64,000 nt of DNA. It comes from Pseudoduganella dura. GTDB lineage: Bacteria; Pseudomonadota; Gammaproteobacteria; Burkholderiales; Burkholderiaceae_D. Where the stretch lies: assembly GCF_009727155.1 (NCBI RefSeq), contig NZ_WNWM01000002.1, forward strand, positions 4,154,001 to 4,218,000. The letters are read 5' to 3'. The notes under the pieces were generated by a model. It did not search any database. It had not been told where the DNA came from and saw only the letters and a program-made list of their open reading frames with translations. The translations under genes and the position numbers were made by a program. Each line of letters starts with the position of its first letter. Position 1 is the first letter of the stretch. Shown here piece by piece: positions 1-64,000 of this stretch.

Positions 1-40
1 ACGAGGTAACGTTGATGTTTTCTAAGTCGAGGGCAGTCAT
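1..40 (-). CDS. 5' end of an unidentified gene, cut by the window edge
   Basis: Reading leftwards from position 40 there is an ATG and an open frame to the window edge, giving MTALDLENINVTS. It would be transcribed divergently from ybiB, with about 100 bp between the two starts. Only 13 codons are visible and the ribosome binding site is weak (GAGACC). The product cannot be named and the call may be a chance frame. Confidence 0.3.
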   Translation of the reverse strand, partial: MTALDLENINVTS

Positions 41-139
41 GGCTTCAGGTCTCTGGCTATGCTTTGTTAAGGCTCTGTTTGCTTACGGTATTCTTTTAGG
101 GAGTCGATCAGTGTAGCCGAAATGCGGTAAGCTGTTTCC

Positions 140-1150
140 ATGAGTATCGAAAACACATCCCTACCCGCATCGGCCCCCGTATTGGCCCCCGCATTGGCTC
201 CCTTCGTTGCCGCTCCTTTCATCAAGGAAATCGGCCGCGGCGTCAAGGGCGCGCGCAGCATGAGCCGCGCGGACGCGTACACGCTGTATGAGGCCATGCT
301 GAACGGCCGCGTTTCCGACCTGGAGCTGGGCGGCATCCTGCTGGCGATGCGCATCAAGGGCGAGTCCGTCGACGAGCTGGCAGGCTTCCTCGATGCCGCC
401 GAAGCGTCGTTCGCGCCGCTGCGGGCGCCCGCCGGACCGTATGCCCCGGTGCTGATTCCCACCTACAACGGCGCCCGCAAGATGGCCAACCTGACGGCGC
501 TGCTGGCGCTGCTGCTGGCGCGCGAAGGCGTGCCGGTGCTGGTGCACGGCGTGGCGCACGACCTGGGCCGCATCGCCACCGCCGAAGTGCTGGCCGAACT
601 GGGCATCGCCGCCGCGGCCACGGCCGCCGATGCCGAGCGTGCGCTGGCCGACGGCCACGCCAGCTTCATCACGATCGACACGCTGGCGCCGAAGCTGGCC
701 CACCAGCTGTCGCTGCGGCGCGTGCTGGGCGTGCGCAATTCCACGCACACGATCGTCAAGATCCTGCAGCCGTTCGCCGGCCCGGCATTGCGGCTGGTGT
801 CGTACACGCACCCCGAATACCTGGAAACGCTGGGCGAATACTTCACCACCGCCGCCCCGCAGGCGCGCGGCGACGCGTTCCTGATGCGCGGCACCGAAGG
901 GGAGACGGTCGCCAACGCCACCAAGGCGCAAAAGATCGACTGGTTCCACGACGGCGAACGCACCGTGCTCGTCGAGCGGCAGATGTTCGCCGAGGTCGAG
1001 CCGGTACTGCCTGAAGACAAGAGCGCCCCCGCCACCGCCGCCTGGATCGCGTCGGTATTGCGCGGCGATACGCCTGTCCCCGATCCGGTCGCCCAGCAGG
1101 TCGGCCACTGCCTCGCCGTTTCCCGCGAGTTGCGCAGCCGCCACGGCTGA
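140..1150 (+). CDS. ybiB: YbiB/TrpD2-family DNA-binding protein
   Basis: A 336-residue protein with the anthranilate phosphoribosyltransferase-like fold. The N-terminal helical domain (about residues 30-100) carries the segment LGGILLAMRIKGES. The nucleotide-binding-like domain carries PTYNGARKMANLT and a GVPVLVHG strand. In the family, TrpD2/YbiB proteins keep the TrpD fold but lack anthranilate phosphoribosyltransferase activity and bind nucleic acid; the E. coli protein has been linked to the SOS response. The Ala/Pro-rich first 25 residues are probably disordered. The gene stands alone, divergent from the partial gene at the left edge, and ends 89 bp before the flavoprotein gene. Confidence 0.85.
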   Translation: MSIENTSLPASAPVLAPALAPFVAAPFIKEIGRGVKGARSMSRADAYTLYEAMLNGRVSDLELGGILLAMRIKGESVDELAGFLDAAEASFAPLRAPAGPYAPVLIPTYNGARKMANLTALLALLLAREGVPVLVHGVAHDLGRIATAEVLAELGIAAAATAADAERALADGHASFITIDTLAPKLAHQLSLRRVLGVRNSTHTIVKILQPFAGPALRLVSYTHPEYLETLGEYFTTAAPQARGDAFLMRGTEGETVANATKAQKIDWFHDGERTVLVERQMFAEVEPVLPEDKSAPATAAWIASVLRGDTPVPDPVAQQVGHCLAVSRELRSRHG

Positions 1151-1239
1151 ACCGGGCATCGGCACCGGCGGGCAAGCCTGGCAAGGCTTTACCCGCCCAG
1201 GCAGGTACAATGCCCGGTTTGATTGGCGGGGCAGAGACA

Positions 1240-2448
1240 ATGGCGGAACAGTTCGACGTGGTGGTGATCGGTGCGGGCGCGGCCGGAATGATGTGCGCGG
1301 CGGCGGCCGGGCAGCGGGGCAAGCGCGTGGTGCTGATCGATCATGCCGAAAAGCTGGCCGAGAAGATCCGCATTTCCGGCGGCGGCCGCTGCAATTTCAC
1401 CAACATCAACGCGGGGCCGGCCAATTTCCTGTCGGAGAATCCGCACTTCGCCAAGAGCGCGCTGTCGCGCTACACGCCGCAGGATTTCCTCGCGCTCGTC
1501 AGGAAATACCGGATCGGGTACCACGAGAAGCACAAGGGCCAGCTGTTCTGCGACGAGTCGGCCGAGCAGGTCATCAACATGCTGCGCGCCGAGTGCGATG
1601 CCGCCAATGTGCGCTGGCGCATGCCGGCCACGGTGCAAGGCGTGGAAAAGGAAGGCGAGCTTTTCCTCGTGCAGACGAGCGCCGGCCTCATCGAAGCCGG
1701 GGCGGTCGTGATCGCCTCCGGCGGCCTGTCGATCCCGAAGATCGGCGCGACCGATTTCGGCTACCGCATCGCCAGGCAATTCGACCTGGCCATCGTCGAA
1801 CCCCGTCCCGCGCTGGTGCCGCTCACCTTCGATGCCCGGCAATGGGAGCCGTTCGCGGCATTGGCCGGCGTGTCGCTCGAAGTGGACGTGGAAACCGGCA
1901 CGCTGAAGGGCCGCAAGGCCACCGGTGCACGCTTCCGCGAAGACCTGCTGTTCACGCACCGCGGCCTGTCCGGCCCGGCCATCCTGCAGATCTCCAGTTT
2001 CTGGGAACCCGGCACGCCGATCACGATCAACCTGCTGCCGGAGCTGGACGTGGCCGCCACGCTGATCGAAGGCAAGGGCACGGTCAAGAAGCAGCTCGGC
2101 AACGTGCTGGCGCAATGGCTGCCGTCCCGCCTGGCGGACGGGCTGCTGAAGGCGCACGATTTCAACGCCGAAGCGCGCCTGGCCGATATGCAGGATGCCC
2201 AGCTGCGCCGCCTTGGTCAGGCCATCAACGCGTGGACCATCACGCCCGACGGCTCCGAAGGCTACCGCAAGGCCGAGGTCACCCGCGGCGGCGTCGATAC
2301 CAGGGAACTATCGCAGCAGACCATGGGGGTCGTGAAGGTGCCCGGCCTGTACTTCATCGGCGAAGCCGTCGACGTCACCGGGTGGCTGGGAGGCTACAAC
2401 TTCCAGTGGGCCTGGGCATCGGGGATGGCCGCGGGGCTGGCAGTCTGA
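1240..2448 (+). CDS. HI0933/YhiN-family NAD(P)/FAD-dependent oxidoreductase
   Basis: A 402-residue soluble flavoprotein. The N-terminal Rossmann motif VVIGAGAAGMM binds the ADP part of FAD. It is followed by KIRISGGGRCNFTN, which is typical of the HI0933-like family. The C-terminal GLYFIGEAVDVTGWLGGYN closes the FAD site. Physiological substrate and partner are not established for this family. An in-frame ATG 30 bp upstream (1210) exists, but the shorter start puts the FAD motif at the usual distance from the N-terminus. It is monocistronic and precedes the rpsU promoter. Confidence 0.85.
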   Translation: MAEQFDVVVIGAGAAGMMCAAAAGQRGKRVVLIDHAEKLAEKIRISGGGRCNFTNINAGPANFLSENPHFAKSALSRYTPQDFLALVRKYRIGYHEKHKGQLFCDESAEQVINMLRAECDAANVRWRMPATVQGVEKEGELFLVQTSAGLIEAGAVVIASGGLSIPKIGATDFGYRIARQFDLAIVEPRPALVPLTFDARQWEPFAALAGVSLEVDVETGTLKGRKATGARFREDLLFTHRGLSGPAILQISSFWEPGTPITINLLPELDVAATLIEGKGTVKKQLGNVLAQWLPSRLADGLLKAHDFNAEARLADMQDAQLRRLGQAINAWTITPDGSEGYRKAEVTRGGVDTRELSQQTMGVVKVPGLYFIGEAVDVTGWLGGYNFQWAWASGMAAGLAV

Positions 2449-2526
2449 TATGATTCCTGACCCGGCAACGCTGTGGCGGTGCCGGTTTCGTGTGTTCGGA
2501 TGTTAGCGGGTAGGCCATGAAGCCGC

Positions 2527-2555
2527 TTGTCTCTCTGGACAAAAGGTGCTAATAT
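2527..2555 (+). promoter_or_regulatory. Sigma-70 promoter for rpsU and the macromolecular synthesis operon
   Basis: TTGTCT (2527-2532) and TAATAT (2550-2555) are separated by 17 bp and lie about 40 bp upstream of the rpsU start. Spacing and match to the consensus are good. It is the only convincing promoter between the flavoprotein gene and rpsU. Confidence 0.6.
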
Positions 2556-2595
2556 CGCCGTCTTCCTAAAAACCCTCTAACGGTTTGAATTTTAC

Positions 2596-2808
2596 ATGAC
2601 CACTATCCGCCTTAAAGAAAACGAGCCGTTCGAAGTTGCCATGCGCCGCTTCAAGCGCACCATCGAAAAAACCGGTCTGCTGACCGAACTGCGCGCACGC
2701 GAGTTCTACGAAAAGCCAACCGCCGAGCGCAAGCGCAAGCTGGCCGCAGCCGTGAAGCGTCACTACAAGCGTATCCGCAGCCAGCAGCTGCCGAAGAAGC
2801 TGTACTAA
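2596..2808 (+). CDS. rpsU: 30S ribosomal protein S21
   Basis: A 70-residue basic protein with the S21 pattern: [18 protein letters not shown] at the front and a Lys/Arg-rich tail ending in KKLY. S21 is a late-assembling small-subunit protein near the anti-Shine-Dalgarno region and is needed for initiation on natural mRNAs. The length is normal for the family. It heads the conserved rpsU-yqeY-dnaG-rpoD block. Its own ribosome binding site is poor, as is often the case for genes with leader-dependent control. Confidence 0.97.
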
Positions 2809-2875
2809 TTCTCGCTCTCGCAGACCGGGCCGTCGACGGCGCTTTCGCCTCCGGTCCGCTTGCGTGATGCGTTCG

Positions 2876-2906
2876 CCCGCTCCGGCAATGTCCGCAGCGG
2901 GTTTTT
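2876..2906 (+). terminator. Intrinsic terminator or attenuator between rpsU and yqeY
   Basis: CCCGCT (2876-2881) pairs with AGCGGG (2896-2901), with a smaller inner CGG/CCG pairing, and a run of five T follows. It would reduce read-through from the highly expressed rpsU into yqeY and dnaG. Partial termination after rpsU is known for the E. coli macromolecular synthesis operon. Confidence 0.55.
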
Positions 2907-2964
2907 CGTCTTTTTATTTGTCTTTTTTGCTGCGTGTCGTGCGCAGTATCAGCCCGAGGAACTC

Positions 2965-3414
2965 ATGAGCCTGAAAGCCCAGATTACCGATGACATGAAA
3001 GCCGCGATGCGCGCCAAGGAGGCCGGCAAGCTTTCCACGATCCGCCTGATCCTGGCCGATATCAAGCGCAAGGAAGTGGACGAGCAGATCGAGCTGAACG
3101 ATACGCAGGTGCTGGCCGTCGTCGAAAAGATGATCAAGCAGCGCAAGGATTCCATCACGCAGTTTGAAGCCGGTGGCCGTGCCGACCTGGCCGATATCGA
3201 AAAGGCCGAACTGGCCGTGCTGGCCGCCTACATGCCTGCCGGCCTGTCGGATGACGAAGTGGCCGCCGAAGTCGCCGCCGGCGTCGCCGCCTCCGGTGCC
3301 GCCGGCCCGCAGGACATGGGCAAGGTCATGGCGATCCTGAAGCCGAAGCTGGCCGGCCGTGCCGACATGACGGCGGTGTCCGGCCTCGTCAAGAAGGCGC
3401 TGACCGGCGCCTGA
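2965..3414 (+). CDS. GatB/YqeY domain-containing protein
   Basis: A 149-residue protein starting MSLKAQITDDMKAAMRAKE, with the family motifs TIRLILADIKRKEVDE, AAYMPAGLSDDE and ADMTAVSGLVKKALT. It resembles the tRNA-binding tail domain of the amidotransferase GatB, but the function of the stand-alone form is unknown. The start at 2965 is preceded by GAGGAA at good spacing. An upstream in-frame extension to 2860 would overlap the terminator hairpin and is rejected. It lies between rpsU and dnaG as in many proteobacteria. Confidence 0.9.
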   Translation: MSLKAQITDDMKAAMRAKEAGKLSTIRLILADIKRKEVDEQIELNDTQVLAVVEKMIKQRKDSITQFEAGGRADLADIEKAELAVLAAYMPAGLSDDEVAAEVAAGVAASGAAGPQDMGKVMAILKPKLAGRADMTAVSGLVKKALTGA

Positions 3415-3533
3415 GCCTGCCGGGTTTTGCTGTCCCCGTGCGCTTTGAGCTGAATCAACATCGCATCGGGGCGGCGTTATAGTTTGATCTGTAACCTCAT
3501 CTGCAACATCCTGTAGGAAGCGCGGTTGCCACA

Positions 3534-5330
3534 GTGATTCCACAATCCTTTATTTCCGACCTGCTGAACCGCGTCGACATCGTGGACGTGGTGGGCCGCT
3601 ATGTGCAGCTCAAGAAGGGCGGCGCCAATTTCCAGGGCCTGTGCCCGTTCCACAACGAAAAATCCCCCAGCTTCACCGTCAGCCCCACCAAGCAGTTCTA
3701 TCACTGCTTCGGCTGCCAGGCGCACGGTACCGCGATCGGTTTCCTGATCGAGTATTCCGGCATGGGCTTCGTCGATGCCGTGAAGGACCTGGCCCAGAGC
3801 GTGGGCATGATCGTGCCCGAGGCGGACGACAAGATTCCGCCCGCCCAGCGCGCCCAGATCCAGGCGCAGAGCCTGGCGCTGTCCGAGGCGATGTCGCTGT
3901 CCGCCGACTTCTACAAGGCGCAGCTGCGCAAGGCGCCGAACGCCATAGGCTACCTGAAGGGCCGCGGCCTGACGGGGGAAATCGCGGCCCGCTTCGCGCT
4001 CGGCTATGCGCCCGAAGGCTGGGACAACCTGCGCGCCGTGTTCCCGCAATACGATGCGCCGGCGCTGGTCGAGGCCGGCCTCGTCATCGACAAGGTCGAT
4101 GAGGAAGGCCGCCACATCAAGCGCTACGACCGTTTCCGCGAACGCGTGATGTTCCCGATCCGTAACGCCAAGGGGCAGGTCATCGCCTTCGGCGGCCGGA
4201 TCATGGATCAGGGCGAGCCAAAGTACTTGAATTCTCCGGAAACGCCTTTATTTTCAAAGGGTTCAGAGCTGTATGGCTTGTTCGAGGCACGCCAGGCGAT
4301 CCGCGATGCCGGCTATGTGCTGGTGACGGAAGGGTATATGGATGTCGTTGCGCTGGCCCAGATGGGCTTCCCGCAGGCGGTGGCCACGCTCGGCACCGCG
4401 TGCACGACGGTTCACGTGCAAAAGCTGTTGCGCCAAACCGACAACGTGATCTTCAGTTTCGACGGCGACAAGGCCGGTCGCCGCGCCGCGCGCCGCGCGC
4501 TGGAAGCGTGCCTGCCGCACGTGGCCGACGACAAGACGATCAAGTTCCTGTTCCTGCCGGCCGAGCACGATCCGGACAGTTATATCCGCGAGTTCGGCAC
4601 CGAGGGCTTCGAGCAGCAGGTACATGAAGCGATGCCGCTGTCGCAGTTTCTGCTGCGCGAGGCGGCCGGCGAGCACGACCTGGATGAACCGGAAGGCCGC
4701 GCCCGTGCGCAGTTCGATGCGAAGCCGATGCTGCAGGCCATGGCGCCGTCGGCGCTGCGGTTGCAGATCGTGCGCGGGCTCGCTTCGATGACGCAGAGCA
4801 CGCCTGGCGAGATCGAGGCGCTGTTCGAGCTGTCGAAACCGGTGGCGGCCAGCCGCAAGGCGCCGCCGCGCAGCAAGCGGCAGGAGCCGGTGGGGCTGGA
4901 GCGCAAGATCGTCCGTGCCGTCGTCACGCATCCGGCACTGGCGCTGCAGCTGGACGAGTCGGCGCTGCAGGCGTTCCACCAGTTCGGCCCGGAGCAGTGC
5001 GAGCACCTGGTGCACCTGGTACAGACGGCCCAGGCGCTCGGCGAAGGCGCCACGTTCGCCGCACTGGTGCAGGGCCTGAAGGACCAGGGGGCCGATTATG
5101 ATGCGCTGATCAGCGAAATCGCCGAGGCGCCGGAACAGGATATCGATGCCGAAGCCGCGGTGCTCAAAGCCACGGTGCGCCAGCTGAAGAAGGACGCGCT
5201 GAACGCGGAGTTGAACGAGATCTTCGCCTCGGCATTGTCGACGGAAGAAAAAGCCATTCGCTATCGGGAAAATATGGCGAAGCAGGACATGTTATCCCGC
5301 GAAGAACAGTCGGAACTGGCGAATCGATAG
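3534..5330 (+). CDS. dnaG: DNA primase DnaG
   Basis: A 598-residue primase that makes RNA primers at the replication fork with DnaB. The N-terminal CHC2 zinc ribbon has Cys37, His40, Cys58 and Cys61 (CPFH and HCFGC). The catalytic TOPRIM domain shows EGYMDVVALAQ and SFDGDKAGRRAARRAL, with the acidic metal-binding residues present. The C-terminal portion (about residues 440-598) matches the helicase-interaction region in position and is less conserved. The start is GTG at 3534. It lies between yqeY and rpoD, the usual order in this operon. Confidence 0.97.
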   Translation: MIPQSFISDLLNRVDIVDVVGRYVQLKKGGANFQGLCPFHNEKSPSFTVSPTKQFYHCFGCQAHGTAIGFLIEYSGMGFVDAVKDLAQSVGMIVPEADDKIPPAQRAQIQAQSLALSEAMSLSADFYKAQLRKAPNAIGYLKGRGLTGEIAARFALGYAPEGWDNLRAVFPQYDAPALVEAGLVIDKVDEEGRHIKRYDRFRERVMFPIRNAKGQVIAFGGRIMDQGEPKYLNSPETPLFSKGSELYGLFEARQAIRDAGYVLVTEGYMDVVALAQMGFPQAVATLGTACTTVHVQKLLRQTDNVIFSFDGDKAGRRAARRALEACLPHVADDKTIKFLFLPAEHDPDSYIREFGTEGFEQQVHEAMPLSQFLLREAAGEHDLDEPEGRARAQFDAKPMLQAMAPSALRLQIVRGLASMTQSTPGEIEALFELSKPVAASRKAPPRSKRQEPVGLERKIVRAVVTHPALALQLDESALQAFHQFGPEQCEHLVHLVQTAQALGEGATFAALVQGLKDQGADYDALISEIAEAPEQDIDAEAAVLKATVRQLKKDALNAELNEIFASALSTEEKAIRYRENMAKQDMLSREEQSELANR

Positions 5331-5817
5331 AAAGTGGTAAAGGCGGTTGCAGGCCGAAACACACTGCAAGGCATGCGGGAGCGCGGCGCCAGGGCCGCGC
5401 GTCTGGCAATCAAAATACGGCGTGCTATAATAAAACGCTAAGTATTTCAATACCTTGGCAAGGTTACTTCAGTTCAGAATTTGTGTTTGTTTTCAGTAAG
5501 TTGGGCTCATGATCGGCACGTAATACAGTGTGCTGGCGGCCGGGTCCGGACTTGGTTGAGACGGCGCGAGTTTCTTGTCGCCGCGCAGGCAAATCTGCCC
5601 GCACCCTCACACCATTCGTGCCCCTAGCCCCCACGCGCACTCATACAGTAGAATTTCTGCCAAACATGGTCATTCAATAACGGAATGGCTGCCGGCAGCT
5701 TCAGGACTGTGGCCGGGAATGAGCAAGGAAGTTTTGTAGAAGTGCCGGATGGAAGAGTCCCGCGATTTCGGGGCTCCGGTGATTACGGCATCATCCTAAC
5801 CCGTAAAGCAAGTCGTT
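5331..5817. other. Long dnaG-rpoD intergenic leader
   Basis: A 487-bp gap without a convincing gene. It contains the rpoD promoter at 5403-5431 and then a leader of nearly 390 nt before the GTG start. No terminator with a clean T-run was seen, so read-through from dnaG is also possible. The long leader could carry regulatory structure, but no known riboswitch was recognised. Confidence 0.5.
5403..5431 (+). promoter_or_regulatory. Sigma-70 promoter upstream of rpoD
   Basis: CTGGCA (5403-5408) and a perfect TATAAT (5426-5431) are 17 bp apart. The -35 matches four of six consensus positions. It provides an rpoD-specific start inside the operon. Confidence 0.6.
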
Positions 5818-8136
<2,319 letters not shown>

Positions 8137-8357
8137 TCGGTCACCCGTGACGGGGTCTTGACGGAAGCGGGAGCAGGCCCTATTCTGCCGAGTTCGTTTT
8201 GCAGTCGTTTGACCGACGAACGCGGCAGGGTGGGGCGGTTTCGGCTTCGATTCCGGCCTCTGTTGTCGGTGGTAACATCAGCCTGGGCTTCCGCTCCGGC
8301 GCATTTGTTTGACAATACCCGCGCCTGGCATTCGCACGGCGCATCTGCAGTACCTCT

Positions 8358-8436
<79 letters not shown>

Positions 8437-8485
8437 TTAAATCAATGAGTTACATCATTTTGATGTTAGCTTTTTGAGCGCACTG

Positions 8486-8554
8486 TCAACAAAGTGTCAA
8501 CGCGAGATGTGCATATCGCATTGTCATTGTTAAACTTGCATGTCCAAGTATTTT
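8486..8554 (-). pseudogene. C-terminal stub of a tyrosine-recombinase integrase
   Basis: Read leftwards, the 22 codons before the TGA at 8486 give KILGHASLTMTMRYAHLAL and then TLC. This matches the end of phage-type integrases, where LGH holds the last catalytic-box His and the Tyr of MRYAHL is the nucleophile. Everything upstream in the integrase has been lost and is replaced, in the same frame, by an IS256-type transposase fragment. Its position 50 bp from the tRNA 3' end is where an island integrase is expected. Confidence 0.7.
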
Positions 8555-8978
8555 CGAGACGCCGCTCATGCCTATTGCCTTGACCAGCTCGTCGACTGAG
8601 CGTGTCGAGATTCCTTGGATATAGGCTTCCTAGATGACTGCTGTCAGCGCCTTTTCGGCGGTACGCCGTGGCTCGAGAAAGCCTGGGGAAATAGCTGCCG
8701 CTGCCCAGCTTCGGGATTTTCAGATCCACTTTGCCGGCGCGGGTTTCGTAAGCCCGGTCGCAGTAGCCATTGCGGCTGTTAACGCGATCATCGCTACGCT
8801 GGCAGTATGCTGCCTGGCAAAGCGCTTCGACATCCATCTCCATCAGCCGCTGCAGGGCATGCTGCAGCGTTTGGCGGATGAAATCTGCTTCTGCCCCTTT
8901 TCGGCGAGCTCGGATAATGCGATAGTGGCGTCGGCCATTGTGACTCCGTAAGTGTTTTGTTAAGGTCTTCGCAAACCC
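8555..8978 (-). pseudogene. IS256-type (mutator) transposase fragment with frameshifts
   Basis: The start is at 8945 (MADATIALSELAEKG). A single-base loss then shifts the frame to a segment reading MEMDVEALCQAAYCQRSDDR and VNSRNGYCDRAYETRAG, the typical N-terminal domain of IS256-type transposases. A second frameshift near 8690 leads to EPRRTAEKALTAVI, a stop, then EAYIQGISTRSVDELVKAIG, after which the sequence joins the integrase stub. The catalytic DDE domain is absent. The GGGTTTGCGAAG stretch at about 8967-8978 probably marks the upstream end of the element. Confidence 0.75.
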
Positions 8979-9660
8979 AACATTACCTCAAGAATCACAA
9001 TGGCCGCCCTCAAGCTGCCTTCCTAAACGCCAACTCTGGCGAAGTCTTCATACACCACGCTGCGAGACACAATCTTATAACAATGCAAGCCGAGTTGCGC
9101 CGCGCGTGCCACGGATCCGGGATTACCGCCGCTGCAGAGCCAGACCTTCATCGGCTGCTCGGCACGCGGCACAAGCACGTCCCGCAGAGGCTGCTTGCGA
9201 TATGGCCCGGTTCATGCGACCTGCTCATTGCAATTCACGACGAACAGCAGCGCCAGCTTGGAACAGAACAGCATGTCGTAGCCACGCTCTTCGAGATCGA
9301 AGATCGGGAGGGTGATTGGGGACGACCCCGCGTCTTGCCACGATCTCAGTACGCCCGGGCGTCAGGCCAGCGCTTGTGGCGAGTTGCTGGTACACGCGAA
9401 CGGGATCGTCGATGGACAATACCAACATCCGGTGCCTTGCTTGATCCACTTCTTTGATGCTGCCGCCGCGTTGACGAGCACCGTAGGCGACGTAGACGAC
9501 GATACCGGAATCGGCGGTGTGTGGTGTTCGCCGAAACCGAAGAAGTCGAGTCCCACTGATTCGGCCACGTGGAGGACTGCGATGATGTTGCGGACCGTCT
9601 GCGCCGTTGGAGCGCCTCCTGCATGAAGATGTCTAAACCGTCTTTCGACTCGGTAAGTCA
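8979..9660 (-). pseudogene. Broken luciferase-like (LLM) flavin-dependent monooxygenase
   Basis: Leftward translation in changing frames gives ordered pieces of this family: AQTVRNIIAVLHVAESVGLD followed by FFGFGEHHT, then VLSIDDPVRVYQQLAT with GRTEIVARRG, then VPRAEQPMKVWLCSGGNPGS followed by VARAAQLGL. The EHH and SIDDPVRVYQ segments are family hallmarks. Several frameshifts and at least one stop are present, and the 3' part ends where the IS256-type element begins, so that insertion probably truncated it. Start and end are approximate. Confidence 0.6.
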
Positions 9661-9704
9661 GGCGTGGCGTATGATTGTTGCATCGAATACTCATCCACTT
9701 CCAC

Positions 9705-10616
9705 ATGATCACATTAAACGTCAACAAAGAACTGTTCAAAGTCGAACATTGGGACGATGTTCTCCAGCGGCCGGGATTTACAAACAACCTCGACCCAACA
9801 AAGCATGAGCTTGGGTCGATCATTGGGCGTTACGTTTTCAGCGACTATGTTCGTTGTGGATTATCCGACTGCCATACTCCACATGGCCGAGGTTATCTAG
9901 TAGCGACCAAGGACGGGCGCGAAACGAACATCGGTAAAGACTGCGGCAGCAAGTACTTCGGCGTAGACTTCGTTGAGCAGGCCCGGCAATTCGAGCGCGA
10001 TCTGGAGGCCCGAGACAATCGAGAAGTGCTAGCAACTGCCTTCTTTAGGCTTGATGAACTGGAAGCCAGGATCGAAACACTGCGAGCTGGCGATCACGGA
10101 GCGCGCTGGATACATCGCCAAGTGAGTGCACTAAAGAACCCCGCCAAGATCCCAACATTGATTACACGTACTCTTGAGCAAATGGTCCGGCAAAGAACCC
10201 GCCATTTGACTGCGTCACGCGAAGCCAACGAGAAGGAGATCGAACAGATCGAGGCAATGAGAGGCAAGAAAATCTCGCGACCATACTATCTGGATGAAAT
10301 CGTCGCCGAAATTCAAGGATTAGAAGCACTGTATCAGGAGAACGACTTGCGCGAGTTGCTTGTCGTGCAACTTGAGGAAAAAATAAAAGAATTTAAGAAA
10401 GTGAAGATTGATGACTTACAGGTCAAGGACCTGAACCGCTGGAGTAAGTGGGTACAGTCAATTAAGCCCACTCTAGACACGGCTCGCGACTCAGTCGCGT
10501 TCGGCCGTCTCTTGCTGACTCAATCTAACTTAAAGCCACTGCTTCACAAGATAGATTCCGCTGATCCACGAGACGAGGAACGCCTCCGAGGGTTTCTGAC
10601 AACATTGCCGTTTTAG
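9705..10616 (+). CDS. Unrecognised island protein with a zinc-ribbon-like motif and a coiled coil
   Basis: A 303-residue protein of unknown function. Near residues 45-85 it has Cys-Gly-Leu-Ser-Asp-Cys-His-Thr-Pro-His, and then GKDCG, a spacing that could bind a metal. Residues about 90-260 are Glu/Lys/Arg-rich with heptad-like leucines (ELEARIETL, EKEIEQIEAM, LVVQLEEKIKEFKKVK), suggesting a long coiled coil. The start at 9705 is preferred over an in-frame codon at 9675, because residues from MITLNVNKELFKVEHW on look like protein and the extension does not. No signal peptide is visible. It is the only plus-strand gene in the island and is intact, which suggests selection or recent arrival. Confidence 0.7.
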   Translation: MITLNVNKELFKVEHWDDVLQRPGFTNNLDPTKHELGSIIGRYVFSDYVRCGLSDCHTPHGRGYLVATKDGRETNIGKDCGSKYFGVDFVEQARQFERDLEARDNREVLATAFFRLDELEARIETLRAGDHGARWIHRQVSALKNPAKIPTLITRTLEQMVRQRTRHLTASREANEKEIEQIEAMRGKKISRPYYLDEIVAEIQGLEALYQENDLRELLVVQLEEKIKEFKKVKIDDLQVKDLNRWSKWVQSIKPTLDTARDSVAFGRLLLTQSNLKPLLHKIDSADPRDEERLRGFLTTLPF

Positions 10617-10900
10617 ATTCCTTCTACTTCGGCGCAGTTTTGCCGAGTGGTCTATAAGGCACCTACTGTGCAGATGATTACCTGCCCTTGTACGCAGGTA
10701 GTTTCTGCAGCTGTGGCCGTCAGTGATTTGACAGCTGCATCCCATCCGAGCATTAGGGTGCAGGGTAGGTTAATCCCTTGGAATTGGCCGCAGGCTGCGT
10801 CTGCTGGCGCCTGACAATACCAGCACCATCACAACGGGCGGTGCACCAAACATCACGGCGGACCGGAATCGGAAGGTAAGGGGCTCCGATGAGACAATAA
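10617..10900. other. Island spacer with no recognised feature
   Basis: About 280 bp between the zinc-ribbon protein gene and the first IS5-type element. No open frame resembling a known protein, no RNA gene and no clear terminator were found. It may be remnant DNA. Confidence 0.4.
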
Positions 10901-11680
10901 GAGCCGCTAACAAAAGTCATCTATGAAGCGCGAAGTTATGATCGCAGCAGCCAGTGAGAGCAGCACTTTATGAATGTCGAGCCGGCACTCAAAACGGATT
11001 CGCAACTTCCCAAAACAAGCGAACTCTGAGTATGTTCGTTCAACGACCCAGCGGTGTCGGCCTAGACGATCTTTGCTTTCGATACCCTTGCGGGCAACGC
11101 GCGCTGTGATGCCGCGCTTTCGCAAATAACGTCGACATCGGGCATAGTCGTAGCCCTTGTTGGCGTGCAGTTTGCCTGGGCGTGTCCTTGGCCGCCTATC
11201 TAGTCCTGGCACGGCCGGGATAGCGTCCAGCGTGCTCTCAAACGCTATCGAATCGTGACGATTTGAGCCAGTGATCGTGATAGCCAGCAGGACACCTCTG
11301 GCATGGACCACGATGTGCCATTTACTGCCTAGTTTTCCACGATTGGTTGGGTTTGAGGCGGTTTCAGCATCGCCAAGTGCAATTCCTCCCATACGCCAGC
11401 AGCTTGCCAATCGCGCAGTCGCCGCCAGCAGGTCATTCCACTGCCAAAACCCAGTGCTTGCGGTAAGTCTTCCAATGGAATACCGGTGGGTAGCGCGTAC
11501 AAATGCCGTTCAAGGCTACCTAGTCATTGACTGAACGCCGACGGCCTCCTTTTCGCGACGGGACAAATTCCGGTATCAACGGCCCCAGCGCTGCCTATAA
11601 CTCATTGATAAATTTTCTTCTTGCCATACCCATGACGATAGCCAAAATATGGCCTACACATCCAGTTGTGTTACCGGCTC
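10901..11680 (-). mobile_element. IS5-family insertion sequence, inactivated
   Basis: The ends are imperfect inverted repeats: GAGCCGCTAACA begins at 10901, and its counterpart TGTTACCGGCTC ends at 11680. TAA/TTAA flanks fit the short AT target preferred by many IS5-type elements. The single transposase gene is broken (separate entry). A second, more decayed relative lies at 13003-13735. Confidence 0.75.
10907..11633 (-). pseudogene. IS5-family transposase, deleted and frameshifted
   Basis: The start at 11633 reads MGMARRKFINELLAALGPLI, then a stop after RRSVND. A shifted frame gives MTCWRRLRDWQAAGVWEELH. The part normally joining this to the catalytic domain is missing. The C-terminal part is open over 167 codons: NPTNRGKLGSKWHIVVHARG, HDSIAFESTLDAIPAVPGLD, RRYLRKRGITARVARKGIES and HRWVVERTYSEF, ending FIDDFC. 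The final DDE-domain Glu region (RWVVERT) is present, but the upstream acidic residues are disrupted. Not functional as read. Confidence 0.8.
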
Positions 11681-12871
11681 TTAAGGCGGTGCGGGCCGGC
11701 TACGGATGTGTACTGAACCCGTTTTAACAAATTGCTCCCATCGCATCATGAGATTGTAGTCCAGCAAACGTTGATCACCTTTACTGCATTTTAGTATAGT
11801 TACCAGCTCTCGAAGATCGAGAATGTGATAGAAATCGCCCGTTTCTAATACTGCGTCTCTCAAGGATTTCTCTATGGCCTTCCAATCTCCTTCATGCATC
11901 AGGTCAGATAGGAGGGCAATGCAATGTATTGGTTGATTCAGATTGAGTAAAATTGGATTGCCGTGTCGATCGGTGATTTTCTCTCCCCTCTTCGCGGCCT
12001 TACAAGCTCCAGTGAGTTGGACGATTGCTTTTTTCGCCTGTTTTTGAATTCCCGCCAAGCGGCGTTCCCGTGTTCGGTCGAATCCAGATGCGAGGATTGA
12101 TAGATCTTTCGCTTCAATAAAGAAACTGCCGTGCTCATAGAATGCAGTAACATCAACTAACTCCCGTTGTTTTTTGCCGATAGTAACTTGCGGTGATCGA
12201 TGAAGATTAAATGGGAACACTGACTCTAATGAAGCCCAGATTGCACTCTCGAAGACACCTCCTTCATTAAGATCGTCTATAACGATACTTTGCGTGTCTC
12301 GTATCCCTGGGAATGAAACCATATTTGATGCCCATGGACCATGTGCTACAGTAGTTTCTATAGCGAGAAAGTCTTCAGTACTCGTGATGCGTTTCTGGAG
12401 GTTTGTTGCTTCGCAAACGGCATCTAGAAAGTTTGGAGCTGCCTCTGGGTACTTGCCGGAGTAGAAGCCTTCTGGAATTGAGAGAAAGTCTATGAGCATA
12501 GCCTTTTCATCATTGGCTATCATGCTGTCCGACCATGCTACACATACGTCCATTTCATTGAAGAGGAAGATTGGGGAGCGTCCCGCTGCAGCAATTCGGC
12601 GAAGAGTCGCATGTTCTTCATTATGGCGCTGTATGCTACAAAGCAGCAATGGTGCTCCAGGCACATCGTAAATGCGTGTTCCGCAGCAGAGATATTTATC
12701 CTGAATAGCGAAAACGAAGGTCAGAGGAGCTCCTGCTACGAGAGCTTTTAAGGCACTTGTTGGCGCCTTGATAAGTACTGCTGTTTCTTTGCCACCGTTT
12801 GCTGGAACAAACCAAATACCTCCTTCTTCACGATGAATCTGGTTATAGACTCTGCTACTTGGGATATGCAT
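11681..12871 (-). CDS. Candidate PD-(D/E)XK nuclease-like protein
   Basis: A 396-residue cytoplasmic protein of unknown family. Residues 204-258 have the restriction-endonuclease-like order: a helix with Glu208/Glu216 (FESAIWASLESVFPF), then ELVDVTAFYEHG with Asp240, then SFFIEAKD with Glu253 and Lys255. This E...D...ExK arrangement is the usual PD-(D/E)XK core and also occurs in NERD-like domains. The start at 12871 has a good AAGGAACC ribosome site. The stop codon TAA lies directly at the edge of the IS5-type element, so the last residues (SRPAPP) may be artefactual and the native C-terminus may be lost. Neighbours suggest a defence role, which is inference. Confidence 0.6.
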   Translation of the reverse strand: MHIPSSRVYNQIHREEGGIWFVPANGGKETAVLIKAPTSALKALVAGAPLTFVFAIQDKYLCCGTRIYDVPGAPLLLCSIQRHNEEHATLRRIAAAGRSPIFLFNEMDVCVAWSDSMIANDEKAMLIDFLSIPEGFYSGKYPEAAPNFLDAVCEATNLQKRITSTEDFLAIETTVAHGPWASNMVSFPGIRDTQSIVIDDLNEGGVFESAIWASLESVFPFNLHRSPQVTIGKKQRELVDVTAFYEHGSFFIEAKDLSILASGFDRTRERRLAGIQKQAKKAIVQLTGACKAAKRGEKITDRHGNPILLNLNQPIHCIALLSDLMHEGDWKAIEKSLRDAVLETGDFYHILDLRELVTILKCSKGDQRLLDYNLMMRWEQFVKTGSVHIRSRPAPP

Positions 12872-13002
12872 GGGGTTCCTTTATTTTGATGTAGTCGGTC
12901 AGAATCTATTGCGATATGCAAAGAGAAGGCGCGCCAGTGAGTATGTCTGCAAATGATCTGCATAGATTTATACACACGGATTGACGCGGCCTCCTGATCA
13001 TT

Positions 13003-13735
13003 GAGCCGCTAACACAAGTCATCTACGAAGTGCGAAGTTATAATCGCAGCCAGTGAGAACAGCGCTTTATTAATATCGAGCCGGTGTTCAAAACGGATTC
13101 GCAACTTCCCAAAACCAGCGAACCACGAGTGTGTTCGTTTAACGACCCAGCGGTGCCTGCCTAGACGACTTTTGGTTTCGATACCTTTGCGGGCAATGCG
13201 TGCTGTGATGCCGCGCTTTCGCAAATAACGCCGACATCGGGCATAGAGGTAGCCTTGTCGGCGTGTTTGCTTGGACGTCGTCTTGGCCGCCTATCTAATT
13301 CTGGCACGGCCGGAATGGCTTCCAGCATGCTCTTGAACGTTATCGAATCGTGACGATTTGCGCCAGTGATCGCGATGGCCAGCGGAACGCCTCCGACATA
13401 ACGACGATGTGCTGTTTACTGCCTAGTATTCTACGATTGGTTGGGGTTGTGCCGGTTTCCTAGCCCCGAGGGGCTGGCCGCACTGGCTCCATCAATGCTG
13501 GCGCGATCCAGTTAATCTCTGGTCATGCTCGCGCAACCTCATCAGCATCGCCAAGTGAAATTCACCCATACGACAGCAGCTTGCCAATTGCGCAATCGCC
13601 GCCAACAGTCTCCTTTTCGCGTCGGAACAAATTTCGATATCAACGGCTCCAGCATTGCCAACAACTCATTGCTAACTTTTCTTCTTGCCATACCCATTAC
13701 GATAAGCCTACACGGCGATGCTTTTGTCAGAGCGC
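13003..13735 (-). mobile_element. Second IS5-type element, heavily decayed
   Basis: GAGCCGCTAACACAAGTCAT at 13003 nearly repeats the end of the element at 10901. Read leftwards from about 13706, MGMARRKVSNELLAMLEPLI and SKFVPTRKGD run straight into CWRRLRNWQAA, with the intervening part deleted. Frameshifted pieces follow, and the C-terminus MRKRGITARIARKGIETKSR and HRWVVKRTHSWFAGFGK, ending FVDDLC, is at 13009-13224. The right end is uncertain because its repeat has diverged. It lies between the nuclease-like and AIPR genes and could have served with the first copy in rearrangements. Confidence 0.7.
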
Positions 13736-13848
13736 AGCGTCCATGCAAAAAAAGCGCTGATGCTACTCGCACATTTATCCCTCGACGCCGCTCCCGCGAT
13801 GCTCGCCACGAGCAAGAGAAGCGCCAATGAATAGCGCTTTTTTCGCAA
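13708..13848 (-). pseudogene. Possible 5' fragment of a small exported protein
   Basis: Eight bases past the AIPR stop, a TTG-initiated frame encodes RKKRYSLALLLLVASIAGAA and then about 25 residues, a textbook signal-peptide pattern, before running into the presumed end of the IS5-type element. It may be a gene truncated by that insertion, or a chance frame. The TTG start lacks a strong ribosome site. Confidence 0.2.
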
Positions 13849-13856
13849 CTGGATGA

Positions 13857-15095
13857 TTACTTTGTCTTGCTGCTTTTTTGAAGAGCCTTCAGCTGATCCT
13901 GAAGTACGGTCAGTCGGACGGTTTTGTGCAGCCCTACCCAATGCTGGCGATTTTTCCCAAGCAATTCGGGGTTGCGACCGATATCTTTCGTCGCACGATA
14001 TGTCTCGGCAACCAGTTCAGGGCCGAGGTCCTGCCAGACTTTAAGAACTCGCTTAAAGCCACCACGCCAAACCGCGTCGCCAGTCTTCTCATCAATGGCG
14101 ACATAATTGCGGAACGCGCCCAAGATCGGAAAAGCCGCGCCTTTGGTTAGCCGGTAGGCAGAGCTAGGAAGAGGGGCAAAGGGAAATTCGAAAACGCCTT
14201 TCTTGACTGGGGCTTTTTCAACTATATTCAGCTTGCCTGCAGAGCCGCCAGATCCATTGTGAATTTCCGGAAAATCGTGGCGGATGTGATCCCAGAGCTT
14301 GAGTACGTCCACAAGGAGATTTCTGAGACGGTAGTACTTGCTCTTTGAGAGGTCGTCTCGGCTAGCTTCATGATCAGCAGCGAACCGATCAAGAACAAGA
14401 GAGGACTTCTCGTACGCTGAAATCGGATGCTTGGGCTCATCATTATCGAAGTCAAAAATATTAATCAACTCCAGAACCCCGATGAGGTCACGGACATCAT
14501 ACTCGGCTACGTCGCTTTCCTTCCAGGAAAACTGATCGCTATAAGTCTCGGAGGATACGGCATCTTTCAGCCAATCAAAAACGCCATCAATGTTGTAGAT
14601 CGATTTCGGCGCAACCTGCAGGCTTGTATTAAGGCCACGCGCAATGTCAGTAATCATCCGGCCGAAAATATTCGTACGAATGTAGACTTCGACATGCTGT
14701 TCGGGTGGAATTGAGCCGGACGCGTTAGCATCTGCAATAATTCTTGCCGTGTGGGCTCCATCTACAATTCCGCCTTCCTCGTCATCAATGACGATTTCAT
14801 ACTCACCACGTGCCTTGCTGATGAGGCGCACTTCTTCCGCGAGAATCGTAATGCCCTTGTTCATGAGATCAAAAGTGCCAAGTTCTGCTGATGACAAGCC
14901 TAGCAATGATTCCTTGACGTCGCGATACACCCGGCGATTCAAGCCAACGGGATCACGGGCATTTACAGCCGTACTTATGCCAGATGGGAAGTTCTTTGCG
15001 GGAACAGTGAGCCAAAATTTGGCAACACCATCAATGACAGGATGAGTGATTTTGCGCGCTTCATGCGCAACAATGCGGTGGACGGATTGTCCCAT
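13857..15095 (-). CDS. AIPR-family abortive infection phage resistance protein
   Basis: A 412-residue protein with the AIPR core: FDLMNKGITILAEEV (residues 76-89) and GGIVDGAHTARIIAD (108-122), the stretch that in this family has the form NxGITI...I(V/D)G.QT. AIPR proteins were first described in lactococcal abortive infection and often accompany restriction or nuclease genes; their biochemical activity is poorly defined. The start at 15095 follows AAAGGAAG at ideal spacing, and a TTG start at 15110 would overlap that site. The gene is intact, in the same orientation as the nuclease-like gene from which a dead IS5-type element separates it, and it sits at the right end of the island. Confidence 0.75.
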   Translation of the reverse strand: MGQSVHRIVAHEARKITHPVIDGVAKFWLTVPAKNFPSGISTAVNARDPVGLNRRVYRDVKESLLGLSSAELGTFDLMNKGITILAEEVRLISKARGEYEIVIDDEEGGIVDGAHTARIIADANASGSIPPEQHVEVYIRTNIFGRMITDIARGLNTSLQVAPKSIYNIDGVFDWLKDAVSSETYSDQFSWKESDVAEYDVRDLIGVLELINIFDFDNDEPKHPISAYEKSSLVLDRFAADHEASRDDLSKSKYYRLRNLLVDVLKLWDHIRHDFPEIHNGSGGSAGKLNIVEKAPVKKGVFEFPFAPLPSSAYRLTKGAAFPILGAFRNYVAIDEKTGDAVWRGGFKRVLKVWQDLGPELVAETYRATKDIGRNPELLGKNRQHWVGLHKTVRLTVLQDQLKALQKSSKTK

Positions 15096-15453
15096 TTGAC
15101 TTCCTTTCAATGCTCACGATGGAGCTTGACTAAAATTGTCGTGCTGCACGATGGCGGACGACGGCTGTGGTCACGATGAACCACCGCTGAGAAGGCTACT
15201 CCCGGAAAAGTTTCCTGTCAACAGGATACTTGCAGGGGCAATTTTGGGCGTCGAGCTTTGGGCAGACGAGGGATAATTGTGTTTGCGGACCACTGAGATA
15301 GGTGGAAGGAATCTAGGTTCACTAGCGGTACATTCATAACGTTTTCATGGCTGACGTAAATTTCGTTAACTCATTGATTCGTCATATATGATTACCTTCA
15401 CCAACCTGCGGAGACTTGTCCTAGATTTATCTATGGATATGGTTTTGCTAGCA
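15096..15453. other. Island right-end spacer upstream of the AIPR gene
   Basis: About 360 bp with no gene recognised on either strand. It must hold the leftward AIPR promoter, but no convincing -35/-10 pair was found. It is AT-rich towards the right repeat. Confidence 0.4.
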
Positions 15454-15499
15454 ACTCATGATCCGTTGGTGCCGTGCTCGACTCACGGGAGGCCTACCA
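15454..15499 (+). repeat. Right attachment repeat (partial tRNA copy)
   Basis: A 46-nt direct repeat of the tRNA 3' half, ending in the encoded CCA, with 44 of 46 positions identical to 8391-8436. No acceptor or D-arm sequence precedes it, so it is not a functional tRNA. It marks the original tRNA end displaced by the insertion, or the element-borne copy. Roughly 140 bp of unassigned sequence follow before the DCC gene. Confidence 0.85.
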
Positions 15500-15642
15500 A
15501 TCTTTATGCTGTGTAATCAATGGGTCAGGTGAGGATGCTCACTGCCCGGGCGCTGGCCGTCGGTCAGCAGTGTCGCGGCCAGCAGGTGCCAGTGGCACCC
15601 GTTACCGGCACGACCCGACACGCCGGCCTGAAATCAATCGCG

Positions 15643-16095
15643 TCAGTCGTCGCGCAGCCCTTTCGTGAACGGGCTGCCGCGGTGGCACACGTCGCCGTCG
15701 CAATGAGGCGCCGGCAGGCGCATGCCGAGCAGGCGCGAAACCCGGTAGCGGTTGCGCGCGAAGTGGTCGTAGGCCCAGGCCAGTGCAGGGCGCAGGGGGC
15801 GGATGCGCAGCGGCAGCACGGCCCAGCCCATGCCTACCAGCGAATACGCGGCCTGCATGCTGTCCAGGCCGGACAGCACGCGGCCGTCGGCCGTGACGGC
15901 ATGCAGCCTGGCGTTCAGCGCCGCCATGTCCGTCCCCGGGGGGAAATCGGCAAAGCCCGGCGCGGCGATATCGACGAAGTCGAGTACGCCGCTCCGGTCG
16001 TGGCGGAGCAGGGTCAGCATGGCATCGGTGCAGAAGGCGCATGCACCGTCGTAGTACAGGGTCAGCGCCGGCGTGCCCGTGGTGTGTTCACTCAT
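15643..16095 (-). CDS. DCC-family (DUF393) thiol-disulfide oxidoreductase-like protein, copy 2
   Basis: A 150-residue protein with the family motif at the front, LYYDGACAFCTDAML (Asp-x-x-Cys-x-x-Cys), followed by MLTLLRHD and FADFPPGTDMAALNARLHAV. The N-terminal thioredoxin-like DCC fold is thought to be redox active, but the substrate is unknown. The start at 16095 has GAAAGGCC upstream and overlaps the end of the preceding paralogue by 8 nt, implying translational coupling. It is about two thirds identical by eye to its neighbour, including the shared end SPFTKGLRD, so it arose by tandem duplication. Confidence 0.85.
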   Translation of the reverse strand: MSEHTTGTPALTLYYDGACAFCTDAMLTLLRHDRSGVLDFVDIAAPGFADFPPGTDMAALNARLHAVTADGRVLSGLDSMQAAYSLVGMGWAVLPLRIRPLRPALAWAYDHFARNRYRVSRLLGMRLPAPHCDGDVCHRGSPFTKGLRDD

Positions 16096-16531
16096 CGCGC
16101 AGGCCTTTCGTGAAGGGGCTGCCGGGATGGCAGACATTGCCGTCGCAGCGAGGCGCGGCGGACGTCGAACGCATGCCGAAGAAGTTCGAGATGCGATAGC
16201 GGTGGCGCGCGAATTGCTCGTAGCACCAGGCCATCGGCGGTCGCAGGGGGCGGATGCGCAGCGGCCAGACCACCCAGCCCAGGCCTACCAGGCGATAGAT
16301 GGCCTGCATGCTGTCCAGGCCGGTGAGCACGCGCCCATCGGCCGTCACCGAATGCAGCCTGGCATTCAGGGCCGCCAGGTCCGTGCCCGGCGGAAAGTCG
16401 GCAAAGCCCGGCGTCGCCACGTCGACGAAGGCCAGGACGCCGAGACGGTCGTGGCGTTTCAGCATGTTGACCTCGGCCATGCAAAATCCGCAGGTGCCGT
16501 CGACATAGACGGTCAATTCGGGTGTACTCAT
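16088..16531 (-). CDS. DCC-family (DUF393) thiol-disulfide oxidoreductase-like protein, copy 1
   Basis: A 147-residue paralogue of the next gene in the operon, with YVDGTCGFCMAEVNMLKRHD carrying the Asp-x-x-Cys-x-x-Cys motif. The central block GFADFPPGTDLAALNARLHS and the end SPFTKGLRDE are shared with copy 2. A conserved pair of Cys near the C-terminus (RCDGNVCHPGSP) is also present in both and could form a second redox pair. It follows the 51-codon gene by 9 bp and probably forms one three-gene leftward operon. Confidence 0.85.
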   Translation of the reverse strand: MSTPELTVYVDGTCGFCMAEVNMLKRHDRLGVLAFVDVATPGFADFPPGTDLAALNARLHSVTADGRVLTGLDSMQAIYRLVGLGWVVWPLRIRPLRPPMAWCYEQFARHRYRISNFFGMRSTSAAPRCDGNVCHPGSPFTKGLRDE

Positions 16532-16540
16532 GATGCCTCC

Positions 16541-16696
16541 TCAGCCCAGCAGCCTGGCGACCTTGCCGCCCATGGTGATGAAACGCTTCAGCGTGGCCGG
16601 CTCCAGGTGCTTGTAGTCATCGTAGCTGTCGGTCAGCATTTCCAGGAATTCCAGCACCTCCGCCATCCGCTCGCGGTTTTCTCTTATTTCTGTCAT
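16541..16696 (-). CDS. 51-residue conserved-looking small protein
   Basis: A short frame starting at 16696 and ending in TGA at 16541. It encodes an acidic helical protein: MTEIRENRERMAEVLEFLEM, then LTDSYDDYKHLEPATLKRFI, ending GGKVARLLG. It lies 9 bp upstream of the first DCC gene on the same strand. Codon use resembles the neighbours, and the amphipathic pattern argues for a real protein. The family is not recognised. A structural or regulatory partner of the DCC proteins is possible but only inferred from position. Confidence 0.6.
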   Translation of the reverse strand: MTEIRENRERMAEVLEFLEMLTDSYDDYKHLEPATLKRFITMGGKVARLLG

Positions 16697-16969
16697 TACA
16701 GAAACTTAAGACCAAATGCGCCGGATGTCAACCTTTGTGCATTCTACCGAGTGGCCCGCAGCCGACCACTTCGCAGCCAGTCATGCGTGCCCTGCCACGA
16801 CACCCTGCCGAACTGCGATATGCTCCAGGCTTCCATGCCGCCAGTCGCAGCACATCCGATGCCTTCCCGTAAAGCGGTAAAGGGAATCCGCGTGCACCGA
16901 TACGACACAAACTGACAGGTGCCGGCAAGAGCCCCTGCAGGCCAGCAGATACAGGATATGATAGTTCCA

Positions 16970-19900
16970 ATGGGAAATAAAATTCTTGCGATGTCCTGTC
17001 TGCGCCATTCTTTCCGATGCCTCATGCTTCTGGCGGTACTGGCGCTGACTTTCCAGGCGCAAACCGGGCACGCGGCCATGCCCGCCCCCTGGTCGGCACT
17101 CGCCCACACCTCGTTCACCCATCACAAGACGCCTTCATTGGGCGTCGGCACCGCGTTGGCCCAGGATCGGCAGGGCTTCATCTGGCTCGGTACCCAGACC
17201 GGCCTGATGCGCTGGGATGGTTTCCAGTTCCGGCGCTACCAGGCAAACCCCCGAAAATCGGGCACGCTGCCCGACAGCTATATCCTCAGCTTGCGGATCG
17301 ATGGTGCGGGCCGCCTGTGGATCGGCACCAACAGCGGCGGTATTGCGCGGTATGACGCCGAGCACGACAGCTTCGTCTCGCCGGGGGTGGGCAAGAACGG
17401 GCTGAGCCATGTCCAGGTGACCTCCATGGCCGAAGACGGCAACGGCGGCCTGTGGGTGGGCACCGGCGCAGGACTGGAACGCATCGATGCGGCCGGCGTG
17501 GTGCATGCCGCGCGCAGCGGCGCGCCGCAGATCGCCGGCACCGCGCTGCCCAAGGGCGGCATCGAGTCGCTGCTGCGCGACCGCGGCGGAGCACTGTGGA
17601 TCGGAACGCGGCAGGGATTGTGGCGGCGCGATGCCGACGACCGGCCGCTCGTGCCGGTCAACCTGCCGGTCGATGGCGCCAGCCAGCCGACGGTCAGCGT
17701 GCTCTACCAGGATAGCGCGGGCAGGATATGGATCGGCACGCGTGCCAATGGCGCGTTCGTGCAAGACGATGCGCATCACGGCCCGGTCGCGGTGACCGAA
17801 GCGCCGGGCCGGTCGATGCTGGAAAGCGAGCGGGTGTTTTCCATCGTGGAGAAGACCGCCGGCGTGATCTGGCTGGGAACGGAAGGCGGCGGTATCGTCG
17901 AGATCGATGCCGAACACGGGCACACGCGGCGTTTCAGGCACCGGGCGGAAATGCCGGACAGCCTGATCGAAGATGACGTCAGCGCACTGCTGCGCGACCG
18001 CAGCGGGCAGATATTCGTCGCCACGATGGATGGCCTCAGCCAGCACGACCCGCGTACCCGCGGCGTCACCACCATCCGCGCGCTGGGCGATATCCCGAAG
18101 CTCGACGTGCCGAGCATGCTGGCCCGGCCGGATGGCAGCGTATGGCTCGGCGTGGGCGAGGGAAGGATCGCGATTGTCGATCCGCTGCATGGCGCAACGG
18201 GGGAACTGGCGCCGGCAACGGGCAGGGGCGGCAAGGGGTTGCCGAAGAGCCGCGTCCTGGCGATGGTCAATGGCCCCGAAGGCACGGTCTTCCTCGGTAC
18301 CCAGCACGGCCTTTTCCGCAGTGCCGCGGACGGCGGCGACATCCGGCGCATCGATATACCAGGGCGCCCCGGCGACAGTTCGGTCTGGAGCCTGGCATGG
18401 CGCGACGGCGTGCTGTGGACGGGTGGCCTGGACGGCCTCCATGGTCTCAGGATGATGCCGGGCGGGATGGCCGAAGTCATACGCCGCGAAGACAGCGCGC
18501 TGGGCGATTCCCGCGTCACCGCGATCCTGCCGCTGGAAGACGGCAGCGTCTGGGTGGGCACCATGGCGGGCCTGGCCCGGCTGGACATCGGCAGGAAAGA
18601 AGTGGAACGGGTCACGCTGCATACCGCCGGCCAGGCGCACATGCCGGCCAACTATGTATCGTCGATCATCCAGGATGCCCGGGGCCGCGTGTGGATTTCC
18701 ACGTTCTCCGCCGGTATCGCCATGCTGGAACGCACCGATGGGCAGGGGCGGCGATGGTTCCGGCGTTTCGGCACCGCGGAGGGTCTCCCCGACAACGGTG
18801 TGAACGCACTGGTGCGTGACGCGGCCGGCCGGATCTGGATCAGCACCGACAACGGCCTGGCGGGCATCGATCCGGAAACATTCGCCATACGGCGACTCGG
18901 CATCGCGGACGGCATGCAGGTGTCGGCTTACTGGACCGGCTCCGCGGCGCGCACGCCTTCCGGCGATATCCTGTTCGGCGGCGTGTCCGGCGTGACCATC
19001 CTGCGGCCGGACCGCCTGAAGCAACCGGGCTACCGGACCTCGATGGCCATCACGCAATTGTCGCTGGGCGGACGGACCACGGCGTCGATGCCGGTGCCGG
19101 TGACAGCAGGCGGGGGCGGCGGCACGCCGCTGCAAATCGCGCCGGACGACCGCGAGCGCGGCATCGCCCTGGAGTTTTCCGCGCTCGATCATGCACCGCC
19201 CGGCTATCGCCGTTACGACTACCGGCTCGATGGCTTCGACCGGGGCTGGATCGAGGCGGCCGCCACGCCGCCCCGCGCGAGTTACACCAATCTGCCGCCG
19301 GGAAGCTACACGCTCGAATTGCGCGGCACGGCGGAAGACGGCGATATCGCCATGCTTCGCGTTCCTGTCGTGGCGCTGCCCGCCTGGCACCAGAAGAATT
19401 GGGTGCGCGGCCTGGCCGGCCTGTGCGTGCTGCTCCTGCTGGTGCTGCTGATGCAGGCCCGCACTTCGCTGCTGCGCCGGAAAAAGCGCGAGCTGGAAGC
19501 GATCATCGCCGGCCGCACGGCCGAGCTGCGCGCCATCCAGGCGCAGCTCGAGGAAATGGCCTATGGCGACACGCTGACCGGCCTGCCGAACCGGCGCCTG
19601 TTCAACGACACGCTGCGCCGGATGACGGCGCAGGCGGCACGCGGCGGCAAGCCGTTCGCGCTGCTGCTGGTCGACCTCGATCATTTCAAGTCGGTCAACG
19701 ACACGCTGGGGCACGACGCCGGCGATGCGCTGCTGGTCGCCGCCGCGGAGCGCCTGCGCACGGCGGTGCGCGAGGGCGACCTGGTGGCGCGCCTGGGCGG
19801 CGACGAGTTCGCGATCCTGCTGGCGCCAGGCTACGAACCCGCGATCGTGCAGGATGTCTGCGAACGCATCGTCGCCGCCATGGCCATGCCGGTCGTCCAC

Positions 19901-20056
19901 GGCGCGCACACGATGCAAATCAGCGCGAGCGTTGGCGTGGCCGGCTATTCGAACGGACAGGACAGCGCGGAGCGGCTCTACAAGCGCGCCGATATCGCGC
20001 TATACAAATCCAAGGAAGCGGGACGGAATACCTGGTCGTCCTGCGACGTGACGTGA
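16970..20056 (+). CDS. Membrane diguanylate cyclase with periplasmic two-component propeller sensor
   Basis: About 1028 residues. A signal peptide (CLMLLAVLALTFQAQTGHA) is followed by about 14 propeller repeats with the signature GxIWLGT or GRLWIGT, then a Y_Y_Y-type domain (YDYRLDGFDRGWIEA), one transmembrane helix (GLAGLCVLLLLVLLMQA), a short coiled coil, and a GGDEF domain (TLTGLPNRRLFNDTL, RLGGDEFAI). The active-site GGDEF and an upstream RxxD inhibitory site (REGD) are intact, so cyclic di-GMP synthesis with product inhibition is expected. The ligand is unknown. The start at 16970 places the signal peptide correctly; 16991 is an alternative. A relative is at 59824-63015. Confidence 0.9.
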   Translation: MGNKILAMSCLRHSFRCLMLLAVLALTFQAQTGHAAMPAPWSALAHTSFTHHKTPSLGVGTALAQDRQGFIWLGTQTGLMRWDGFQFRRYQANPRKSGTLPDSYILSLRIDGAGRLWIGTNSGGIARYDAEHDSFVSPGVGKNGLSHVQVTSMAEDGNGGLWVGTGAGLERIDAAGVVHAARSGAPQIAGTALPKGGIESLLRDRGGALWIGTRQGLWRRDADDRPLVPVNLPVDGASQPTVSVLYQDSAGRIWIGTRANGAFVQDDAHHGPVAVTEAPGRSMLESERVFSIVEKTAGVIWLGTEGGGIVEIDAEHGHTRRFRHRAEMPDSLIEDDVSALLRDRSGQIFVATMDGLSQHDPRTRGVTTIRALGDIPKLDVPSMLARPDGSVWLGVGEGRIAIVDPLHGATGELAPATGRGGKGLPKSRVLAMVNGPEGTVFLGTQHGLFRSAADGGDIRRIDIPGRPGDSSVWSLAWRDGVLWTGGLDGLHGLRMMPGGMAEVIRREDSALGDSRVTAILPLEDGSVWVGTMAGLARLDIGRKEVERVTLHTAGQAHMPANYVSSIIQDARGRVWISTFSAGIAMLERTDGQGRRWFRRFGTAEGLPDNGVNALVRDAAGRIWISTDNGLAGIDPETFAIRRLGIADGMQVSAYWTGSAARTPSGDILFGGVSGVTILRPDRLKQPGYRTSMAITQLSLGGRTTASMPVPVTAGGGGGTPLQIAPDDRERGIALEFSALDHAPPGYRRYDYRLDGFDRGWIEAAATPPRASYTNLPPGSYTLELRGTAEDGDIAMLRVPVVALPAWHQKNWVRGLAGLCVLLLLVLLMQARTSLLRRKKRELEAIIAGRTAELRAIQAQLEEMAYGDTLTGLPNRRLFNDTLRRMTAQAARGGKPFALLLVDLDHFKSVNDTLGHDAGDALLVAAAERLRTAVREGDLVARLGGDEFAILLAPGYEPAIVQDVCERIVAAMAMPVVHGAHTMQISASVGVAGYSNGQDSAERLYKRADIALYKSKEAGRNTWSSCDVT

Positions 20057-20138
20057 GCGCCCGCCATATCGCGGCCGCGCGGCCGGCCCGATGAATTACC
20101 ATGGTGGTTTCACCACCACCACCCGGGAACCGACACCC

Positions 20139-21392
20139 ATGAAGACCTTCATTCGCGGCCAGAAAGGCAAGCTCTCCGATCTCGGCCTGCAGTCCGCATT
20201 CAGCGTGACCATCGACCTGCCGGCCAGCGGCGCATCGGTCGACCTGTCGTGCTTCGGCCTCGATGCGGCCGGCAAGCTGGCGGACGACCGCTACATGATC
20301 TTCTATAACCAGCTGGCCAGCCCCGAAGGGGCGATCCGCCTGAACCTGTCCGGTTCCAGGGCGGAGTTCCCGCTGAACCTCGATGCGCTGCCGGCGTCCA
20401 TCGACAAGCTGGTATTCACCGGCGCCATCGACGGCAGCGGCACGATGCGCAATATCGGCAGCGGCGCCATGACGCTGGGCGACGCGGCCACGTTCGCGCT
20501 GGCCGGCGCCGACTTCCAGGAAGAGAAGGCCGTGATGCTGGGCGAGCTGTATCGCAAGGATGGCCTGTGGCGCTTCGGCGCCATCGGCCAGGGCTTCAAT
20601 GGCGGCCTGTCGGCGCTGCTGGCGCATTTCGGCGGCAGCGAGGCCGCGTCCTCGCCGGCACCCGCGCCGGCCCCTGCCCCGGCCCCGGCGGCCGCCCCGG
20701 CTCCGGCACCGGTCCCCGCGGCACCGAAAATCTCGCTGTCGAAAGTCACGCTGGAAAAGCGCGGCGACAAGGTATCGCTGGCGAAGAACGCGGCTAGCCG
20801 CGGTTTCGGCCGCATTCGCGTCAACCTGAACTGGAACCGCAATCCGCCCGGTGCCAAGCCGGAGCAGAAGGGCGGTCTTTTCGGCGGCCTGTTCGGCGGC
20901 GCCAAGGGATCGAACGGAATCGACCTGGACCTGGGCTGCCTGTACGAGCTGGCCGACGGCACGCCGGGCGGCGTGCAGGCGCTGGGCGATTCATGGGGCA
21001 GCTTCGACCGTCCGCCCTACATCATGCTCGACAGCGACGACCGCACCGGCACCAACACCAGCGGCGAAAACCTGTTCATCAACGGCGACCATTTCGACCA
21101 GGTCAAGCGCATCCTCGTGTTCACGTTCATCTACCAGGGCGTGCCGAACTGGGCGGCCACCGACGGTGTCGTCACGATCGAGGTGCCCGACAACGCACCG
21201 GTCGAGGTACGGCTCGACCACGGCGGCGCCGGCGGCATGTGCGCCATCGCGTCGATCGAGAACCGCAACGGCCAGCTGCAAGTCACCAAGCTCGTCGACT
21301 ACATCGTCTCCGACGGCAAGATGAGCAACCACGAGGCGATGGGCCGCAAGTACAACTTCGCCCTGCGCTGGGCACGCGGCTCCAAGAACTGA
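20139..21392 (+). CDS. Protein with two TerD-type domains
   Basis: A 417-residue cytoplasmic protein. The first TerD-like domain (about 1-165) begins MKTFIRGQKGKLSDLGL. A linker of alternating Pro/Ala (about 168-190) follows, then the second domain, which contains LDLGCLYELADG, YIMLDSDDRTG and NGDHFDQVKRILVFTFIY, typical of TerD stress proteins that bind calcium through acidic clusters. Tellurite-type stress proteins are usually encoded in ter clusters, but no other ter gene is seen here. A glycine/lysine-rich insertion (KGGLFGGLFGGAKGS) interrupts the second domain. The start at 20139 is chosen because upstream codons encode His/Thr repeats unrelated to the family. Confidence 0.85.
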   Translation: MKTFIRGQKGKLSDLGLQSAFSVTIDLPASGASVDLSCFGLDAAGKLADDRYMIFYNQLASPEGAIRLNLSGSRAEFPLNLDALPASIDKLVFTGAIDGSGTMRNIGSGAMTLGDAATFALAGADFQEEKAVMLGELYRKDGLWRFGAIGQGFNGGLSALLAHFGGSEAASSPAPAPAPAPAPAAAPAPAPVPAAPKISLSKVTLEKRGDKVSLAKNAASRGFGRIRVNLNWNRNPPGAKPEQKGGLFGGLFGGAKGSNGIDLDLGCLYELADGTPGGVQALGDSWGSFDRPPYIMLDSDDRTGTNTSGENLFINGDHFDQVKRILVFTFIYQGVPNWAATDGVVTIEVPDNAPVEVRLDHGGAGGMCAIASIENRNGQLQVTKLVDYIVSDGKMSNHEAMGRKYNFALRWARGSKN

Positions 21393-21562
21393 TCTCTCGC
21401 AGGTTCAGGCGATCGTGACCGCCGGTCCCGACCAGTCGCGGGGCGTCATGCTCACGGGGGCGTGGCGGTTGACACCGCGCCCGGGGCCGCCGCAGCCCGC
21501 TCCCGCCGGGCAGGGGTGATTTGCTATGATTCGCCACTTCATTTTGATTACCTTGAGAAACC

Positions 21563-22162
21563 ATGCGAACGAAGAGCCCTGTCAAACGCCAGTCGATCAT
21601 TGATGCGGCCGCGGCAGCCTTCGAAGAGTTCGGTGTCGCGGAAACATCCATTTCGCAGATCGTTCAGCGTATCGGCGGGTCCAAGGCAACCATCTACAGT
21701 CATTTCGCATCGAAGGAAGAACTGGTCGGCGCGGTGATGCTGAGGATGTGGGTGGAGCAGATGACGCAGGTGTTCCTCGCGTTCGAAGCAGCTGACGATC
21801 TGCAACCCGCATTGGCCAGATTCGCGCGCGCGTACCTCAACATACTGTTGCAGCCTGCGATCATGACGCTCACGCGCTCGGCAATGCTGCACGGTGACAG
21901 CACCGGCCGCGATGTCTACGAGAAGGGGCCGAAGCGCGGCTGGGATCTCGTGGCTTCGCGTCTTCAGCATTGGTCGGAAAAAAATATTTTTCCTGCGGTG
22001 GACACGCAAGTCGCGGCCCTTCACTTGAAGGGCTTATTGCAGGCAGAGCTGTTCGACAAGGTGCTGTTCGGCTTTCCCGTGCCGGACCGGCAGGAAGTGG
22101 ATGCCGTGGCCGACCGCGCCGTGCAGGCTTTTCTGGGCCACTACGCATTGCGCCTTCCGTAG
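21563..22162 (+). CDS. TetR/AcrR-family transcriptional regulator
   Basis: A 199-residue repressor-type protein. The N-terminal helix-turn-helix is clear: RQSIIDAAAAAFEEFGVAET and SISQIVQRIGGSKATIYSHF. The C-terminal ligand domain resembles the AcrR C-terminal type and has no recognisable ligand signature. About 300 bp downstream a short palindrome (22391-22403) lies in front of the small secreted protein/GH3 pair, which could be its target, though autoregulation upstream of its own gene is not visible. Confidence 0.85.
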   Translation: MRTKSPVKRQSIIDAAAAAFEEFGVAETSISQIVQRIGGSKATIYSHFASKEELVGAVMLRMWVEQMTQVFLAFEAADDLQPALARFARAYLNILLQPAIMTLTRSAMLHGDSTGRDVYEKGPKRGWDLVASRLQHWSEKNIFPAVDTQVAALHLKGLLQAELFDKVLFGFPVPDRQEVDAVADRAVQAFLGHYALRLP

Positions 22163-22468
22163 ATCCTGCATCACTGATGGCACCGCTGCGTTGCAGCGTG
22201 CCGGCTGCATCCCGCGGGCACGTGTCGGCGTCGGACCGGATGCGGCAATGGCGCTTGCCGCGACTCCGTCTTGATTTCCTGCTGCACTTTCTTTCTCTCT
22301 CTCAGTCTTCTCTCCCGAGATTCCTCCGATCTCAACTATTGCATTTTTGCATTCAGATTAACGATTCTTTTGACAAGTTCTTGCTATACTGTACCGCTGG
22401 TACGGTTTTGCAGTGACACAGCACGCTTCCGTCACCGTACTACGTTACAACTTTCAAAGGATATGAGC
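22163..22468 (+). other. Regulatory gap before the small-protein/GH3 operon
   Basis: About 305 bp without a gene. The second half is unusually AT-rich for this genome and contains TTGACA (22370-22375), TATACT (22385-22390) and the palindrome at 22391-22403. The TTGACA and TATACT are only 9 bp apart, so they cannot form one promoter, but each may belong to overlapping weak promoters. Confidence 0.4.
22391..22403. promoter_or_regulatory. Candidate operator GTACC-GCT-GGTAC
   Basis: A perfect 5-bp inverted repeat with a 3-bp centre directly follows a -10-like TATACT. Its position, where a repressor would block transcription start, and the upstream TetR-family gene make it a candidate TetR-type operator. 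Confidence 0.4.
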
Positions 22469-22732
22469 ATGAAACAACCAATCGGAAAGGCCTGGGCACT
22501 CGCACTCTGTGTGTGCGTGTGCCCTCTCGTGCAAGCCGAGCCTGCAAACAAGGCCGTGGCAGCCGAAACGAAAGCGGCCCGGGACGCGCGGCTGGAACGC
22601 GAAGCGGTCGCCGCGAAACAGACGGAAATTTTTGAGCGCAAGAACATCTCGCTGCCAAACGAGGCCGCACCGGCCATGCTTCTGGATGCGCCAGTGGACG
22701 AAACCGACTCCCCGGGAGCAACGAAACAATGA
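22469..22732 (+). CDS. Small secreted protein coupled to the GH3 gene
   Basis: An 87-residue protein with a signal peptide (KAWALALCVCVCPLVQAEPA) and a charged, Ala/Glu/Lys-rich mature part of about 65 residues ending in SPGATKQ. The start at 22469 is placed 8 nt after AAAGG; an ATG two codons earlier is possible. The stop overlaps the start of the glucosidase gene (ATGA at 22729), so the two are translationally coupled. No family is recognised. It may assist export or act as a periplasmic partner, which is inference from coupling alone. Confidence 0.65.
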   Translation: MKQPIGKAWALALCVCVCPLVQAEPANKAVAAETKAARDARLEREAVAAKQTEIFERKNISLPNEAAPAMLLDAPVDETDSPGATKQ

Positions 22733-25476
22733 TGCACGCCCTTCATACGTCTGCACGCCGCCGGACCGTTCCCGCATTGATCGGCAAATCCATCCTGATG
22801 CTGGCTATCGGACAGGCAGGCTTCGCCCATGCCACGACCACGCGGTCCTGGGCCGAAGTGGAAGCCCGCGTCAGTGCGATGTTCGACAACATGACGCTGT
22901 CGGAAAAAATCAATTTCACTCGCGTCAACGACGGTCACATGCTGCCCGTGCTGGGCGCACAGGGCCTTCAAGGCACGCTTGCCTATGACTCCTCGATGGG
23001 GGTGCAGGTCCGGGGGGCCTTGTTCGGCGCCCAGTACCCGTCCCCGTCCGCGCTTGCGGCAACCTGGAGCATCAATCGCGCCAGGCAGTACGGACTGGCG
23101 ATCGGCTACGAGACGCGCGAATCGGGCGCGCAGCAGATGCTGTCGCCTGGCCTGAACATGTATCGCACCCCGTACAACGGCCGCAGCGCCGAATACCTCA
23201 GCGGAGAAGATCCGTTTCTTGGCGCCGTGCTGGGCCCCGTGGTCACGAACGCAATCCAGGCCCAGGGCATTCATGCCGCGGCAAAGCACTATGTCGCCAA
23301 CGATAACGAAGCGAACCGTCACCTGATCGATATCAAGGTCGACGAACGGACGTTGCGCGAAATTTACCTCCCTGGCTTCGAGTCGACGGTCAAGAATTCG
23401 AATCCGGCGTCGATCATGTGCTCGTTCAACAAGATCAACGGCGATTACGGCTGCGAAAGCCACCGCCTGATCACCGAGATCCTGAAAGGCGAGTGGGGTT
23501 TCCGCGGCTTCGTCATGAGCGACTTCAACTCGATCCACAATGCGCAAAAAGGGGCCTGGGCGGGTACCGACCTCGACATGCCCAGCGGGCTGCAGTTCAC
23601 CGAAGCGAACATGTATGACCTGATCTACAGCAATCAGGTTCCGCTGTCGGTCCTGAATGACAAGGTCAAGCGCAATCTGCGTGCCATGGTGAACTATGAT
23701 TTCGACAAGGGGTTGCCGTCGCCGAAGGGGCTCGACACCCGTTTCGGCGACACGGCGTCGCTGGCGATGTCGCGCGAGGCCATCGTGCTGCTGCAAAACG
23801 ACGTGCCGCAGGGAGGTTCCTTGCCGCTGCTGCCACTGCAGGCCGGCGCACGCGTCGCCGTGATCGGCAATCTGGCATTGCAGGCGCCGGCCTCGCCCTT
23901 CGGTACCGCCTGGGCGCCACCCAACCGCTACGTGACCGAATTGAACGGCTTGCAGCAACTGAATGCCGCGCCTTCGAACGTGACCTTCATCAGCGCGCTG
24001 TCGCTGAATCCCGCCGCGTCGGTCTGGTACCAGCCCGCAAGCGGCACGGCAGGCGCCCTGCAGGCCGGGCTGAAGGCCGAGTACTATTCGAATTCGAGCC
24101 TTTCCGGCAGCCCGTCGGTAACGCGGATCGAACCCGGGGTTGCCTGGGACTTCACCACCGGGGTCAATGCAACCGACAGTGGCCGCACCTCGGTATCCGG
24201 CTTCAGCACGACGGCCGGGGCGTTTTCTGCCCGCTTCAGCGGACTGATCAAACCAACGACGACCGGCGAGCAAGTGTTCAAGGTGCGCGCGGATGGCGCC
24301 TACAAGCTGTGGGTCAACGACCAGCTCGTACTGGATTATGACGGCGCTCCCGTATCCACCGATGTCATCAATGCATACGCCAAGTCGGCCAAGTCCGCCG
24401 TGCTGAAAGCAGGACAGACGTATGCCGTGAAGCTGGAATATCGTCGCCTGAGCGACCGCTATTTCCCGGTCATCGGCGGCATGCAGGGTGTGCAGATGAG
24501 CTGGGCCGGGCTGTCCGCCCCTGCGGATCTGTCGAACTACGATGCCGTGGTGGTGGCGGTCGGTGCAAACCACGAGCATGAAGGAGAAGGCGCTGACCGC
24601 AGCTTCGACCTGCCGGAATTCCAGGCGGAACTCGTTGCCAATGTCGCCAAGGTGAATCCGAATACCGTGGTGATCATGCACGGCGGCGGGCCATCGAACA
24701 TGTTGCCCTGGTCGAAAAAGACCGCAGCGGTGCTGAACGCATGGTATCCAGGGCAATACGGGGGCCAGGCATTGGCGGAGATCTTGTACGGCAAGGTCAA
24801 CCCGTCCGGCAAGCTGCCGGTGACCATCGGTCGCCGCGCGGAAGACTACCCGTCCTACGCCAGCTACGGCAAGATTTCCGACTATGTGCCAAGTCTCACG
24901 TACGCGGAAAGGGCCAGCAACACGGCCAAGACGGAGATGACCTATGCCGAAGGCGTATTCATGGGTTACCGTGGCTTTGAAAAAACGGGCATCAAGCCGC
25001 TGTATCCGTTTGGCTTCGGCATGTCGTACACCACCTACGACTACAGCGACCTGACCCTCTCCGCGAACAAGTTGAGTGCCGATGCGACGGTGAATGCCAC
25101 ATTCACTGTCACGAACAGCGGCCGCATGGCCGGTTTCGAAGTGGCGCAGCTGTACGTGCGTCCGGTCAGCGCCACCGGCGACCGTCCGGTCAAGGAGTTG
25201 AAGGGATTCGCCAAGGTCTTCCTGCAGCCCGGTGAAAGCAAGCAGGTGACGATACCTGTCGATGGCCGTTCGCTGGCGTATTTCACGCAAAAGACGGTGT
25301 CGTGGAATGTCGACGCCGGCAAGTACCGTATCCAGGTTGGCCGGTCTTCAGCCGACCTGCCACTTTCGGAAGTCTTGACGGTAACCCAGCCCCTGAAGCT
25401 GTCGACAACGACATCGAATCCGCTGCCGCCAGCAGTCCGTGAAGCTGTGCAGGTACCGGCCACACAAGCGTACTGA
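22729..25476 (+). CDS. Exported GH3 beta-glucosidase with an inserted PA14 domain
   Basis: A 915-residue glycoside hydrolase. After a signal-like N-terminus comes the GH3 barrel domain, with KHYVANDNEANR and the nucleophile motif GFVMSDFNS (Asp265). The second alpha/beta domain is split by a PA14 carbohydrate-binding module (about residues 445-590, QAGLKAEYYSNSSLSGSP and KLWVNDQLVLDYDG) and resumes at NHEHEGEGADRSFDLPEF. A fibronectin-III-like domain closes the protein (FTVTNSGRMAGFEVAQLYV). This arrangement is known in several GH3 beta-glucosidases and affects substrate size. It is probably periplasmic, releasing glucose or a related sugar from oligosaccharides or glycosides; the exact specificity is not readable. 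Confidence 0.9.
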   Translation: MMHALHTSARRRTVPALIGKSILMLAIGQAGFAHATTTRSWAEVEARVSAMFDNMTLSEKINFTRVNDGHMLPVLGAQGLQGTLAYDSSMGVQVRGALFGAQYPSPSALAATWSINRARQYGLAIGYETRESGAQQMLSPGLNMYRTPYNGRSAEYLSGEDPFLGAVLGPVVTNAIQAQGIHAAAKHYVANDNEANRHLIDIKVDERTLREIYLPGFESTVKNSNPASIMCSFNKINGDYGCESHRLITEILKGEWGFRGFVMSDFNSIHNAQKGAWAGTDLDMPSGLQFTEANMYDLIYSNQVPLSVLNDKVKRNLRAMVNYDFDKGLPSPKGLDTRFGDTASLAMSREAIVLLQNDVPQGGSLPLLPLQAGARVAVIGNLALQAPASPFGTAWAPPNRYVTELNGLQQLNAAPSNVTFISALSLNPAASVWYQPASGTAGALQAGLKAEYYSNSSLSGSPSVTRIEPGVAWDFTTGVNATDSGRTSVSGFSTTAGAFSARFSGLIKPTTTGEQVFKVRADGAYKLWVNDQLVLDYDGAPVSTDVINAYAKSAKSAVLKAGQTYAVKLEYRRLSDRYFPVIGGMQGVQMSWAGLSAPADLSNYDAVVVAVGANHEHEGEGADRSFDLPEFQAELVANVAKVNPNTVVIMHGGGPSNMLPWSKKTAAVLNAWYPGQYGGQALAEILYGKVNPSGKLPVTIGRRAEDYPSYASYGKISDYVPSLTYAERASNTAKTEMTYAEGVFMGYRGFEKTGIKPLYPFGFGMSYTTYDYSDLTLSANKLSADATVNATFTVTNSGRMAGFEVAQLYVRPVSATGDRPVKELKGFAKVFLQPGESKQVTIPVDGRSLAYFTQKTVSWNVDAGKYRIQVGRSSADLPLSEVLTVTQPLKLSTTTSNPLPPAVREAVQVPATQAY

Positions 25477-25959
25477 TAGAGCTCGTGGCGCGATGATCCC
25501 GTTCATCGCTGATTGTGAAGCCGCCCGGCCAAGCCGGGCGGCTTTTCTCATTGGGCGCTGGCAACGCCAAGCCGGAGATACCACCATTGCCAGCCTGCCG
25601 CGCGGCGCGGCAGGCCATCGCCCGCACGAGCATTTCCTCCGTTGCCGATAGCCAAAGATTCTGATACCGATGATATCGGCTGCCATATAAGCCCCCGGTC
25701 TTCTGCCGGTACATTACCTCCCTGCGACTGCCGAATTCGGCAACGCCTCTCCTCACCGCTGCGCGCCGGCCGTCATGCCCGTTCAGCGACAGTACAGAGA
25801 CTGCCATGAGACGAATGCCACATGACCCCAGAAGGGCCATGCGGACACGCCTGCGCGAACGAAGGGGAGGGGCCGGCAAGCCCGGCAAGGAGAACTTCTG
25901 CAGCCAACCATAACAAGGTGCGGAACAGCACCACGATCCATCCCATCATTGGAGACAAC
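25477..25959. other. Gap between the GH3 gene and the guanine deaminase gene
   Basis: A 480-bp gap. It holds the GH3 terminator (25519-25546), a small inverted repeat CCGAT-GAT-ATCGG (25667-25679), and a long untranslated lead to the deaminase. No second gene is supported; an open extension upstream of the deaminase start (from 25822) lacks coding character. Confidence 0.45.
25519..25546 (+). terminator. Intrinsic terminator after the GH3 gene
   Basis: AGCCGCCCGGC (25519-25529) pairs with GCCGGGCGGCT, with a 3-nt loop and TTTT after it. A strong GC stem about 40 bp past the GH3 stop. Confidence 0.85.
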
Positions 25960-27381
25960 ATGAACAAAGCACGCCTGTCATGCCTGGCCGTGGCGATCGC
26001 CGCCGCCCTGGCAACCGCCTTCCCCGCGCAAGCGGCCCGGCAACAGCAGCAGCAACAGCAGCAGCAAAACACCGGCACGACCGCCTATCGCGCCTCGGTG
26101 CTGCACTTCACCGGCGACCCGTCGGCCACCCAGCAGTCGTACGAATACTACGAGGACGGCGTGCTGCTGGTGGGCGCGGACGGCAAGGTCAAGGCCATCG
26201 GCCCGGCCAACACCGTGCTGTCGGCCAACCAGAATGCCCAGGTGGTCGACTATCGCGGCCGGCTGATCGTGCCGGGCTTCATCGACAGCCACGTGCACTA
26301 TCCGCAGACCGAAATGATCGGTTCCTTCGGCGAGCAATTGCTGGAGTGGCTCAACACCTACACATTCCCCACCGAGAAGCAGTTCGGCGACAAGGTGTAT
26401 GCCCGCGGCGTCGCCAAGACGTTCGTCAAGGAGCTGGTGAAGAACGGCACCACGACGGCGCTGGTGATGGCCACCGTGCATCCGGAATCGGTCGACGCGC
26501 TGTTCGAGGAAGCCGCCACCCGCAACATGCGTCTCATCGCCGGCAAGGTGATGATGGACCGCAATGCCCCGGGCTACCTGCTCGACACGCCGCAAACCTC
26601 GTATGCCGACTCCAAGGCGCTGATCCAGCGCTGGCACAAGCGCGGCCGCGCGCTGTACGCGGTCACGCCGCGCTTCGCGCCGACCTCGTCGCCGGAACAG
26701 CTCACGCTGGCCGGCAAGCTGCTGCAGGAATATCCGGATGTGTACATGCACACCCACCTGTCCGAGAACAAGGGCGAAATCGCCTGGGTGCAGGAGCTGT
26801 TCCCGTCGTCCACCGGCTACCTGGACGTGTACAACAGCTTCGGCCTGTCGGGCAAGCACTCGGTCTACGCGCATGGAGTGCACCTGCGCGACGACGAATT
26901 CGCCTCGCTGGCCAGGACCGGCTCGGCGGTGGCGTTCTGCCCCACGTCGAACCTGTTCCTGGGCAGCGGCCTGTTCGACCTGCAGGCGGCCGAAAAGCAT
27001 GGCGTGAAGGTGGGCCTGGGCACCGACGTGGGCGCCGGCACCAGCTTCTCGGCGCTGCGCACGATGGGCGAGGCCTACAAGGTCATCCAGCTGCACAAGG
27101 CGTTCACCGATAACCCGGCCGAGAAAAAGCCGCTGACGGCGCTGAAGTCGTTCTACCTGTCCACGCTGGGCGCGGCCAAGGCGCTCGACCTGGATGACAG
27201 GATCGGCAGCTTCAAGGCCGGCAACGAGGCCGACTTCGTGGTGCTGAACCCGAACGCCACCGAGCTGCTGAAATTCCGCTCGGCACGGGCCACCACGCTG
27301 GAAGAAAAGCTGTTCGTGCTGCAGACGCTGGGCGACGATCGCACGGTGGAGCGCACCTATATCATGGGCAAGCCCCAGTAA
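25960..27381 (+). CDS. guaD: Guanine deaminase with an export signal
   Basis: A 473-residue amidohydrolase converting guanine to xanthine and ammonia. Metal and substrate motifs of guanine deaminases are present: PGFIDSHVHYPQTEMIGSFG, HTHLSENKGEIAWVQ, YAHGVHL, CPTSNLFLGSGLFD and GLGTDVGAGTSFS. Unusually, it starts with a signal peptide (RLSCLAVAIAAALATAFPA, then QAA) followed by nine consecutive glutamines, so the enzyme is probably periplasmic. The start at 25960 has GGAGA upstream. It lies ahead of a purine permease and a second purine deaminase, forming a guanine-scavenging module. Confidence 0.88.
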   Translation: MNKARLSCLAVAIAAALATAFPAQAARQQQQQQQQQNTGTTAYRASVLHFTGDPSATQQSYEYYEDGVLLVGADGKVKAIGPANTVLSANQNAQVVDYRGRLIVPGFIDSHVHYPQTEMIGSFGEQLLEWLNTYTFPTEKQFGDKVYARGVAKTFVKELVKNGTTTALVMATVHPESVDALFEEAATRNMRLIAGKVMMDRNAPGYLLDTPQTSYADSKALIQRWHKRGRALYAVTPRFAPTSSPEQLTLAGKLLQEYPDVYMHTHLSENKGEIAWVQELFPSSTGYLDVYNSFGLSGKHSVYAHGVHLRDDEFASLARTGSAVAFCPTSNLFLGSGLFDLQAAEKHGVKVGLGTDVGAGTSFSALRTMGEAYKVIQLHKAFTDNPAEKKPLTALKSFYLSTLGAAKALDLDDRIGSFKAGNEADFVVLNPNATELLKFRSARATTLEEKLFVLQTLGDDRTVERTYIMGKPQ

Positions 27382-27843
27382 TTGCACCGAGGCACGCATG
27401 TTCGGGCGGTCTGCGTGCCGCATTTTACGAATCGGTCACCGGAGCATCGCATGATGTTCCGGCCCGGTTCGCGCATGACTGCATATCTTATTTCCACAAG
27501 CCAATAAGAATGTGACGTTCATGCCATGTTCCAGTCAGCAAGCGAAAATTGTATACAAAATCTGTTGACAACTTTTTCGCGACTGGGCACCATGACTTCC
27601 CATTGAGAGCTGCCAAAGAGCAGCGCGGAGGGCATCTCCGGTGAAGCGCGTCGATGCGCGGCAAGTCCGATCCCATGGCTTGCCGCGCCTGTCCAGCACC
27701 AGCATCCATTATCCGGACGCCGGCATGGCGGCAGACACTTCACTCCAGCATCTTGCCGGTCCGGCACGACAGCAGGCGACACGACCTGCGTGACGGCACC
27801 GGTTGCACCGACAGCAGTCCATACACACATCTTGGAGACACAG
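27382..27843 (+). other. Regulatory gap upstream of the purine permease
   Basis: A 460-bp gap without a gene. It contains a GntR-type palindrome (27549-27558) followed by TTGACA (27565-27570), consistent with a regulated promoter about 270 bp upstream of the permease. No good -10 is evident at 16-18 bp. Confidence 0.45.
27549..27558. promoter_or_regulatory. GntR/FCD-type operator TTGTATACAA
   Basis: A perfect 10-bp palindrome of the TTGT-N2-ACAA type that FadR/VanR-subfamily GntR regulators bind. It lies 7 bp upstream of a TTGACA -35 element in front of the NCS2 permease gene. A GntR/FCD regulator is encoded at 30719-31423 at the other end of the same cluster. Confidence 0.5.
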
Positions 27844-29214
27844 ATGAACAACCTGCTCTACCAGGTGGACGACCGTCCGCCGTTCCTCACCACCATCCTG
27901 CTGGCCGCCCAGCACATGCTTGCCGCACTGGGCGGCATCATTGCCGTGCCCATGGTCATCGGTGCCGTCCTGAAACTGCCGGCCGACCAGATTGTCGCAC
28001 TCGTCAATGCCGCGCTGCTGGGCTCGGGCGTCGTCACCTTCATCCAGTGCAAGGGCGTGGGGCCGATCGGCATCCGGCTGCCCTGCGTGATGGGCACCAG
28101 TTTCGCCTTCGTCGGCGCGGCCATCACGATCGGCCTGGAACACGGCGTGCCCGGCATCCTGGGTTGTTCGCTGGCCGGCTCGGCGATCATGATCGTCGGC
28201 AGCTTCTTCATGCCGCAGATCCGCAAGCTGTTTCCCCATACCGTGACGGCCGTGGTGGTCACGATGATCGGCCTGTCGCTGATCCCGGTCGCGATCGACT
28301 GGGCCGCCGGCGGCAAGGGCGCCCCCAACTATGGCGATCCGGTCAACCTGGGCATCGCCCTGTGCGTGCTGGTGATCGTGATCGCCCTGGTGCAGTTCGG
28401 CAAAGGCATCATTTCCGCCGCCGCCATCGTGATCGGCATGGCCATCGGCTACGCCGGCTGCGTGGCGTTCGGCCTGGTCGACTTCACCTCGGTGAACAAG
28501 TCCGCCGTGTTCGCACTGCCGCAGGTACTGCAACACGGCATGACCTTCCCGCTTGGCGGCATCTTCGCGATGAGCCTGGCCTACATGGTCACGATCGTTG
28601 AAACCACCGGCACCTTCATGGCGCTGGGCTCGGCCACCAACACCAAAATGCGCGGCAAGCTGCTGTGCCGCGGCGTGCTGTGCGACGGCGTCGGTTCCGC
28701 GTTCGCCTCCGTCATGGGCAGCCCGGCGGTCTCGACCTTTGCGCAGAACGTCGGCGTGATCTCGCTGACCGGCGTGGCCAGCCGCCACGTGGTGGCGCTG
28801 ACCGGCGTGTTCCTGGTGCTGGCCGGCCTGTTCCCGATCATCGGCGCGCTGGTCGTGACGATTCCGCAGTCCGTGCTGGGCGGCGCCGGCCTGATGATGT
28901 TCGCGATGATCCTCGCCGCCGGCGTGCAGATGCTGGCCAACGTGGAGCACAACAAGCGCAACGGGCTGATCATCGCCGTGTCGCTGGGCTGCGGCCTGGC
29001 CGTCAGCGGCCGCCCCGAACTGCTGGCCAAGCTGCCGGCCGTCTTCGCCGAAATCTTCGGTTCCGGCATCAGCACCGGCGCCATCGTCGCGGTGGTGATG
29101 AACCTGCTGCTGCCGGGCCGCGAAGTCGAAGCGCACGATGACGAGGTTGACACGCAAGCCGAACAACAAGAACCACCCCAGCCCCTGCTGGTAAAAAAAG
29201 CCGAGGCGGCGTAA
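27844..29214 (+). CDS. NCS2-family purine (xanthine/uric acid-type) permease
   Basis: A 456-residue inner-membrane nucleobase:cation symporter with about 12-14 hydrophobic segments. Family motifs include AQHMLAALGG at the N-terminus and SPAVSTFAQNVGVISLTGVA followed by SR, the NCS2 signature around the substrate-binding acidic/polar residues. Substrate within the group (xanthine, uric acid, guanine or hypoxanthine) cannot be fixed from sequence; xanthine is favoured because the gene before it makes xanthine, apparently in the periplasm. The start at 27844 follows GGAGA. The cytoplasmic tail is Glu/Gln-rich. Confidence 0.88.
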   Translation: MNNLLYQVDDRPPFLTTILLAAQHMLAALGGIIAVPMVIGAVLKLPADQIVALVNAALLGSGVVTFIQCKGVGPIGIRLPCVMGTSFAFVGAAITIGLEHGVPGILGCSLAGSAIMIVGSFFMPQIRKLFPHTVTAVVVTMIGLSLIPVAIDWAAGGKGAPNYGDPVNLGIALCVLVIVIALVQFGKGIISAAAIVIGMAIGYAGCVAFGLVDFTSVNKSAVFALPQVLQHGMTFPLGGIFAMSLAYMVTIVETTGTFMALGSATNTKMRGKLLCRGVLCDGVGSAFASVMGSPAVSTFAQNVGVISLTGVASRHVVALTGVFLVLAGLFPIIGALVVTIPQSVLGGAGLMMFAMILAAGVQMLANVEHNKRNGLIIAVSLGCGLAVSGRPELLAKLPAVFAEIFGSGISTGAIVAVVMNLLLPGREVEAHDDEVDTQAEQQEPPQPLLVKKAEAA

Positions 29215-29234
29215 GCTAGTTGCCTCACCTCATG

Positions 29235-29273
29235 CCGTGCCGGCTCCGCTTTGCGGGCCCGGCACGGTTTTTT
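29235..29273 (+). terminator. Intrinsic terminator after the permease gene
   Basis: CCGTGCCGG (29235-29243) pairs with CCGGCACGG (29259-29267), followed by six T. It separates the permease from the downstream deaminase gene. Confidence 0.85.
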
Positions 29274-29275
29274 GA

Positions 29276-29313
29276 CATTGTTTCCGCAGTGCCCGAGCAT
29301 TGTTTCCGCAGTG
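29276..29313 (+). repeat. Two 16-bp direct repeats, 22 bp apart, before the second deaminase gene
   Basis: CATTGTTTCCGCAGTG occurs at 29276-29291 and again, exactly, at 29298-29313. The start-to-start distance of 22 bp is two helical turns. An inverted relative (GGAAACAACAT) lies at 29331-29341, immediately before the start codon. This looks like a binding site array. Confidence 0.6.
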
Positions 29314-29341
29314 TCCCCACATTGAAAACGGAAACAACATA

Positions 29342-30718
29342 ATGAGCAAAACACTGCTGATCAAGAATGCCCGCGTGGTGGTCACGATGGATGACGCACG
29401 CCGGGAAATCGACAACGGCGCGGTCTTCGTGCGCGATAACGTCATCGAAGCGGTCGGCCCCGGCGCCGAACTGCCGCAAACGGCGGACGAAGTGATCGAT
29501 GCCACCGGCCAGGTCGTCATGCCCGGCCTGGTGAACACCCACCACCACATGTATCAGAGCCTGACGCGCGTGATCCCCGCCGCGCAGAACGGCGAGCTGT
29601 TCAACTGGCTGACGAACCTGTACCCGATCTGGGCCAACCTCACCGGCGAGATGGTGCACGTGTCCACGCTCACGGCGATGTCGGAGCTGATCCTGTCCGG
29701 CTGCACCACCAGCAGCGATCACCTGTACATCTACCCGAACGGCTGCCGGCTGGACGACAGCATCGCGGCCGCCTCGCAAATCGGCATGCGCTTCCATGCC
29801 GCGCGCGGTTCGATGAGCGTGGGCCAGTCGAAGGGCGGCCTGCCGCCGGACAGCGTGGTGGAAGAGGAGGGCGCGATCCTGAAGGATACCCAGCGCCTGA
29901 TCGAGACGTATCACGATGCCGGCCGCCATGCGATGCAGCGCATCGTGGTGGCGCCGTGCTCGCCGTTCTCCGTGTCGCGCGACCTGATGAAGGAAGCGGC
30001 CAGCCTGGCACGCAGCTACGGCGTGTCGCTGCACACGCACCTGGCGGAAAACGTCAACGACATCGCCTACAGCCGCGAGAAATTCAACATGACGCCCGCC
30101 CAGTACGCCGAGGATTGCGGCTGGGTGGGCCACGATGTGTGGCACGCCCACTGCGTGCAGCTCGATGACGACGGTGTCTACATGTTCGCCCGCACCGGCA
30201 CCGGCATCGCGCACTGCCCGTGCTCGAACATGCGGCTGGCCTCGGGCATCGCGCCGATCCGCAAGATGATCGATGCCGGCGTGCCGGTCGGCCTGGGCGT
30301 GGACGGCTGCGCGTCGAACGATGCCGGCCACATGCTGGGCGAGGCGCGCCAGGCGATGCTGTTGCAGCGCGTGGGCTTCGGTCCCGATGCGATGACGGCG
30401 CGCCAGGCGCTGGAAATCGCCACGCTGGGCGGCGCGAAGGTGCTGAACCGCGACGACATCGGCGCCCTGAAGCCGGGCATGGCGGCCGACATCGTCACGT
30501 TCCGGCTCGACCAGATCGGCTTTGCCGGCGCGCTGCACGACCCGGTCGCCGCGCTCGTGTTCTGCACGCCGTCGAACGTCACGCACAGCATCATCAACGG
30601 CAAGGTGGTGGTGCGCGACGGGCAGCTGCAGACGGTCGACCTGCCGGTGGTGATCGAGCGCCACAATGCGCTGGCCGGCGAGCTGGCGCTGGCGACCGGC
30701 ACGCGCAAGCTGGCCTGA
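29342..30718 (+). CDS. 8-oxoguanine deaminase-like / TrzN-type amidohydrolase
   Basis: A 458-residue cytosolic metal-dependent hydrolase. Motifs: GLVNTHHHMYQSLTR near residue 65 (metal-binding His), SGCTTSSDHLYIYPNG, LHTHLAENVNDIAYS, VWHAHCVQL, and GVDGCASNDAGHMLGEARQA with the catalytic Asp. The family includes 8-oxoguanine deaminases, which make uric acid, and related triazine or pterin deaminases; 8-oxoguanine is favoured by the length, the HHHMYQ motif and the purine neighbours. The start at 29342 is ATG; no strong ribosome site is present. It ends directly against the convergent GntR gene with no gap. Confidence 0.8.
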   Translation: MSKTLLIKNARVVVTMDDARREIDNGAVFVRDNVIEAVGPGAELPQTADEVIDATGQVVMPGLVNTHHHMYQSLTRVIPAAQNGELFNWLTNLYPIWANLTGEMVHVSTLTAMSELILSGCTTSSDHLYIYPNGCRLDDSIAAASQIGMRFHAARGSMSVGQSKGGLPPDSVVEEEGAILKDTQRLIETYHDAGRHAMQRIVVAPCSPFSVSRDLMKEAASLARSYGVSLHTHLAENVNDIAYSREKFNMTPAQYAEDCGWVGHDVWHAHCVQLDDDGVYMFARTGTGIAHCPCSNMRLASGIAPIRKMIDAGVPVGLGVDGCASNDAGHMLGEARQAMLLQRVGFGPDAMTARQALEIATLGGAKVLNRDDIGALKPGMAADIVTFRLDQIGFAGALHDPVAALVFCTPSNVTHSIINGKVVVRDGQLQTVDLPVVIERHNALAGELALATGTRKLA

Positions 30719-31423
30719 TTACTTCAGCAGCGCCGACACGAGATCCTTCTCCTGCGGCGTGCTGCCGTCGAAGCGCAGCGCGGCTTCCACGTGCGACAGG
30801 TGCGAGAGCATCAGTTGCGCGGCCAGGTCGGCATCGCCGGCGTGGGCCGCCGCCAGGAATTCGGCATGTTCGTCGGCCGAGCAGGCGGCATCGCGGTCGG
30901 ACTGGTACAGCATCGTGATCAGCGAACTGCGCGCCACGAGTTCGTGCAGCATTTCGCGGATCACGCCGTTGCCCACCACGTCCGCCAGCAGCACGTGGAA
31001 GTCGCCCAGCAGCTGCGAGCGCACCTTGTGGTCGCCCTCCAGCGAGCGGCGTTCCGCTTCCAGGTGTTTTTCCAGCCTGCGGTAGTCGGCGGCGGTGGCC
31101 CGGGCCACGAACTCGCGCGCCAGCGCGCCCTCGATGATGCGCCGCGCGGCGAAGATGTCGCGCGATTCCTTTTCGCTGGGCTGGCTCACGAACGCGCCCT
31201 TGTCCGGCACGATCTGGATCAGCTTGTCCTTGGACAGGATCAGCAGCGCCGCGCGGATCTTGGTGCGGCTGACATGGTAGAGCCGCGACAACGCTTCCTC
31301 GCGCAGCTTGGTGCCAGGGGGGAGTTTGCGCGCCGCGATCGCTGAGGCGATATCGTCGGCAATGTCGTTCGAGCTCGCGCCGCTGCTCTGCTTTTCTTCT
31401 GTGGCTGCGGTGGACGCTGACAT
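30719..31423 (-). CDS. GntR-family regulator with an FCD ligand domain
   Basis: A 234-residue regulator. The winged helix-turn-helix (about 20-85) contains REEALSRLYHVSRTKIRAAL, and the all-helical FCD domain contains DIFAARRIIEGALAREFV, FHVLLADVVGN and HAEFLAAAHAGDADLAAQLM, with the metal-site Asp/His pattern. FCD regulators sense small organic acids or metabolites. It is convergent with the deaminase gene and likely controls the purine cluster. An ATG 27 bp upstream (31450) is also possible; neither start has a clear ribosome site. A small inverted repeat upstream (31457-31468) may be an autoregulatory site. Confidence 0.85.
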   Translation of the reverse strand: MSASTAATEEKQSSGASSNDIADDIASAIAARKLPPGTKLREEALSRLYHVSRTKIRAALLILSKDKLIQIVPDKGAFVSQPSEKESRDIFAARRIIEGALAREFVARATAADYRRLEKHLEAERRSLEGDHKVRSQLLGDFHVLLADVVGNGVIREMLHELVARSSLITMLYQSDRDAACSADEHAEFLAAAHAGDADLAAQLMLSHLSHVEAALRFDGSTPQEKDLVSALLK

Positions 31424-31456
31424 GGAAATCGGACAGTGGATGATTCGCAATCATAC

Positions 31457-31468
31457 ATGCGCACGCAT
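31457..31468. promoter_or_regulatory. Inverted repeat ATGCG-CA-CGCAT upstream of the GntR gene
   Basis: Five-bp arms with a 2-bp centre, 7 bp in front of the longer possible start of the GntR gene. A candidate autoregulatory site, differing from the TTGTATACAA site near the permease. Confidence 0.3.
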
Positions 31469-31571
31469 ATATTGGCTATCTCGCAAGTGATCTGTTCAAG
31501 GCGCTTGCGATCTGGCAGCTGCGCAATGCCGATCGCCTGACAACGATATCCGTTAATGTGGCGACGAAAAC

Positions 31572-31608
31572 CGATATCGTGCTGACAGGACTGAATTTGG
31601 TGTATATT
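31572..31608 (+). promoter_or_regulatory. Promoter/operator region of the toxin-antitoxin operon
   Basis: The palindrome CGATATCG (31572-31579) is followed by CTGACA (31582-31587) and TATATT (31603-31608), 15 bp apart, about 30 bp before the antitoxin start. A second GATATC lies just upstream. Antitoxin autorepression at such sites is typical. Confidence 0.45.
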
Positions 31609-31638
31609 TGGTCGTGTCGTTTTATCCCTGGAGCTGCC

Positions 31639-31926
31639 ATGGCCGCCGCCGAACAAGTCAAACCTATTTCCTACTTGAAATCCCATACCACCGACATCGT
31701 GAACAGCTTCGATGCGGGCCAGGAAGAGCCCATCATCATCACCCAGAACGGCGAAGCGAAAATGGTGGTCATGTCGATCGACGCGTACAGGGAGTCCAGG
31801 CGCCGGGTGGAGCGCATGGAGGAACAGCACGCATTCATGAAGCTGGTGGCGCTCGGCAACAAGGAAATTGCCGCGGGTGACGCCGTTACCGAAGAAGCGT
31901 TCCTGGCCGACCTCGACAAGGATTGA
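31639..31926 (+). CDS. Phd/YefM-family antitoxin
   Basis: A 95-residue antitoxin. The N-terminal DNA-binding domain fits the Phd/YefM form: PISYLKSHTTDIVNSFDAGQ, then EEPIIITQNGEAKMVVMSID. The C-terminal acidic helix (MEEQHAFMKLVALGNKEIAA) would wrap the toxin. The start at 31639 follows GGAGCTGCC. The toxin gene starts 7 bp after its stop. The pair is flanked by unrelated genes. Confidence 0.88.
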   Translation: MAAAEQVKPISYLKSHTTDIVNSFDAGQEEPIIITQNGEAKMVVMSIDAYRESRRRVERMEEQHAFMKLVALGNKEIAAGDAVTEEAFLADLDKD

Positions 31927-31933
31927 GCCGGCG

Positions 31934-32260
31934 ATGGTCAAGATCGTCGTATTGAAGAGCGCAGTGGAAGATTTCAACGAGATCAAGCAGGCATACCGGC
32001 AGCGGCACACCGACGACATGGTCCGGCGCTTCCTTGCCGAGTTTCCCAAGCTCTTCGAGCGGATGAAGCAATATCCCGAAAGCGGAGTACTTGTCGAGGA
32101 AGCGCGGGCGGTCGGCGCCAATATCCGCCAGCACCTTTGCGAACAGGTACGTGTCATTCATCACTACGACAGGTCGGACGATGTCATCTATATCCGGATG
32201 TTCCTGCCGACGAAGAAGAACTTCGTCGAGCACCTGACCAATCGCATCCTGCGTCCCTGA
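31934..32260 (+). CDS. RelE/ParE-superfamily toxin
   Basis: A 108-residue basic protein with the ParE/RelE pattern: KSAVEDFNEIKQAYRQRH in the first helices, AEFPKLFERMKQYPESGVLV in the middle, and the strand VRVIHHYDRSDDVIYIRMFL at the end. ParE members poison gyrase and RelE members cut mRNA at the ribosome; the sequence fits ParE better, but activity is not certain. The gene follows the antitoxin, giving a standard type II pair. Confidence 0.85.
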   Translation: MVKIVVLKSAVEDFNEIKQAYRQRHTDDMVRRFLAEFPKLFERMKQYPESGVLVEEARAVGANIRQHLCEQVRVIHHYDRSDDVIYIRMFLPTKKNFVEHLTNRILRP

Positions 32261-32302
32261 CTGCGCGCCGGGCCGCGCCGGACGGCGCAGGCCCGGCATC
32301 CA

Positions 32303-32785
32303 TCACCGCGATTTCCCCAGCAAATCCTTGCGGAACCAGTCCTCCAGCATCTGCTTCTCGTGGCTGTACTGCTCGTTGTTGTACAGGTTCGAGCTCATCA
32401 GGTAGTTGGGATCGGCCAGCTTCGGTTCGCCGCTCTTGATCACCTGGCCGTTTTCTTCGAGGGTGTAGCGCAAATGCATGCGCGGCCAGTCGGCGCGGCC
32501 TTTCAGCACCCGCACATCCTGGATCGCCACGCGGGGAAACTGGTCGCCCGCCAAGTCGATATCCAGGAATTCCACGTTCAGCTGCTGGCCGGCAGGCAGC
32601 TTTTCGGCCAGCTTTTCGATGGTTTCGCGGAAATGGATTTCCATCGATTCCCGATCGCTGGAAAAACGCGGCACGTCGGTCATTTTTTCGGTTGCCACGT
32701 ACGTGACCCTGGCGCCGGCACTGGCCAGGCTGGACGCGGCCAGCAGCAATACGGCCATGCCCACCATGCGAATAAACGTCTTCAT
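32303..32785 (-). CDS. DUF3016-family periplasmic protein
   Basis: A 160-residue protein with a signal peptide (MAVLLLAASSLASAGA). The mature part fits DUF3016: VTYVATEKMTDVPR, AGQQLNVEFLDIDLAGD and HLRYTLEENGQVIKSGE. The function of the family is unknown. It is convergent with the toxin gene and probably monocistronic. Confidence 0.8.
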   Translation of the reverse strand: MKTFIRMVGMAVLLLAASSLASAGARVTYVATEKMTDVPRFSSDRESMEIHFRETIEKLAEKLPAGQQLNVEFLDIDLAGDQFPRVAIQDVRVLKGRADWPRMHLRYTLEENGQVIKSGEPKLADPNYLMSSNLYNNEQYSHEKQMLEDWFRKDLLGKSR

Positions 32786-33059
32786 GACAAAGCCCTTTCA
32801 CAGTATTTACCCAATATACCCCCATTGGACGGCGGCGCAACGGCGGCTTGGAAACACAATGTGACAGGAACCAGGCGAGGAACGAACGGGCCGGCATCGG
32901 CGCCGGAGCACAGTGCCGGTGCTCCGGCGCCAGCCCGGGATGCGGGCCCGCACCGCTTTGACGCGGCCGCGGCCGCCAGCACGCGGGAAGCGCCATGAAG
33001 CTTGCTGGCACGAAAATAGCATAACGTCATGCGGGCATTGGATTTTCCAGGGGAGGCGC

Positions 33060-33974
33060 ATGACATTGCAGCAACTACGGGATTTCGTGGCCGTCATCGA
33101 ACATGGCGGCTTCAGGGCGGCGGCGCGCGCGCTGCTGGTATCCCAGGCGGCGCTGACGAAGAGCGTTCTGAAACTCGAAGCCACGCACGACGTGGAGCTG
33201 GTGCTGCGCATGCAGTCCGGCGTGGCGCTGACCGATCCCGGACGGCAACTGCTCAGCTATGCCCGGGCCATCCTGCGCGACGTGGACGAAGCGATGGCCA
33301 TGCTCGATACCCGGCGGCTGGCCGAGCGCATGACGCTCGTGGTGGGCGCCAGCATCGACCCGGCGCTGACGCTGGTGCCGCGCGTGTCGGAGGATTTCAA
33401 GCGCCGCAACGCGCACGCCAATGTGCATATCCAGTACGGCGCGCCGGGCGACCTGGTGGACATGCTGCGCGAAGGGCGGTTGAACCTCGTCGTGTCCGAG
33501 CTGCCCGGCGGCCTGAATACCGGCAACCTGTGCGTGGAGCCGATCTACCGGGAATCGCTGTTCATCGCCAGCCGCGCCGGCACGGTCGATACGCTGGACG
33601 GCGAGCAGTTTTCAAGGCGGCCCTGGCTGGTGCTCGGCGAAACCAACAGCGCCAAGCAGCCGCAGGATGCGCTGCGCGACGTGTTCGCCCGCTGGGGCTG
33701 GCGGCTGCCGGCCACCGTGTATTCGTCCAGCTCGCTGATCGCCGCGATCGACGAGGTGTCCGGCAGCGATACCTTCTGCCTGCTCCCCGAACGCATCTTC
33801 AGCCATCCCGTCGCGGCCCGGCGCCTGCGCATGACCTCGGTAGCCGGGCAGCCGGTGGCCGAGCGCGAGGTGGCGATCATCACCAAGGGTTCGCGCCACC
33901 CGCAGGGCGGAGTGGCCGAATTCGTGGCGATGACGAAGTCGCTGGCACGCATCCGCGATCTCGCGTTTTCGTAG
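33060..33974 (+). CDS. LysR-family transcriptional regulator
   Basis: A 304-residue regulator with the winged helix-turn-helix at the start (MTLQQLRDFVAVIEHGGFRA and ARALLVSQAALTKSVLKLE) and a periplasmic-binding-like co-inducer domain after residue 90. The start at 33060 follows GGGGAGG. It is convergent with, and 24 bp from, the cytochrome gene, so it is not in the classical divergent arrangement. The target is unknown. Confidence 0.88.
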   Translation: MTLQQLRDFVAVIEHGGFRAAARALLVSQAALTKSVLKLEATHDVELVLRMQSGVALTDPGRQLLSYARAILRDVDEAMAMLDTRRLAERMTLVVGASIDPALTLVPRVSEDFKRRNAHANVHIQYGAPGDLVDMLREGRLNLVVSELPGGLNTGNLCVEPIYRESLFIASRAGTVDTLDGEQFSRRPWLVLGETNSAKQPQDALRDVFARWGWRLPATVYSSSSLIAAIDEVSGSDTFCLLPERIFSHPVAARRLRMTSVAGQPVAEREVAIITKGSRHPQGGVAEFVAMTKSLARIRDLAFS

Positions 33975-33998
33975 CGCGCCAGCCGGCTCCGGCCATGT

Positions 33999-34406
33999 TC
34001 ACTGGCGCAGCTTGCGTACATCGGCCGCCGTCGTGGCCGGCGCATCCGGCTTGCCGAACGACTGGCGCACGTAGGTGACCACGGCGGCGATCTGCTCGTC
34101 GTCCATCATGCCGGCGAACGCGGGCATGCCCCGGTAGCCGTTGGCTACCCGGTGGACGATGTACTCCGGGCTCTGCACCAGCGGATTGCCGGCCAGCTTC
34201 GGATAGAAGCCGGCGCCGTGCGCCCCTTCGCCCTTGGCCATGTGGCAGCCCTGGCAACTGGCCGCATACAGCGCCTTGCCATCCTTCTGCGCAAAGGTAT
34301 ACCCGCTCGACATCTGCGGCACGTCGGCCGCGCCAGCCGCCGCCGGTACCAGCGCGGCAATCGTGAAGACAGCCGCGAGAACCGTGCTGCCGAAAGGTTT
34401 CATCAT
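33999..34406 (-). CDS. Small c-type cytochrome, partner of the flavin oxidase
   Basis: A 135-residue exported monohaem cytochrome. Signal peptide VLAAVFTIAALVPAAAGAA, haem site Cys51-Gln-Gly-Cys54-His55, and a GMPAF segment near residue 95 supplying the Met ligand. The start at 34406 has AAGGAG upstream and overlaps the stop of the amine-oxidase gene by 4 nt, so the two are translationally coupled. Position and size suggest it accepts electrons from the oxidase in the periplasm. Confidence 0.88.
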   Translation of the reverse strand: MMKPFGSTVLAAVFTIAALVPAAAGAADVPQMSSGYTFAQKDGKALYAASCQGCHMAKGEGAHGAGFYPKLAGNPLVQSPEYIVHRVANGYRGMPAFAGMMDDEQIAAVVTYVRQSFGKPDAPATTAADVRKLRQ

Positions 34407-36043
34407 GCTGCGCTCCTTGTCGTCGTGGCTTTCGCCTTCGCGTGCAGCCGGGTGATCGCGTCGTGCGCCGACAGCACGGCGCCTTCCTGCCAGCCGCCGA
34501 TGAACGAGGCGTGCTCGCCGGCCAGCACGAGGCGGTTGTCGATGGTGCACAGGTTGTCGTAATGCTGCGCGCGCGCCCCCTCGGTCCACATGCCCATGCA
34601 GCCGTTGATCCAGGGTACCCGGTGCCAGCCCACGGTCACGCCGTTGTCGAATTCCTTCTCGTACTGCGCGTGGAGCTGGCCGCCCTGGCGCACCACTTCG
34701 CGCAGGCGCTCGTCGGTGTTCATCGCCGAGAATTCGAATGCGTTCGGCCCGAACATGTAGGCGCCCAGCACCACGGCCGGTCCCTTCGCATTGAAGTTCG
34801 AGGCGGGGTAGCAGATCCGGTTGATCGGCTGGTCGGTGTACGAAATGCCGCCGAAGATGCCGTCGTCCTGTTCCCAGAAACGGCGCTTGAACTGCAGGCC
34901 CGCCTTGAATGCCGCGGCATACGGCACCGCCGCGATCGCGGCCAGCAGTTCGGGCTTCGCCTTGACCTCGACCTGGCTCAGGATCGACAGCGGAATCGTG
35001 CACACGCACCAGTCGGCCTTCACCTTGCGGATGCCCTGGCCCGGCTGGCGCGCATCCTCCACCGTCACGGTCACGCCGCGCTCGTCCTGGTCGATCGCCG
35101 TCACCTTGGCGTGGAACTGCACCAGCTGTTTCACCTGGCCGTACACGGCCAGCGCGATCTGGTCCATGCCGTGCTTCGGCTGGAAGATGCTGGTCTGGAA
35201 TTCATATTCGTGACCCACGGCCAGGCTTTCCCATAACCGCGAAGAGAGCAGCTCGCCGCGGTTGCCCGGCGTCGAGTACTGCGCACGTGGCATCAGGCCG
35301 CCGCCAGGCGGCACGTCATAGCCGCGCCGTTCGCTGGCGATGCGGTTTTTCCCGTACAGCATGTCCTTGTCCAGCCCGCCGAACGACGCCAGCGATTCGA
35401 GCAGCTGTTCCTTTTCCTCGCCGCTGATCTCGCCGTCGAGCCGGCCGGCGCCGGTGGCCTTGGCGAGCAGCTCGGCCACGTGGCCGTTGTAGTCGGCCTG
35501 CACCGTGCGATAGCGCTGCGGCTTGCCGCCGAAGGCATTGGTGCCGTGCAGGTAGGCGTTGTAGTTCACCTGGATGAACGGCTCCAGCGGCACGTTGAAG
35601 CGGCGCGCATAGTCCAGCATGCCGTGGTGGTGGTAGGGCAGGCGCCACGGGCCCGGATTCACGTATTCGCCCTTGGCGAAGCGGCACGTCTGCTCGGCGC
35701 CGCCCAGTTCCGTGTAGCGGTCGCCGCCGCGGATCGACCAGCTGCGCCCGCCCGCGCGGCCGTTGTATTCGAGTACCGTGACGTGGTAACCGGCCTGGCG
35801 CAGTTCGTACGCCGCCACCAGCCCGGCAATGCCGGCGCCCAGCACCAGCACGCTGGCGCCTTTCGGTGCGCCGTCGAGCCGCAACGGGCCGCTGAACGTG
35901 GACGCCTGGGCAAAGCCCAGCGACGTCATCGCGTGATACATGGCCGTGCCGCCGAGCGTCTTGCCCAGCGTCGCCAGCATCTGCCGCCTGCTGACGCCGC
36001 CCTCCAGGCCTGCGCCCGCATCTCCATTTGCCCTGTGCCGCAT
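34403..36043 (-). CDS. Tat-exported flavin amine oxidase family protein
   Basis: A 546-residue FAD enzyme. The N-terminus carries a twin-arginine-like signal (SRRQMLATLGKTLGG, then a hydrophobic stretch). The FAD site is VLVLGAGIAGLVAAYELRQA followed by EYNGRAGGRSW, and the C-terminal motif RLVLAGEHASFIGGWQEGAV is typical of amine oxidases. The family oxidises primary or secondary amines or L-amino acids; the substrate is unknown. The start at 36043 follows GGAAGGAG. Translational coupling to a cytochrome c suggests a dehydrogenase mode like nicotine oxidoreductase NicA2 rather than use of oxygen (inference). Confidence 0.85.
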   Translation of the reverse strand: MRHRANGDAGAGLEGGVSRRQMLATLGKTLGGTAMYHAMTSLGFAQASTFSGPLRLDGAPKGASVLVLGAGIAGLVAAYELRQAGYHVTVLEYNGRAGGRSWSIRGGDRYTELGGAEQTCRFAKGEYVNPGPWRLPYHHHGMLDYARRFNVPLEPFIQVNYNAYLHGTNAFGGKPQRYRTVQADYNGHVAELLAKATGAGRLDGEISGEEKEQLLESLASFGGLDKDMLYGKNRIASERRGYDVPPGGGLMPRAQYSTPGNRGELLSSRLWESLAVGHEYEFQTSIFQPKHGMDQIALAVYGQVKQLVQFHAKVTAIDQDERGVTVTVEDARQPGQGIRKVKADWCVCTIPLSILSQVEVKAKPELLAAIAAVPYAAAFKAGLQFKRRFWEQDDGIFGGISYTDQPINRICYPASNFNAKGPAVVLGAYMFGPNAFEFSAMNTDERLREVVRQGGQLHAQYEKEFDNGVTVGWHRVPWINGCMGMWTEGARAQHYDNLCTIDNRLVLAGEHASFIGGWQEGAVLSAHDAITRLHAKAKATTTRSAA

Positions 36044-36123
36044 CGTGCTCCTTCCAGGAATGAACTCAACGGCTTCATCCTCGGGCACAGGCGCTGCCGC
36101 GTCGATCACTCGCGGGTGTTTGC

Positions 36124-36187
36124 GATTCCATTACGGAATCACCCGCCTCCCCGGATGGGGGGTGTCGAAAAGTTATGGTAGCGCTAC
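36124..36187. promoter_or_regulatory. Two palindromes between the oxidase and PEP-CTERM genes
   Basis: GATTCC-N5-GGAATC (36124-36140) and GTAGCGCTAC (36178-36187) lie in the divergent intergenic region, 81-144 bp upstream of the oxidase start. The second has the symmetric CG centre common in LacI-family operators. Which gene is controlled is unclear. Confidence 0.3.
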
Positions 36188-36316
36188 ATTGGGGCTACCA
36201 GCATGCTTGCCAGTGCACTTGCCAGTTCCCTTGCCAGCCTGTCCGGTGCCACAGCGCCATAGCAGTTCATGCCACCGAAATTTCCTCAACCAACCATCAG
36301 GAATCCCATCGTGCGT

Positions 36317-36961
36317 ATGTCTCTCTCCCACAAGGCCGTTGCTGTTGCTTCACTGATCTTCGCCACCTCTGCAAGCGCCGATATCACCGCCTATACCAGC
36401 CAGGCGTCCTATCTCGCCGCCGTCGGTACATCCGGCGTCGACACGTTCGACGATTTGCAGATCTGGAACTATCCCACCCCCGCGCCGCGCCAGGCGGGCG
36501 ATTTCGGCTACTCGGTCACGGCCGGCCCGGTCGTCAACGAATATTGGGGCGCCACCGACAACGGCAGTGACTGGTGGATGTCCACGGGTTACTCGCACGA
36601 CCAGCTGGCTTACAGCGGCTTCGGCGAAGGCATCGTCGGCGCCGGCGGCTTCTTCTTCGGCTCCTGGTACAACGGCACCTCGCTGCCGATCGACGCGATC
36701 CGGGTCACCGCCACCGACAGCACCGGCGCCACGCTGACGTGGACCATCGAATCGCCGGAAGTGAACTCGTTCGTCGGCTTCGTCTCAGACACGCACCTGA
36801 CATCGCTCACGGTATGGAAGGACAACATTCCCGACACGTTCATCACCGTCAACGACCTGCACCTGTCTGTGGCGGCGGTACCCGAGCCGGCCACGTACGG
36901 CATGCTGCTGGGCGGCCTTGCGCTGCTCGGCGCGGCGGCGCGCAAGCGGCGCCGGGCATAA
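36317..36961 (+). CDS. PEP-CTERM sorted exported protein
   Basis: A 214-residue protein with a signal peptide (MSLSHKAVAVASLIFATSASA). The C-terminal sorting signal is VPEP, then a hydrophobic helix (TYGMLLGGLALLGAAA), then RKRRR, which is processed by exosortase and is linked to exopolysaccharide producers. The mature domain, rich in Tyr/Trp/Gly/Thr, has no recognised function. The start at 36317 (ATG) is taken for signal-peptide fit; a GTG 6 bp upstream is possible. Confidence 0.85.
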   Translation: MSLSHKAVAVASLIFATSASADITAYTSQASYLAAVGTSGVDTFDDLQIWNYPTPAPRQAGDFGYSVTAGPVVNEYWGATDNGSDWWMSTGYSHDQLAYSGFGEGIVGAGGFFFGSWYNGTSLPIDAIRVTATDSTGATLTWTIESPEVNSFVGFVSDTHLTSLTVWKDNIPDTFITVNDLHLSVAAVPEPATYGMLLGGLALLGAAARKRRRA

Positions 36962-37040
36962 TCGGTTTTTCACGGGCCGGCCTGACGCCGGGCAGGCCCG
37001 ACACAAAAACGCTATCCGTCCGCCATTTTTCTGCGTATGA

Positions 37041-37060
37041 TACTAATCACTTAGTACTAA
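37041..37060. promoter_or_regulatory. BlaI-type operator upstream of the BlaI/M56 operon
   Basis: TACTAA-N4-TTAGTACTAA (37041-37060) ends 12 bp before the regulator start. TACTAA and TTAGTA form a dyad, the form bound by BlaI/MecI repressors. The same 20-bp pattern lies in front of secD (38683-38702). This would give autoregulation. Confidence 0.65.
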
Positions 37061-37072
37061 GAATGGTATGAG

Positions 37073-37462
37073 ATGGACCCGAACCCGACCGAAGGCGAAC
37101 TGGCGATCCTGCGCATCCTGTGGGCGCGCCAAACTCCCACCACCGTGCGCGAAGTGCACGAGGAACTGCTGCGCACGAAGGACACGGCTTATACAACCGT
37201 GCTGAAGATGCTTACGATCATGCACGAGAAAAAGCTGGTGCACCGCGACGAGAGCGAACGCAGCCACCGCTTCGTGCCCGTCTACAGCGAACCGGTGGTG
37301 CAGTCGGCCATGCTGAAGAGTTTCGTGCGCAACGCCTTCGCCGGCTCGCCGTTGACGCTGGTCCAGCGCGCCCTCGACGACGAGCACACCAGCGACGAGG
37401 AACTGACGGCGATCGAGAAGCTGATCGCCGAGGCGAAGGCCCGGCGCGGGGGCGGCGCATGA
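37073..37462 (+). CDS. BlaI/MecI/CopY-family repressor
   Basis: A 129-residue winged-helix repressor: TEGELAILRILWARQTPTTV at the start, KDTAYTTVLKMLTIMHEKKL in the recognition region, and a C-terminal dimerisation part with SFVRNAFAGSPLTLVQRAL. In the BlaI/BlaR system the repressor is cleaved or released when the partner M56 metalloprotease senses a signal. The stop overlaps the start of the protease gene (ATGA), so the two are translationally coupled. A dyad operator lies directly upstream. Confidence 0.92.
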   Translation: MDPNPTEGELAILRILWARQTPTTVREVHEELLRTKDTAYTTVLKMLTIMHEKKLVHRDESERSHRFVPVYSEPVVQSAMLKSFVRNAFAGSPLTLVQRALDDEHTSDEELTAIEKLIAEAKARRGGGA

Positions 37463-38619
37463 GCGCGCTGCCGCCGGCCGTGGCGCATGCGCTGCTGCAT
37501 GCGCTGTGGCAGATCGCGCTGCTCGCACTGTGCGCCGGTGCAACGCTGCACGCGCTGCGGTACCACACGGCGGCGGCCCGCCATGCCGCGGGCATGGCGT
37601 GGCTGCTGGCAATGGCACTGGTACCGCTGGCCACGGCCATCGGGTTCTTCGCCGCCCCGCACGCGCCGTTGCAGGCGAATACCGGCTTTTCTCCCGGCCC
37701 GGCGCCGATGGCGGCCGCGCCCGCGCTGTGGCTGACGGGTGTGGGCATGATGGCCCTGCTGCGCTTGCGCGACTGGCGCGCACTGCTGAACCTGGAGCAC
37801 CAGCGCTTCACGCCGTTGCCGGCCGCATGGGTTGCGCGCTTCGAAGCGATCCGGCGCCGCATGGGCATTCCGGCAGCGCTGCCGGTGCAGGTGCGCGTAG
37901 GCACGGACTTCGGCATGTCGCCTTTCACGGCGCGGCTGCTGCGCCCGGTCGTCTGGCTGCCGCTGGCCGTGCTGACGCACCTGCCGGCGGACCAGGTGGC
38001 CGCGCTGCTGGCCCATGAACTGGCCCATATCCGCCGCAAGGACTGGCTGTGGAACGGCCTGCAGTACGCGGTCGAAGCGCTGCTGTTCTTCCACCCGGCC
38101 ATGTGGTGGCTCAGCCGGCGCATCCGCCAGGAACGCGAGAATGCCTGCGACGATCTCGCGCTGGCGGCCGGCGAAGATCCGGTCGCGCTGGCCGAAGGCC
38201 TGACGGCGCTGCAGCGGCTGCGCCAGCCGCGGGTCCCGCGCCCGATGCCGGCATTCGCGCTGGCCGCGGGCGGTGGCGTGCTGCTGGCGCGCGTGACCCG
38301 CATCCTGGCGGAGCCCGGCGGCAGGCCGCTCGGCGTGCGCACCGCCGGCGCCCTGGCCGCGATGCTGTGCGCCGCGCTGCTGCTGGTACATGGCGTCCCC
38401 GGATTCGAGGCAGGCGTTGCCGCACCGGCCGGCCATCAGTTGCCCGACGCGCCGCCTGCGACGGCCCCGGCCATGCCCACGCCGCTGCCGCAGCCGGTGC
38501 ACCACGCAGCGCTGCCGCTGGCCGTGATCCACGTGGTGCCGGTGCCGCCGGAACCGCCCACGCTGCGGCATACCGTTCCGGCGCTGCCGCCGCCGCCGCC
38601 GCGCCCGACCATCGAATGA
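37459..38619 (+). CDS. M56-family (BlaR1-like) membrane metalloprotease without a beta-lactam sensor domain
   Basis: A 386-residue protein with several membrane helices (about 10-30, 40-60, 80-100 and 300-320). The M56 protease domain has His186-Glu-Leu-Ala-His190 and the downstream ENACDDLA motif. The family partner of BlaI signals by site-2-like cleavage after sensing. The penicillin-binding sensor of BlaR1 is absent: after the last membrane helix there are only about 70 residues, very rich in proline. The signal is therefore unknown. The start at 37459 overlaps the BlaI stop by 4 nt. Confidence 0.85.
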   Translation: MSALPPAVAHALLHALWQIALLALCAGATLHALRYHTAAARHAAGMAWLLAMALVPLATAIGFFAAPHAPLQANTGFSPGPAPMAAAPALWLTGVGMMALLRLRDWRALLNLEHQRFTPLPAAWVARFEAIRRRMGIPAALPVQVRVGTDFGMSPFTARLLRPVVWLPLAVLTHLPADQVAALLAHELAHIRRKDWLWNGLQYAVEALLFFHPAMWWLSRRIRQERENACDDLALAAGEDPVALAEGLTALQRLRQPRVPRPMPAFALAAGGGVLLARVTRILAEPGGRPLGVRTAGALAAMLCAALLLVHGVPGFEAGVAAPAGHQLPDAPPATAPAMPTPLPQPVHHAALPLAVIHVVPVPPEPPTLRHTVPALPPPPPRPTIE

Positions 38620-38682
38620 GCCGGTAACCCGCCTGTTGCGCGGCGAGGCTGCGGCCTGCGCCGCGATTTTTTTCACACGATG

Positions 38683-38702
38683 TACTAAATAATTAGTACT
38701 AA
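38683..38702. promoter_or_regulatory. Second BlaI-type operator, in front of secD
   Basis: TACTAA-N4-TTAGTACTAA at 38683-38702, matching the operator at 37041-37060 in all 16 specified positions. It lies 13 bp before a short leader frame and 39 bp before the secD start. Confidence 0.65.
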
Positions 38703-38715
38703 TGGAGGAGTTGAT

Positions 38716-38745
38716 ATGAGAAGCTCGAACGGCCTGACATCATGA
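38716..38745 (+). CDS. Possible 9-residue leader peptide upstream of secD
   Basis: ATG at 38716 follows a strong GGAGGAG site and opens a 9-codon frame (MRSSNGLTS) whose TGA overlaps the secD ATG. The same region has no other good ribosome site for secD, so translation of secD may depend on termination here. It may be merely a fortuitous frame under the secD ribosome site. Confidence 0.35.
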   Translation: MRSSNGLTS

Positions 38746-40601
38746 ACCGCTATCCTGTCTGGAAATACATCGTCATTGCCATGGTCGTGCTGCTGGCGGC
38801 CCTGTACACGGCACCCAATTACCTCGGCGAATCGCCCGCGCTGCAAGTTACCGGCGGCAAATCCACGGTCAAGGTGGGCAGCGATATCGCCACCCGTGTC
38901 GAACAGCTCCTCGGCAAGGCCGGGCTGCCCGCCACGGACATCGCGCTCGATGCCGGCACGAATCCTTCGGTGCTCGTCCGTTTCGCCGACATCGACACGC
39001 AGTTCAAGGCCCGGCTCGCACTGGAGCGGGGCCTGAACGCCGATCCGCGCGATCCCGCCTATATCGTCACGAACAACCTGCTGGCCAACACCCCGAAGTG
39101 GATGCGGAAACTGGGCGCCTATCCGATGTACCTGGGCCTCGACCTGCGCGGCGGTGTCCACTTCCTGATGCAGGTCGACACCAGGGCCGCGCTGGACAAG
39201 CGCATCCAGGGCTTCGAAGCCGCGTTCCGGATGCAGCTGCGTGACAAGGACGTGCGCCATGCCGGCATCGAACGCGTGGGCGACGCGGTCGTCGTGACAT
39301 TGCGCGACGAACCCATGCGGCGGGCAGCCCGCGACGCGCTGGCCGGCATGAGCGAACTGCGGTTCGCCGATGGCGGCAGCGGCACGGACCTGACGCTGAC
39401 GGCCACCATGGCGCCGGCAGCCCTGAAAGCCGCGCTGGATAACGGCGTCAAGCAGAACATCGCCACGCTGTCCAAGCGCGTCAACCAGCTGGGCGTGCGG
39501 GAACCGGTCATCCAGCAGCAGGGCGCGGACCGCATCATCGTCCAGCTGCCCGGCATGCAGGACGTGGCGCGCGCCAAGTCGCTCATCGGCCGCACCGCCA
39601 CGCTGGAAGTGCGCCTGGTCGACCCCGCGGTAACCCGCGGCACCGAACTCTCCGCCGCGATCCCGTTCAATTCCGAGCTGTTCACCGCCGGCAGGAACGC
39701 ACCCGTGGTGCTGTACAAGGATGTCATCGTCACTGGCGACTACATTTCTTCGGCCACCGCCACTTTTGACTCGAGCCAGCAACCGGCCGTATCGATCGAC
39801 CTGAACGGCGATGGCGGCCGCAAGATGCGCCAGGCCACGCGCGACAAGGTGGGCAAGCTGATGGCCATCGTGCTGGTCGAAAACAGGAAGCCGGAAGTAT
39901 TGATGGTGGCGACCATCCAGCAGGAGCTGGGCAGCACCGTCCAGATCACCGGCGTGGGCAGCATCGGCAACGCCACCGAGCTGGCGCTGCTGCTGCGCGC
40001 CGGCGCGCTGTACGCGCCGATGGCCGTCATCGAGGAACGCCTGGTGGGCCCGCAGCTTGGCGCGGAGAACATCATGAAGGGCAAGCACGCCACGTTGTAC
40101 GGCTTTGCCGCGATCGCCGTGTTCATGATCGCCTACTACACGATGTTCGGCTTCTTCTCCGTGCTGGCGCTGGCCATCAACGTGCTGCTGCTGGTGGCGA
40201 TCCTGTCGATGATGCAGGTGACGCTGACGCTGCCGGGGATCGCCGCCATCGCGCTGGCACTGGGCATGGCGATCGACGCCAACGTGCTGATCAACGAGCG
40301 GGTGCGCGAGGAGCTGCGCGCCGGGGCTTCGCCGCAGGCCGCGATCTCGGCCGGCTTCGACCGCGCCTGGGCCACCATCCTCGACTCGAACGTGACCACG
40401 CTGATCGTGGCGTTGGCGCTGCTGGTGTTCGGTTCCGGCGCCATCCGCGGCTTCGCGATCGTGCACGCCCTGGGTATCCTGACCTCGATGTTCTCCGCCG
40501 TCTTCGTGTCGCGCGGCGTGGTCAACCTGTGGTACGGCCGCAGGAAGAAACTGCAATCGCTGTCGATCGGTACCGTCTGGGTACCGGGCCAGGCCAGGTA
40601 A
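38742..40601 (+). CDS. secD: Protein translocase subunit SecD, apparently a second copy
   Basis: A 619-residue RND-type inner-membrane protein. A first helix (IVIAMVVLLAALYTAPNYLG) is followed by the periplasmic P1 domain, with LGLDLRGGVHFLMQVDTRAA marking SecD. The C-terminal helices include LALGMAIDANVLINERVREE, the conserved D5 segment. SecDF uses the proton gradient to pull exported proteins across. The locus lacks the usual yajC/tgt neighbours, follows the BlaI/M56 pair and has a BlaI-type operator, so it looks like a regulated paralogue; whether another secDF exists cannot be seen here. Confidence 0.92.
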   Translation: MNRYPVWKYIVIAMVVLLAALYTAPNYLGESPALQVTGGKSTVKVGSDIATRVEQLLGKAGLPATDIALDAGTNPSVLVRFADIDTQFKARLALERGLNADPRDPAYIVTNNLLANTPKWMRKLGAYPMYLGLDLRGGVHFLMQVDTRAALDKRIQGFEAAFRMQLRDKDVRHAGIERVGDAVVVTLRDEPMRRAARDALAGMSELRFADGGSGTDLTLTATMAPAALKAALDNGVKQNIATLSKRVNQLGVREPVIQQQGADRIIVQLPGMQDVARAKSLIGRTATLEVRLVDPAVTRGTELSAAIPFNSELFTAGRNAPVVLYKDVIVTGDYISSATATFDSSQQPAVSIDLNGDGGRKMRQATRDKVGKLMAIVLVENRKPEVLMVATIQQELGSTVQITGVGSIGNATELALLLRAGALYAPMAVIEERLVGPQLGAENIMKGKHATLYGFAAIAVFMIAYYTMFGFFSVLALAINVLLLVAILSMMQVTLTLPGIAAIALALGMAIDANVLINERVREELRAGASPQAAISAGFDRAWATILDSNVTTLIVALALLVFGSGAIRGFAIVHALGILTSMFSAVFVSRGVVNLWYGRRKKLQSLSIGTVWVPGQAR

Positions 40602-40634
40602 CCGCCGAAGTAGCCATTCATATCAGAGGATTCC

Positions 40635-41675
40635 ATGGAATTTTTCCGCATTCGCAGAGACATCCCGTTCATGCGCTACGCGACGATCTTCAACATCGTG
40701 TCGGCGTTGACGTTCGTGGCCGCCGTGTACTTCCTGGCCACGAAGGGCCTGCACCTGTCGATCGAGTTCAAGGGCGGCACCGTGGTCGAGGTGAAGTACC
40801 CGCACGCGGCCGACCTGGAACGGCTGCGCGGCACGCTGCGCGGCGCCGGCTTCGAGCATCCCGAAGCCAGCACGTTCGGCACCGCGAGCGACGTGATGAT
40901 CCGCCTGCCGGTCACGCCCGGTGCCAGCCCCGATGCCACGTCGGCCCGCGCCTTCGAGGCGCTGTGCCGCGCCGGGCAGGGCACGGCCCGCGTCTTCGAT
41001 GAAGCGACGCAGAAGGGCGGCGGGGCTCATGCCCGCACCGCCTGCATCGATGCGGCCGGCAACGAAACGGTCTCGCTGCAGCGCGTCGAATTCGTCGGCC
41101 CGCAGGTGGGCGAGGAACTGGCGCAGAACGGCCTGAACGCGCTGATCATGGTGGTGGCCGGCGTGATGTTCTACCTGGCCGTGCGCTTCGAGTGGAAGTA
41201 TGCGGTGGCGGCGATCATCGCCAACCTGCACGACGTGGTCATCATCATGGGCTTCTTCGCGTTCTTCCAGTGGGAATTCTCGCTGACGGTGCTGGCGGCG
41301 ATCCTGGCGGTGCTGGGTTACTCGGTCAACGAATCGGTCGTCATCTTCGACCGGATCCGCGAGAACTTCCGCAAGCAGCGCAGGATGACCGTGCACGAAG
41401 TGATCGACAACGCGATCACCAGCACGATGTCGCGCACGATCATCACCCACGGCTGCACGGAGATGATGGTGCTGTCGATGCTGTTCTTCGGCGGCCCCAC
41501 GCTGCACCACTTCGCCGTCGCGCTGACGATCGGCATCCTGTTCGGCATCTACTCGTCGGTGTTCGTGGCCGCCGCCGTCGCCATGAAGCTGGGCGTCAGG
41601 CGCGAAGACCTGGTCAGGCCAATGAGGGAAGAAGAGGCCAGGGAAAAGGACGGGACCGGCGGCGCCGTCGTCTAG
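40635..41675 (+). CDS. secF: Protein translocase subunit SecF, paired with the secD copy
   Basis: A 346-residue membrane protein with six helices. The N-terminus has EFFRIRRDIPFMRYATIFNI, the periplasmic loop begins EFKGGTVVEVKYP, and the conserved helix segment VLGYSVNESVVIFDRIREN carries the SecF signature Asp. It lies 33 bp after secD with its own AGAGGA site. An insert of about 20 residues within the first periplasmic domain (TRSACIDAAGNE-type region near residue 130) is longer than in E. coli SecF. Confidence 0.92.
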   Translation: MEFFRIRRDIPFMRYATIFNIVSALTFVAAVYFLATKGLHLSIEFKGGTVVEVKYPHAADLERLRGTLRGAGFEHPEASTFGTASDVMIRLPVTPGASPDATSARAFEALCRAGQGTARVFDEATQKGGGAHARTACIDAAGNETVSLQRVEFVGPQVGEELAQNGLNALIMVVAGVMFYLAVRFEWKYAVAAIIANLHDVVIIMGFFAFFQWEFSLTVLAAILAVLGYSVNESVVIFDRIRENFRKQRRMTVHEVIDNAITSTMSRTIITHGCTEMMVLSMLFFGGPTLHHFAVALTIGILFGIYSSVFVAAAVAMKLGVRREDLVRPMREEEAREKDGTGGAVV

Positions 41676-41682
41676 GCCGGCA

Positions 41683-42105
41683 TCATGGCGAGCAGTCGAG
41701 CACCACCAGCACGTCGATCCGGCGGGCCACGCCGTTTTCCACGAAGCGCGCGCTGGCCCGTTCCTCGATCGTATAGATATCCTGCGTGGCGCCATCGCGC
41801 ATCTTCGTCCGCCGCGGCACGATCGTCACGGCAAGGCCGTCCGCGGCGTACGTGCGGGTCTTGCCGTCGCCAATGTCGGCCTGGCTTGTTTTCGTCAGCG
41901 CCGCCAGCCTGCCTTGCCGGCCGACCAGCAGATCCTGCAGCTCGTAGCCGACCAGCCGCCCGTTCGCCGTGATCGTTCCATAGCAGGTCTTCGAATCGAG
42001 CCTTGCCTCGGCCAGGCGCGGGTCCATCGGGATATCGACCGCGCCGGCGGCCGGGCACATCGCCAGCACGGCCATGCCAAGCAAGATTGTTGCGGTACTG
42101 TGCAT
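41683..42105 (-). CDS. Unrecognised periplasmic protein
   Basis: A 140-residue protein with a signal peptide (TILLGMAVLAMCPAAGAV) and a mature part of about 115 residues. Two Cys (KTCYGTI near the front and LDCSP at the end) could form a disulfide. No family was recognised. The start at 42105 has GGAGG upstream. It is convergent with secF (7 bp gap). Confidence 0.7.
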   Translation of the reverse strand: MHSTATILLGMAVLAMCPAAGAVDIPMDPRLAEARLDSKTCYGTITANGRLVGYELQDLLVGRQGRLAALTKTSQADIGDGKTRTYAADGLAVTIVPRRTKMRDGATQDIYTIEERASARFVENGVARRIDVLVVLDCSP

Positions 42106-42142
42106 TACGCCTCCGTCGGCAAGCCTGCGGTGCATCGGCCGG

Positions 42143-42517
42143 TCAGCGCTTCGTCGGCACGAACCGCAGCAGGAACACGGAAACCCCCAGCCCGATCGTG
42201 ACCAGCAATGCCACCAGCGCGGGAATGTGGGCGACCCGTGTCAGCGAATAGCCCATCGATCCCCACATGAACAGCAGGATCGCGATCTTGCCGCGCAGCG
42301 GCAGGCCGCGCCCGTCTTCCCAGTCGCGCAGGTATTTGCCGAACAGCGGGTTGGTGCGCAGCCAGTTGTGGGCGCGCACCGAGCTGCGCGCAAAGCACGC
42401 GGAGGCCAGCAGCAGGAACGGTGTGGTCGGCAGCAGCGGCAGGAATGCGCCCAGTACGGCAAGCACGACGGCTACCGCGCCGATCATCGTCAACAGCCAT
42501 TTCATCGGTCGGTTCAT
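42143..42517 (-). CDS. YbaN-type (DUF454) inner-membrane protein
   Basis: A 124-residue protein with three to four hydrophobic segments. The family stretch GAFLPLLPTTPFLLLASACF is followed by ARSSVRAHNWLRTNPLFG, the YbaN/DUF454 signature. The function is unknown. An IS1595-type element is inserted 18 bp upstream of the start, so the original promoter has been displaced and expression may now depend on the element. Confidence 0.85.
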   Translation of the reverse strand: MNRPMKWLLTMIGAVAVVLAVLGAFLPLLPTTPFLLLASACFARSSVRAHNWLRTNPLFGKYLRDWEDGRGLPLRGKIAILLFMWGSMGYSLTRVAHIPALVALLVTIGLGVSVFLLRFVPTKR

Positions 42518-42535
42518 TGTTGCATCGTACCATTT

Positions 42536-43645
42536 GGCGCTGTTCGCATTAACTATGCAATGCTCCGAGGAACGGAACTTTTTCAGCAAGCTGGTCTTTG
42601 GCGATGGCTTCCGGCGACGCCCACGCGCAGCCATTGGGCCGGTAGCAGCAGGTGGGCCGCGTCGAGCACGCGTTGCCAGCCGGTGTAATTGGCCAGGTAG
42701 CGGCTGGCCACCCCATTGAAGCGGCGTAGCCAGGTTTTAAAACGGCTGTGCCACCCGTTCACGTTATTGAGGTGAATCGCGCCCCGGGCACGAACGCCGG
42801 CGCGAACGTTAATGGCTTCGTGGGTAATATTGGCCGCCCGAGCAAAAGTCCCGTAAGCCTTGGCACCATCGCTGATCAGAAGAACGTCACGACGCAACAC
42901 CGGCAGCAGATGCAGCGCCAGCTGCCGCGCACTAACCGATCCACGCCCGGTAACGAATTCGTGCGTCACCCTGGCACGGTCGCGAGCGACCAGAATGCAG
43001 TCCAGTTCGCGGCTGATACCGCGGCGTGCCGCTTTGCTGCCACGCCGCCGCGCCGGGCGGTCGAGCTTTCGCGAGCCTTTTTGCGATTCCAGTAAATATG
43101 TTTCGTCCACCTCGACCATGCCTGCCAGTGGCGCCGGGCGCTCGCGGCGCACGCCGCCGATGAACCGGTGGCGCCATCGGAAGCTCGTCGAACGGGCGAC
43201 GTCGACGCGCCGCGCCGCATCTCGCACGGTGCGCGACTCAAGCAGGCACTGCAGATACGGCAGCCATTTGTCGCGATGCCGTAATCGTGCCAGCGGCGTG
43301 CCGGTCAGCGCGTTGTAGCTGCGCGTGCACGCCATGCAGCGATAACGCTGCAGGCCATTGGCCTGACCACAGCGATGCCGCCGCCCGCAGCCACAGTGCG
43401 GGCAAGGGCACGCGCCGGCGGCCTGTTCAACAATGCCGAGGCAATTGCCACGCGACGACAGTGCCGCAAGCCACGCCTCCAGGCTGGCGACCTGCTGATC
43501 GGTCAGTTGCTCCTGGGTGAGTGCTTGAAACAGTCCGACAAAGCCGGCAGGGTCCATGATCGCTCCTCGTTTGCATGAGTTACCTCAACAAGGAGTAAGA
43601 CAACGACCAGTTCGACTGGTTCCCCGATTTACCGCTAACAGCGCC
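42536..43645 (-). mobile_element. IS1595-family insertion sequence with 8-bp target duplication
   Basis: The element is 1110 bp. Its ends are imperfect inverted repeats: GGCGCTGTTCGC begins at 42536, and the counterpart GCTAACAGCGCC ends at 43645. The 8-bp direct duplication TACCATTT flanks it at 42528-42535 and 43646-43653. Eight base pairs is the known duplication size for this family. The intact ends, exact duplication and open transposase frame indicate a recent insertion. Confidence 0.92.
42583..43557 (-). CDS. IS1595-family (ISXO2-like) transposase
   Basis: A 324-residue transposase, apparently intact. The N-terminal zinc-ribbon region has CPCPHCGCGRRHRCG and YRCMACTRSY with a Cys array. 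A helix-turn-helix segment contains RDAARRVDVARSTSFRWRHR. The DDE-type domain starts with GMVEVDETYLLESQKGSRKL (Asp-Glu-Thr) and continues with DVLLISDGAKAYGTF, and with NNVNGWHSRFKTWLRRFNGV, where Asn takes the place of the last acidic residue, as in the ISXO2 group. Confidence 0.9.
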   Translation of the reverse strand: MDPAGFVGLFQALTQEQLTDQQVASLEAWLAALSSRGNCLGIVEQAAGACPCPHCGCGRRHRCGQANGLQRYRCMACTRSYNALTGTPLARLRHRDKWLPYLQCLLESRTVRDAARRVDVARSTSFRWRHRFIGGVRRERPAPLAGMVEVDETYLLESQKGSRKLDRPARRRGSKAARRGISRELDCILVARDRARVTHEFVTGRGSVSARQLALHLLPVLRRDVLLISDGAKAYGTFARAANITHEAINVRAGVRARGAIHLNNVNGWHSRFKTWLRRFNGVASRYLANYTGWQRVLDAAHLLLPAQWLRVGVAGSHRQRPAC

Positions 43646-43676
43646 TACCATTTGCGCCCTGACGCCGAAGGGCACC

Positions 43677-43705
43677 TTGTCGAAAAGAAAAGGCAAGTAT
43701 ATAAT
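43677..43705 (+). promoter_or_regulatory. Sigma-70 promoter of the outer-membrane protein gene
   Basis: TTGTCG (43677-43682) and a perfect TATAAT (43700-43705) with 17-bp spacing, about 56 bp before the ATG. The IS1595 end at 43645 leaves it intact. Confidence 0.75.
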
Positions 43706-43760
43706 TTCCGCCCTGCAAATTTATTTGCATAATAAAAATCATAACCACATCAGGAAAACC

Positions 43761-44252
43761 ATGTTCAACAAATACTTCGCCGCCGCCGTGCTGTCGCTGG
43801 CCGCTTCCGCTTCGTTCGCCACGCCGACCGGCATCTATGCCGGCGTCAATGCGGGCGTGACGCACGTTACCGACCTGGACGGCAACAAGTCGAGCTTCGG
43901 CGCGTTCGCCGGCTATGGCATCAATGCGAACTTCGCGATCGAAGCGGGCTACCGCCAGCATGGCGACTGGGACCTGTACGGCTCCGACGTGACGGTCAAG
44001 CAGACCGACATTTCCGTGCTGGGTTCGCTGCCGCTGAACGCCGGGCTCGACCTTTACGGCCGCCTGGGCTACAACCACGCCAAGGTCGAGGCGGAATACG
44101 CGGGCTACCGCGGCAGCGAAAGTGTCGACAACACGCTGTACGGCATCGGTCTCGCCTACAATTTTTCCCAGAACCTGTCCGGCCGTGTCGAACTGCAAAA
44201 GCCGTCGAGCGACACCACCAACACGAGCGTGAGCCTGGTCTGGAAGTTCTGA
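43761..44252 (+). CDS. Outer-membrane beta-barrel protein
   Basis: A 163-residue protein. A signal peptide (AAAVLSLAASASFA) is followed by alternating hydrophobic strands of the small eight-stranded type: GIYAGVNAGVTHV, SSFGAFAGYGINANFAIEAG, LYGRLGYNHAKVEAEY and ending in SVSLVWKF with a C-terminal aromatic. This fits OmpA-like/OmpX-type porin-fold proteins whose role is often adhesion or unknown. The start at 43761 follows AGGAAAACC. Confidence 0.85.
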   Translation: MFNKYFAAAVLSLAASASFATPTGIYAGVNAGVTHVTDLDGNKSSFGAFAGYGINANFAIEAGYRQHGDWDLYGSDVTVKQTDISVLGSLPLNAGLDLYGRLGYNHAKVEAEYAGYRGSESVDNTLYGIGLAYNFSQNLSGRVELQKPSSDTTNTSVSLVWKF

Positions 44253-44273
44253 TCCATTCGTGGCACCAACAAG

Positions 44274-44299
44274 AAACCGGCACGCGATGCCGGTTTTTT
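44274..44299 (+). terminator. Intrinsic terminator after the outer-membrane protein gene
   Basis: AAACCGGC (44274-44281) pairs with GCCGGTTT followed by more T; the loop is ACGCGAT. It lies about 22 bp after the stop. Confidence 0.85.
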
Positions 44300-44452
44300 G
44301 TTGGCGGCCGCCCTTATTTGGTGCATCCCAACAGTGTGTAGCCATTCCAGGTATTGCCATTACCATCATTGCTGGTTCCCGGCCGGCCACGAGCCCGCAC
44401 GCCCGCAGCGAACCTTCCCGGCACTACCCCAACCGCCAAAGGATGCAAACAC

Positions 44453-45100
44453 ATGGATGAGATCGATACCACCCGGCGCGACCTGCTGATCGCGGGTGCG
44501 CTGACCGCCACGGCCGCCGCCGTGCCCTCAATGGCGGGTGCCCAGCCCGCACCCGCCGGCGCGGCGAATGCCGCGCCGGCGACCCCCGTTTCCTCGAAAG
44601 TCACGCTGAAGGTGAACGGCCAGCAGCACGCCGTCTCGGTGGACACGCGCACCACGCTGCTCGACCTGCTGCGCGAGCAGCTGCACCTCACCGGCACCAA
44701 GAAAGGCTGCGACCAGGGCCAGTGCGGCGCCTGCACGGTGATCGCCGACGGCCGCCGCATCAATTCCTGCCTGTCGCTGGCGGTGATGCACGAGAACTCG
44801 GAAATCACCACGATCGAAGGCCTCGGCACGCCGGACAAGATGCACCCGATGCAGGCGGCCTTCGTCAAGCACGACGGCTACCAGTGCGGTTACTGTACGC
44901 CGGGGCAGATCTGTTCGGCCGTGTCCGTGCTCGATGAAATCCGCAAGGGCATTCCGAGCCACGTGACCGGCGACCTGACGGCGCGCCCGCTGCTGACCGA
45001 GAAGGAAATCCGCGAACGCATGAGCGGCAACATCTGTCGCTGCGGTGCCTACTCGAACATCGTCGACGCGATCGTCGAGGTGTCCGGGAGGCCCGCATGA
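44453..45100 (+). CDS. 2Fe-2S subunit of a PaoABC-type aldehyde/xanthine oxidoreductase, Tat-exported (operon A)
   Basis: A 215-residue electron-transfer subunit. It opens with a twin-arginine signal ([18 protein letters not shown]). The plant-ferredoxin site is [14 protein letters not shown] with the fourth Cys in NSCLSLAV, and the second cluster has [14 protein letters not shown] and [11 protein letters not shown]. It resembles PaoA, the periplasmic aldehyde oxidoreductase subunit. The stop overlaps the next start by 4 nt. It shares design with the small subunit of operon B at 56975-57502, which has no Tat signal. Confidence 0.9.
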
Positions 45101-46050
45101 AAGTCTTCAGCTACGAAAAGGCACGCACGCCCGCCGAGGCGGCCGCGGCGGCCGCGCGCGTGCCCGGCGCCCGCTTCATCGCCGGCGGCACCAACCTGCT
45201 CGACCTGATGAAGCTGGAAATCGAAACGCCGCCGCACCTGGTGGACGTCAACGGTCTCGGCCTCGACAGGATCGAGCCTACCAAGGAGGGCGGCCTGCGC
45301 CTCGGCGCGCTGGTGCGCAACACCGACCTGGCGGCGGACGAGCGCGTGCGCCGCGATTACGGCGTGCTGTCGCGCGCGCTGCTGGCCGGCGCCTCGGCCC
45401 AGCTGCGCAACAAGGCCACCACGGCCGGCAACCTGCTGCAGCGCACGCGCTGCCCGTATTTCTACGATACCAACCAGCCGTGCAACAAGCGCCAGCCGGG
45501 CAGCGGCTGCTCCGCGATCGGCGGTTTCACCCGCCATCACGCGATCGTGGGCACCAGCGAAGCGTGCATCGCCACGCACCCGAGCGACATGGCGGTGGCA
45601 ATGGCGGTGCTCGATGCCAGCGTGGAAACGGTGCAGCCGAACGGCACCACGCGCGTCATTCCGATCGCCGATTTCCACAAGCTGCCGGGCAACACACCGC
45701 ACATCGAGCACGCCCTCGTTCCGGGCGAGCTGATCACCGCGGTCACGCTGCCGCGCCCGCTCGGCGGCAAGCACGTGTACCAGAAGGTGCGCGACCGCGC
45801 CTCGTATGCGTTCGCGCTGGTGTCGGTGGCCGCCGTCGTGCAGCCCGACGGCACCGGCCGCATCGCGCTGGGCGGCGTGGCCCACAAGCCGTGGCGCATT
45901 CCGGCGGCGGAACAGAACCTGCCACGCGGCGGCCGCGCCGTGACCGACCAGTTGCTGGCGGGCGCGAAGCCGATGCACGACAACGCGTTCAAGGTTCCCC
46001 TCGTGGGCCGCACCATCGACGCCGTGCTGGCGGAAACCAGGAAAGGATAG
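45097..46050 (+). CDS. FAD subunit of a PaoABC-type oxidoreductase (operon A)
   Basis: A 317-residue FAD-binding subunit. FAD binds at [18 protein letters not shown]. The segment [20 protein letters not shown] and [10 protein letters not shown], with a further Cys in [10 protein letters not shown], matches the Cys set that in E. coli PaoB holds an extra 4Fe-4S cluster. The C-terminal domain ([10 protein letters not shown] end) closes the CO-dehydrogenase-flavoprotein-type fold. It lies between the 2Fe-2S and molybdenum subunits and overlaps the former by 4 nt. Confidence 0.9.
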
Positions 46051-46054
46051 AGCG

Positions 46055-48256
46055 ATGAAATTCACCACGCCCGCCACCACCAACCCGATCGACCAGCTGA
46101 AGGTGGTCGGCAAGCCCACCGACCGCATCGACGGTCCGCATAAAACCACCGGCACCGCGCGCTATGCCTACGAGCGGCACGACGTGGCGCCGAACGCCGC
46201 CTACGGCTACGTGGTCGGTGCATCGGTCGCGAAAGGGCACATCACGTCGATCGATACCGCCGCCGCGCAGCGCGCACCCGGCGTGATCGCCATCGTCACC
46301 CATGAAAACGCTGGCAAGCTGGAAAAGGGCGACTACAACACCGCGAAACTGCTGGCCGGCCCGGTCGTCGAGCATTACCACCAGGCCGTGGCGCTGGTGG
46401 TGGCCGAAACGTTCGAGCAGGCGCGCGCCGCCGCCGGCCTGGTGAAGGTGCAGTACTCGGTCATCGCCGGCGAGTACGACCTGGCCAAGGCCAAGGATTC
46501 GGCAACGATCCCGAAGAGCGAAGACGATCCTTCGCAAACGAAGACGGGCGATTTCCAGGGCGCGTTCGACGGCGCCCCGGTCAAGCTCGATGCCACCTAC
46601 ACCACGCCGGACCAGTCGCACGCGATGATGGAGCCGCATGCCTCGGTGGCCGCATGGGAGGGCGACAAGCTCACCGTGTGGACCTCGAACCAGATGATCG
46701 CCTGGGGCAAGGGCGACCTGGCGAAAACGCTCGGCATCCCGAAGGAGAAAGTGCGGCTGGTGTCGCCCTACATCGGCGGCGGCTTCGGCGGCAAGCTGTT
46801 CGTGCGTGCCGAGGCGCTGCTGGCGGCACTGGGCGCGAAGCAGGCGAAGCGCCCCGTGAAGGTGGCGCTGCAGCGCGCGCTGATGATCAACAACACCACG
46901 CACCGCCCGGCCACGATCCAGCGCATCCGCATCGGCGCCACGCGCGAAGGGCGCATCACGGCGATCGCGCATGAAAGCTGGTCCGGCGACCTGCCGGACG
47001 GCAAACCGGAAACGGCCGTCCAGCAGACCCGCCTGCTGTATGCGGGTGCGAACCGGCTAACGACGCTGCGCCTGGCCGTGCTCGATCTGCCCGAAGGCAA
47101 CGCGATGCGTGCGCCGGGCGAGGCGCCGGGCCTGATGGCGCTGGAAATCGCCGTCGACGAGCTGGCCGAAAAGCTGAAGATGGACCCGGTCACGCTGCGC
47201 ATCGTCAACGACACCACGGTCGATCCGGAAAAGCGCGGCCGCAAGTTCTCGCAGCGGCGCTTCGTCGAATGCCTGCGCACCGGCGCGGAGAGGTTTGGCT
47301 GGAACAAGCGCAACGCGCAGCCGGCGCAGGTGAGGGAAGGGCGCTGGCTGATCGGCCAGGGCGTGGCCTCCGCGTTCCGCAACAACCTGGTGCAGAAATC
47401 GGCCGCCCGCGTGCGGCTCGACGGCAAGGGCATCGTCACGGTCGAAACGGACATGACCGACATCGGCACCGGCAGCTACACGATCATCGCGCAGACCGCG
47501 GCCGAAATGATGGGCGTGGCGCTGGACCAGGTGGTCGTGAAGCTGGGCGATTCCGATTACCCGGTGTCGGCCGGTTCGGGCGGGCAATGGGGCGGCAACA
47601 GCTCCACGGCCGGCGTGTACGCTGCCTGCGTGAAGCTGCGCGAGGCCGTGGCGAAGAAGCTCGGCCTCCCCGCCGATGCCGAGTTTGCCGACGGCACCGT
47701 GCGCGCCGGCGGCAAGTCCGTGCCGCTGCGCGATGCCGCGGCGGGCGGCGAACTGGTGGCCGAGGACAAGATGGAATACGGCGACCTGGACAAGAAATTC
47801 CAGCAGTCGACATTCGGCGCCCACTTCGTCGAAGTGGCCGTCGACGCCTATACCGGCGAGGTGCGCATCCGGCGCATGCTGGCCGTGTGCGCGGCCGGTC
47901 GTATCCTGAACCCGAAATCAGCGCGCAGCCAGGTGATCGGCGCAATGACGATGGGCGCCGGCGCGGCATTGATGGAAGAGCTGGCCGTGGACAAGCGCAT
48001 CGGCTTCTTCGTCAACCATGACCTGGCCGGCTACGAGGTGCCCGTGCATGCCGATATTCCGCACCAGGAGGTGGTGTTCCTCGACGAGACGGACCCGATG
48101 TCGTCGCCGATGAAGGCGAAGGGCGTGGGCGAGCTGGGCATCTGCGGCGTGGCGGCGGCGGTGGCGAATGCGATCTACAACGCCACCGGGGTGCGCGTGC
48201 GCGAATACCCGGTCACGCTGGACAAGCTGATCGACAAGCTGCCGCAGGTGGCATAA
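46055..48256 (+). CDS. Molybdopterin-binding catalytic subunit (operon A)
   Basis: A 733-residue catalytic subunit of the xanthine-oxidase family. PYIGGGFGGKLFVRAEALLA lies around the molybdopterin site, and the base-catalyst Glu is at 693 in KGVGELGICGVAAAVANAI. The typical order with the 2Fe-2S and FAD subunits is kept. The substrate, probably an aldehyde or N-heterocycle, is not readable. The start at 46055 is 4 bp after the FAD gene. No XdhC/PaoD-type insertion chaperone gene is in the window, so it would have to be encoded elsewhere. Confidence 0.9.
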   Translation: MKFTTPATTNPIDQLKVVGKPTDRIDGPHKTTGTARYAYERHDVAPNAAYGYVVGASVAKGHITSIDTAAAQRAPGVIAIVTHENAGKLEKGDYNTAKLLAGPVVEHYHQAVALVVAETFEQARAAAGLVKVQYSVIAGEYDLAKAKDSATIPKSEDDPSQTKTGDFQGAFDGAPVKLDATYTTPDQSHAMMEPHASVAAWEGDKLTVWTSNQMIAWGKGDLAKTLGIPKEKVRLVSPYIGGGFGGKLFVRAEALLAALGAKQAKRPVKVALQRALMINNTTHRPATIQRIRIGATREGRITAIAHESWSGDLPDGKPETAVQQTRLLYAGANRLTTLRLAVLDLPEGNAMRAPGEAPGLMALEIAVDELAEKLKMDPVTLRIVNDTTVDPEKRGRKFSQRRFVECLRTGAERFGWNKRNAQPAQVREGRWLIGQGVASAFRNNLVQKSAARVRLDGKGIVTVETDMTDIGTGSYTIIAQTAAEMMGVALDQVVVKLGDSDYPVSAGSGGQWGGNSSTAGVYAACVKLREAVAKKLGLPADAEFADGTVRAGGKSVPLRDAAAGGELVAEDKMEYGDLDKKFQQSTFGAHFVEVAVDAYTGEVRIRRMLAVCAAGRILNPKSARSQVIGAMTMGAGAALMEELAVDKRIGFFVNHDLAGYEVPVHADIPHQEVVFLDETDPMSSPMKAKGVGELGICGVAAAVANAIYNATGVRVREYPVTLDKLIDKLPQVA

Positions 48257-48362
48257 GCGTCTCTATACAAATGTATTAATTTCATGGCAACATCGGGGGC
48301 GGTACGGCGCAGGCTGTACCGCCCTTGTCCGTTCCGCAGTCCATTTCATTCGAGGAGTCGCC

Positions 48363-48800
48363 ATGAAGCTGTTCGCCGCCGCGGTGCTGTTGACCGCCGC
48401 CACTTTCGCCTGCGCCCAGGTCGCGCAAACCGCCCAGGCCGGGCAAGAGAAGCAGGCCATCGATGCGGCGAAGGCTGCCGCCGACAAGTGGCTGGCGCTG
48501 GTCGATGCCGGGCAGTACAGGGCATCGTGGGAACAGGCCGCGCCGGTGCTGCGCAATGCGGTCGGCGTGGCGCAATGGGAGCAGGGCGGCCGCGCCGTGC
48601 GCACGCCGGTCGGCGCCTTCCAGGCGCGCACGCTGGCATCGGCGCAATACACCACCACGATGCCCGGCGCGCCGCAAGGCAAGTACGTGGTGCTGCAATA
48701 CACCACCCGCTTCGCCGACCGCGCCAACGCGGTGGAGATCGTGACGCCGATGCTGGACGCGGACGGCACGTGGCGCGTGTCCGGGTACTTCCTGAAGTAG
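48363..48800 (+). CDS. DUF4019-family periplasmic protein
   Basis: A 145-residue protein with a signal peptide (KLFAAAVLLTAATFACAQ) and the family pattern AADKWLALVDAGQYRASWEQ, GRAVRTPVGAFQARTL and VVLQYTTRFADRANAVEIVT. The function is unknown. It lies 106 bp after the molybdenum subunit, same strand. Confidence 0.8.
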   Translation: MKLFAAAVLLTAATFACAQVAQTAQAGQEKQAIDAAKAAADKWLALVDAGQYRASWEQAAPVLRNAVGVAQWEQGGRAVRTPVGAFQARTLASAQYTTTMPGAPQGKYVVLQYTTRFADRANAVEIVTPMLDADGTWRVSGYFLK

Positions 48801-49191
48801 GCGGGCCATGGGGCAGGCCGATGGCTTGCTGCGGCGGTTCGCCCTATCCGGTCGATGCAGCCGGAATATCGCCGTGCCCGTATTCCATGGGCTCATCCAT
48901 GGCCGGCGTCGGGCAAGCAGCCTGCATGGGCAGCCGGCTTGCCAGAATCCTGCACTAGTTGCACGCATAGTGCCCGGCTTGGAAACAACATGCCCAGTCC
49001 AAACAAAATTCCTTGATGTAGTAACTATAGCTCATCAAGACTTTCATACTTTCTGTTGCTAATCTCCGACAGGTTGGCTGCTAGCCTCGCCAAAGCAGGA
49101 AATTTGCCTTATTACGCATAATTTTGATATTAGAATAAGGCGGCAGGCAGGACCGTAAAAATCCAAAGTAGAGAATTTGGGGGGTATTGTC
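48801..49191. other. Gap between the DUF4019 gene and the orphan secreted-protein gene
   Basis: A 390-bp stretch that turns AT-rich from about 49000. It contains one clear hairpin, CTTGATG (49012-49018) with CATCAAG (49033-49039), which lacks a T-run. A frame at 48808-49062 has no coding character. No other feature was seen. Confidence 0.4.
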
Positions 49192-50952
49192 ATGATAAAA
49201 GTCATCAGAAATCTCTTGCATTTTACGCTTCTATTTTTCACGCTTCAAACAGCTCACGCGACGTCATTCGTTTTCCCAGCAGGAAGTCCCGAGATTTTGC
49301 CGACCACGGTACCGCCAGCCTGGCTGCCCGGAGGTAGTGGTGACGATGGTTATGTCACTGTTCAAGCCGATGTAAAAATGCCGGCCATATCGTGCGCTGC
49401 CTTAGGCAAAAAGGGACTTATCGCCGATGTTTTTGCGGAAAAAATGCAGATTGTTGCATCGATAAAAACTGTAGGCTTTCGCAACAACCTTGATGGGCAG
49501 AGTTTGCCGGTGGCCACGTTCGATGGAAGGTCCGATCCGGGGGGGTGTACAGGTTTTAACACTTTGCCAGCGATTATCATCCCCTATGCTCGCCTTGAGC
49601 CATTTTCTGCTACTGACGAGGGCACATTGGCGATCATTTTCGACGTTAAATCGACGACGGACAAGAACTCGAACCTGCTCTCCAATGCTCAGATGGCACT
49701 GGGCGTGGCAGCGGTGTTCACCACCGGTGGGGCAGCCACTACGGTGGCCGGCTTGACAGCAGCGTTCGCCAAACCCGCCTTGTCGAAGGCGGAGCAGAAA
49801 ATCGACAAGAGCATTGGCATGATTGTTCCGGGGCAGGCGCGGGTCGATTTGACATGGCCAAGTATCCGGAACGGGATCAAGTCGATCACCTTGCCAGTAT
49901 ATGCGGCCAGGACAAAATTCAGAGAGCAGCCGGATGTGGTGATTTCACGGCTTCGAAATACAAAAATCAACGCCAATGACAAGTTGTTCGACATCGTGCT
50001 CACGTTTAGCTACAGCAAGACTCTTTTCGATCCGAGGATTTCATCGAAAGACGAGCTTCCCAAAGGCGATTCGGTTGCTAAGATTTTCGTGCTTAATTAT
50101 CCTCGCCTTCCAGGCATTCAAAATTTCATTCAGTTACTGAATGCGAATGCGCCGAGTCTGCTGCAGACGCTTGCCAATGCAAAAACGCAACCCGAAAAAG
50201 CTGCAGCGACAAGCAAGGCTGTCGAGGTATTGGAAAGTACGGGGTTGAATGAAATCGACAGGGCCATTGTGATGAAATCGTTCATCGACGAGGCAAAAAA
50301 GGATGTCAACTGGTATGGAGCGCCAGAAGTTAATCAATATTTCTATGATTTAACCGATTTGAAAGCTCAGGTTATTAGAATATATGGGAGTGGAGGTCAA
50401 TATGTCGGTATCGCCGATACGCAGGCAGGCATGGGCGAAAAATTTGATTCATGGAAACAAGCCGTTCCACCCATCCTTGCCGATCTCAGGCAGGCACTGA
50501 CGACTACGGAAGCCAGAACTGCTGCGCTGAGCAATTTCAATGGCGGAGCGGACATCGAGGTTTCGTTTTATCCTGGTCCAGGCGAATGGGTGACTGCGGC
50601 GCCCATGACATCGGGCACATCAGTGCCGGGCACGACGGGTGGCACCAGCACGGACGATGCAGCCATCAAATATCCACCTGGCATTACAAAGCTTGCCGCC
50701 ACAGGGGTGACCAAGGCGGGTTGCTTTGCGTATGGCAGCGACGCCAACCTTGAGGCGGAGAATTTCGGGGGCCACATGATCGTTGTTTCTGAAAAAGGTG
50801 AACCCTGGCGAGCGGATGTAAAAGTAGGGCCGAAGGGCGGTGGGAAGATAAGCAAGGTTACCTTGGCCAGGCTGACGGATGACTGGAAAAACTATTTCAA
50901 GTCAGCGACTTTCGGCGGGGGAGACTGCCCTGGAATCTTGAGCTCGCTCTAA
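49192..50952 (+). CDS. Large secreted protein of unknown function
   Basis: A 586-residue protein with a clear signal peptide (NLLHFTLLFFTLQTAHA). The mature part has a hydrophobic Ala/Gly/Thr-rich segment (MALGVAAVFTTGGAATTVAG, about 165-185), several Pro/Gly turns, and a Thr/Gly/Ser-rich linker near residue 480 (TSGTSVPGTTGGTSTDD) separating a C-terminal domain of about 90 residues. No family is recognised. Base composition is less GC-rich than the neighbours and codon use differs, so transfer is possible. The ATG at 49192 follows a G-rich site. Confidence 0.75.
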   Translation: MIKVIRNLLHFTLLFFTLQTAHATSFVFPAGSPEILPTTVPPAWLPGGSGDDGYVTVQADVKMPAISCAALGKKGLIADVFAEKMQIVASIKTVGFRNNLDGQSLPVATFDGRSDPGGCTGFNTLPAIIIPYARLEPFSATDEGTLAIIFDVKSTTDKNSNLLSNAQMALGVAAVFTTGGAATTVAGLTAAFAKPALSKAEQKIDKSIGMIVPGQARVDLTWPSIRNGIKSITLPVYAARTKFREQPDVVISRLRNTKINANDKLFDIVLTFSYSKTLFDPRISSKDELPKGDSVAKIFVLNYPRLPGIQNFIQLLNANAPSLLQTLANAKTQPEKAAATSKAVEVLESTGLNEIDRAIVMKSFIDEAKKDVNWYGAPEVNQYFYDLTDLKAQVIRIYGSGGQYVGIADTQAGMGEKFDSWKQAVPPILADLRQALTTTEARTAALSNFNGGADIEVSFYPGPGEWVTAAPMTSGTSVPGTTGGTSTDDAAIKYPPGITKLAATGVTKAGCFAYGSDANLEAENFGGHMIVVSEKGEPWRADVKVGPKGGGKISKVTLARLTDDWKNYFKSATFGGGDCPGILSSL

Positions 50953-51017
50953 GCGGTATCTGCCTGGGGCCGCAGGATACGCTTCGGGCAGATTTGACCG
51001 GTGCCGGCTAGGCCCGC

Positions 51018-51248
51018 CTAGGCCGGTGACATGGCGGCCGTCCTGTCCAGTGCCGAGTAGGGCCAGAGCCGCTTTCGAGCCCCGGTGGACAATACCCGCT
51101 CGATGACATCCTGCGACAGTTGCTCTGCGTGCAGCACGGCCATTGCCGCGCGTGTCCCGTGTGTTTGCTGGATCGATATGGCCGCCTGCACCATGGCGGC
51201 CTGTATGTAGTTTTCCCTGCGACACGTGACGAGGTCATAGTTATGCAT
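51018..51248 (-). CDS. Small unrecognised protein with a strong ribosome site
   Basis: A 76-residue protein (MHNYDLVTCRRENYIQAAMV, then QAAISIQQTHGTRAAMAVLH), helical and slightly basic, ending in MSPA. The ATG at 51248 is preceded by AAGGAGGAGA, the best ribosome site in the neighbourhood, which supports it as real. It resembles small proteins with an unknown helical fold found near stress or regulatory genes, but no family is known to me. Confidence 0.65.
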   Translation of the reverse strand: MHNYDLVTCRRENYIQAAMVQAAISIQQTHGTRAAMAVLHAEQLSQDVIERVLSTGARKRLWPYSALDRTAAMSPA

Positions 51249-51432
51249 GGGCGTCTCCTCCTTGGGAAGCAATCATGCGATAAGTGACGTGGAATGTTTA
51301 GGACAAAATGACAGGTCTTGATGTAGCTCAAACTCCATGCATTCACATGGTTGAGCTCGCACAATACGGCAAAAAACCATGCATGGCGCCTGGGCGATGC
51401 CCGTGTGGCGGGTATCAAAAAGCAAGGGGCGG

Positions 51433-52377
51433 TCAAAAATATTTGGACAGGTAATTCACGCCCGAGTCGGGGAAGATTGTGACGATCCGGCCGGCCAGCT
51501 TCGGCAGCAGTTGCGCAATGCCCGCCGCCACGCAGCCCGACGAGCCGCCGGCCAGGATGCCTTCCTCGCGCGCCAGCCGGTGGCAATAGTCGACGGCCAT
51601 GTCGTCCGGCACCTGGATCACGTCATCCACCACGGCGGCGTCGAATGTGCCGCATGGCTTGCGCTTGCCCACGCCCTCGATGACGGTGCTGAACGTGCCG
51701 CTGTCGCCATCTTTGCTGGCCGCGATCCCGGCCACCGCCGCGCGGTACGCCGAATGCAGCGGTTCGACGCCGATCACGACGATGCGCGGATCGCGCTCCT
51801 TGAGGAACCGGCCGATGCCGGAAATCGTGCCGCCCGAGCCGATGCCGCACACGAAGTAGTCGATGCGGCCGTCGAGCTGGGCCCACAGCTCGGGCGCCGT
51901 GTCCACGTAGTGGGCTTGCCGGTTCAGGTCCGACCGGTACTGGTCGACATGGAATGCGCCGTGTTCGCGGGCGATGCGTTCGGCCATGCTCAGGTAACTG
52001 CGTCCGTGCGCTTCGGGTACGCCAGACATGCCCCTGTGCACCACCGCGCCGTACGCTTCCATGCGGCGGATCTTCTCCACGCTGGTCTGTTCCGGCACCG
52101 TGACATCGCAGCGCAGTCCGCCCACCGCGGCGGCCATCGCCAGGGCGGCGCCGGTATTGCCGGACGAGCTTTCCACCACGCGTTCCACGCCGGGCGGCAT
52201 GTGGCGCAGCACATGGCGCACCATGCGGTCCTTGATGCTGCCGCCGGGGTTCATGAATTCGAGCTTGGCCACCACATCGTGGCCGTGGAACAGGCGCCGC
52301 AGGCGCACCAGCGGGGTGTTGCCGATGGCATCGAGCACGGAATCGTGGATCTGCGACACGCGTTCGGAGTGCGGCAT
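51433..52377 (-). CDS. PLP-dependent cysteine synthase-like enzyme
   Basis: A 314-residue fold-type II PLP enzyme. The PLP lysine is in NPGGSIKDRM, the substrate loop is SSSGNTGAAL, and the phosphate-binding glycines are in CGIGSGGTISGIGRFLKE. It resembles O-acetylserine sulfhydrylase and cystathionine beta-synthase relatives, lacking an obvious second CBS-like domain. The exact sulfur donor is uncertain. The start at 52377 has AGGGG. The gene is monocistronic by spacing. Confidence 0.85.
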   Translation of the reverse strand: MPHSERVSQIHDSVLDAIGNTPLVRLRRLFHGHDVVAKLEFMNPGGSIKDRMVRHVLRHMPPGVERVVESSSGNTGAALAMAAAVGGLRCDVTVPEQTSVEKIRRMEAYGAVVHRGMSGVPEAHGRSYLSMAERIAREHGAFHVDQYRSDLNRQAHYVDTAPELWAQLDGRIDYFVCGIGSGGTISGIGRFLKERDPRIVVIGVEPLHSAYRAAVAGIAASKDGDSGTFSTVIEGVGKRKPCGTFDAAVVDDVIQVPDDMAVDYCHRLAREEGILAGGSSGCVAAGIAQLLPKLAGRIVTIFPDSGVNYLSKYF

Positions 52378-52570
52378 GGTTACCCCTGAAATATTTTTCC
52401 TAGAGGAAATGTTAGCACCGAAATCGTGCCGGCAGCGCGCGCCTGACCTGAAACCGTTCAGGGTTTTGCATAAAAGGCATGGCACGCAAGTAAGACCCGG
52501 CCCGGCCGCGAACCCGGCATGGAAAGCTGCGTTAGAATGGCCGGTTTCGGCAATACTCGAGGTAAGCGCA

Positions 52571-53470
52571 ATGAAATGGGCCCTGATCGGTTTTTACATC
52601 CTGTCCGTGATGCACATCCACTTCCGCGGCAAAGTGCGGCTGCCGATCGGCCGCCAGTTGTTCGACCACTCGTCGTTCATGGCGCCGATTAACATCTTCA
52701 TGCACTTCTTCTCGCGCGTACCGTCCACGCCTTACCTGCCGGTAGCGGGTTTCAAGGAACTGGCGCCGCTGCAGGAAAACTGGCAGGTGATCCGTGCCGA
52801 GGCCGAAAACCTGATCCGCCTGCAGAAGATCAAGGCATCCGAAAAGAACGACGATGCCGGCTTCAACTCGTTCTTCAAGGCGGGCTGGAAGCGCTTTTAC
52901 CTGAAGTGGTACAACGCCAGCCATCCGTCCGCGGCCGAACTGTGCCCGAAAACCTATGCGCTGCTGCAGGGCATTCCTTCCGTGAAGGCGGCGATGTTCG
53001 CCGAACTGCCGCCGGGCGGCAAGCTCAACCCGCACCGCGACCCGTTCGCCGGTTCGCTGCGCTACCACCTGGGCCTGGCTACGCCGAACGACGACCGCTG
53101 CTTCATCGACGTGGACGGCGTGAGCCACAGCTGGCGCGACGGCCAGGGCGTGATCTTCGACGAAACCTACATCCACTGGGCGATCAACGGCAGCGAGAGC
53201 AACCGCATCATCCTGTTCTGCGACATCGAACGCCCGATGCGCTTCCGCTGGGCGCAAGCCGTCAACCGCTTCCTGGGCCGCACGATGATGACGGCCGCCG
53301 CCTCGCCGAACGAAACGGGCGACCAGGTGGGATTGGTGTCGAAGCTGTTCCGCGTGTCGCACTATGCCGGCATCTACCGCCGGCGGTTCAAGGCGTGGAA
53401 CAAGACCGTGTACAAGATCACGAAGGTGGCGCTGATCGTCGGTCTGGGCGCGCTGATCTACTACATCTGA
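52571..53470 (+). CDS. Aspartyl/asparaginyl beta-hydroxylase-family protein
   Basis: A 299-residue Fe(II)/2-oxoglutarate enzyme. A membrane-like N-terminus is followed by the double-stranded beta-helix, with AELPPGGKLNPHRDPFAG (iron-binding His-x-Asp), LRYHLGLATPNDDRCFIDVD and DETYIHWAINGSESNRIILF (second His and cosubstrate region), and a C-terminal helix. Relatives hydroxylate Asp/Asn in proteins or modify lipids, and some bacterial members act on lipid A. The substrate is unknown. The start at 52571 is ATG. An IR-rich terminator region (53478-53607) follows and separates it from the convergent operon B. Confidence 0.82.
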   Translation: MKWALIGFYILSVMHIHFRGKVRLPIGRQLFDHSSFMAPINIFMHFFSRVPSTPYLPVAGFKELAPLQENWQVIRAEAENLIRLQKIKASEKNDDAGFNSFFKAGWKRFYLKWYNASHPSAAELCPKTYALLQGIPSVKAAMFAELPPGGKLNPHRDPFAGSLRYHLGLATPNDDRCFIDVDGVSHSWRDGQGVIFDETYIHWAINGSESNRIILFCDIERPMRFRWAQAVNRFLGRTMMTAAASPNETGDQVGLVSKLFRVSHYAGIYRRRFKAWNKTVYKITKVALIVGLGALIYYI

Positions 53471-53477
53471 AAATCAA

Positions 53478-53523
53478 GACGGACCCTGTTTTCCAGGAAA
53501 TTTCCCAGAAAACAGGGTCCGTC
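53478..53523. terminator. Perfect 16-bp hairpin between convergent genes
   Basis: GACGGACCCTGTTTTC (53478-53493) is exactly complementary to 53508-53523, with a 14-nt loop, and a T-rich stretch follows on the right. It suits termination of the rightward hydroxylase gene and possibly of the leftward operon. Confidence 0.7.
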
Positions 53524-53554
53524 CCTATTTTTGTTTTTGCTATTTTTGAAAACC

Positions 53555-53607
53555 GGTGTCCGACACCTTTTTCTGGAACAATCATCCGGGAAAAAGTGTT
53601 CGACACC
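53555..53607. repeat. Imperfect hairpin with GGTGTCCGACACC core
   Basis: GGTGTCCGACACCTTTTTC (53555-53573) and its imperfect complement (53590-53607) form a long stem around 16 nt. Inner halves are themselves palindromic (GTGTCCGACAC). It looks like a REP-type intergenic repeat rather than a plain terminator. Confidence 0.5.
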
Positions 53608-53625
53608 ACTGGCTCACTAGCCGGG

Positions 53626-55914
53626 TTATGGCTCGCCGGCCAGCACCTTGTCCGGCGTCATCGGCGTGCTGCGCAGGCGCTTGCCGGTGGCGTGCCAGAT
53701 CGCGTTGCTGATCGCGGCGGCCACGCCGACGATGCCGATTTCCCCCACACCCTTGGCGCCCAGCCGGCTGACGATCCGGTCGTCCTCGTTCGCGAAAATC
53801 ACGTCCATCGCGTGGATGTCGGCGTTCACCGGCACGTGGTACTCGGCATAGTTGTGGTTCATGAACCGCCCCAGCCGGTGGTCGGCATACGATTCCTCGT
53901 GCAGCGCCTGGCTGATGCCCCACACGATGCCGCCGGTGATCTGGCTCGTTGCCGTCTTGGTGTTCATGATGCGGCCGGCGGCGATCGCGCTCGTTACGCG
54001 CGTCACGCGCACCATGCCGGTCTGCTCGTCGACACGCACCTCCACGAACACGGCCGAGTGCACCAGCCGGCGGAACTTGCGCTGCTTGAGCATGTTCGGC
54101 AGCATCAGGTATTTTTCTTCCAGCTTCACCAGGCCGCTGTCGCCCAGGATCGCCTTCAGCGGCAGCGCAACATCGGGCTGGCGCTTGAGCCGCAGCGTGC
54201 CGCCGGCAAATTCCACGTCCTTGAACTTCGCATCCGCGAACGGCGAAGCGTGCAGCTTCTGCGCGTGCTTGAGCAGGGTTTTGCGCAGCTTTTCGCAGGC
54301 ACCGGCAACGGCCGAACCCACCGTGGTCACGTGCGACGAGCCGCCCTGGATCGGCGCCACCGGCAGCGTGGAGTCGCCCAGCTGGAATGTCACGTCCTCC
54401 AGCGGCAGGCCCAGCGCCTCGGCGGCGATCATCGCCATCACCGTGTAGGTACCGGTGCCGATGTCGGTCGCCGCGCTGGACACCACCAGCCGGCCATCGG
54501 CATGCAGCACGGCGCTGGCGCGGGCGAACATCTGCATCGCGTCCCACACGCCGGTCGCCATGCCCCAACCGACCCATTCGGTGCCTTCCTTGCGCGAACG
54601 CGGTTCCAGCGGCCGTCGTGCCCAGCCGAATTTCTGCGCACCGAGCTCGTAGCAGGCCCGCAGTTCCTTGCTGGAATAGGGCTTGTCCTCGATCGGCGAG
54701 CGCTCCGCATAGTTCTTCAGGCGCAGCGCCAGCGGATCCATTTTCAGTTCATAGGCCAGCTCGTCCATCGCCACTTCCAGCGCGTGCACGCCGTGCGCGG
54801 CGCCGGGCGCGCGCATGTCGATCGGGGTGTATTCGTCGAGCTTCACGAGCTTGTAGTCGAGCTTGATGTTGTCGCATGCGTACAGCAGGCCCGACCAGTT
54901 GACCACCACCTCCACGTAATCCTCGATCGGCGACGTGGCGGCGATCGCCTGGTGCCAGATCGCGCGCAGCGTGCCGTCCCGCTCGGCCGCCAGCTTCACG
55001 CGCTGCACGGTTTCGGGGCGGTGGCCGAACGTGAACATCTGCTGGCGCGTCAGCACCACGCGCACCGAGCGCTTCAGGTGCAGCGACGCCATCACCGCCA
55101 GCGTCAGCTGGTATTGCGGCCGCAGGCCGGAGCCGAACGCGCCGCCCACGTAGGTGTTGCGCACCGTGACCTTGTCCTTGGAAAGGCCGAACACGTGCGA
55201 CACGTACCAGCGGCTGTTCTGCGAGCTTTGCGTCTTGTCATGGATGGTCAGGTGGCCATCCTCGCCGCGGATCACGGTCGAGGCGAACAGCTCCATCGGG
55301 TTGTGGTGTTCCACGCCGCTGTAGAACTCCGCGTCGATCTTCACCGGCGCGGCGGCGAACGCCGCGTCGGTATCGCCCTTTTCGTCCGGCGGCGGCTCGA
55401 AACCCGCTTTCAGGGGCTTGGGCTTGTAGGCGCGGTCCAGGTTGGCCGAAAGCTTGGTGCCGTGCGGCTCGGGCGCGATCTCGAACGTCACCAGCGAAGC
55501 GGCATAGCGCGCCGCCTCGAATGTTTCGGCCACCACCAGCGCCAGCGGCTGGCCGCTGTACATCACGTGGTCGTCGTACAGCGGGCGGAACGGCGAGCCG
55601 GCCGGCGCCGTCATGTCCTTGTAGGCGATATCGAAGGAACGCACCTTCGGGCGGTTCAGGTGCGTGAGCACTTCCACCACGCCGTCGACCGCCAGCGCGG
55701 CACGCGTGTCGATTGACAGGATCTTGCCCTTGGCGGCCGGCGAACTGACGACGACGCCGTACGCCAGGTCGGCCGCCGGGTACTCGGCCGCGTATTTCGC
55801 CTGGCCCGTCACCTTCGCGCGGCCATCCACCCGCGATACCGGCGTGCCGGTGCGGACAGGCCCCGTGCCCCGGTCCGCGCTGGGTGCCTGCAATGCTTCG
55901 ATCAGATCCGTCAT
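53626..55914 (-). CDS. Molybdopterin-binding catalytic subunit (operon B)
   Basis: A 762-residue catalytic subunit of the xanthine-oxidase family. It has TPVSRVDGRAKVTGQAKYAA at the start, NTYVGGAFGSGLRPQYQLTL near the molybdenum site, and the catalytic Glu725 in KGVGEIGIVGVAAAISNAI. It is more distant from the operon A subunit than the order suggests, so the operons are unlikely to be a recent duplication. The start at 55914 overlaps the FAD gene end by 4 nt. The stop lies close to the repeat-rich spacer. Confidence 0.9.
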   Translation of the reverse strand: MTDLIEALQAPSADRGTGPVRTGTPVSRVDGRAKVTGQAKYAAEYPAADLAYGVVVSSPAAKGKILSIDTRAALAVDGVVEVLTHLNRPKVRSFDIAYKDMTAPAGSPFRPLYDDHVMYSGQPLALVVAETFEAARYAASLVTFEIAPEPHGTKLSANLDRAYKPKPLKAGFEPPPDEKGDTDAAFAAAPVKIDAEFYSGVEHHNPMELFASTVIRGEDGHLTIHDKTQSSQNSRWYVSHVFGLSKDKVTVRNTYVGGAFGSGLRPQYQLTLAVMASLHLKRSVRVVLTRQQMFTFGHRPETVQRVKLAAERDGTLRAIWHQAIAATSPIEDYVEVVVNWSGLLYACDNIKLDYKLVKLDEYTPIDMRAPGAAHGVHALEVAMDELAYELKMDPLALRLKNYAERSPIEDKPYSSKELRACYELGAQKFGWARRPLEPRSRKEGTEWVGWGMATGVWDAMQMFARASAVLHADGRLVVSSAATDIGTGTYTVMAMIAAEALGLPLEDVTFQLGDSTLPVAPIQGGSSHVTTVGSAVAGACEKLRKTLLKHAQKLHASPFADAKFKDVEFAGGTLRLKRQPDVALPLKAILGDSGLVKLEEKYLMLPNMLKQRKFRRLVHSAVFVEVRVDEQTGMVRVTRVTSAIAAGRIMNTKTATSQITGGIVWGISQALHEESYADHRLGRFMNHNYAEYHVPVNADIHAMDVIFANEDDRIVSRLGAKGVGEIGIVGVAAAISNAIWHATGKRLRSTPMTPDKVLAGEP

Positions 55915-56978
55915 TGCGCTTCTCCGTGATTCGTTTGGTTCATTCCCCCGTTCGTCACCGTTCCCTGGCTGGCCATGTGCAGTGCGCGCACGATGGCGTT
56001 CCGGGCGAGCGGGATCTTGAAGTCGTTGGCGCCGCGGCCCAGGGCGCCGTGCAGCAACGCATCGGCCACGCGGCCGAAGGCTTCATCGCCCGGTTCGGCG
56101 CCTTCCAGCAGTTGCTCCGCTTCCGGCAGGCGCCAAGGCTTGTGGGCCACGCCGCCCAGCGCGATGCGCGCGGCGGCGATCCTCCCGTCCGCGCCGATAT
56201 CCAGGGCGGCCGCCACCGACACCAGCGCGAACGCATAGGACAGCCGTTCGCGCAGCTTCAGGTAGGCCGAGTGCCGCACGAACCGCGCCGCCTCCGGCAA
56301 CGCAATGCCCGTGATCAGTTCATCCGGCGCCAGCGTCGTGTCGATGTCGGGCCGGTCGCCGGGCAGCCGGTGGAACCCGGCAAAGGGGATTTCACGCTTG
56401 CCGCGCACCGATTGCACGTGCACCACCGCTTCGAGCGCGGCGAGCGCCACGCACATGTCGGAAGGGTGGGTGGCGATGCAGTGTTCGCTGGTGCCCAGGA
56501 TCGCATGCTGGCGCGTGATGCCGCCGTTGGCCGAGCAGCCGCTGCCCGGCTCGCGCTTGTTGCAGGGCGTGGCCACGTCGTAGAAATACCAGCAGCGGGT
56601 GCGCTGCAGCAGGTTGCCGCCGTTGCTGGCCATGTTGCGCAGCTGCGGCGAGGCGCCGGCCAGGATCGCCGCCGACAGCAGCGGATAATGCTGCTCCACC
56701 AGTGGGTGGTAGGCGGTATCGGCATTGCGGGCGAGGGCGCCCAGCAGCAGTCCGCCGTCCGGCGTTTGCGCGATGCTGGCCAAAGGCAGGCGGTTGATAT
56801 CGACCAGGTGCGGGGCGATCGTTACGCCTTCCTTCATCAGGTCGAGCAGGTTGGTGCCGCCGGCCACGAAGCGAATCTCGTGTTGGTTCGCGGTCCCGGT
56901 GCCGGCAGCGGCGTTGGCGGCAATGACTTGCAGCGCGCTCTCCACGCTGTCCGGGCGATCGTAGGCGAACGGGTTCAT
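55911..56978 (-). CDS. FAD subunit (operon B)
   Basis: A 355-residue FAD-binding subunit with [19 protein letters not shown] for FAD. The Cys set that may hold a 4Fe-4S cluster is in LLQRTRCWYFYDVATPCNKR, then PGSGCSANGG and HCIATHPSD. The start at 56978 overlaps the 2Fe-2S stop by 4 nt. It is longer than the operon A counterpart (317) through insertions near residues 20-30 and in the C-terminal third. Confidence 0.9.
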   Translation of the reverse strand: MNPFAYDRPDSVESALQVIAANAAAGTGTANQHEIRFVAGGTNLLDLMKEGVTIAPHLVDINRLPLASIAQTPDGGLLLGALARNADTAYHPLVEQHYPLLSAAILAGASPQLRNMASNGGNLLQRTRCWYFYDVATPCNKREPGSGCSANGGITRQHAILGTSEHCIATHPSDMCVALAALEAVVHVQSVRGKREIPFAGFHRLPGDRPDIDTTLAPDELITGIALPEAARFVRHSAYLKLRERLSYAFALVSVAAALDIGADGRIAAARIALGGVAHKPWRLPEAEQLLEGAEPGDEAFGRVADALLHGALGRGANDFKIPLARNAIVRALHMASQGTVTNGGMNQTNHGEAQ

Positions 56979-57502
56979 GCCGGCACCGTTCCGGTAACGA
57001 CCGGCCCTTCGGCGTTTTCGCTGTCCGCCGGCACGCCGGCCACCTGGGCGACGGCACGCAGGATCTGCGGGTAGGCGCCGCAGCGGCAGATGTTCCCGCT
57101 CATCAGCTCGCGCACGTCGGCCGAGCACCTGGCCCGTCCCTCGCTGATCAGGCCAACCGCGGAACAGATCTGGCCGGGAGTACAGTAACCGCACTGGAAG
57201 GCGTCGTGGTCCACGAAGGCTTGCTGCAGCGGGTGCAGGGTGTCGCCGTTGGCCAGGCCTTCGATCGTGGTGACTGCGCGGCCGTCGTTCATCACGGCCA
57301 GTGTCAGGCAGGAATTGATGCGGCGGCCATCGACGAGCACCGTGCAGGCGCCGCACTGCCCGTGATCGCAGCCTTTCTTGGTGCCGGTCAGCCCCATCCG
57401 CTCGCGCAGCAGGTCGAGCAGGGTGACCCAGGCTTCGATTTCCATGGTGTGCTGTTGTCCGTTGACGGTGATTGTCAGCGGGCAGCGCGCGGGAGCATGC
57501 AT
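56975..57502 (-). CDS. 2Fe-2S subunit (operon B), without Tat signal
   Basis: A 175-residue electron-transfer subunit with the same cluster motifs as operon [42 protein letters not shown] and [11 protein letters not shown]. The start at 57502 follows CGAAAGGCACG at good spacing, and an earlier ATG (57526) has no ribosome site. No twin-arginine signal exists, so this enzyme is probably cytoplasmic, in contrast to operon A. The leader contains a hairpin with a U-run on this strand (57597-57624). Confidence 0.9.
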   Translation of the reverse strand: MHAPARCPLTITVNGQQHTMEIEAWVTLLDLLRERMGLTGTKKGCDHGQCGACTVLVDGRRINSCLTLAVMNDGRAVTTIEGLANGDTLHPLQQAFVDHDAFQCGYCTPGQICSAVGLISEGRARCSADVRELMSGNICRCGAYPQILRAVAQVAGVPADSENAEGPVVTGTVPA

Positions 57503-57596
57503 GGCGTGCCTTTCGGGTGAGTTCATGAAAGGCACCACGTTAGCGCGCGCAACGGCTGCGTTGCGTGCGCACACACACACAGGTTGTCGCCACAAG

Positions 57597-57624
57597 AAAA
57601 AAGCCCGCAGCTTGCGCTGCGGGC
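57597..57624 (-). terminator. Leftward hairpin with U-run in the operon B leader
   Basis: GCCCGCAGC (57603-57611) pairs with GCTGCGGGC (57616-57624) over a 4-nt loop, and on the minus strand six U follow (57597-57602). It lies about 95 nt before the first gene of operon B. With no leftward gene upstream nearby, it may end a small RNA or act as an attenuator of the operon. Confidence 0.55.
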
Positions 57625-57661
57625 CGAGGGTCCAACGAGGTGTTCTTGATTTTTATTCCGG

Positions 57662-57682
57662 TGCTTCCTCGACGTGGAAGCA
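57662..57682. promoter_or_regulatory. Inverted repeat TGCTTCC-N7-GGAAGCA
   Basis: A perfect 7-bp inverted repeat, 38 bp upstream of the leftward hairpin. It may be a regulator operator for the divergent genes or an RNA stem. Confidence 0.35.
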
Positions 57683-57896
57683 TTGAAATCTGTTAATGAT
57701 ATTAATCAAACTGCCTGGTGATTTCAAGAAGGAAATCCGGGATTCGTGAGGGAAATGTCACCGTTCTGCAACACATTTGTACAAATAAAGTGTTAGCTGC
57801 GTGGCTCCTGGTTCCTGTCCATCGTGGCATGCTGATAGCGTCGCGACGCTGGCCCGCCGGACCTGCGCCTTTCATCTACCAGTCGAGGAGATGGAC

Positions 57897-59552
57897 ATGC
57901 AATGGTTTCGTGATCTGAAGATCGCCCGCAAGCTGTTGCTTGCGTTCGCCGTGGTGCAGTTGCTGATGCTGGTGCTGGGCATCGCCTGCCTGCAGTCGAT
58001 GTCCCGCATCAACGACGCGTCGAGCGACCTGGCGGAGAACTGGCTTCCCAGCGTGCGTGCCGTCATGCAGGTGCGCAACGATGTGGGCGACCTGCGACGC
58101 CAGGAACTGGCTTTCCTGATGGCCGACGACCCGCAGGAACGCAACCGCTTCTCGCAGCAGATGGATACCACGAAGGCAGCCGCCGGCACCAACATCGCCA
58201 ACTATGAAAAACTGATCTCGAGTCCCGAGGAGCGGGCGCAGTTCAACGTCTTCGCAGGCAGCTGGCAGGGTTTCCTCGCCGAGCACGGCAAGGTGATGGA
58301 TCTCGCCCGGCAGGGGCGCAACGACGAGGCCCGGGCGATCGCCAACGGTGCGATAACGCGCCTGCTGCGCGAAATCAATACCACGCTGGACGGCCTGGTG
58401 CGCGTGAACGTGACAGGCGGCGACAAGGCCAGCGCGGCGGCCACGCAGCTGTATGAGTCCACGCGCATGTGGACGATCGCGCTGCTGGTCGGCGCCGTCA
58501 CGGCCGGCATCGCGCTGGCGCTGTGGGTGGCCGGCATCGTGTCGAAGCCGCTGCGCGAAGCCGTCGACGTGGCCCGCACCGTGGCCGGCGGCGACCTCAC
58601 GCGGCCGATCGACGTGCGGTCGCGCGATGAAACAGGCGAGCTGATGATGGCCTTGCGCGACATGACGGCCAGCCTGCAAACCCTGGTGGCGCAGGTGCGC
58701 ACCGGGACCGAGACGATTTCCACCGCGTCGAGCCAGATCGCGGCCGGTAACCAGGACCTGTCTTCACGCACCGAGCAGCAGGCCAGTTCTCTGGAAGAGA
58801 CCGCCTCGTCGATGGAGGAACTGACGTCGACCGTGCGCCAGAACGCGGACAATGCGCGCCAGGCCAACCAGCTGGCCCAGTCGGCCTCGGGCATCGCGGT
58901 GCGCGGCGGCCAGGTCGTGGGCGAGGTGGTGGGCACGATGGCATCGATCAACCAGGCATCGCAGCGGATCGTCGAGATCATCGGCACGATCGACAGCATC
59001 GCCTTCCAGACCAATATCCTGGCGCTGAACGCCGCCGTGGAGGCGGCCCGTGCCGGCGAGCAGGGCAGGGGCTTCGCCGTGGTGGCATCCGAGGTGCGCA
59101 ACCTGGCACACCGCTCGGCCGCCGCCGCCAAGGACATCAAGCAGCTGATCGGCGACTCGGTCCAGAAGGTCGACGCCGGCTCGCGCCTGGTCGACGAGGC
59201 GGGCAACACGATGCGCGAGATCGTCGCCAGCATCGCCCGCGTGTCGAACATCGTCAGCGAGATCACGGCCGCCAGTAACGAACAGAGTACCGGCATCGAA
59301 CAGGTCAACGAAGCGGTGGTGCAGATGGACCAGGTCACGCAGCAGAATGCCGCGCTGGTGGAGCAGTCGGCCGCGGCCGCGGAGGCGATGCAGCAGCAGG
59401 CCGAGCGGCTGGCGGCACTGGTCGCCACGTTCCGCGTCAATGCCGATGCGATGGCCGGGGTGGCCGCGCAGGCGGTCGTCGCGCCGGTGCGGGCGGCGAC
59501 ACGGCCGGCGCTGCCGCGTGCGGCGGGCAAGGATGCATGGGAAACGTATTGA
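57897..59552 (+). CDS. Methyl-accepting chemotaxis protein
   Basis: A 551-residue chemoreceptor. The first helix (KLLLAFAVVQLLMLVLGIAC) and a periplasmic four-helix-bundle region (35-210) of the 4HB type are followed by a second helix (IALLVGAVTAGIALALWVAG), HAMP, and the signalling domain with IDSIAFQTNILALNAAVEAA followed by RAGEQGRGFAVVASEVRNLA. The C-terminus ends DAWETY, resembling the NWETF pentapeptide that tethers CheR/CheB. The ATG at 57897 sits 6 nt after GAGGAG; an ATG two codons earlier is also possible. The ligand is unknown. Confidence 0.92.
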   Translation: MQWFRDLKIARKLLLAFAVVQLLMLVLGIACLQSMSRINDASSDLAENWLPSVRAVMQVRNDVGDLRRQELAFLMADDPQERNRFSQQMDTTKAAAGTNIANYEKLISSPEERAQFNVFAGSWQGFLAEHGKVMDLARQGRNDEARAIANGAITRLLREINTTLDGLVRVNVTGGDKASAAATQLYESTRMWTIALLVGAVTAGIALALWVAGIVSKPLREAVDVARTVAGGDLTRPIDVRSRDETGELMMALRDMTASLQTLVAQVRTGTETISTASSQIAAGNQDLSSRTEQQASSLEETASSMEELTSTVRQNADNARQANQLAQSASGIAVRGGQVVGEVVGTMASINQASQRIVEIIGTIDSIAFQTNILALNAAVEAARAGEQGRGFAVVASEVRNLAHRSAAAAKDIKQLIGDSVQKVDAGSRLVDEAGNTMREIVASIARVSNIVSEITAASNEQSTGIEQVNEAVVQMDQVTQQNAALVEQSAAAAEAMQQQAERLAALVATFRVNADAMAGVAAQAVVAPVRAATRPALPRAAGKDAWETY

Positions 59553-59660
59553 AGGCGCTGTCGCCGCGGCTTGTTGGAACGGCCTGAACCTTCTGCAGTC
59601 CGTTGTCTGGACAGTATCGACGACGAGAGCGGCGAACAGCCGGCGCCGCGGCCGCTCCGT

Positions 59661-59846
59661 TCAGCTGCTGTCCGGGTGGCGCGCCAGCCACGCCGCCAGC
59701 AGCGTTTCGTAGCGCTCCAGGGCATCGTTGTACAGGTCGAACACGCAGACGGCGCAGCCGCTGTGACAGCAGTCGTCCGGCGCCGGCGGAACGGGCGGTT
59801 CGGGGCGTGGATCGGCGGCGCGATCAGGCGGCGGAGCGGTCATCAT
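59661..59846 (-). CDS. Small cysteine-rich oxidoreductase-like protein
   Basis: A 61-residue protein matching the short oxidoreductase-like N-terminal family: PPAPDDCCHSGCAVCVFDLY, then DALERYETLLAAW. The clustered Cys (CC...C..C) may bind metal or be redox active. Its start overlaps the end of the preceding GGDEF gene by about 23 nt, so it is the last gene of a two-gene leftward operon. Function unknown. Confidence 0.75.
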   Translation of the reverse strand: MMTAPPPDRAADPRPEPPVPPAPDDCCHSGCAVCVFDLYNDALERYETLLAAWLARHPDSS

Positions 59847-62800
59847 GCCCCAGCACCGCCCCGTTCTTGCCCCGTACCTTGGCGCGCAGCAGCGCCTCGT
59901 CCGCGCGCCGTAGCAGTTCGGACGGCGCCTCGGAGGTCGGCCGCAGCGCGGCGACCCCGATGCTGACGGTGAGCTTGCCGAGCGGCGATTCGCCGTGCGG
60001 CAGGTCCAGCGCCGCCACCTCGGCGCAGATCGCCTGCGCCTCCTTCAGCGCGGTGGCGGCGTCGCCGGCGGCCCACAGCACCGCGAATTCCTCGCCGCCG
60101 TAGCGGGCCACGAAGTCGGTCGTGCGCCGGCCGTGCCGCATCAGCACCTCGGCCACGGCGCGCAGGCCGGCGTCGCCGGCCGCGTGGCCGTGCCGGTCGT
60201 TGTACTGCCTGAACCAGTCCAGGTCCACCATCGCCAGCGCCAGCACCTGGCCGGTACGTGCGGCGCGGCGCCACTCGGCATCCAGCCTGGCGTCGAAGGC
60301 GCGGCGGTTGGTCAGGCCCGTCAGGCCGTCCGTGGTCGACAGCGACGCCAGTTTCAGGTGCGATTCCTCCAGCGCGGCGGTGCGCGCGCGCACCAGGTCT
60401 TCCAGCGAGCGGTTGGCGCCCTTGAGCCGCCGCACGCGCCAGTTGTAGGCGGTCCACAGCAGCGCCAATGCCAGCGCGGCGGCCAGCAGGCGGAACCACC
60501 ACGCTTCCCAGAACGGCGGCGTGATCGTCACCGTCAGCGTCACCGGCTCGGCGCTCCACTGGCCGCGGTGGTTCGAGGCCTTTACGCGGAACACGTAGCG
60601 GCCCGGGTCCAGGTTGGTATACGTGGCGGCGCGATGGACCGCATCCGTTTCCACCCAGTCGCGGTCGAAGCCTTCCAGCCGGTAGGCGTAGCGGTTCAGC
60701 GCCGGCTCTGTGTAGTGCAGGGCCGCGAACTCGATCGAGAACGCCGAGGCGCTCGAGGCCAGCGTCAGCGCGCGCGGCGCCGTCACGGTGCCGTCGAGCG
60801 CCACGCCGGCATGCGGCCCCGGTTCGGCCAGCGAGCGGTTGTAGACCTTGATGTCGGTGATCGCCAGCTGCGGGGGCACCGACTGGCTGCGCACCTCGCG
60901 CGGCGCGACGGCCGTGAGGCCGTGCACGCCGCCGAAGTACAGGATGCCGTCCGGCCCCGGCGTCGACGAGTTGACGGTGAAGCCGTCCGTCATGCCGTCC
61001 GCCGCCGTGTACAGCGTGGCCTTCGCGGTGGCCGGATCGACGCGGAACAGACCGACGATCGTGCTGACCCACAGCTGGTCGTCCAGGTCGCTACGGATCG
61101 ACAGGACCTTCGCGCCCCCGGTCGCCGCCGTGTACGAGCGGAACGTGATCGCGTCGCCCGCCTGCACCACCTGCTGCAGGCCTTTCGCGGTGCCGATCCA
61201 GATGCGGCCCAGCGAATCCTCGTGCACGGACGAGACGTTGTCGTCGGCCAGGCTGTCGGCGGCATCGGGCCGGTGCGTGAAATGGCGGAATTTGCCGGTC
61301 TTCGGATCGAGCAGGTCGAGGCCGCCGCCGTTCCATTCCGAGCCCATCCACACGCGGCCGTTGCGGTCTTCCAGCACGGACGACGTGCCGTTGACGGCGC
61401 GACTGTCCGGGTCGGCCGGGTCGTTCTGGAAGAGGCGGTGGTTGCCGGTGGCCGGTTCGTAGCGGATCAGGCTGTTGCCGGTGGCGAGCCAGAGGATGCC
61501 GCCGCGGCCCGGCGCGATCGCATTGATGTAATCGCTGGCGGGATTGCCGAAGTGAACCACCTTGAACGGGCCGGCCGGGCTGTCCAGCCGGTTCAGGCCG
61601 TTCGACGTGCCGGCCCACAGCGGTCCTTCGGCACCCTGATACAGGCTGTAGACAATGTTTTGCGACAGCGAGCCGGGCTGGCGGGGATCGGAAGTGTAGC
61701 GGCGCACCACGCTGTTGGCGGCCGGATCGAACAGGCTGATGCCCACGTTGCCGCCCAGCCAGAGCTTGCCGTCCGGCGCTTTCGCCACCGCCAGCACGGC
61801 ATTGCTCGCGGCGACATTGCTTGCGGCATTCGGGCCGATGCCGCTGGTGTCGAAGTGCTGCGGCACGTAGCGGGTAAAGCCGCTGCTGTTCAGGTTGACG
61901 AGGCTGATGCCGTCGGTGAACGTGGCGATCCACAGCATGCCGCTGCGGTCCTGCAGCATCGCGCGCGTGCTGTCGCCCGGCAGCGAATAGGGATCGTTCG
62001 GCGCGTGCCGGTATTGCGTGAAACTGCCGGCCTGCGCATTCCAGCGCAGCAGGCCGGCGGAAAGCGTGGTCGCCCACAGCGTGCCGCTGCGGTCGATATA
62101 GAAGTTCGTCACGCGGCTGTTCGGGGTCGGCACCTGCCGGCGCGTGTTCCAGTCGCCCTTGCCGTCCCAGCGCAGCACGCCGCTTTCGGTGCCGATCCAC
62201 AGCGCGCCATGGGCGTCGAACTGCAGCGCGCGCACGATGTTGGTGCGGGGATCGGTCTGGCCGGCAGGGTCCACCCCGTGGTGGACGAACTCGGTGGCGC
62301 CCGGCGGCAGGTAATCCAGCCCGCCCGGCCAGGTGGCGGCCCACAGGCCGCCCCTGGCATCGAGCGTGATGGCGTTGACGTCGTTGCTGGCCAGGCTGCC
62401 CGGCCGTGCCGGATCGTGGCTGTGCACCGTGAACTTGCCGGTGGCGGGATCGAAGTGCTGCAGGCCGCCCCAGCTGGCGAGCCACATGCCATCCTTGCCG
62501 TCCGAAATGATGGCCTTGATGATGCCCCGGTTGAGCGGGCCTGTACCCCGGGGGCCCTGCGGCGCCCTGAAAACGGTGAAATCGTTGGTGGCGGCGTCGT
62601 ACCGCGCCAGGCCGTTCTGCGTGCCGGCCCAGATGCGGCCCTGCCGGTCTTCGTATAGCGTGGAAACACGGTCGTGCGGCAGGCTTTTCGGATCGTTGCT
62701 GCGGTTCCGGTAGCGCACCGCCTGGTAGCCGTTGTAGCGGTACAGGCCGTTGACATGGGTGCCGATCCACATGAAGCCCTGGCGATCCTGCAGCAGCGAG

Positions 62801-63015
62801 AGCATCGACGGCTCGTCGTTGCCGAGCGGCCCCAGCTTCTTGAAGCGCAGGGTCGGCGGCGGTTTGGCTTCACCCGCGACCCTGGCCCCGGCTCCGGCCT
62901 GGCCCCGGGCCGGGGTAACGGCGGCCAGCAGCAGGCATGCCGCCACCGATGCCGCCACGAATTTTGCCAGCCCCGTCCGCACGGGACGCGCCAGGTCGAA
63001 TATTTGAGCTCGCAT
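59824..63015 (-). CDS. Membrane diguanylate cyclase with periplasmic two-component propeller sensor
   Basis: 1063 residues, same plan as the protein at 16970-20056. A signal peptide (AASVAACLLLAAVTPARGQA) is followed by propeller repeats (GFMWIGTHVNGLYRYN, GRIWAGTQNGLARYD and others), a Y_Y_Y domain (YAYRLEGFDRDWVETDA), one membrane helix (LLAAALALALLWTAYNW) and a GGDEF domain (TDGLTGLTNRRAFDARL and RYGGEEFAVLW). GGEEF is active in many enzymes, and an RxxD inhibitory motif (RTTD) is present. The signal sensed is unknown. It is followed by the small Cys-rich gene. Confidence 0.9.
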   Translation of the reverse strand: MRAQIFDLARPVRTGLAKFVAASVAACLLLAAVTPARGQAGAGARVAGEAKPPPTLRFKKLGPLGNDEPSMLSLLQDRQGFMWIGTHVNGLYRYNGYQAVRYRNRSNDPKSLPHDRVSTLYEDRQGRIWAGTQNGLARYDAATNDFTVFRAPQGPRGTGPLNRGIIKAIISDGKDGMWLASWGGLQHFDPATGKFTVHSHDPARPGSLASNDVNAITLDARGGLWAATWPGGLDYLPPGATEFVHHGVDPAGQTDPRTNIVRALQFDAHGALWIGTESGVLRWDGKGDWNTRRQVPTPNSRVTNFYIDRSGTLWATTLSAGLLRWNAQAGSFTQYRHAPNDPYSLPGDSTRAMLQDRSGMLWIATFTDGISLVNLNSSGFTRYVPQHFDTSGIGPNAASNVAASNAVLAVAKAPDGKLWLGGNVGISLFDPAANSVVRRYTSDPRQPGSLSQNIVYSLYQGAEGPLWAGTSNGLNRLDSPAGPFKVVHFGNPASDYINAIAPGRGGILWLATGNSLIRYEPATGNHRLFQNDPADPDSRAVNGTSSVLEDRNGRVWMGSEWNGGGLDLLDPKTGKFRHFTHRPDAADSLADDNVSSVHEDSLGRIWIGTAKGLQQVVQAGDAITFRSYTAATGGAKVLSIRSDLDDQLWVSTIVGLFRVDPATAKATLYTAADGMTDGFTVNSSTPGPDGILYFGGVHGLTAVAPREVRSQSVPPQLAITDIKVYNRSLAEPGPHAGVALDGTVTAPRALTLASSASAFSIEFAALHYTEPALNRYAYRLEGFDRDWVETDAVHRAATYTNLDPGRYVFRVKASNHRGQWSAEPVTLTVTITPPFWEAWWFRLLAAALALALLWTAYNWRVRRLKGANRSLEDLVRARTAALEESHLKLASLSTTDGLTGLTNRRAFDARLDAEWRRAARTGQVLALAMVDLDWFRQYNDRHGHAAGDAGLRAVAEVLMRHGRRTTDFVARYGGEEFAVLWAAGDAATALKEAQAICAEVAALDLPHGESPLGKLTVSIGVAALRPTSEAPSELLRRADEALLRAKVRGKNGAVLGHDDRSAA

Positions 63016-63245
63016 GGGCTGATTATAGAATCAAACGCATTCCTTTTATGCAATAAAAGATCGTGCTGCACGCCATTTTGTGCGTGTCCCGCCTGAAACA
63101 GGTATGATTCGTGGTTGGCCTTCAGCCTCAGCATGGGCGGTCTCCGACCTCGGCGAGGTTGGCCGTTTCAGTATCGCGGGGTTGGCAGTCCCGGTCACAG
63201 CTGCAGTTTTTTTCTCGGAAAGCATGGTCGCACGACCAATCATTT
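63016..63245. other. Divergent intergenic region before the helicase gene
   Basis: About 230 bp between the divergent GGDEF gene and the RhlE-type gene. A 9-codon frame (MVARPIIYV) with a GGAAAG site lies just upstream and overlaps the helicase start; it may be a leader or chance. No convincing promoter was fixed. Confidence 0.35.
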
Positions 63246-64000
63246 ATGTCTGACATCGAAACAACCGCCCAGCCCGAGGCTCCCGCCCAGGTGCGTTTCT
63301 CCGACTTCGGCCTTTCTCCCGACATCCTGCGCGCGCTGACGGACCAGGGATATGTGCACCCGACGCCGATCCAGGCGCAGGCGATCCCAGTGGTGTTGCA
63401 GGGGCGCGACGTGATGGGCGCGGCCCAGACCGGTACCGGCAAGACCGCCGGCTTTTCGCTGCCGATCATCCAGCTGCTGCTGGCGCACGCGAGCGCGAGC
63501 ATGAGCCCCGCGCGCCACCCGGTGCGCGCGCTGATCCTGGCGCCGACCCGCGAGCTGGCGGTGCAGGTGGCGGAAAACGTGGCGAATTACTGCAAGCACA
63601 CGCCGCTGCGCTCGACCGTGGTGTACGGTGGCGTAGACATCAAGCCGCAGGCCGCGATCATGCGCGGTGGCGTCGAGATCGTGATCGCCACGCCGGGCCG
63701 CCTGCTGGACCACGTGGAACAGAAGAACATTTCGCTGTCGCAGGTGCAGATGCTGGTGATGGACGAAGCCGACCGCATGCTCGACATGGGCTTCCTGCCG
63801 GACCTGCAGCGCATCATCAACATGCTGCCGAAGCAGCGCCAGAACCTGATGTTCTCGGCCACGTTCTCGCCCGAGATCAAGAAACTGGCGGCCACGTTCC
63901 TGAACGATCCCGTCACCATCGAAGTGGCGCGCAGCAATGCCACGGCCGACAAGGTCACGCAGGTGGTCTACAAGGTCAGCGAAGAAAACAAGCGCGATGC
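63246..64000 (+). CDS. rhlE: RhlE-type DEAD-box RNA helicase, cut by the window edge
   Basis: The first 251 residues of an ATP-dependent RNA helicase. Motifs in order: the Q-motif (VRFSDFGLSPDILRALTDQG then HPTPIQAQAIP), Walker A AQTGTGKTAGF, PTRELAVQVAENV, GG, TPGRLLD, and the DEAD box VMDEADRMLDMGF, then SATFS. These proteins unwind short RNA duplexes in ribosome assembly and mRNA decay. The second RecA domain and the C-terminal basic tail fall outside the window. The start at 63246 is the first ATG giving a normal N-terminus. Confidence 0.92.
   Translation, partial: MSDIETTAQPEAPAQVRFSDFGLSPDILRALTDQGYVHPTPIQAQAIPVVLQGRDVMGAAQTGTGKTAGFSLPIIQLLLAHASASMSPARHPVRALILAPTRELAVQVAENVANYCKHTPLRSTVVYGGVDIKPQAAIMRGGVEIVIATPGRLLDHVEQKNISLSQVQMLVMDEADRMLDMGFLPDLQRIINMLPKQRQNLMFSATFSPEIKKLAATFLNDPVTIEVARSNATADKVTQVVYKVSEENKRD

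Follow-up and report, generated by a model that had tools for sequence, protein, structure and literature searches.

The window (the whole 64,000-nt stretch of DNA analysed here) carries on its plus strand a BlaI/MecI-type repressor gene, a gene for an M56 membrane metallopeptidase and a second copy of secDF. The repressor gene blaI (37073..37462, 129 aa) passes the cut-off of PF03965 (Penicillinase_R) with 88.6 bits against 22.6, and its product lies below the NCBIfam cut-offs for BlaI (52.5 vs 180 bits) and MecI (23.9 vs 250 bits). By sequence, the closest solved relative of the protein is 2g9w, followed by MecI and BlaI structures; two further BlaI paralogs are present in the genome. The M56 gene (37459..38619, 386 aa) comes next, and the second SecDF pair consists of secD2 (38742..40601, 619 aa) and secF2 (40635..41675, 346 aa). 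Both SecDF frames are intact and score above the cut-offs of their models, with 428.5 vs 244.4 bits for SecD (TIGR01129) and 289.7 vs 160 bits for SecF (TIGR00966).

Two putative BlaI operators, both on the plus strand, are placed upstream of blaI (OP1, 37041..37060, TACTAATCACTTAGTACTAA) and upstream of secD (OP2, 38683..38702, TACTAAATAATTAGTACTAA). Immediately 5' of OP2 there is a terminator-like hairpin with a T7 tract (38650..38672, plus strand). Two terminator-like sites occur in the region scanned, compared with a shuffle mean of 1.0, and in relatives a T tract with matching spacing recurs while the hairpin is inconsistent; the T tract is regarded as a weak candidate for a terminator. 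As read from the sequence, a nine-codon leader ORF, MRSSNGLTS (38716..38745, plus strand), preceded by a Shine-Dalgarno-like GGAGGAG, ends with a stop codon that overlaps the secD start (ATGA). Downstream of secF2, an unclassified gene for a 150-aa protein (41683-42135, minus strand) has no Pfam or NCBIfam match and no match in the fetched stretches of G295 and G312. A repeat scan of 36940-43760 gave nothing of use.

The M56 protease and its C-terminal tail

The M56 domain scores 75.6 bits against a PF05569 cut-off of 31, and its zinc motifs, HELAH (186-190) and ENACD (227-231), represent the HExxH and ExxxD pair, which is invariant across a 28-row M56 alignment. The same two motifs are reported for BlaR1 in PMC9834060. 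The protein matches BlaR1 both by profile and by fold: BlaR1 is the best Foldseek match of the predicted model (E 1.3e-6; mean pLDDT 74), and since five of the six best structural matches have an rmsd of 10-12 Å, the assignment is to the BlaR1 fold class only. Its score under the BlaR1 equivalog model is 56.8 bits, below the cut-off of 400.

The absence of a beta-lactam sensor from this protein, claimed in the preliminary description, is borne out by domain searches and by the predicted structure. Pfam detects no penicillin-binding sensor domain, and beyond residue 311 the model predicts no secondary structure (mean pLDDT 43-48 over residues 311-360), so that the proline-rich tail has no predicted structure. 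From HExxH to the end, at least 250 residues are counted in 25 of the 29 parsed ortholog M56 proteins, compared with 201 in the window; the shorter ones are L065, which lies at a contig end, L067, L074 and L080. This longer C-terminal part is recognised as Coa1 in some relatives: PF08695 is present in L055 and in 12 of the 120 listed M56 relatives, and by Pfam it is found neither in the window protein nor in L054. The short-tailed M56 proteins P0122-P0125 are 74-80% identical, and the next one among the matches listed is 55% identical; P0001 is a BlaI 93% identical to that of the window. No plasmid-borne copy of the window M56 was matched at E 1e-20 in 72,556 plasmids.

The bla/mec systems of Staphylococcus aureus and Bacillus licheniformis (BlaI/MecI with BlaR1/MecR1) likewise pair a BlaI-type repressor with a BlaR1-fold M56 protein and have operators at the regulator genes as well as at the target genes (putative in the window). 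In contrast to these systems, the window M56 has no penicillin-binding sensor domain, the layout is tandem and not divergent, and the target is SecDF. The branch of the BlaI/BlaR1 family to which the window cassette belongs does not seem to sense beta-lactams. Since the M56 tail carries no recognisable sensor domain, inducibility is assumed here.

The putative operator pair and its counterparts in relatives

A search for the pattern TACTAA-N4-TTAGTACTAA returns exactly two occurrences within the window, OP1 and OP2, which agree at 16 of 16 fixed positions and at 17 of 20 bases overall. OP1 stands 12 bp before the blaI ATG (37073) and OP2 39 bp before the secD ATG (38742), which reproduces the shared pattern and the 12-bp gap first described at these two genes. 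The earlier statement that such identity is improbable by chance also stands. At up to three mismatches, none of 100 dinucleotide-shuffled versions of the window contains the 20-bp pattern, and the core TACTAA-N4-TTAGTA, at up to one mismatch, occurs solely at OP1 and OP2 in the entire 6.95 Mb genome. Because this core is a palindrome, each site scores on both strands; the reversed-pattern control of the 16-bp core gives six matches per strand. For the 20-mer at up to three mismatches, three further matches fall inside OP1/OP2 and one elsewhere in the genome, and the reversed control gives 9 and 10. The conserved core is the 16-bp palindrome and not the full 20-mer, which corrects the first account of the site; the extra CTAA forms a third, overlapping half-site that relatives often have upstream of blaI and seldom at the second operator. 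The core may be compared with the B. licheniformis OP1 oligonucleotide, which contains TTACATATGTAA (PMC3305447). A genome-wide or otherwise wider BlaI regulon finds no support and was rejected, as the only two core sites at up to one mismatch both lie in the blaI/M56/secDF locus.

The ortholog set used for comparison comprises 33 BlaI loci, 31 of which come from a contig scan and two (L142 and L143, at a threshold of E 1e-34 or better) from 399 genomes of the order. Because the 31-locus scan used peptide patterns that cover part of the HTH (AYTTVLKM), the conservation of this segment is in part a product of selection by the search; the scan may also omit records very near the window's genome. 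A dyad within one mismatch lies at most 100 bp upstream of blaI in 32 of the 33 orthologs (30 of the 31 scan loci, L142 and L143), and 25 (24 scan loci and L142) have a second one downstream of M56 and ahead of the following gene. No second operator within one mismatch is present in seven scan loci, two of which (L065 and L087) are on contigs that end too early for judging it, or in L143. In the last of these (G640), which has no recognised cargo, three adjacent dyads are found upstream of blaI.

The 31 scan loci span 333 kb and contain 60 dyad matches, each of which is either close to blaI or 1.6-2.2 kb downstream of it, and each of five Markov resamples contains none. The dyad is found in 0 of 27 BlaI-paralog loci of the family, which at about 3.4 kb cover the OP1 place and not the OP2 place. 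As it accompanies the BlaI orthologs and is absent from the 27 paralog loci, the shared dyad behaves like a cognate BlaI operator, as predicted from sequence, and the comparison offers strong evidence for the predicted two-operator BlaI/M56 cassette.

Among 294 genomes of the family, a clear blaI ortholog is present, apart from the own genome, only in G107 (Solimicrobium silvestre, locus L060; 76%) and G253 (Undibacterium squillarum, locus L088; 61%), with the next BlaI matches near 45% identity. Among 74 genomes of the genus, it is present only in the own genome and in G328 (a Pseudoduganella MAG, locus L067; 72%), which makes Pseudoduganella the probable genus of the window. The 20-mer at up to one mismatch is found in nine of the 294 family genomes, including the own one, and its matches in G107 and G253 lie directly upstream of the blaI orthologs. 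Those in G183, G211 and G232 appear unrelated on reading; the matches of G140, G150 and G161 are the same 20 bases as in G183.

The anatomy of the two sites differs in relatives. Of 31 relatives, 27 have TTGAC no more than 45 nt upstream of OP1, and the dyad often fills the spacer between TTGAC and TACTAA(T); the latter could serve as a -10 element, which would place the dyad over the promoter. The window OP1 is without TTGAC, and a consensus scan of 36900-38800 found no sigma-70-type promoter, for which reason the OP1 and OP2 promoters are treated as putative. A run of at least six T ending 9-10 nt before OP2 is present in 20 of 24 relatives and also in the window. From this T tract it follows that the window site before secD is of the OP2 kind and not a stray OP1. 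In L054 (8417-8447), a GGAG and a very short ORF (ATG GAT TGA) separate the second operator from a cargo of another kind; they look like the retained start of a previous cargo gene.

The cargo slot and the second secDF

A set of cargo proteins served as tblastn queries for typing the gene that follows M56, and Pfam was applied to the cargo of 12 loci. An S41-like cargo is present in 19 of the 33 orthologous loci (L059, L062-L064, L068-L071, L073, L075, L077-L083, L088, L142), L077 being without a second operator. PF00144 beta-lactamase-fold proteins occupy the slot in three loci (L072, L074, L084) and S33-type alpha/beta hydrolases in another three (L061, L066 and L067, the last without a second operator), while L060 has a 180-aa protein and an M28 peptidase and L076 a 130-aa ORF with no Pfam match. 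The gene after M56 matches no cargo query in four loci (L085, L086, L089, L143), and in two (L065, L087) the contig is too short for cargo assignment. By eye, many cargo proteins begin with a signal-peptide-like stretch, and the usual cargo enzyme is apparently an exported hydrolase. The BlaI-M56-S41-like cassettes (e.g., L059, L068 and L088), mostly from Lysobacteraceae and Burkholderiales, share with the window the orthologous BlaI, the operator places and the gene order; they differ in their hydrolase cargo and, in the 25 parsed M56 proteins mentioned above, in the longer C-terminal part.

secDF is the cargo in none of the 33 loci. The link between SecDF and the operator put forward in the preliminary description is real in this genome, but departs from the hydrolase cargo that is usual in these loci. 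The refuting observation named in that description, homologous loci without the operator in front of secD, is formally the case, though only because secD itself is missing from them; the operator fronts another gene. With the cargo queries used, no remnant of a hydrolase cargo was found above chance in 36001-46000. An S41 homolog with 40% identity lies elsewhere in the genome (G000:C2:4144-5070) and is a candidate for a former S41 cargo that may have moved there.

The other secDF of the genome, at G000:C2:3503871, is presumably the canonical copy; secD2 is 82% and secF2 89% identical to its genes. At the DNA level, homology between the copies begins 3 nt before the secD ATG and stops at the secF stop, the identity being 89% across 2,908 aligned columns, to which a short further piece is added. 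In 50-codon bins this identity is a mosaic, reaching 93-99% in SecD residues 501-619 and 95-100% in six of the eight SecF bins, and falling to 73% in SecD 51-100, 78% in SecD 151-200 and 70% in SecF 101-150. Such a pattern would be expected from gene conversion between the two copies within the genome. Judged by SecDF topology, we take the diverged parts of SecD2 and SecF2 to be periplasmic. Pairwise dN/dS to the other copy is 0.34 for SecD and 0.45 for SecF; relative to five relatives, SecD2 gives 0.29-0.32 compared with 0.17-0.26 for the other copy of the same genome, and SecD2 is under weaker constraint than other SecD copies.

When 44 SecD proteins are placed in one tree, the window copy forms a subclade by itself, with a long branch. 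Its neighbours are the other copy and four close species, a placement with weak support (85/78). A second tree, built from the first 430 residues of the window copy and 23 proteins chosen from 643 hits (120 listed), groups SecD2 with P0242 and P0243 at 100/100, apart from the other 21 proteins. Since these two proteins share its clade, SecD2 is probably shared with other organisms and not unique. The secDF link may also exist in relatives. Other second secDF copies are present in 13 of 73 other genomes of the genus (L122-L134; 67-71% to the window SecD) and form one clade with two subgroups, separate from the window SecD2. They were rejected as instances of the same system, as no BlaI/M56 is found in the 9.0-11.5 kb fetched and the clade is a separate one; they are possibly further, separately controlled SecDF copies. 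By eye, their upstream regions differ between the subgroups; for example, a TTTGTCGA...TCGACAAA-like dyad is seen upstream in L123, L133 and L134, and CTTAA...TTAAG directly before the ATG in L122, L125 and L129.

Proposed switch and competing readings

The arrangement would represent a self-contained switch with negative autoregulation. A BlaI dimer on OP1 and OP2 would repress both blaI-M56 and the unit downstream of OP2, until an envelope signal activates the M56 metalloprotease and BlaI is cleaved or otherwise inactivated; both transcripts would then rise, and fresh BlaI would restore repression. The OP2 unit would be an apparently exported hydrolase in most orthologous cassettes and the second SecDF pair in this lineage, where the secDF coding sequence would have been joined to the OP2 leader, so that the cell would gain an additional, inducible translocation motor whose N-terminal half has diverged. 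As a whole explanation, a BlaI/M56 two-operator switch that drives an inducible second SecDF is considered probable, with BlaI binding, repression, proteolytic release and induction being steps that we infer from sequence. Since OP2 occupies the place that leads into the target gene in orthologous cassettes, the best inference, and a well supported one, is that the second SecDF is under BlaI control. More tentatively, and at somewhat below even chances, a repressor-protease cassette that can be transplanted and whose cargo slot is exchangeable may have taken up SecDF in a Pseudoduganella-like lineage, making the export motor inducible by proteolysis; if so, the short-tailed M56 and the SecD2 clade would form a stable, co-inherited module.

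That M56 senses jammed export and raises SecDF, as an export-stress regulon would require, is rather improbable. The target here is indeed the Sec motor, and other bacteria have second SecDFs located 3' of arrest peptides (PMC10987492), but orthologous switches precede hydrolases, and the genome has only two sites, both at this locus. The export-stress signal suggested in the preliminary description gains no support: because the cargo in 33 orthologous loci is mostly hydrolase and never secDF, the ancestral cue is more likely something that hydrolase cargos deal with. A response to peptidoglycan fragments or wall damage, in which SecDF2 would help envelope rebuilding, is possible and at present doubtful. 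It draws on the three cargos that are PF00144 beta-lactamase-fold proteins, of which the one compared with NCBIfam (L072) has D-aminopeptidase and AmpH as its best models, both below their cut-offs, and on a peptidoglycan dipeptide which is reported to dissociate BlaI/MecI from their operators with half displacement at about 2 mM (PMC3305447). However, most cargos are S41-like peptidases, and the window M56 is without a penicillin-binding domain. We know of no reason for classing S41-like peptidases as wall enzymes.

It is also unlikely that secDF came to lie downstream of OP2 by accidental capture and is transcribed along with the switch to no special function. A homology between the two copies that sets in 3 nt upstream of the ATG, the lack of secDF cargo in the 33 orthologs, and the long branch and weaker constraint of SecD2 would all fit such a capture, but dN/dS is still below 1, the frames are intact, and two database proteins fall into the SecD2 clade with 100/100 support. 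Control of secD2 translation by the nine-codon leader ORF acting as an export-monitoring arrest peptide is highly improbable: the ORF lies directly upstream and overlaps the secD2 start, yet nine residues are too few for a signal sequence and an arrest motif. Moreover, a very short ORF also stands between the OP2 of L060 and its different cargo, so that the leader ORF may be what remains of a start region.

The VemP/ApdA/ApdP systems likewise place a second SecDF under a control of its own; there, control is translational, by a stalling nascent chain, in contrast to the predicted DNA operator and repressor of the window. A signal-bearing arrest peptide of the VemP/Apd type was not found between OP2 and secD2, where only the nine-codon ORF is located. 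Among the openly accessible papers listed, no description of a BlaI-S41 cassette, of a BlaI-controlled secDF or of the function of this branch of the BlaI/BlaR1 family was found; several result sets consisted mostly of unrelated papers, which together with this scope makes the silence weak evidence of absence. If the proposed switch is correct, a membrane protease and a repressor can switch Sec export capacity, a mode that would stand beside the arrest-peptide control of other second SecDFs, and the cargo slot would be a natural experiment on the attachments of one regulatory cassette. Operator sequence, repressor, candidate protease and two putative target promoters are all defined at this locus within one strain.

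A segment of about 5.2 kb (36953..42142), which includes the 150-aa gene, is absent from the close relative G295, where the aligned flanks, a PEP-CTERM gene (79%) and a DUF454 gene (89%), end 25 bp apart; in G312, the gap between the same flanks holds other ORFs. A gene for an IS1595-family transposase (42583-43557, minus strand) adjoins the block, and the stretch 42535-43743 around it is also missing in G295.
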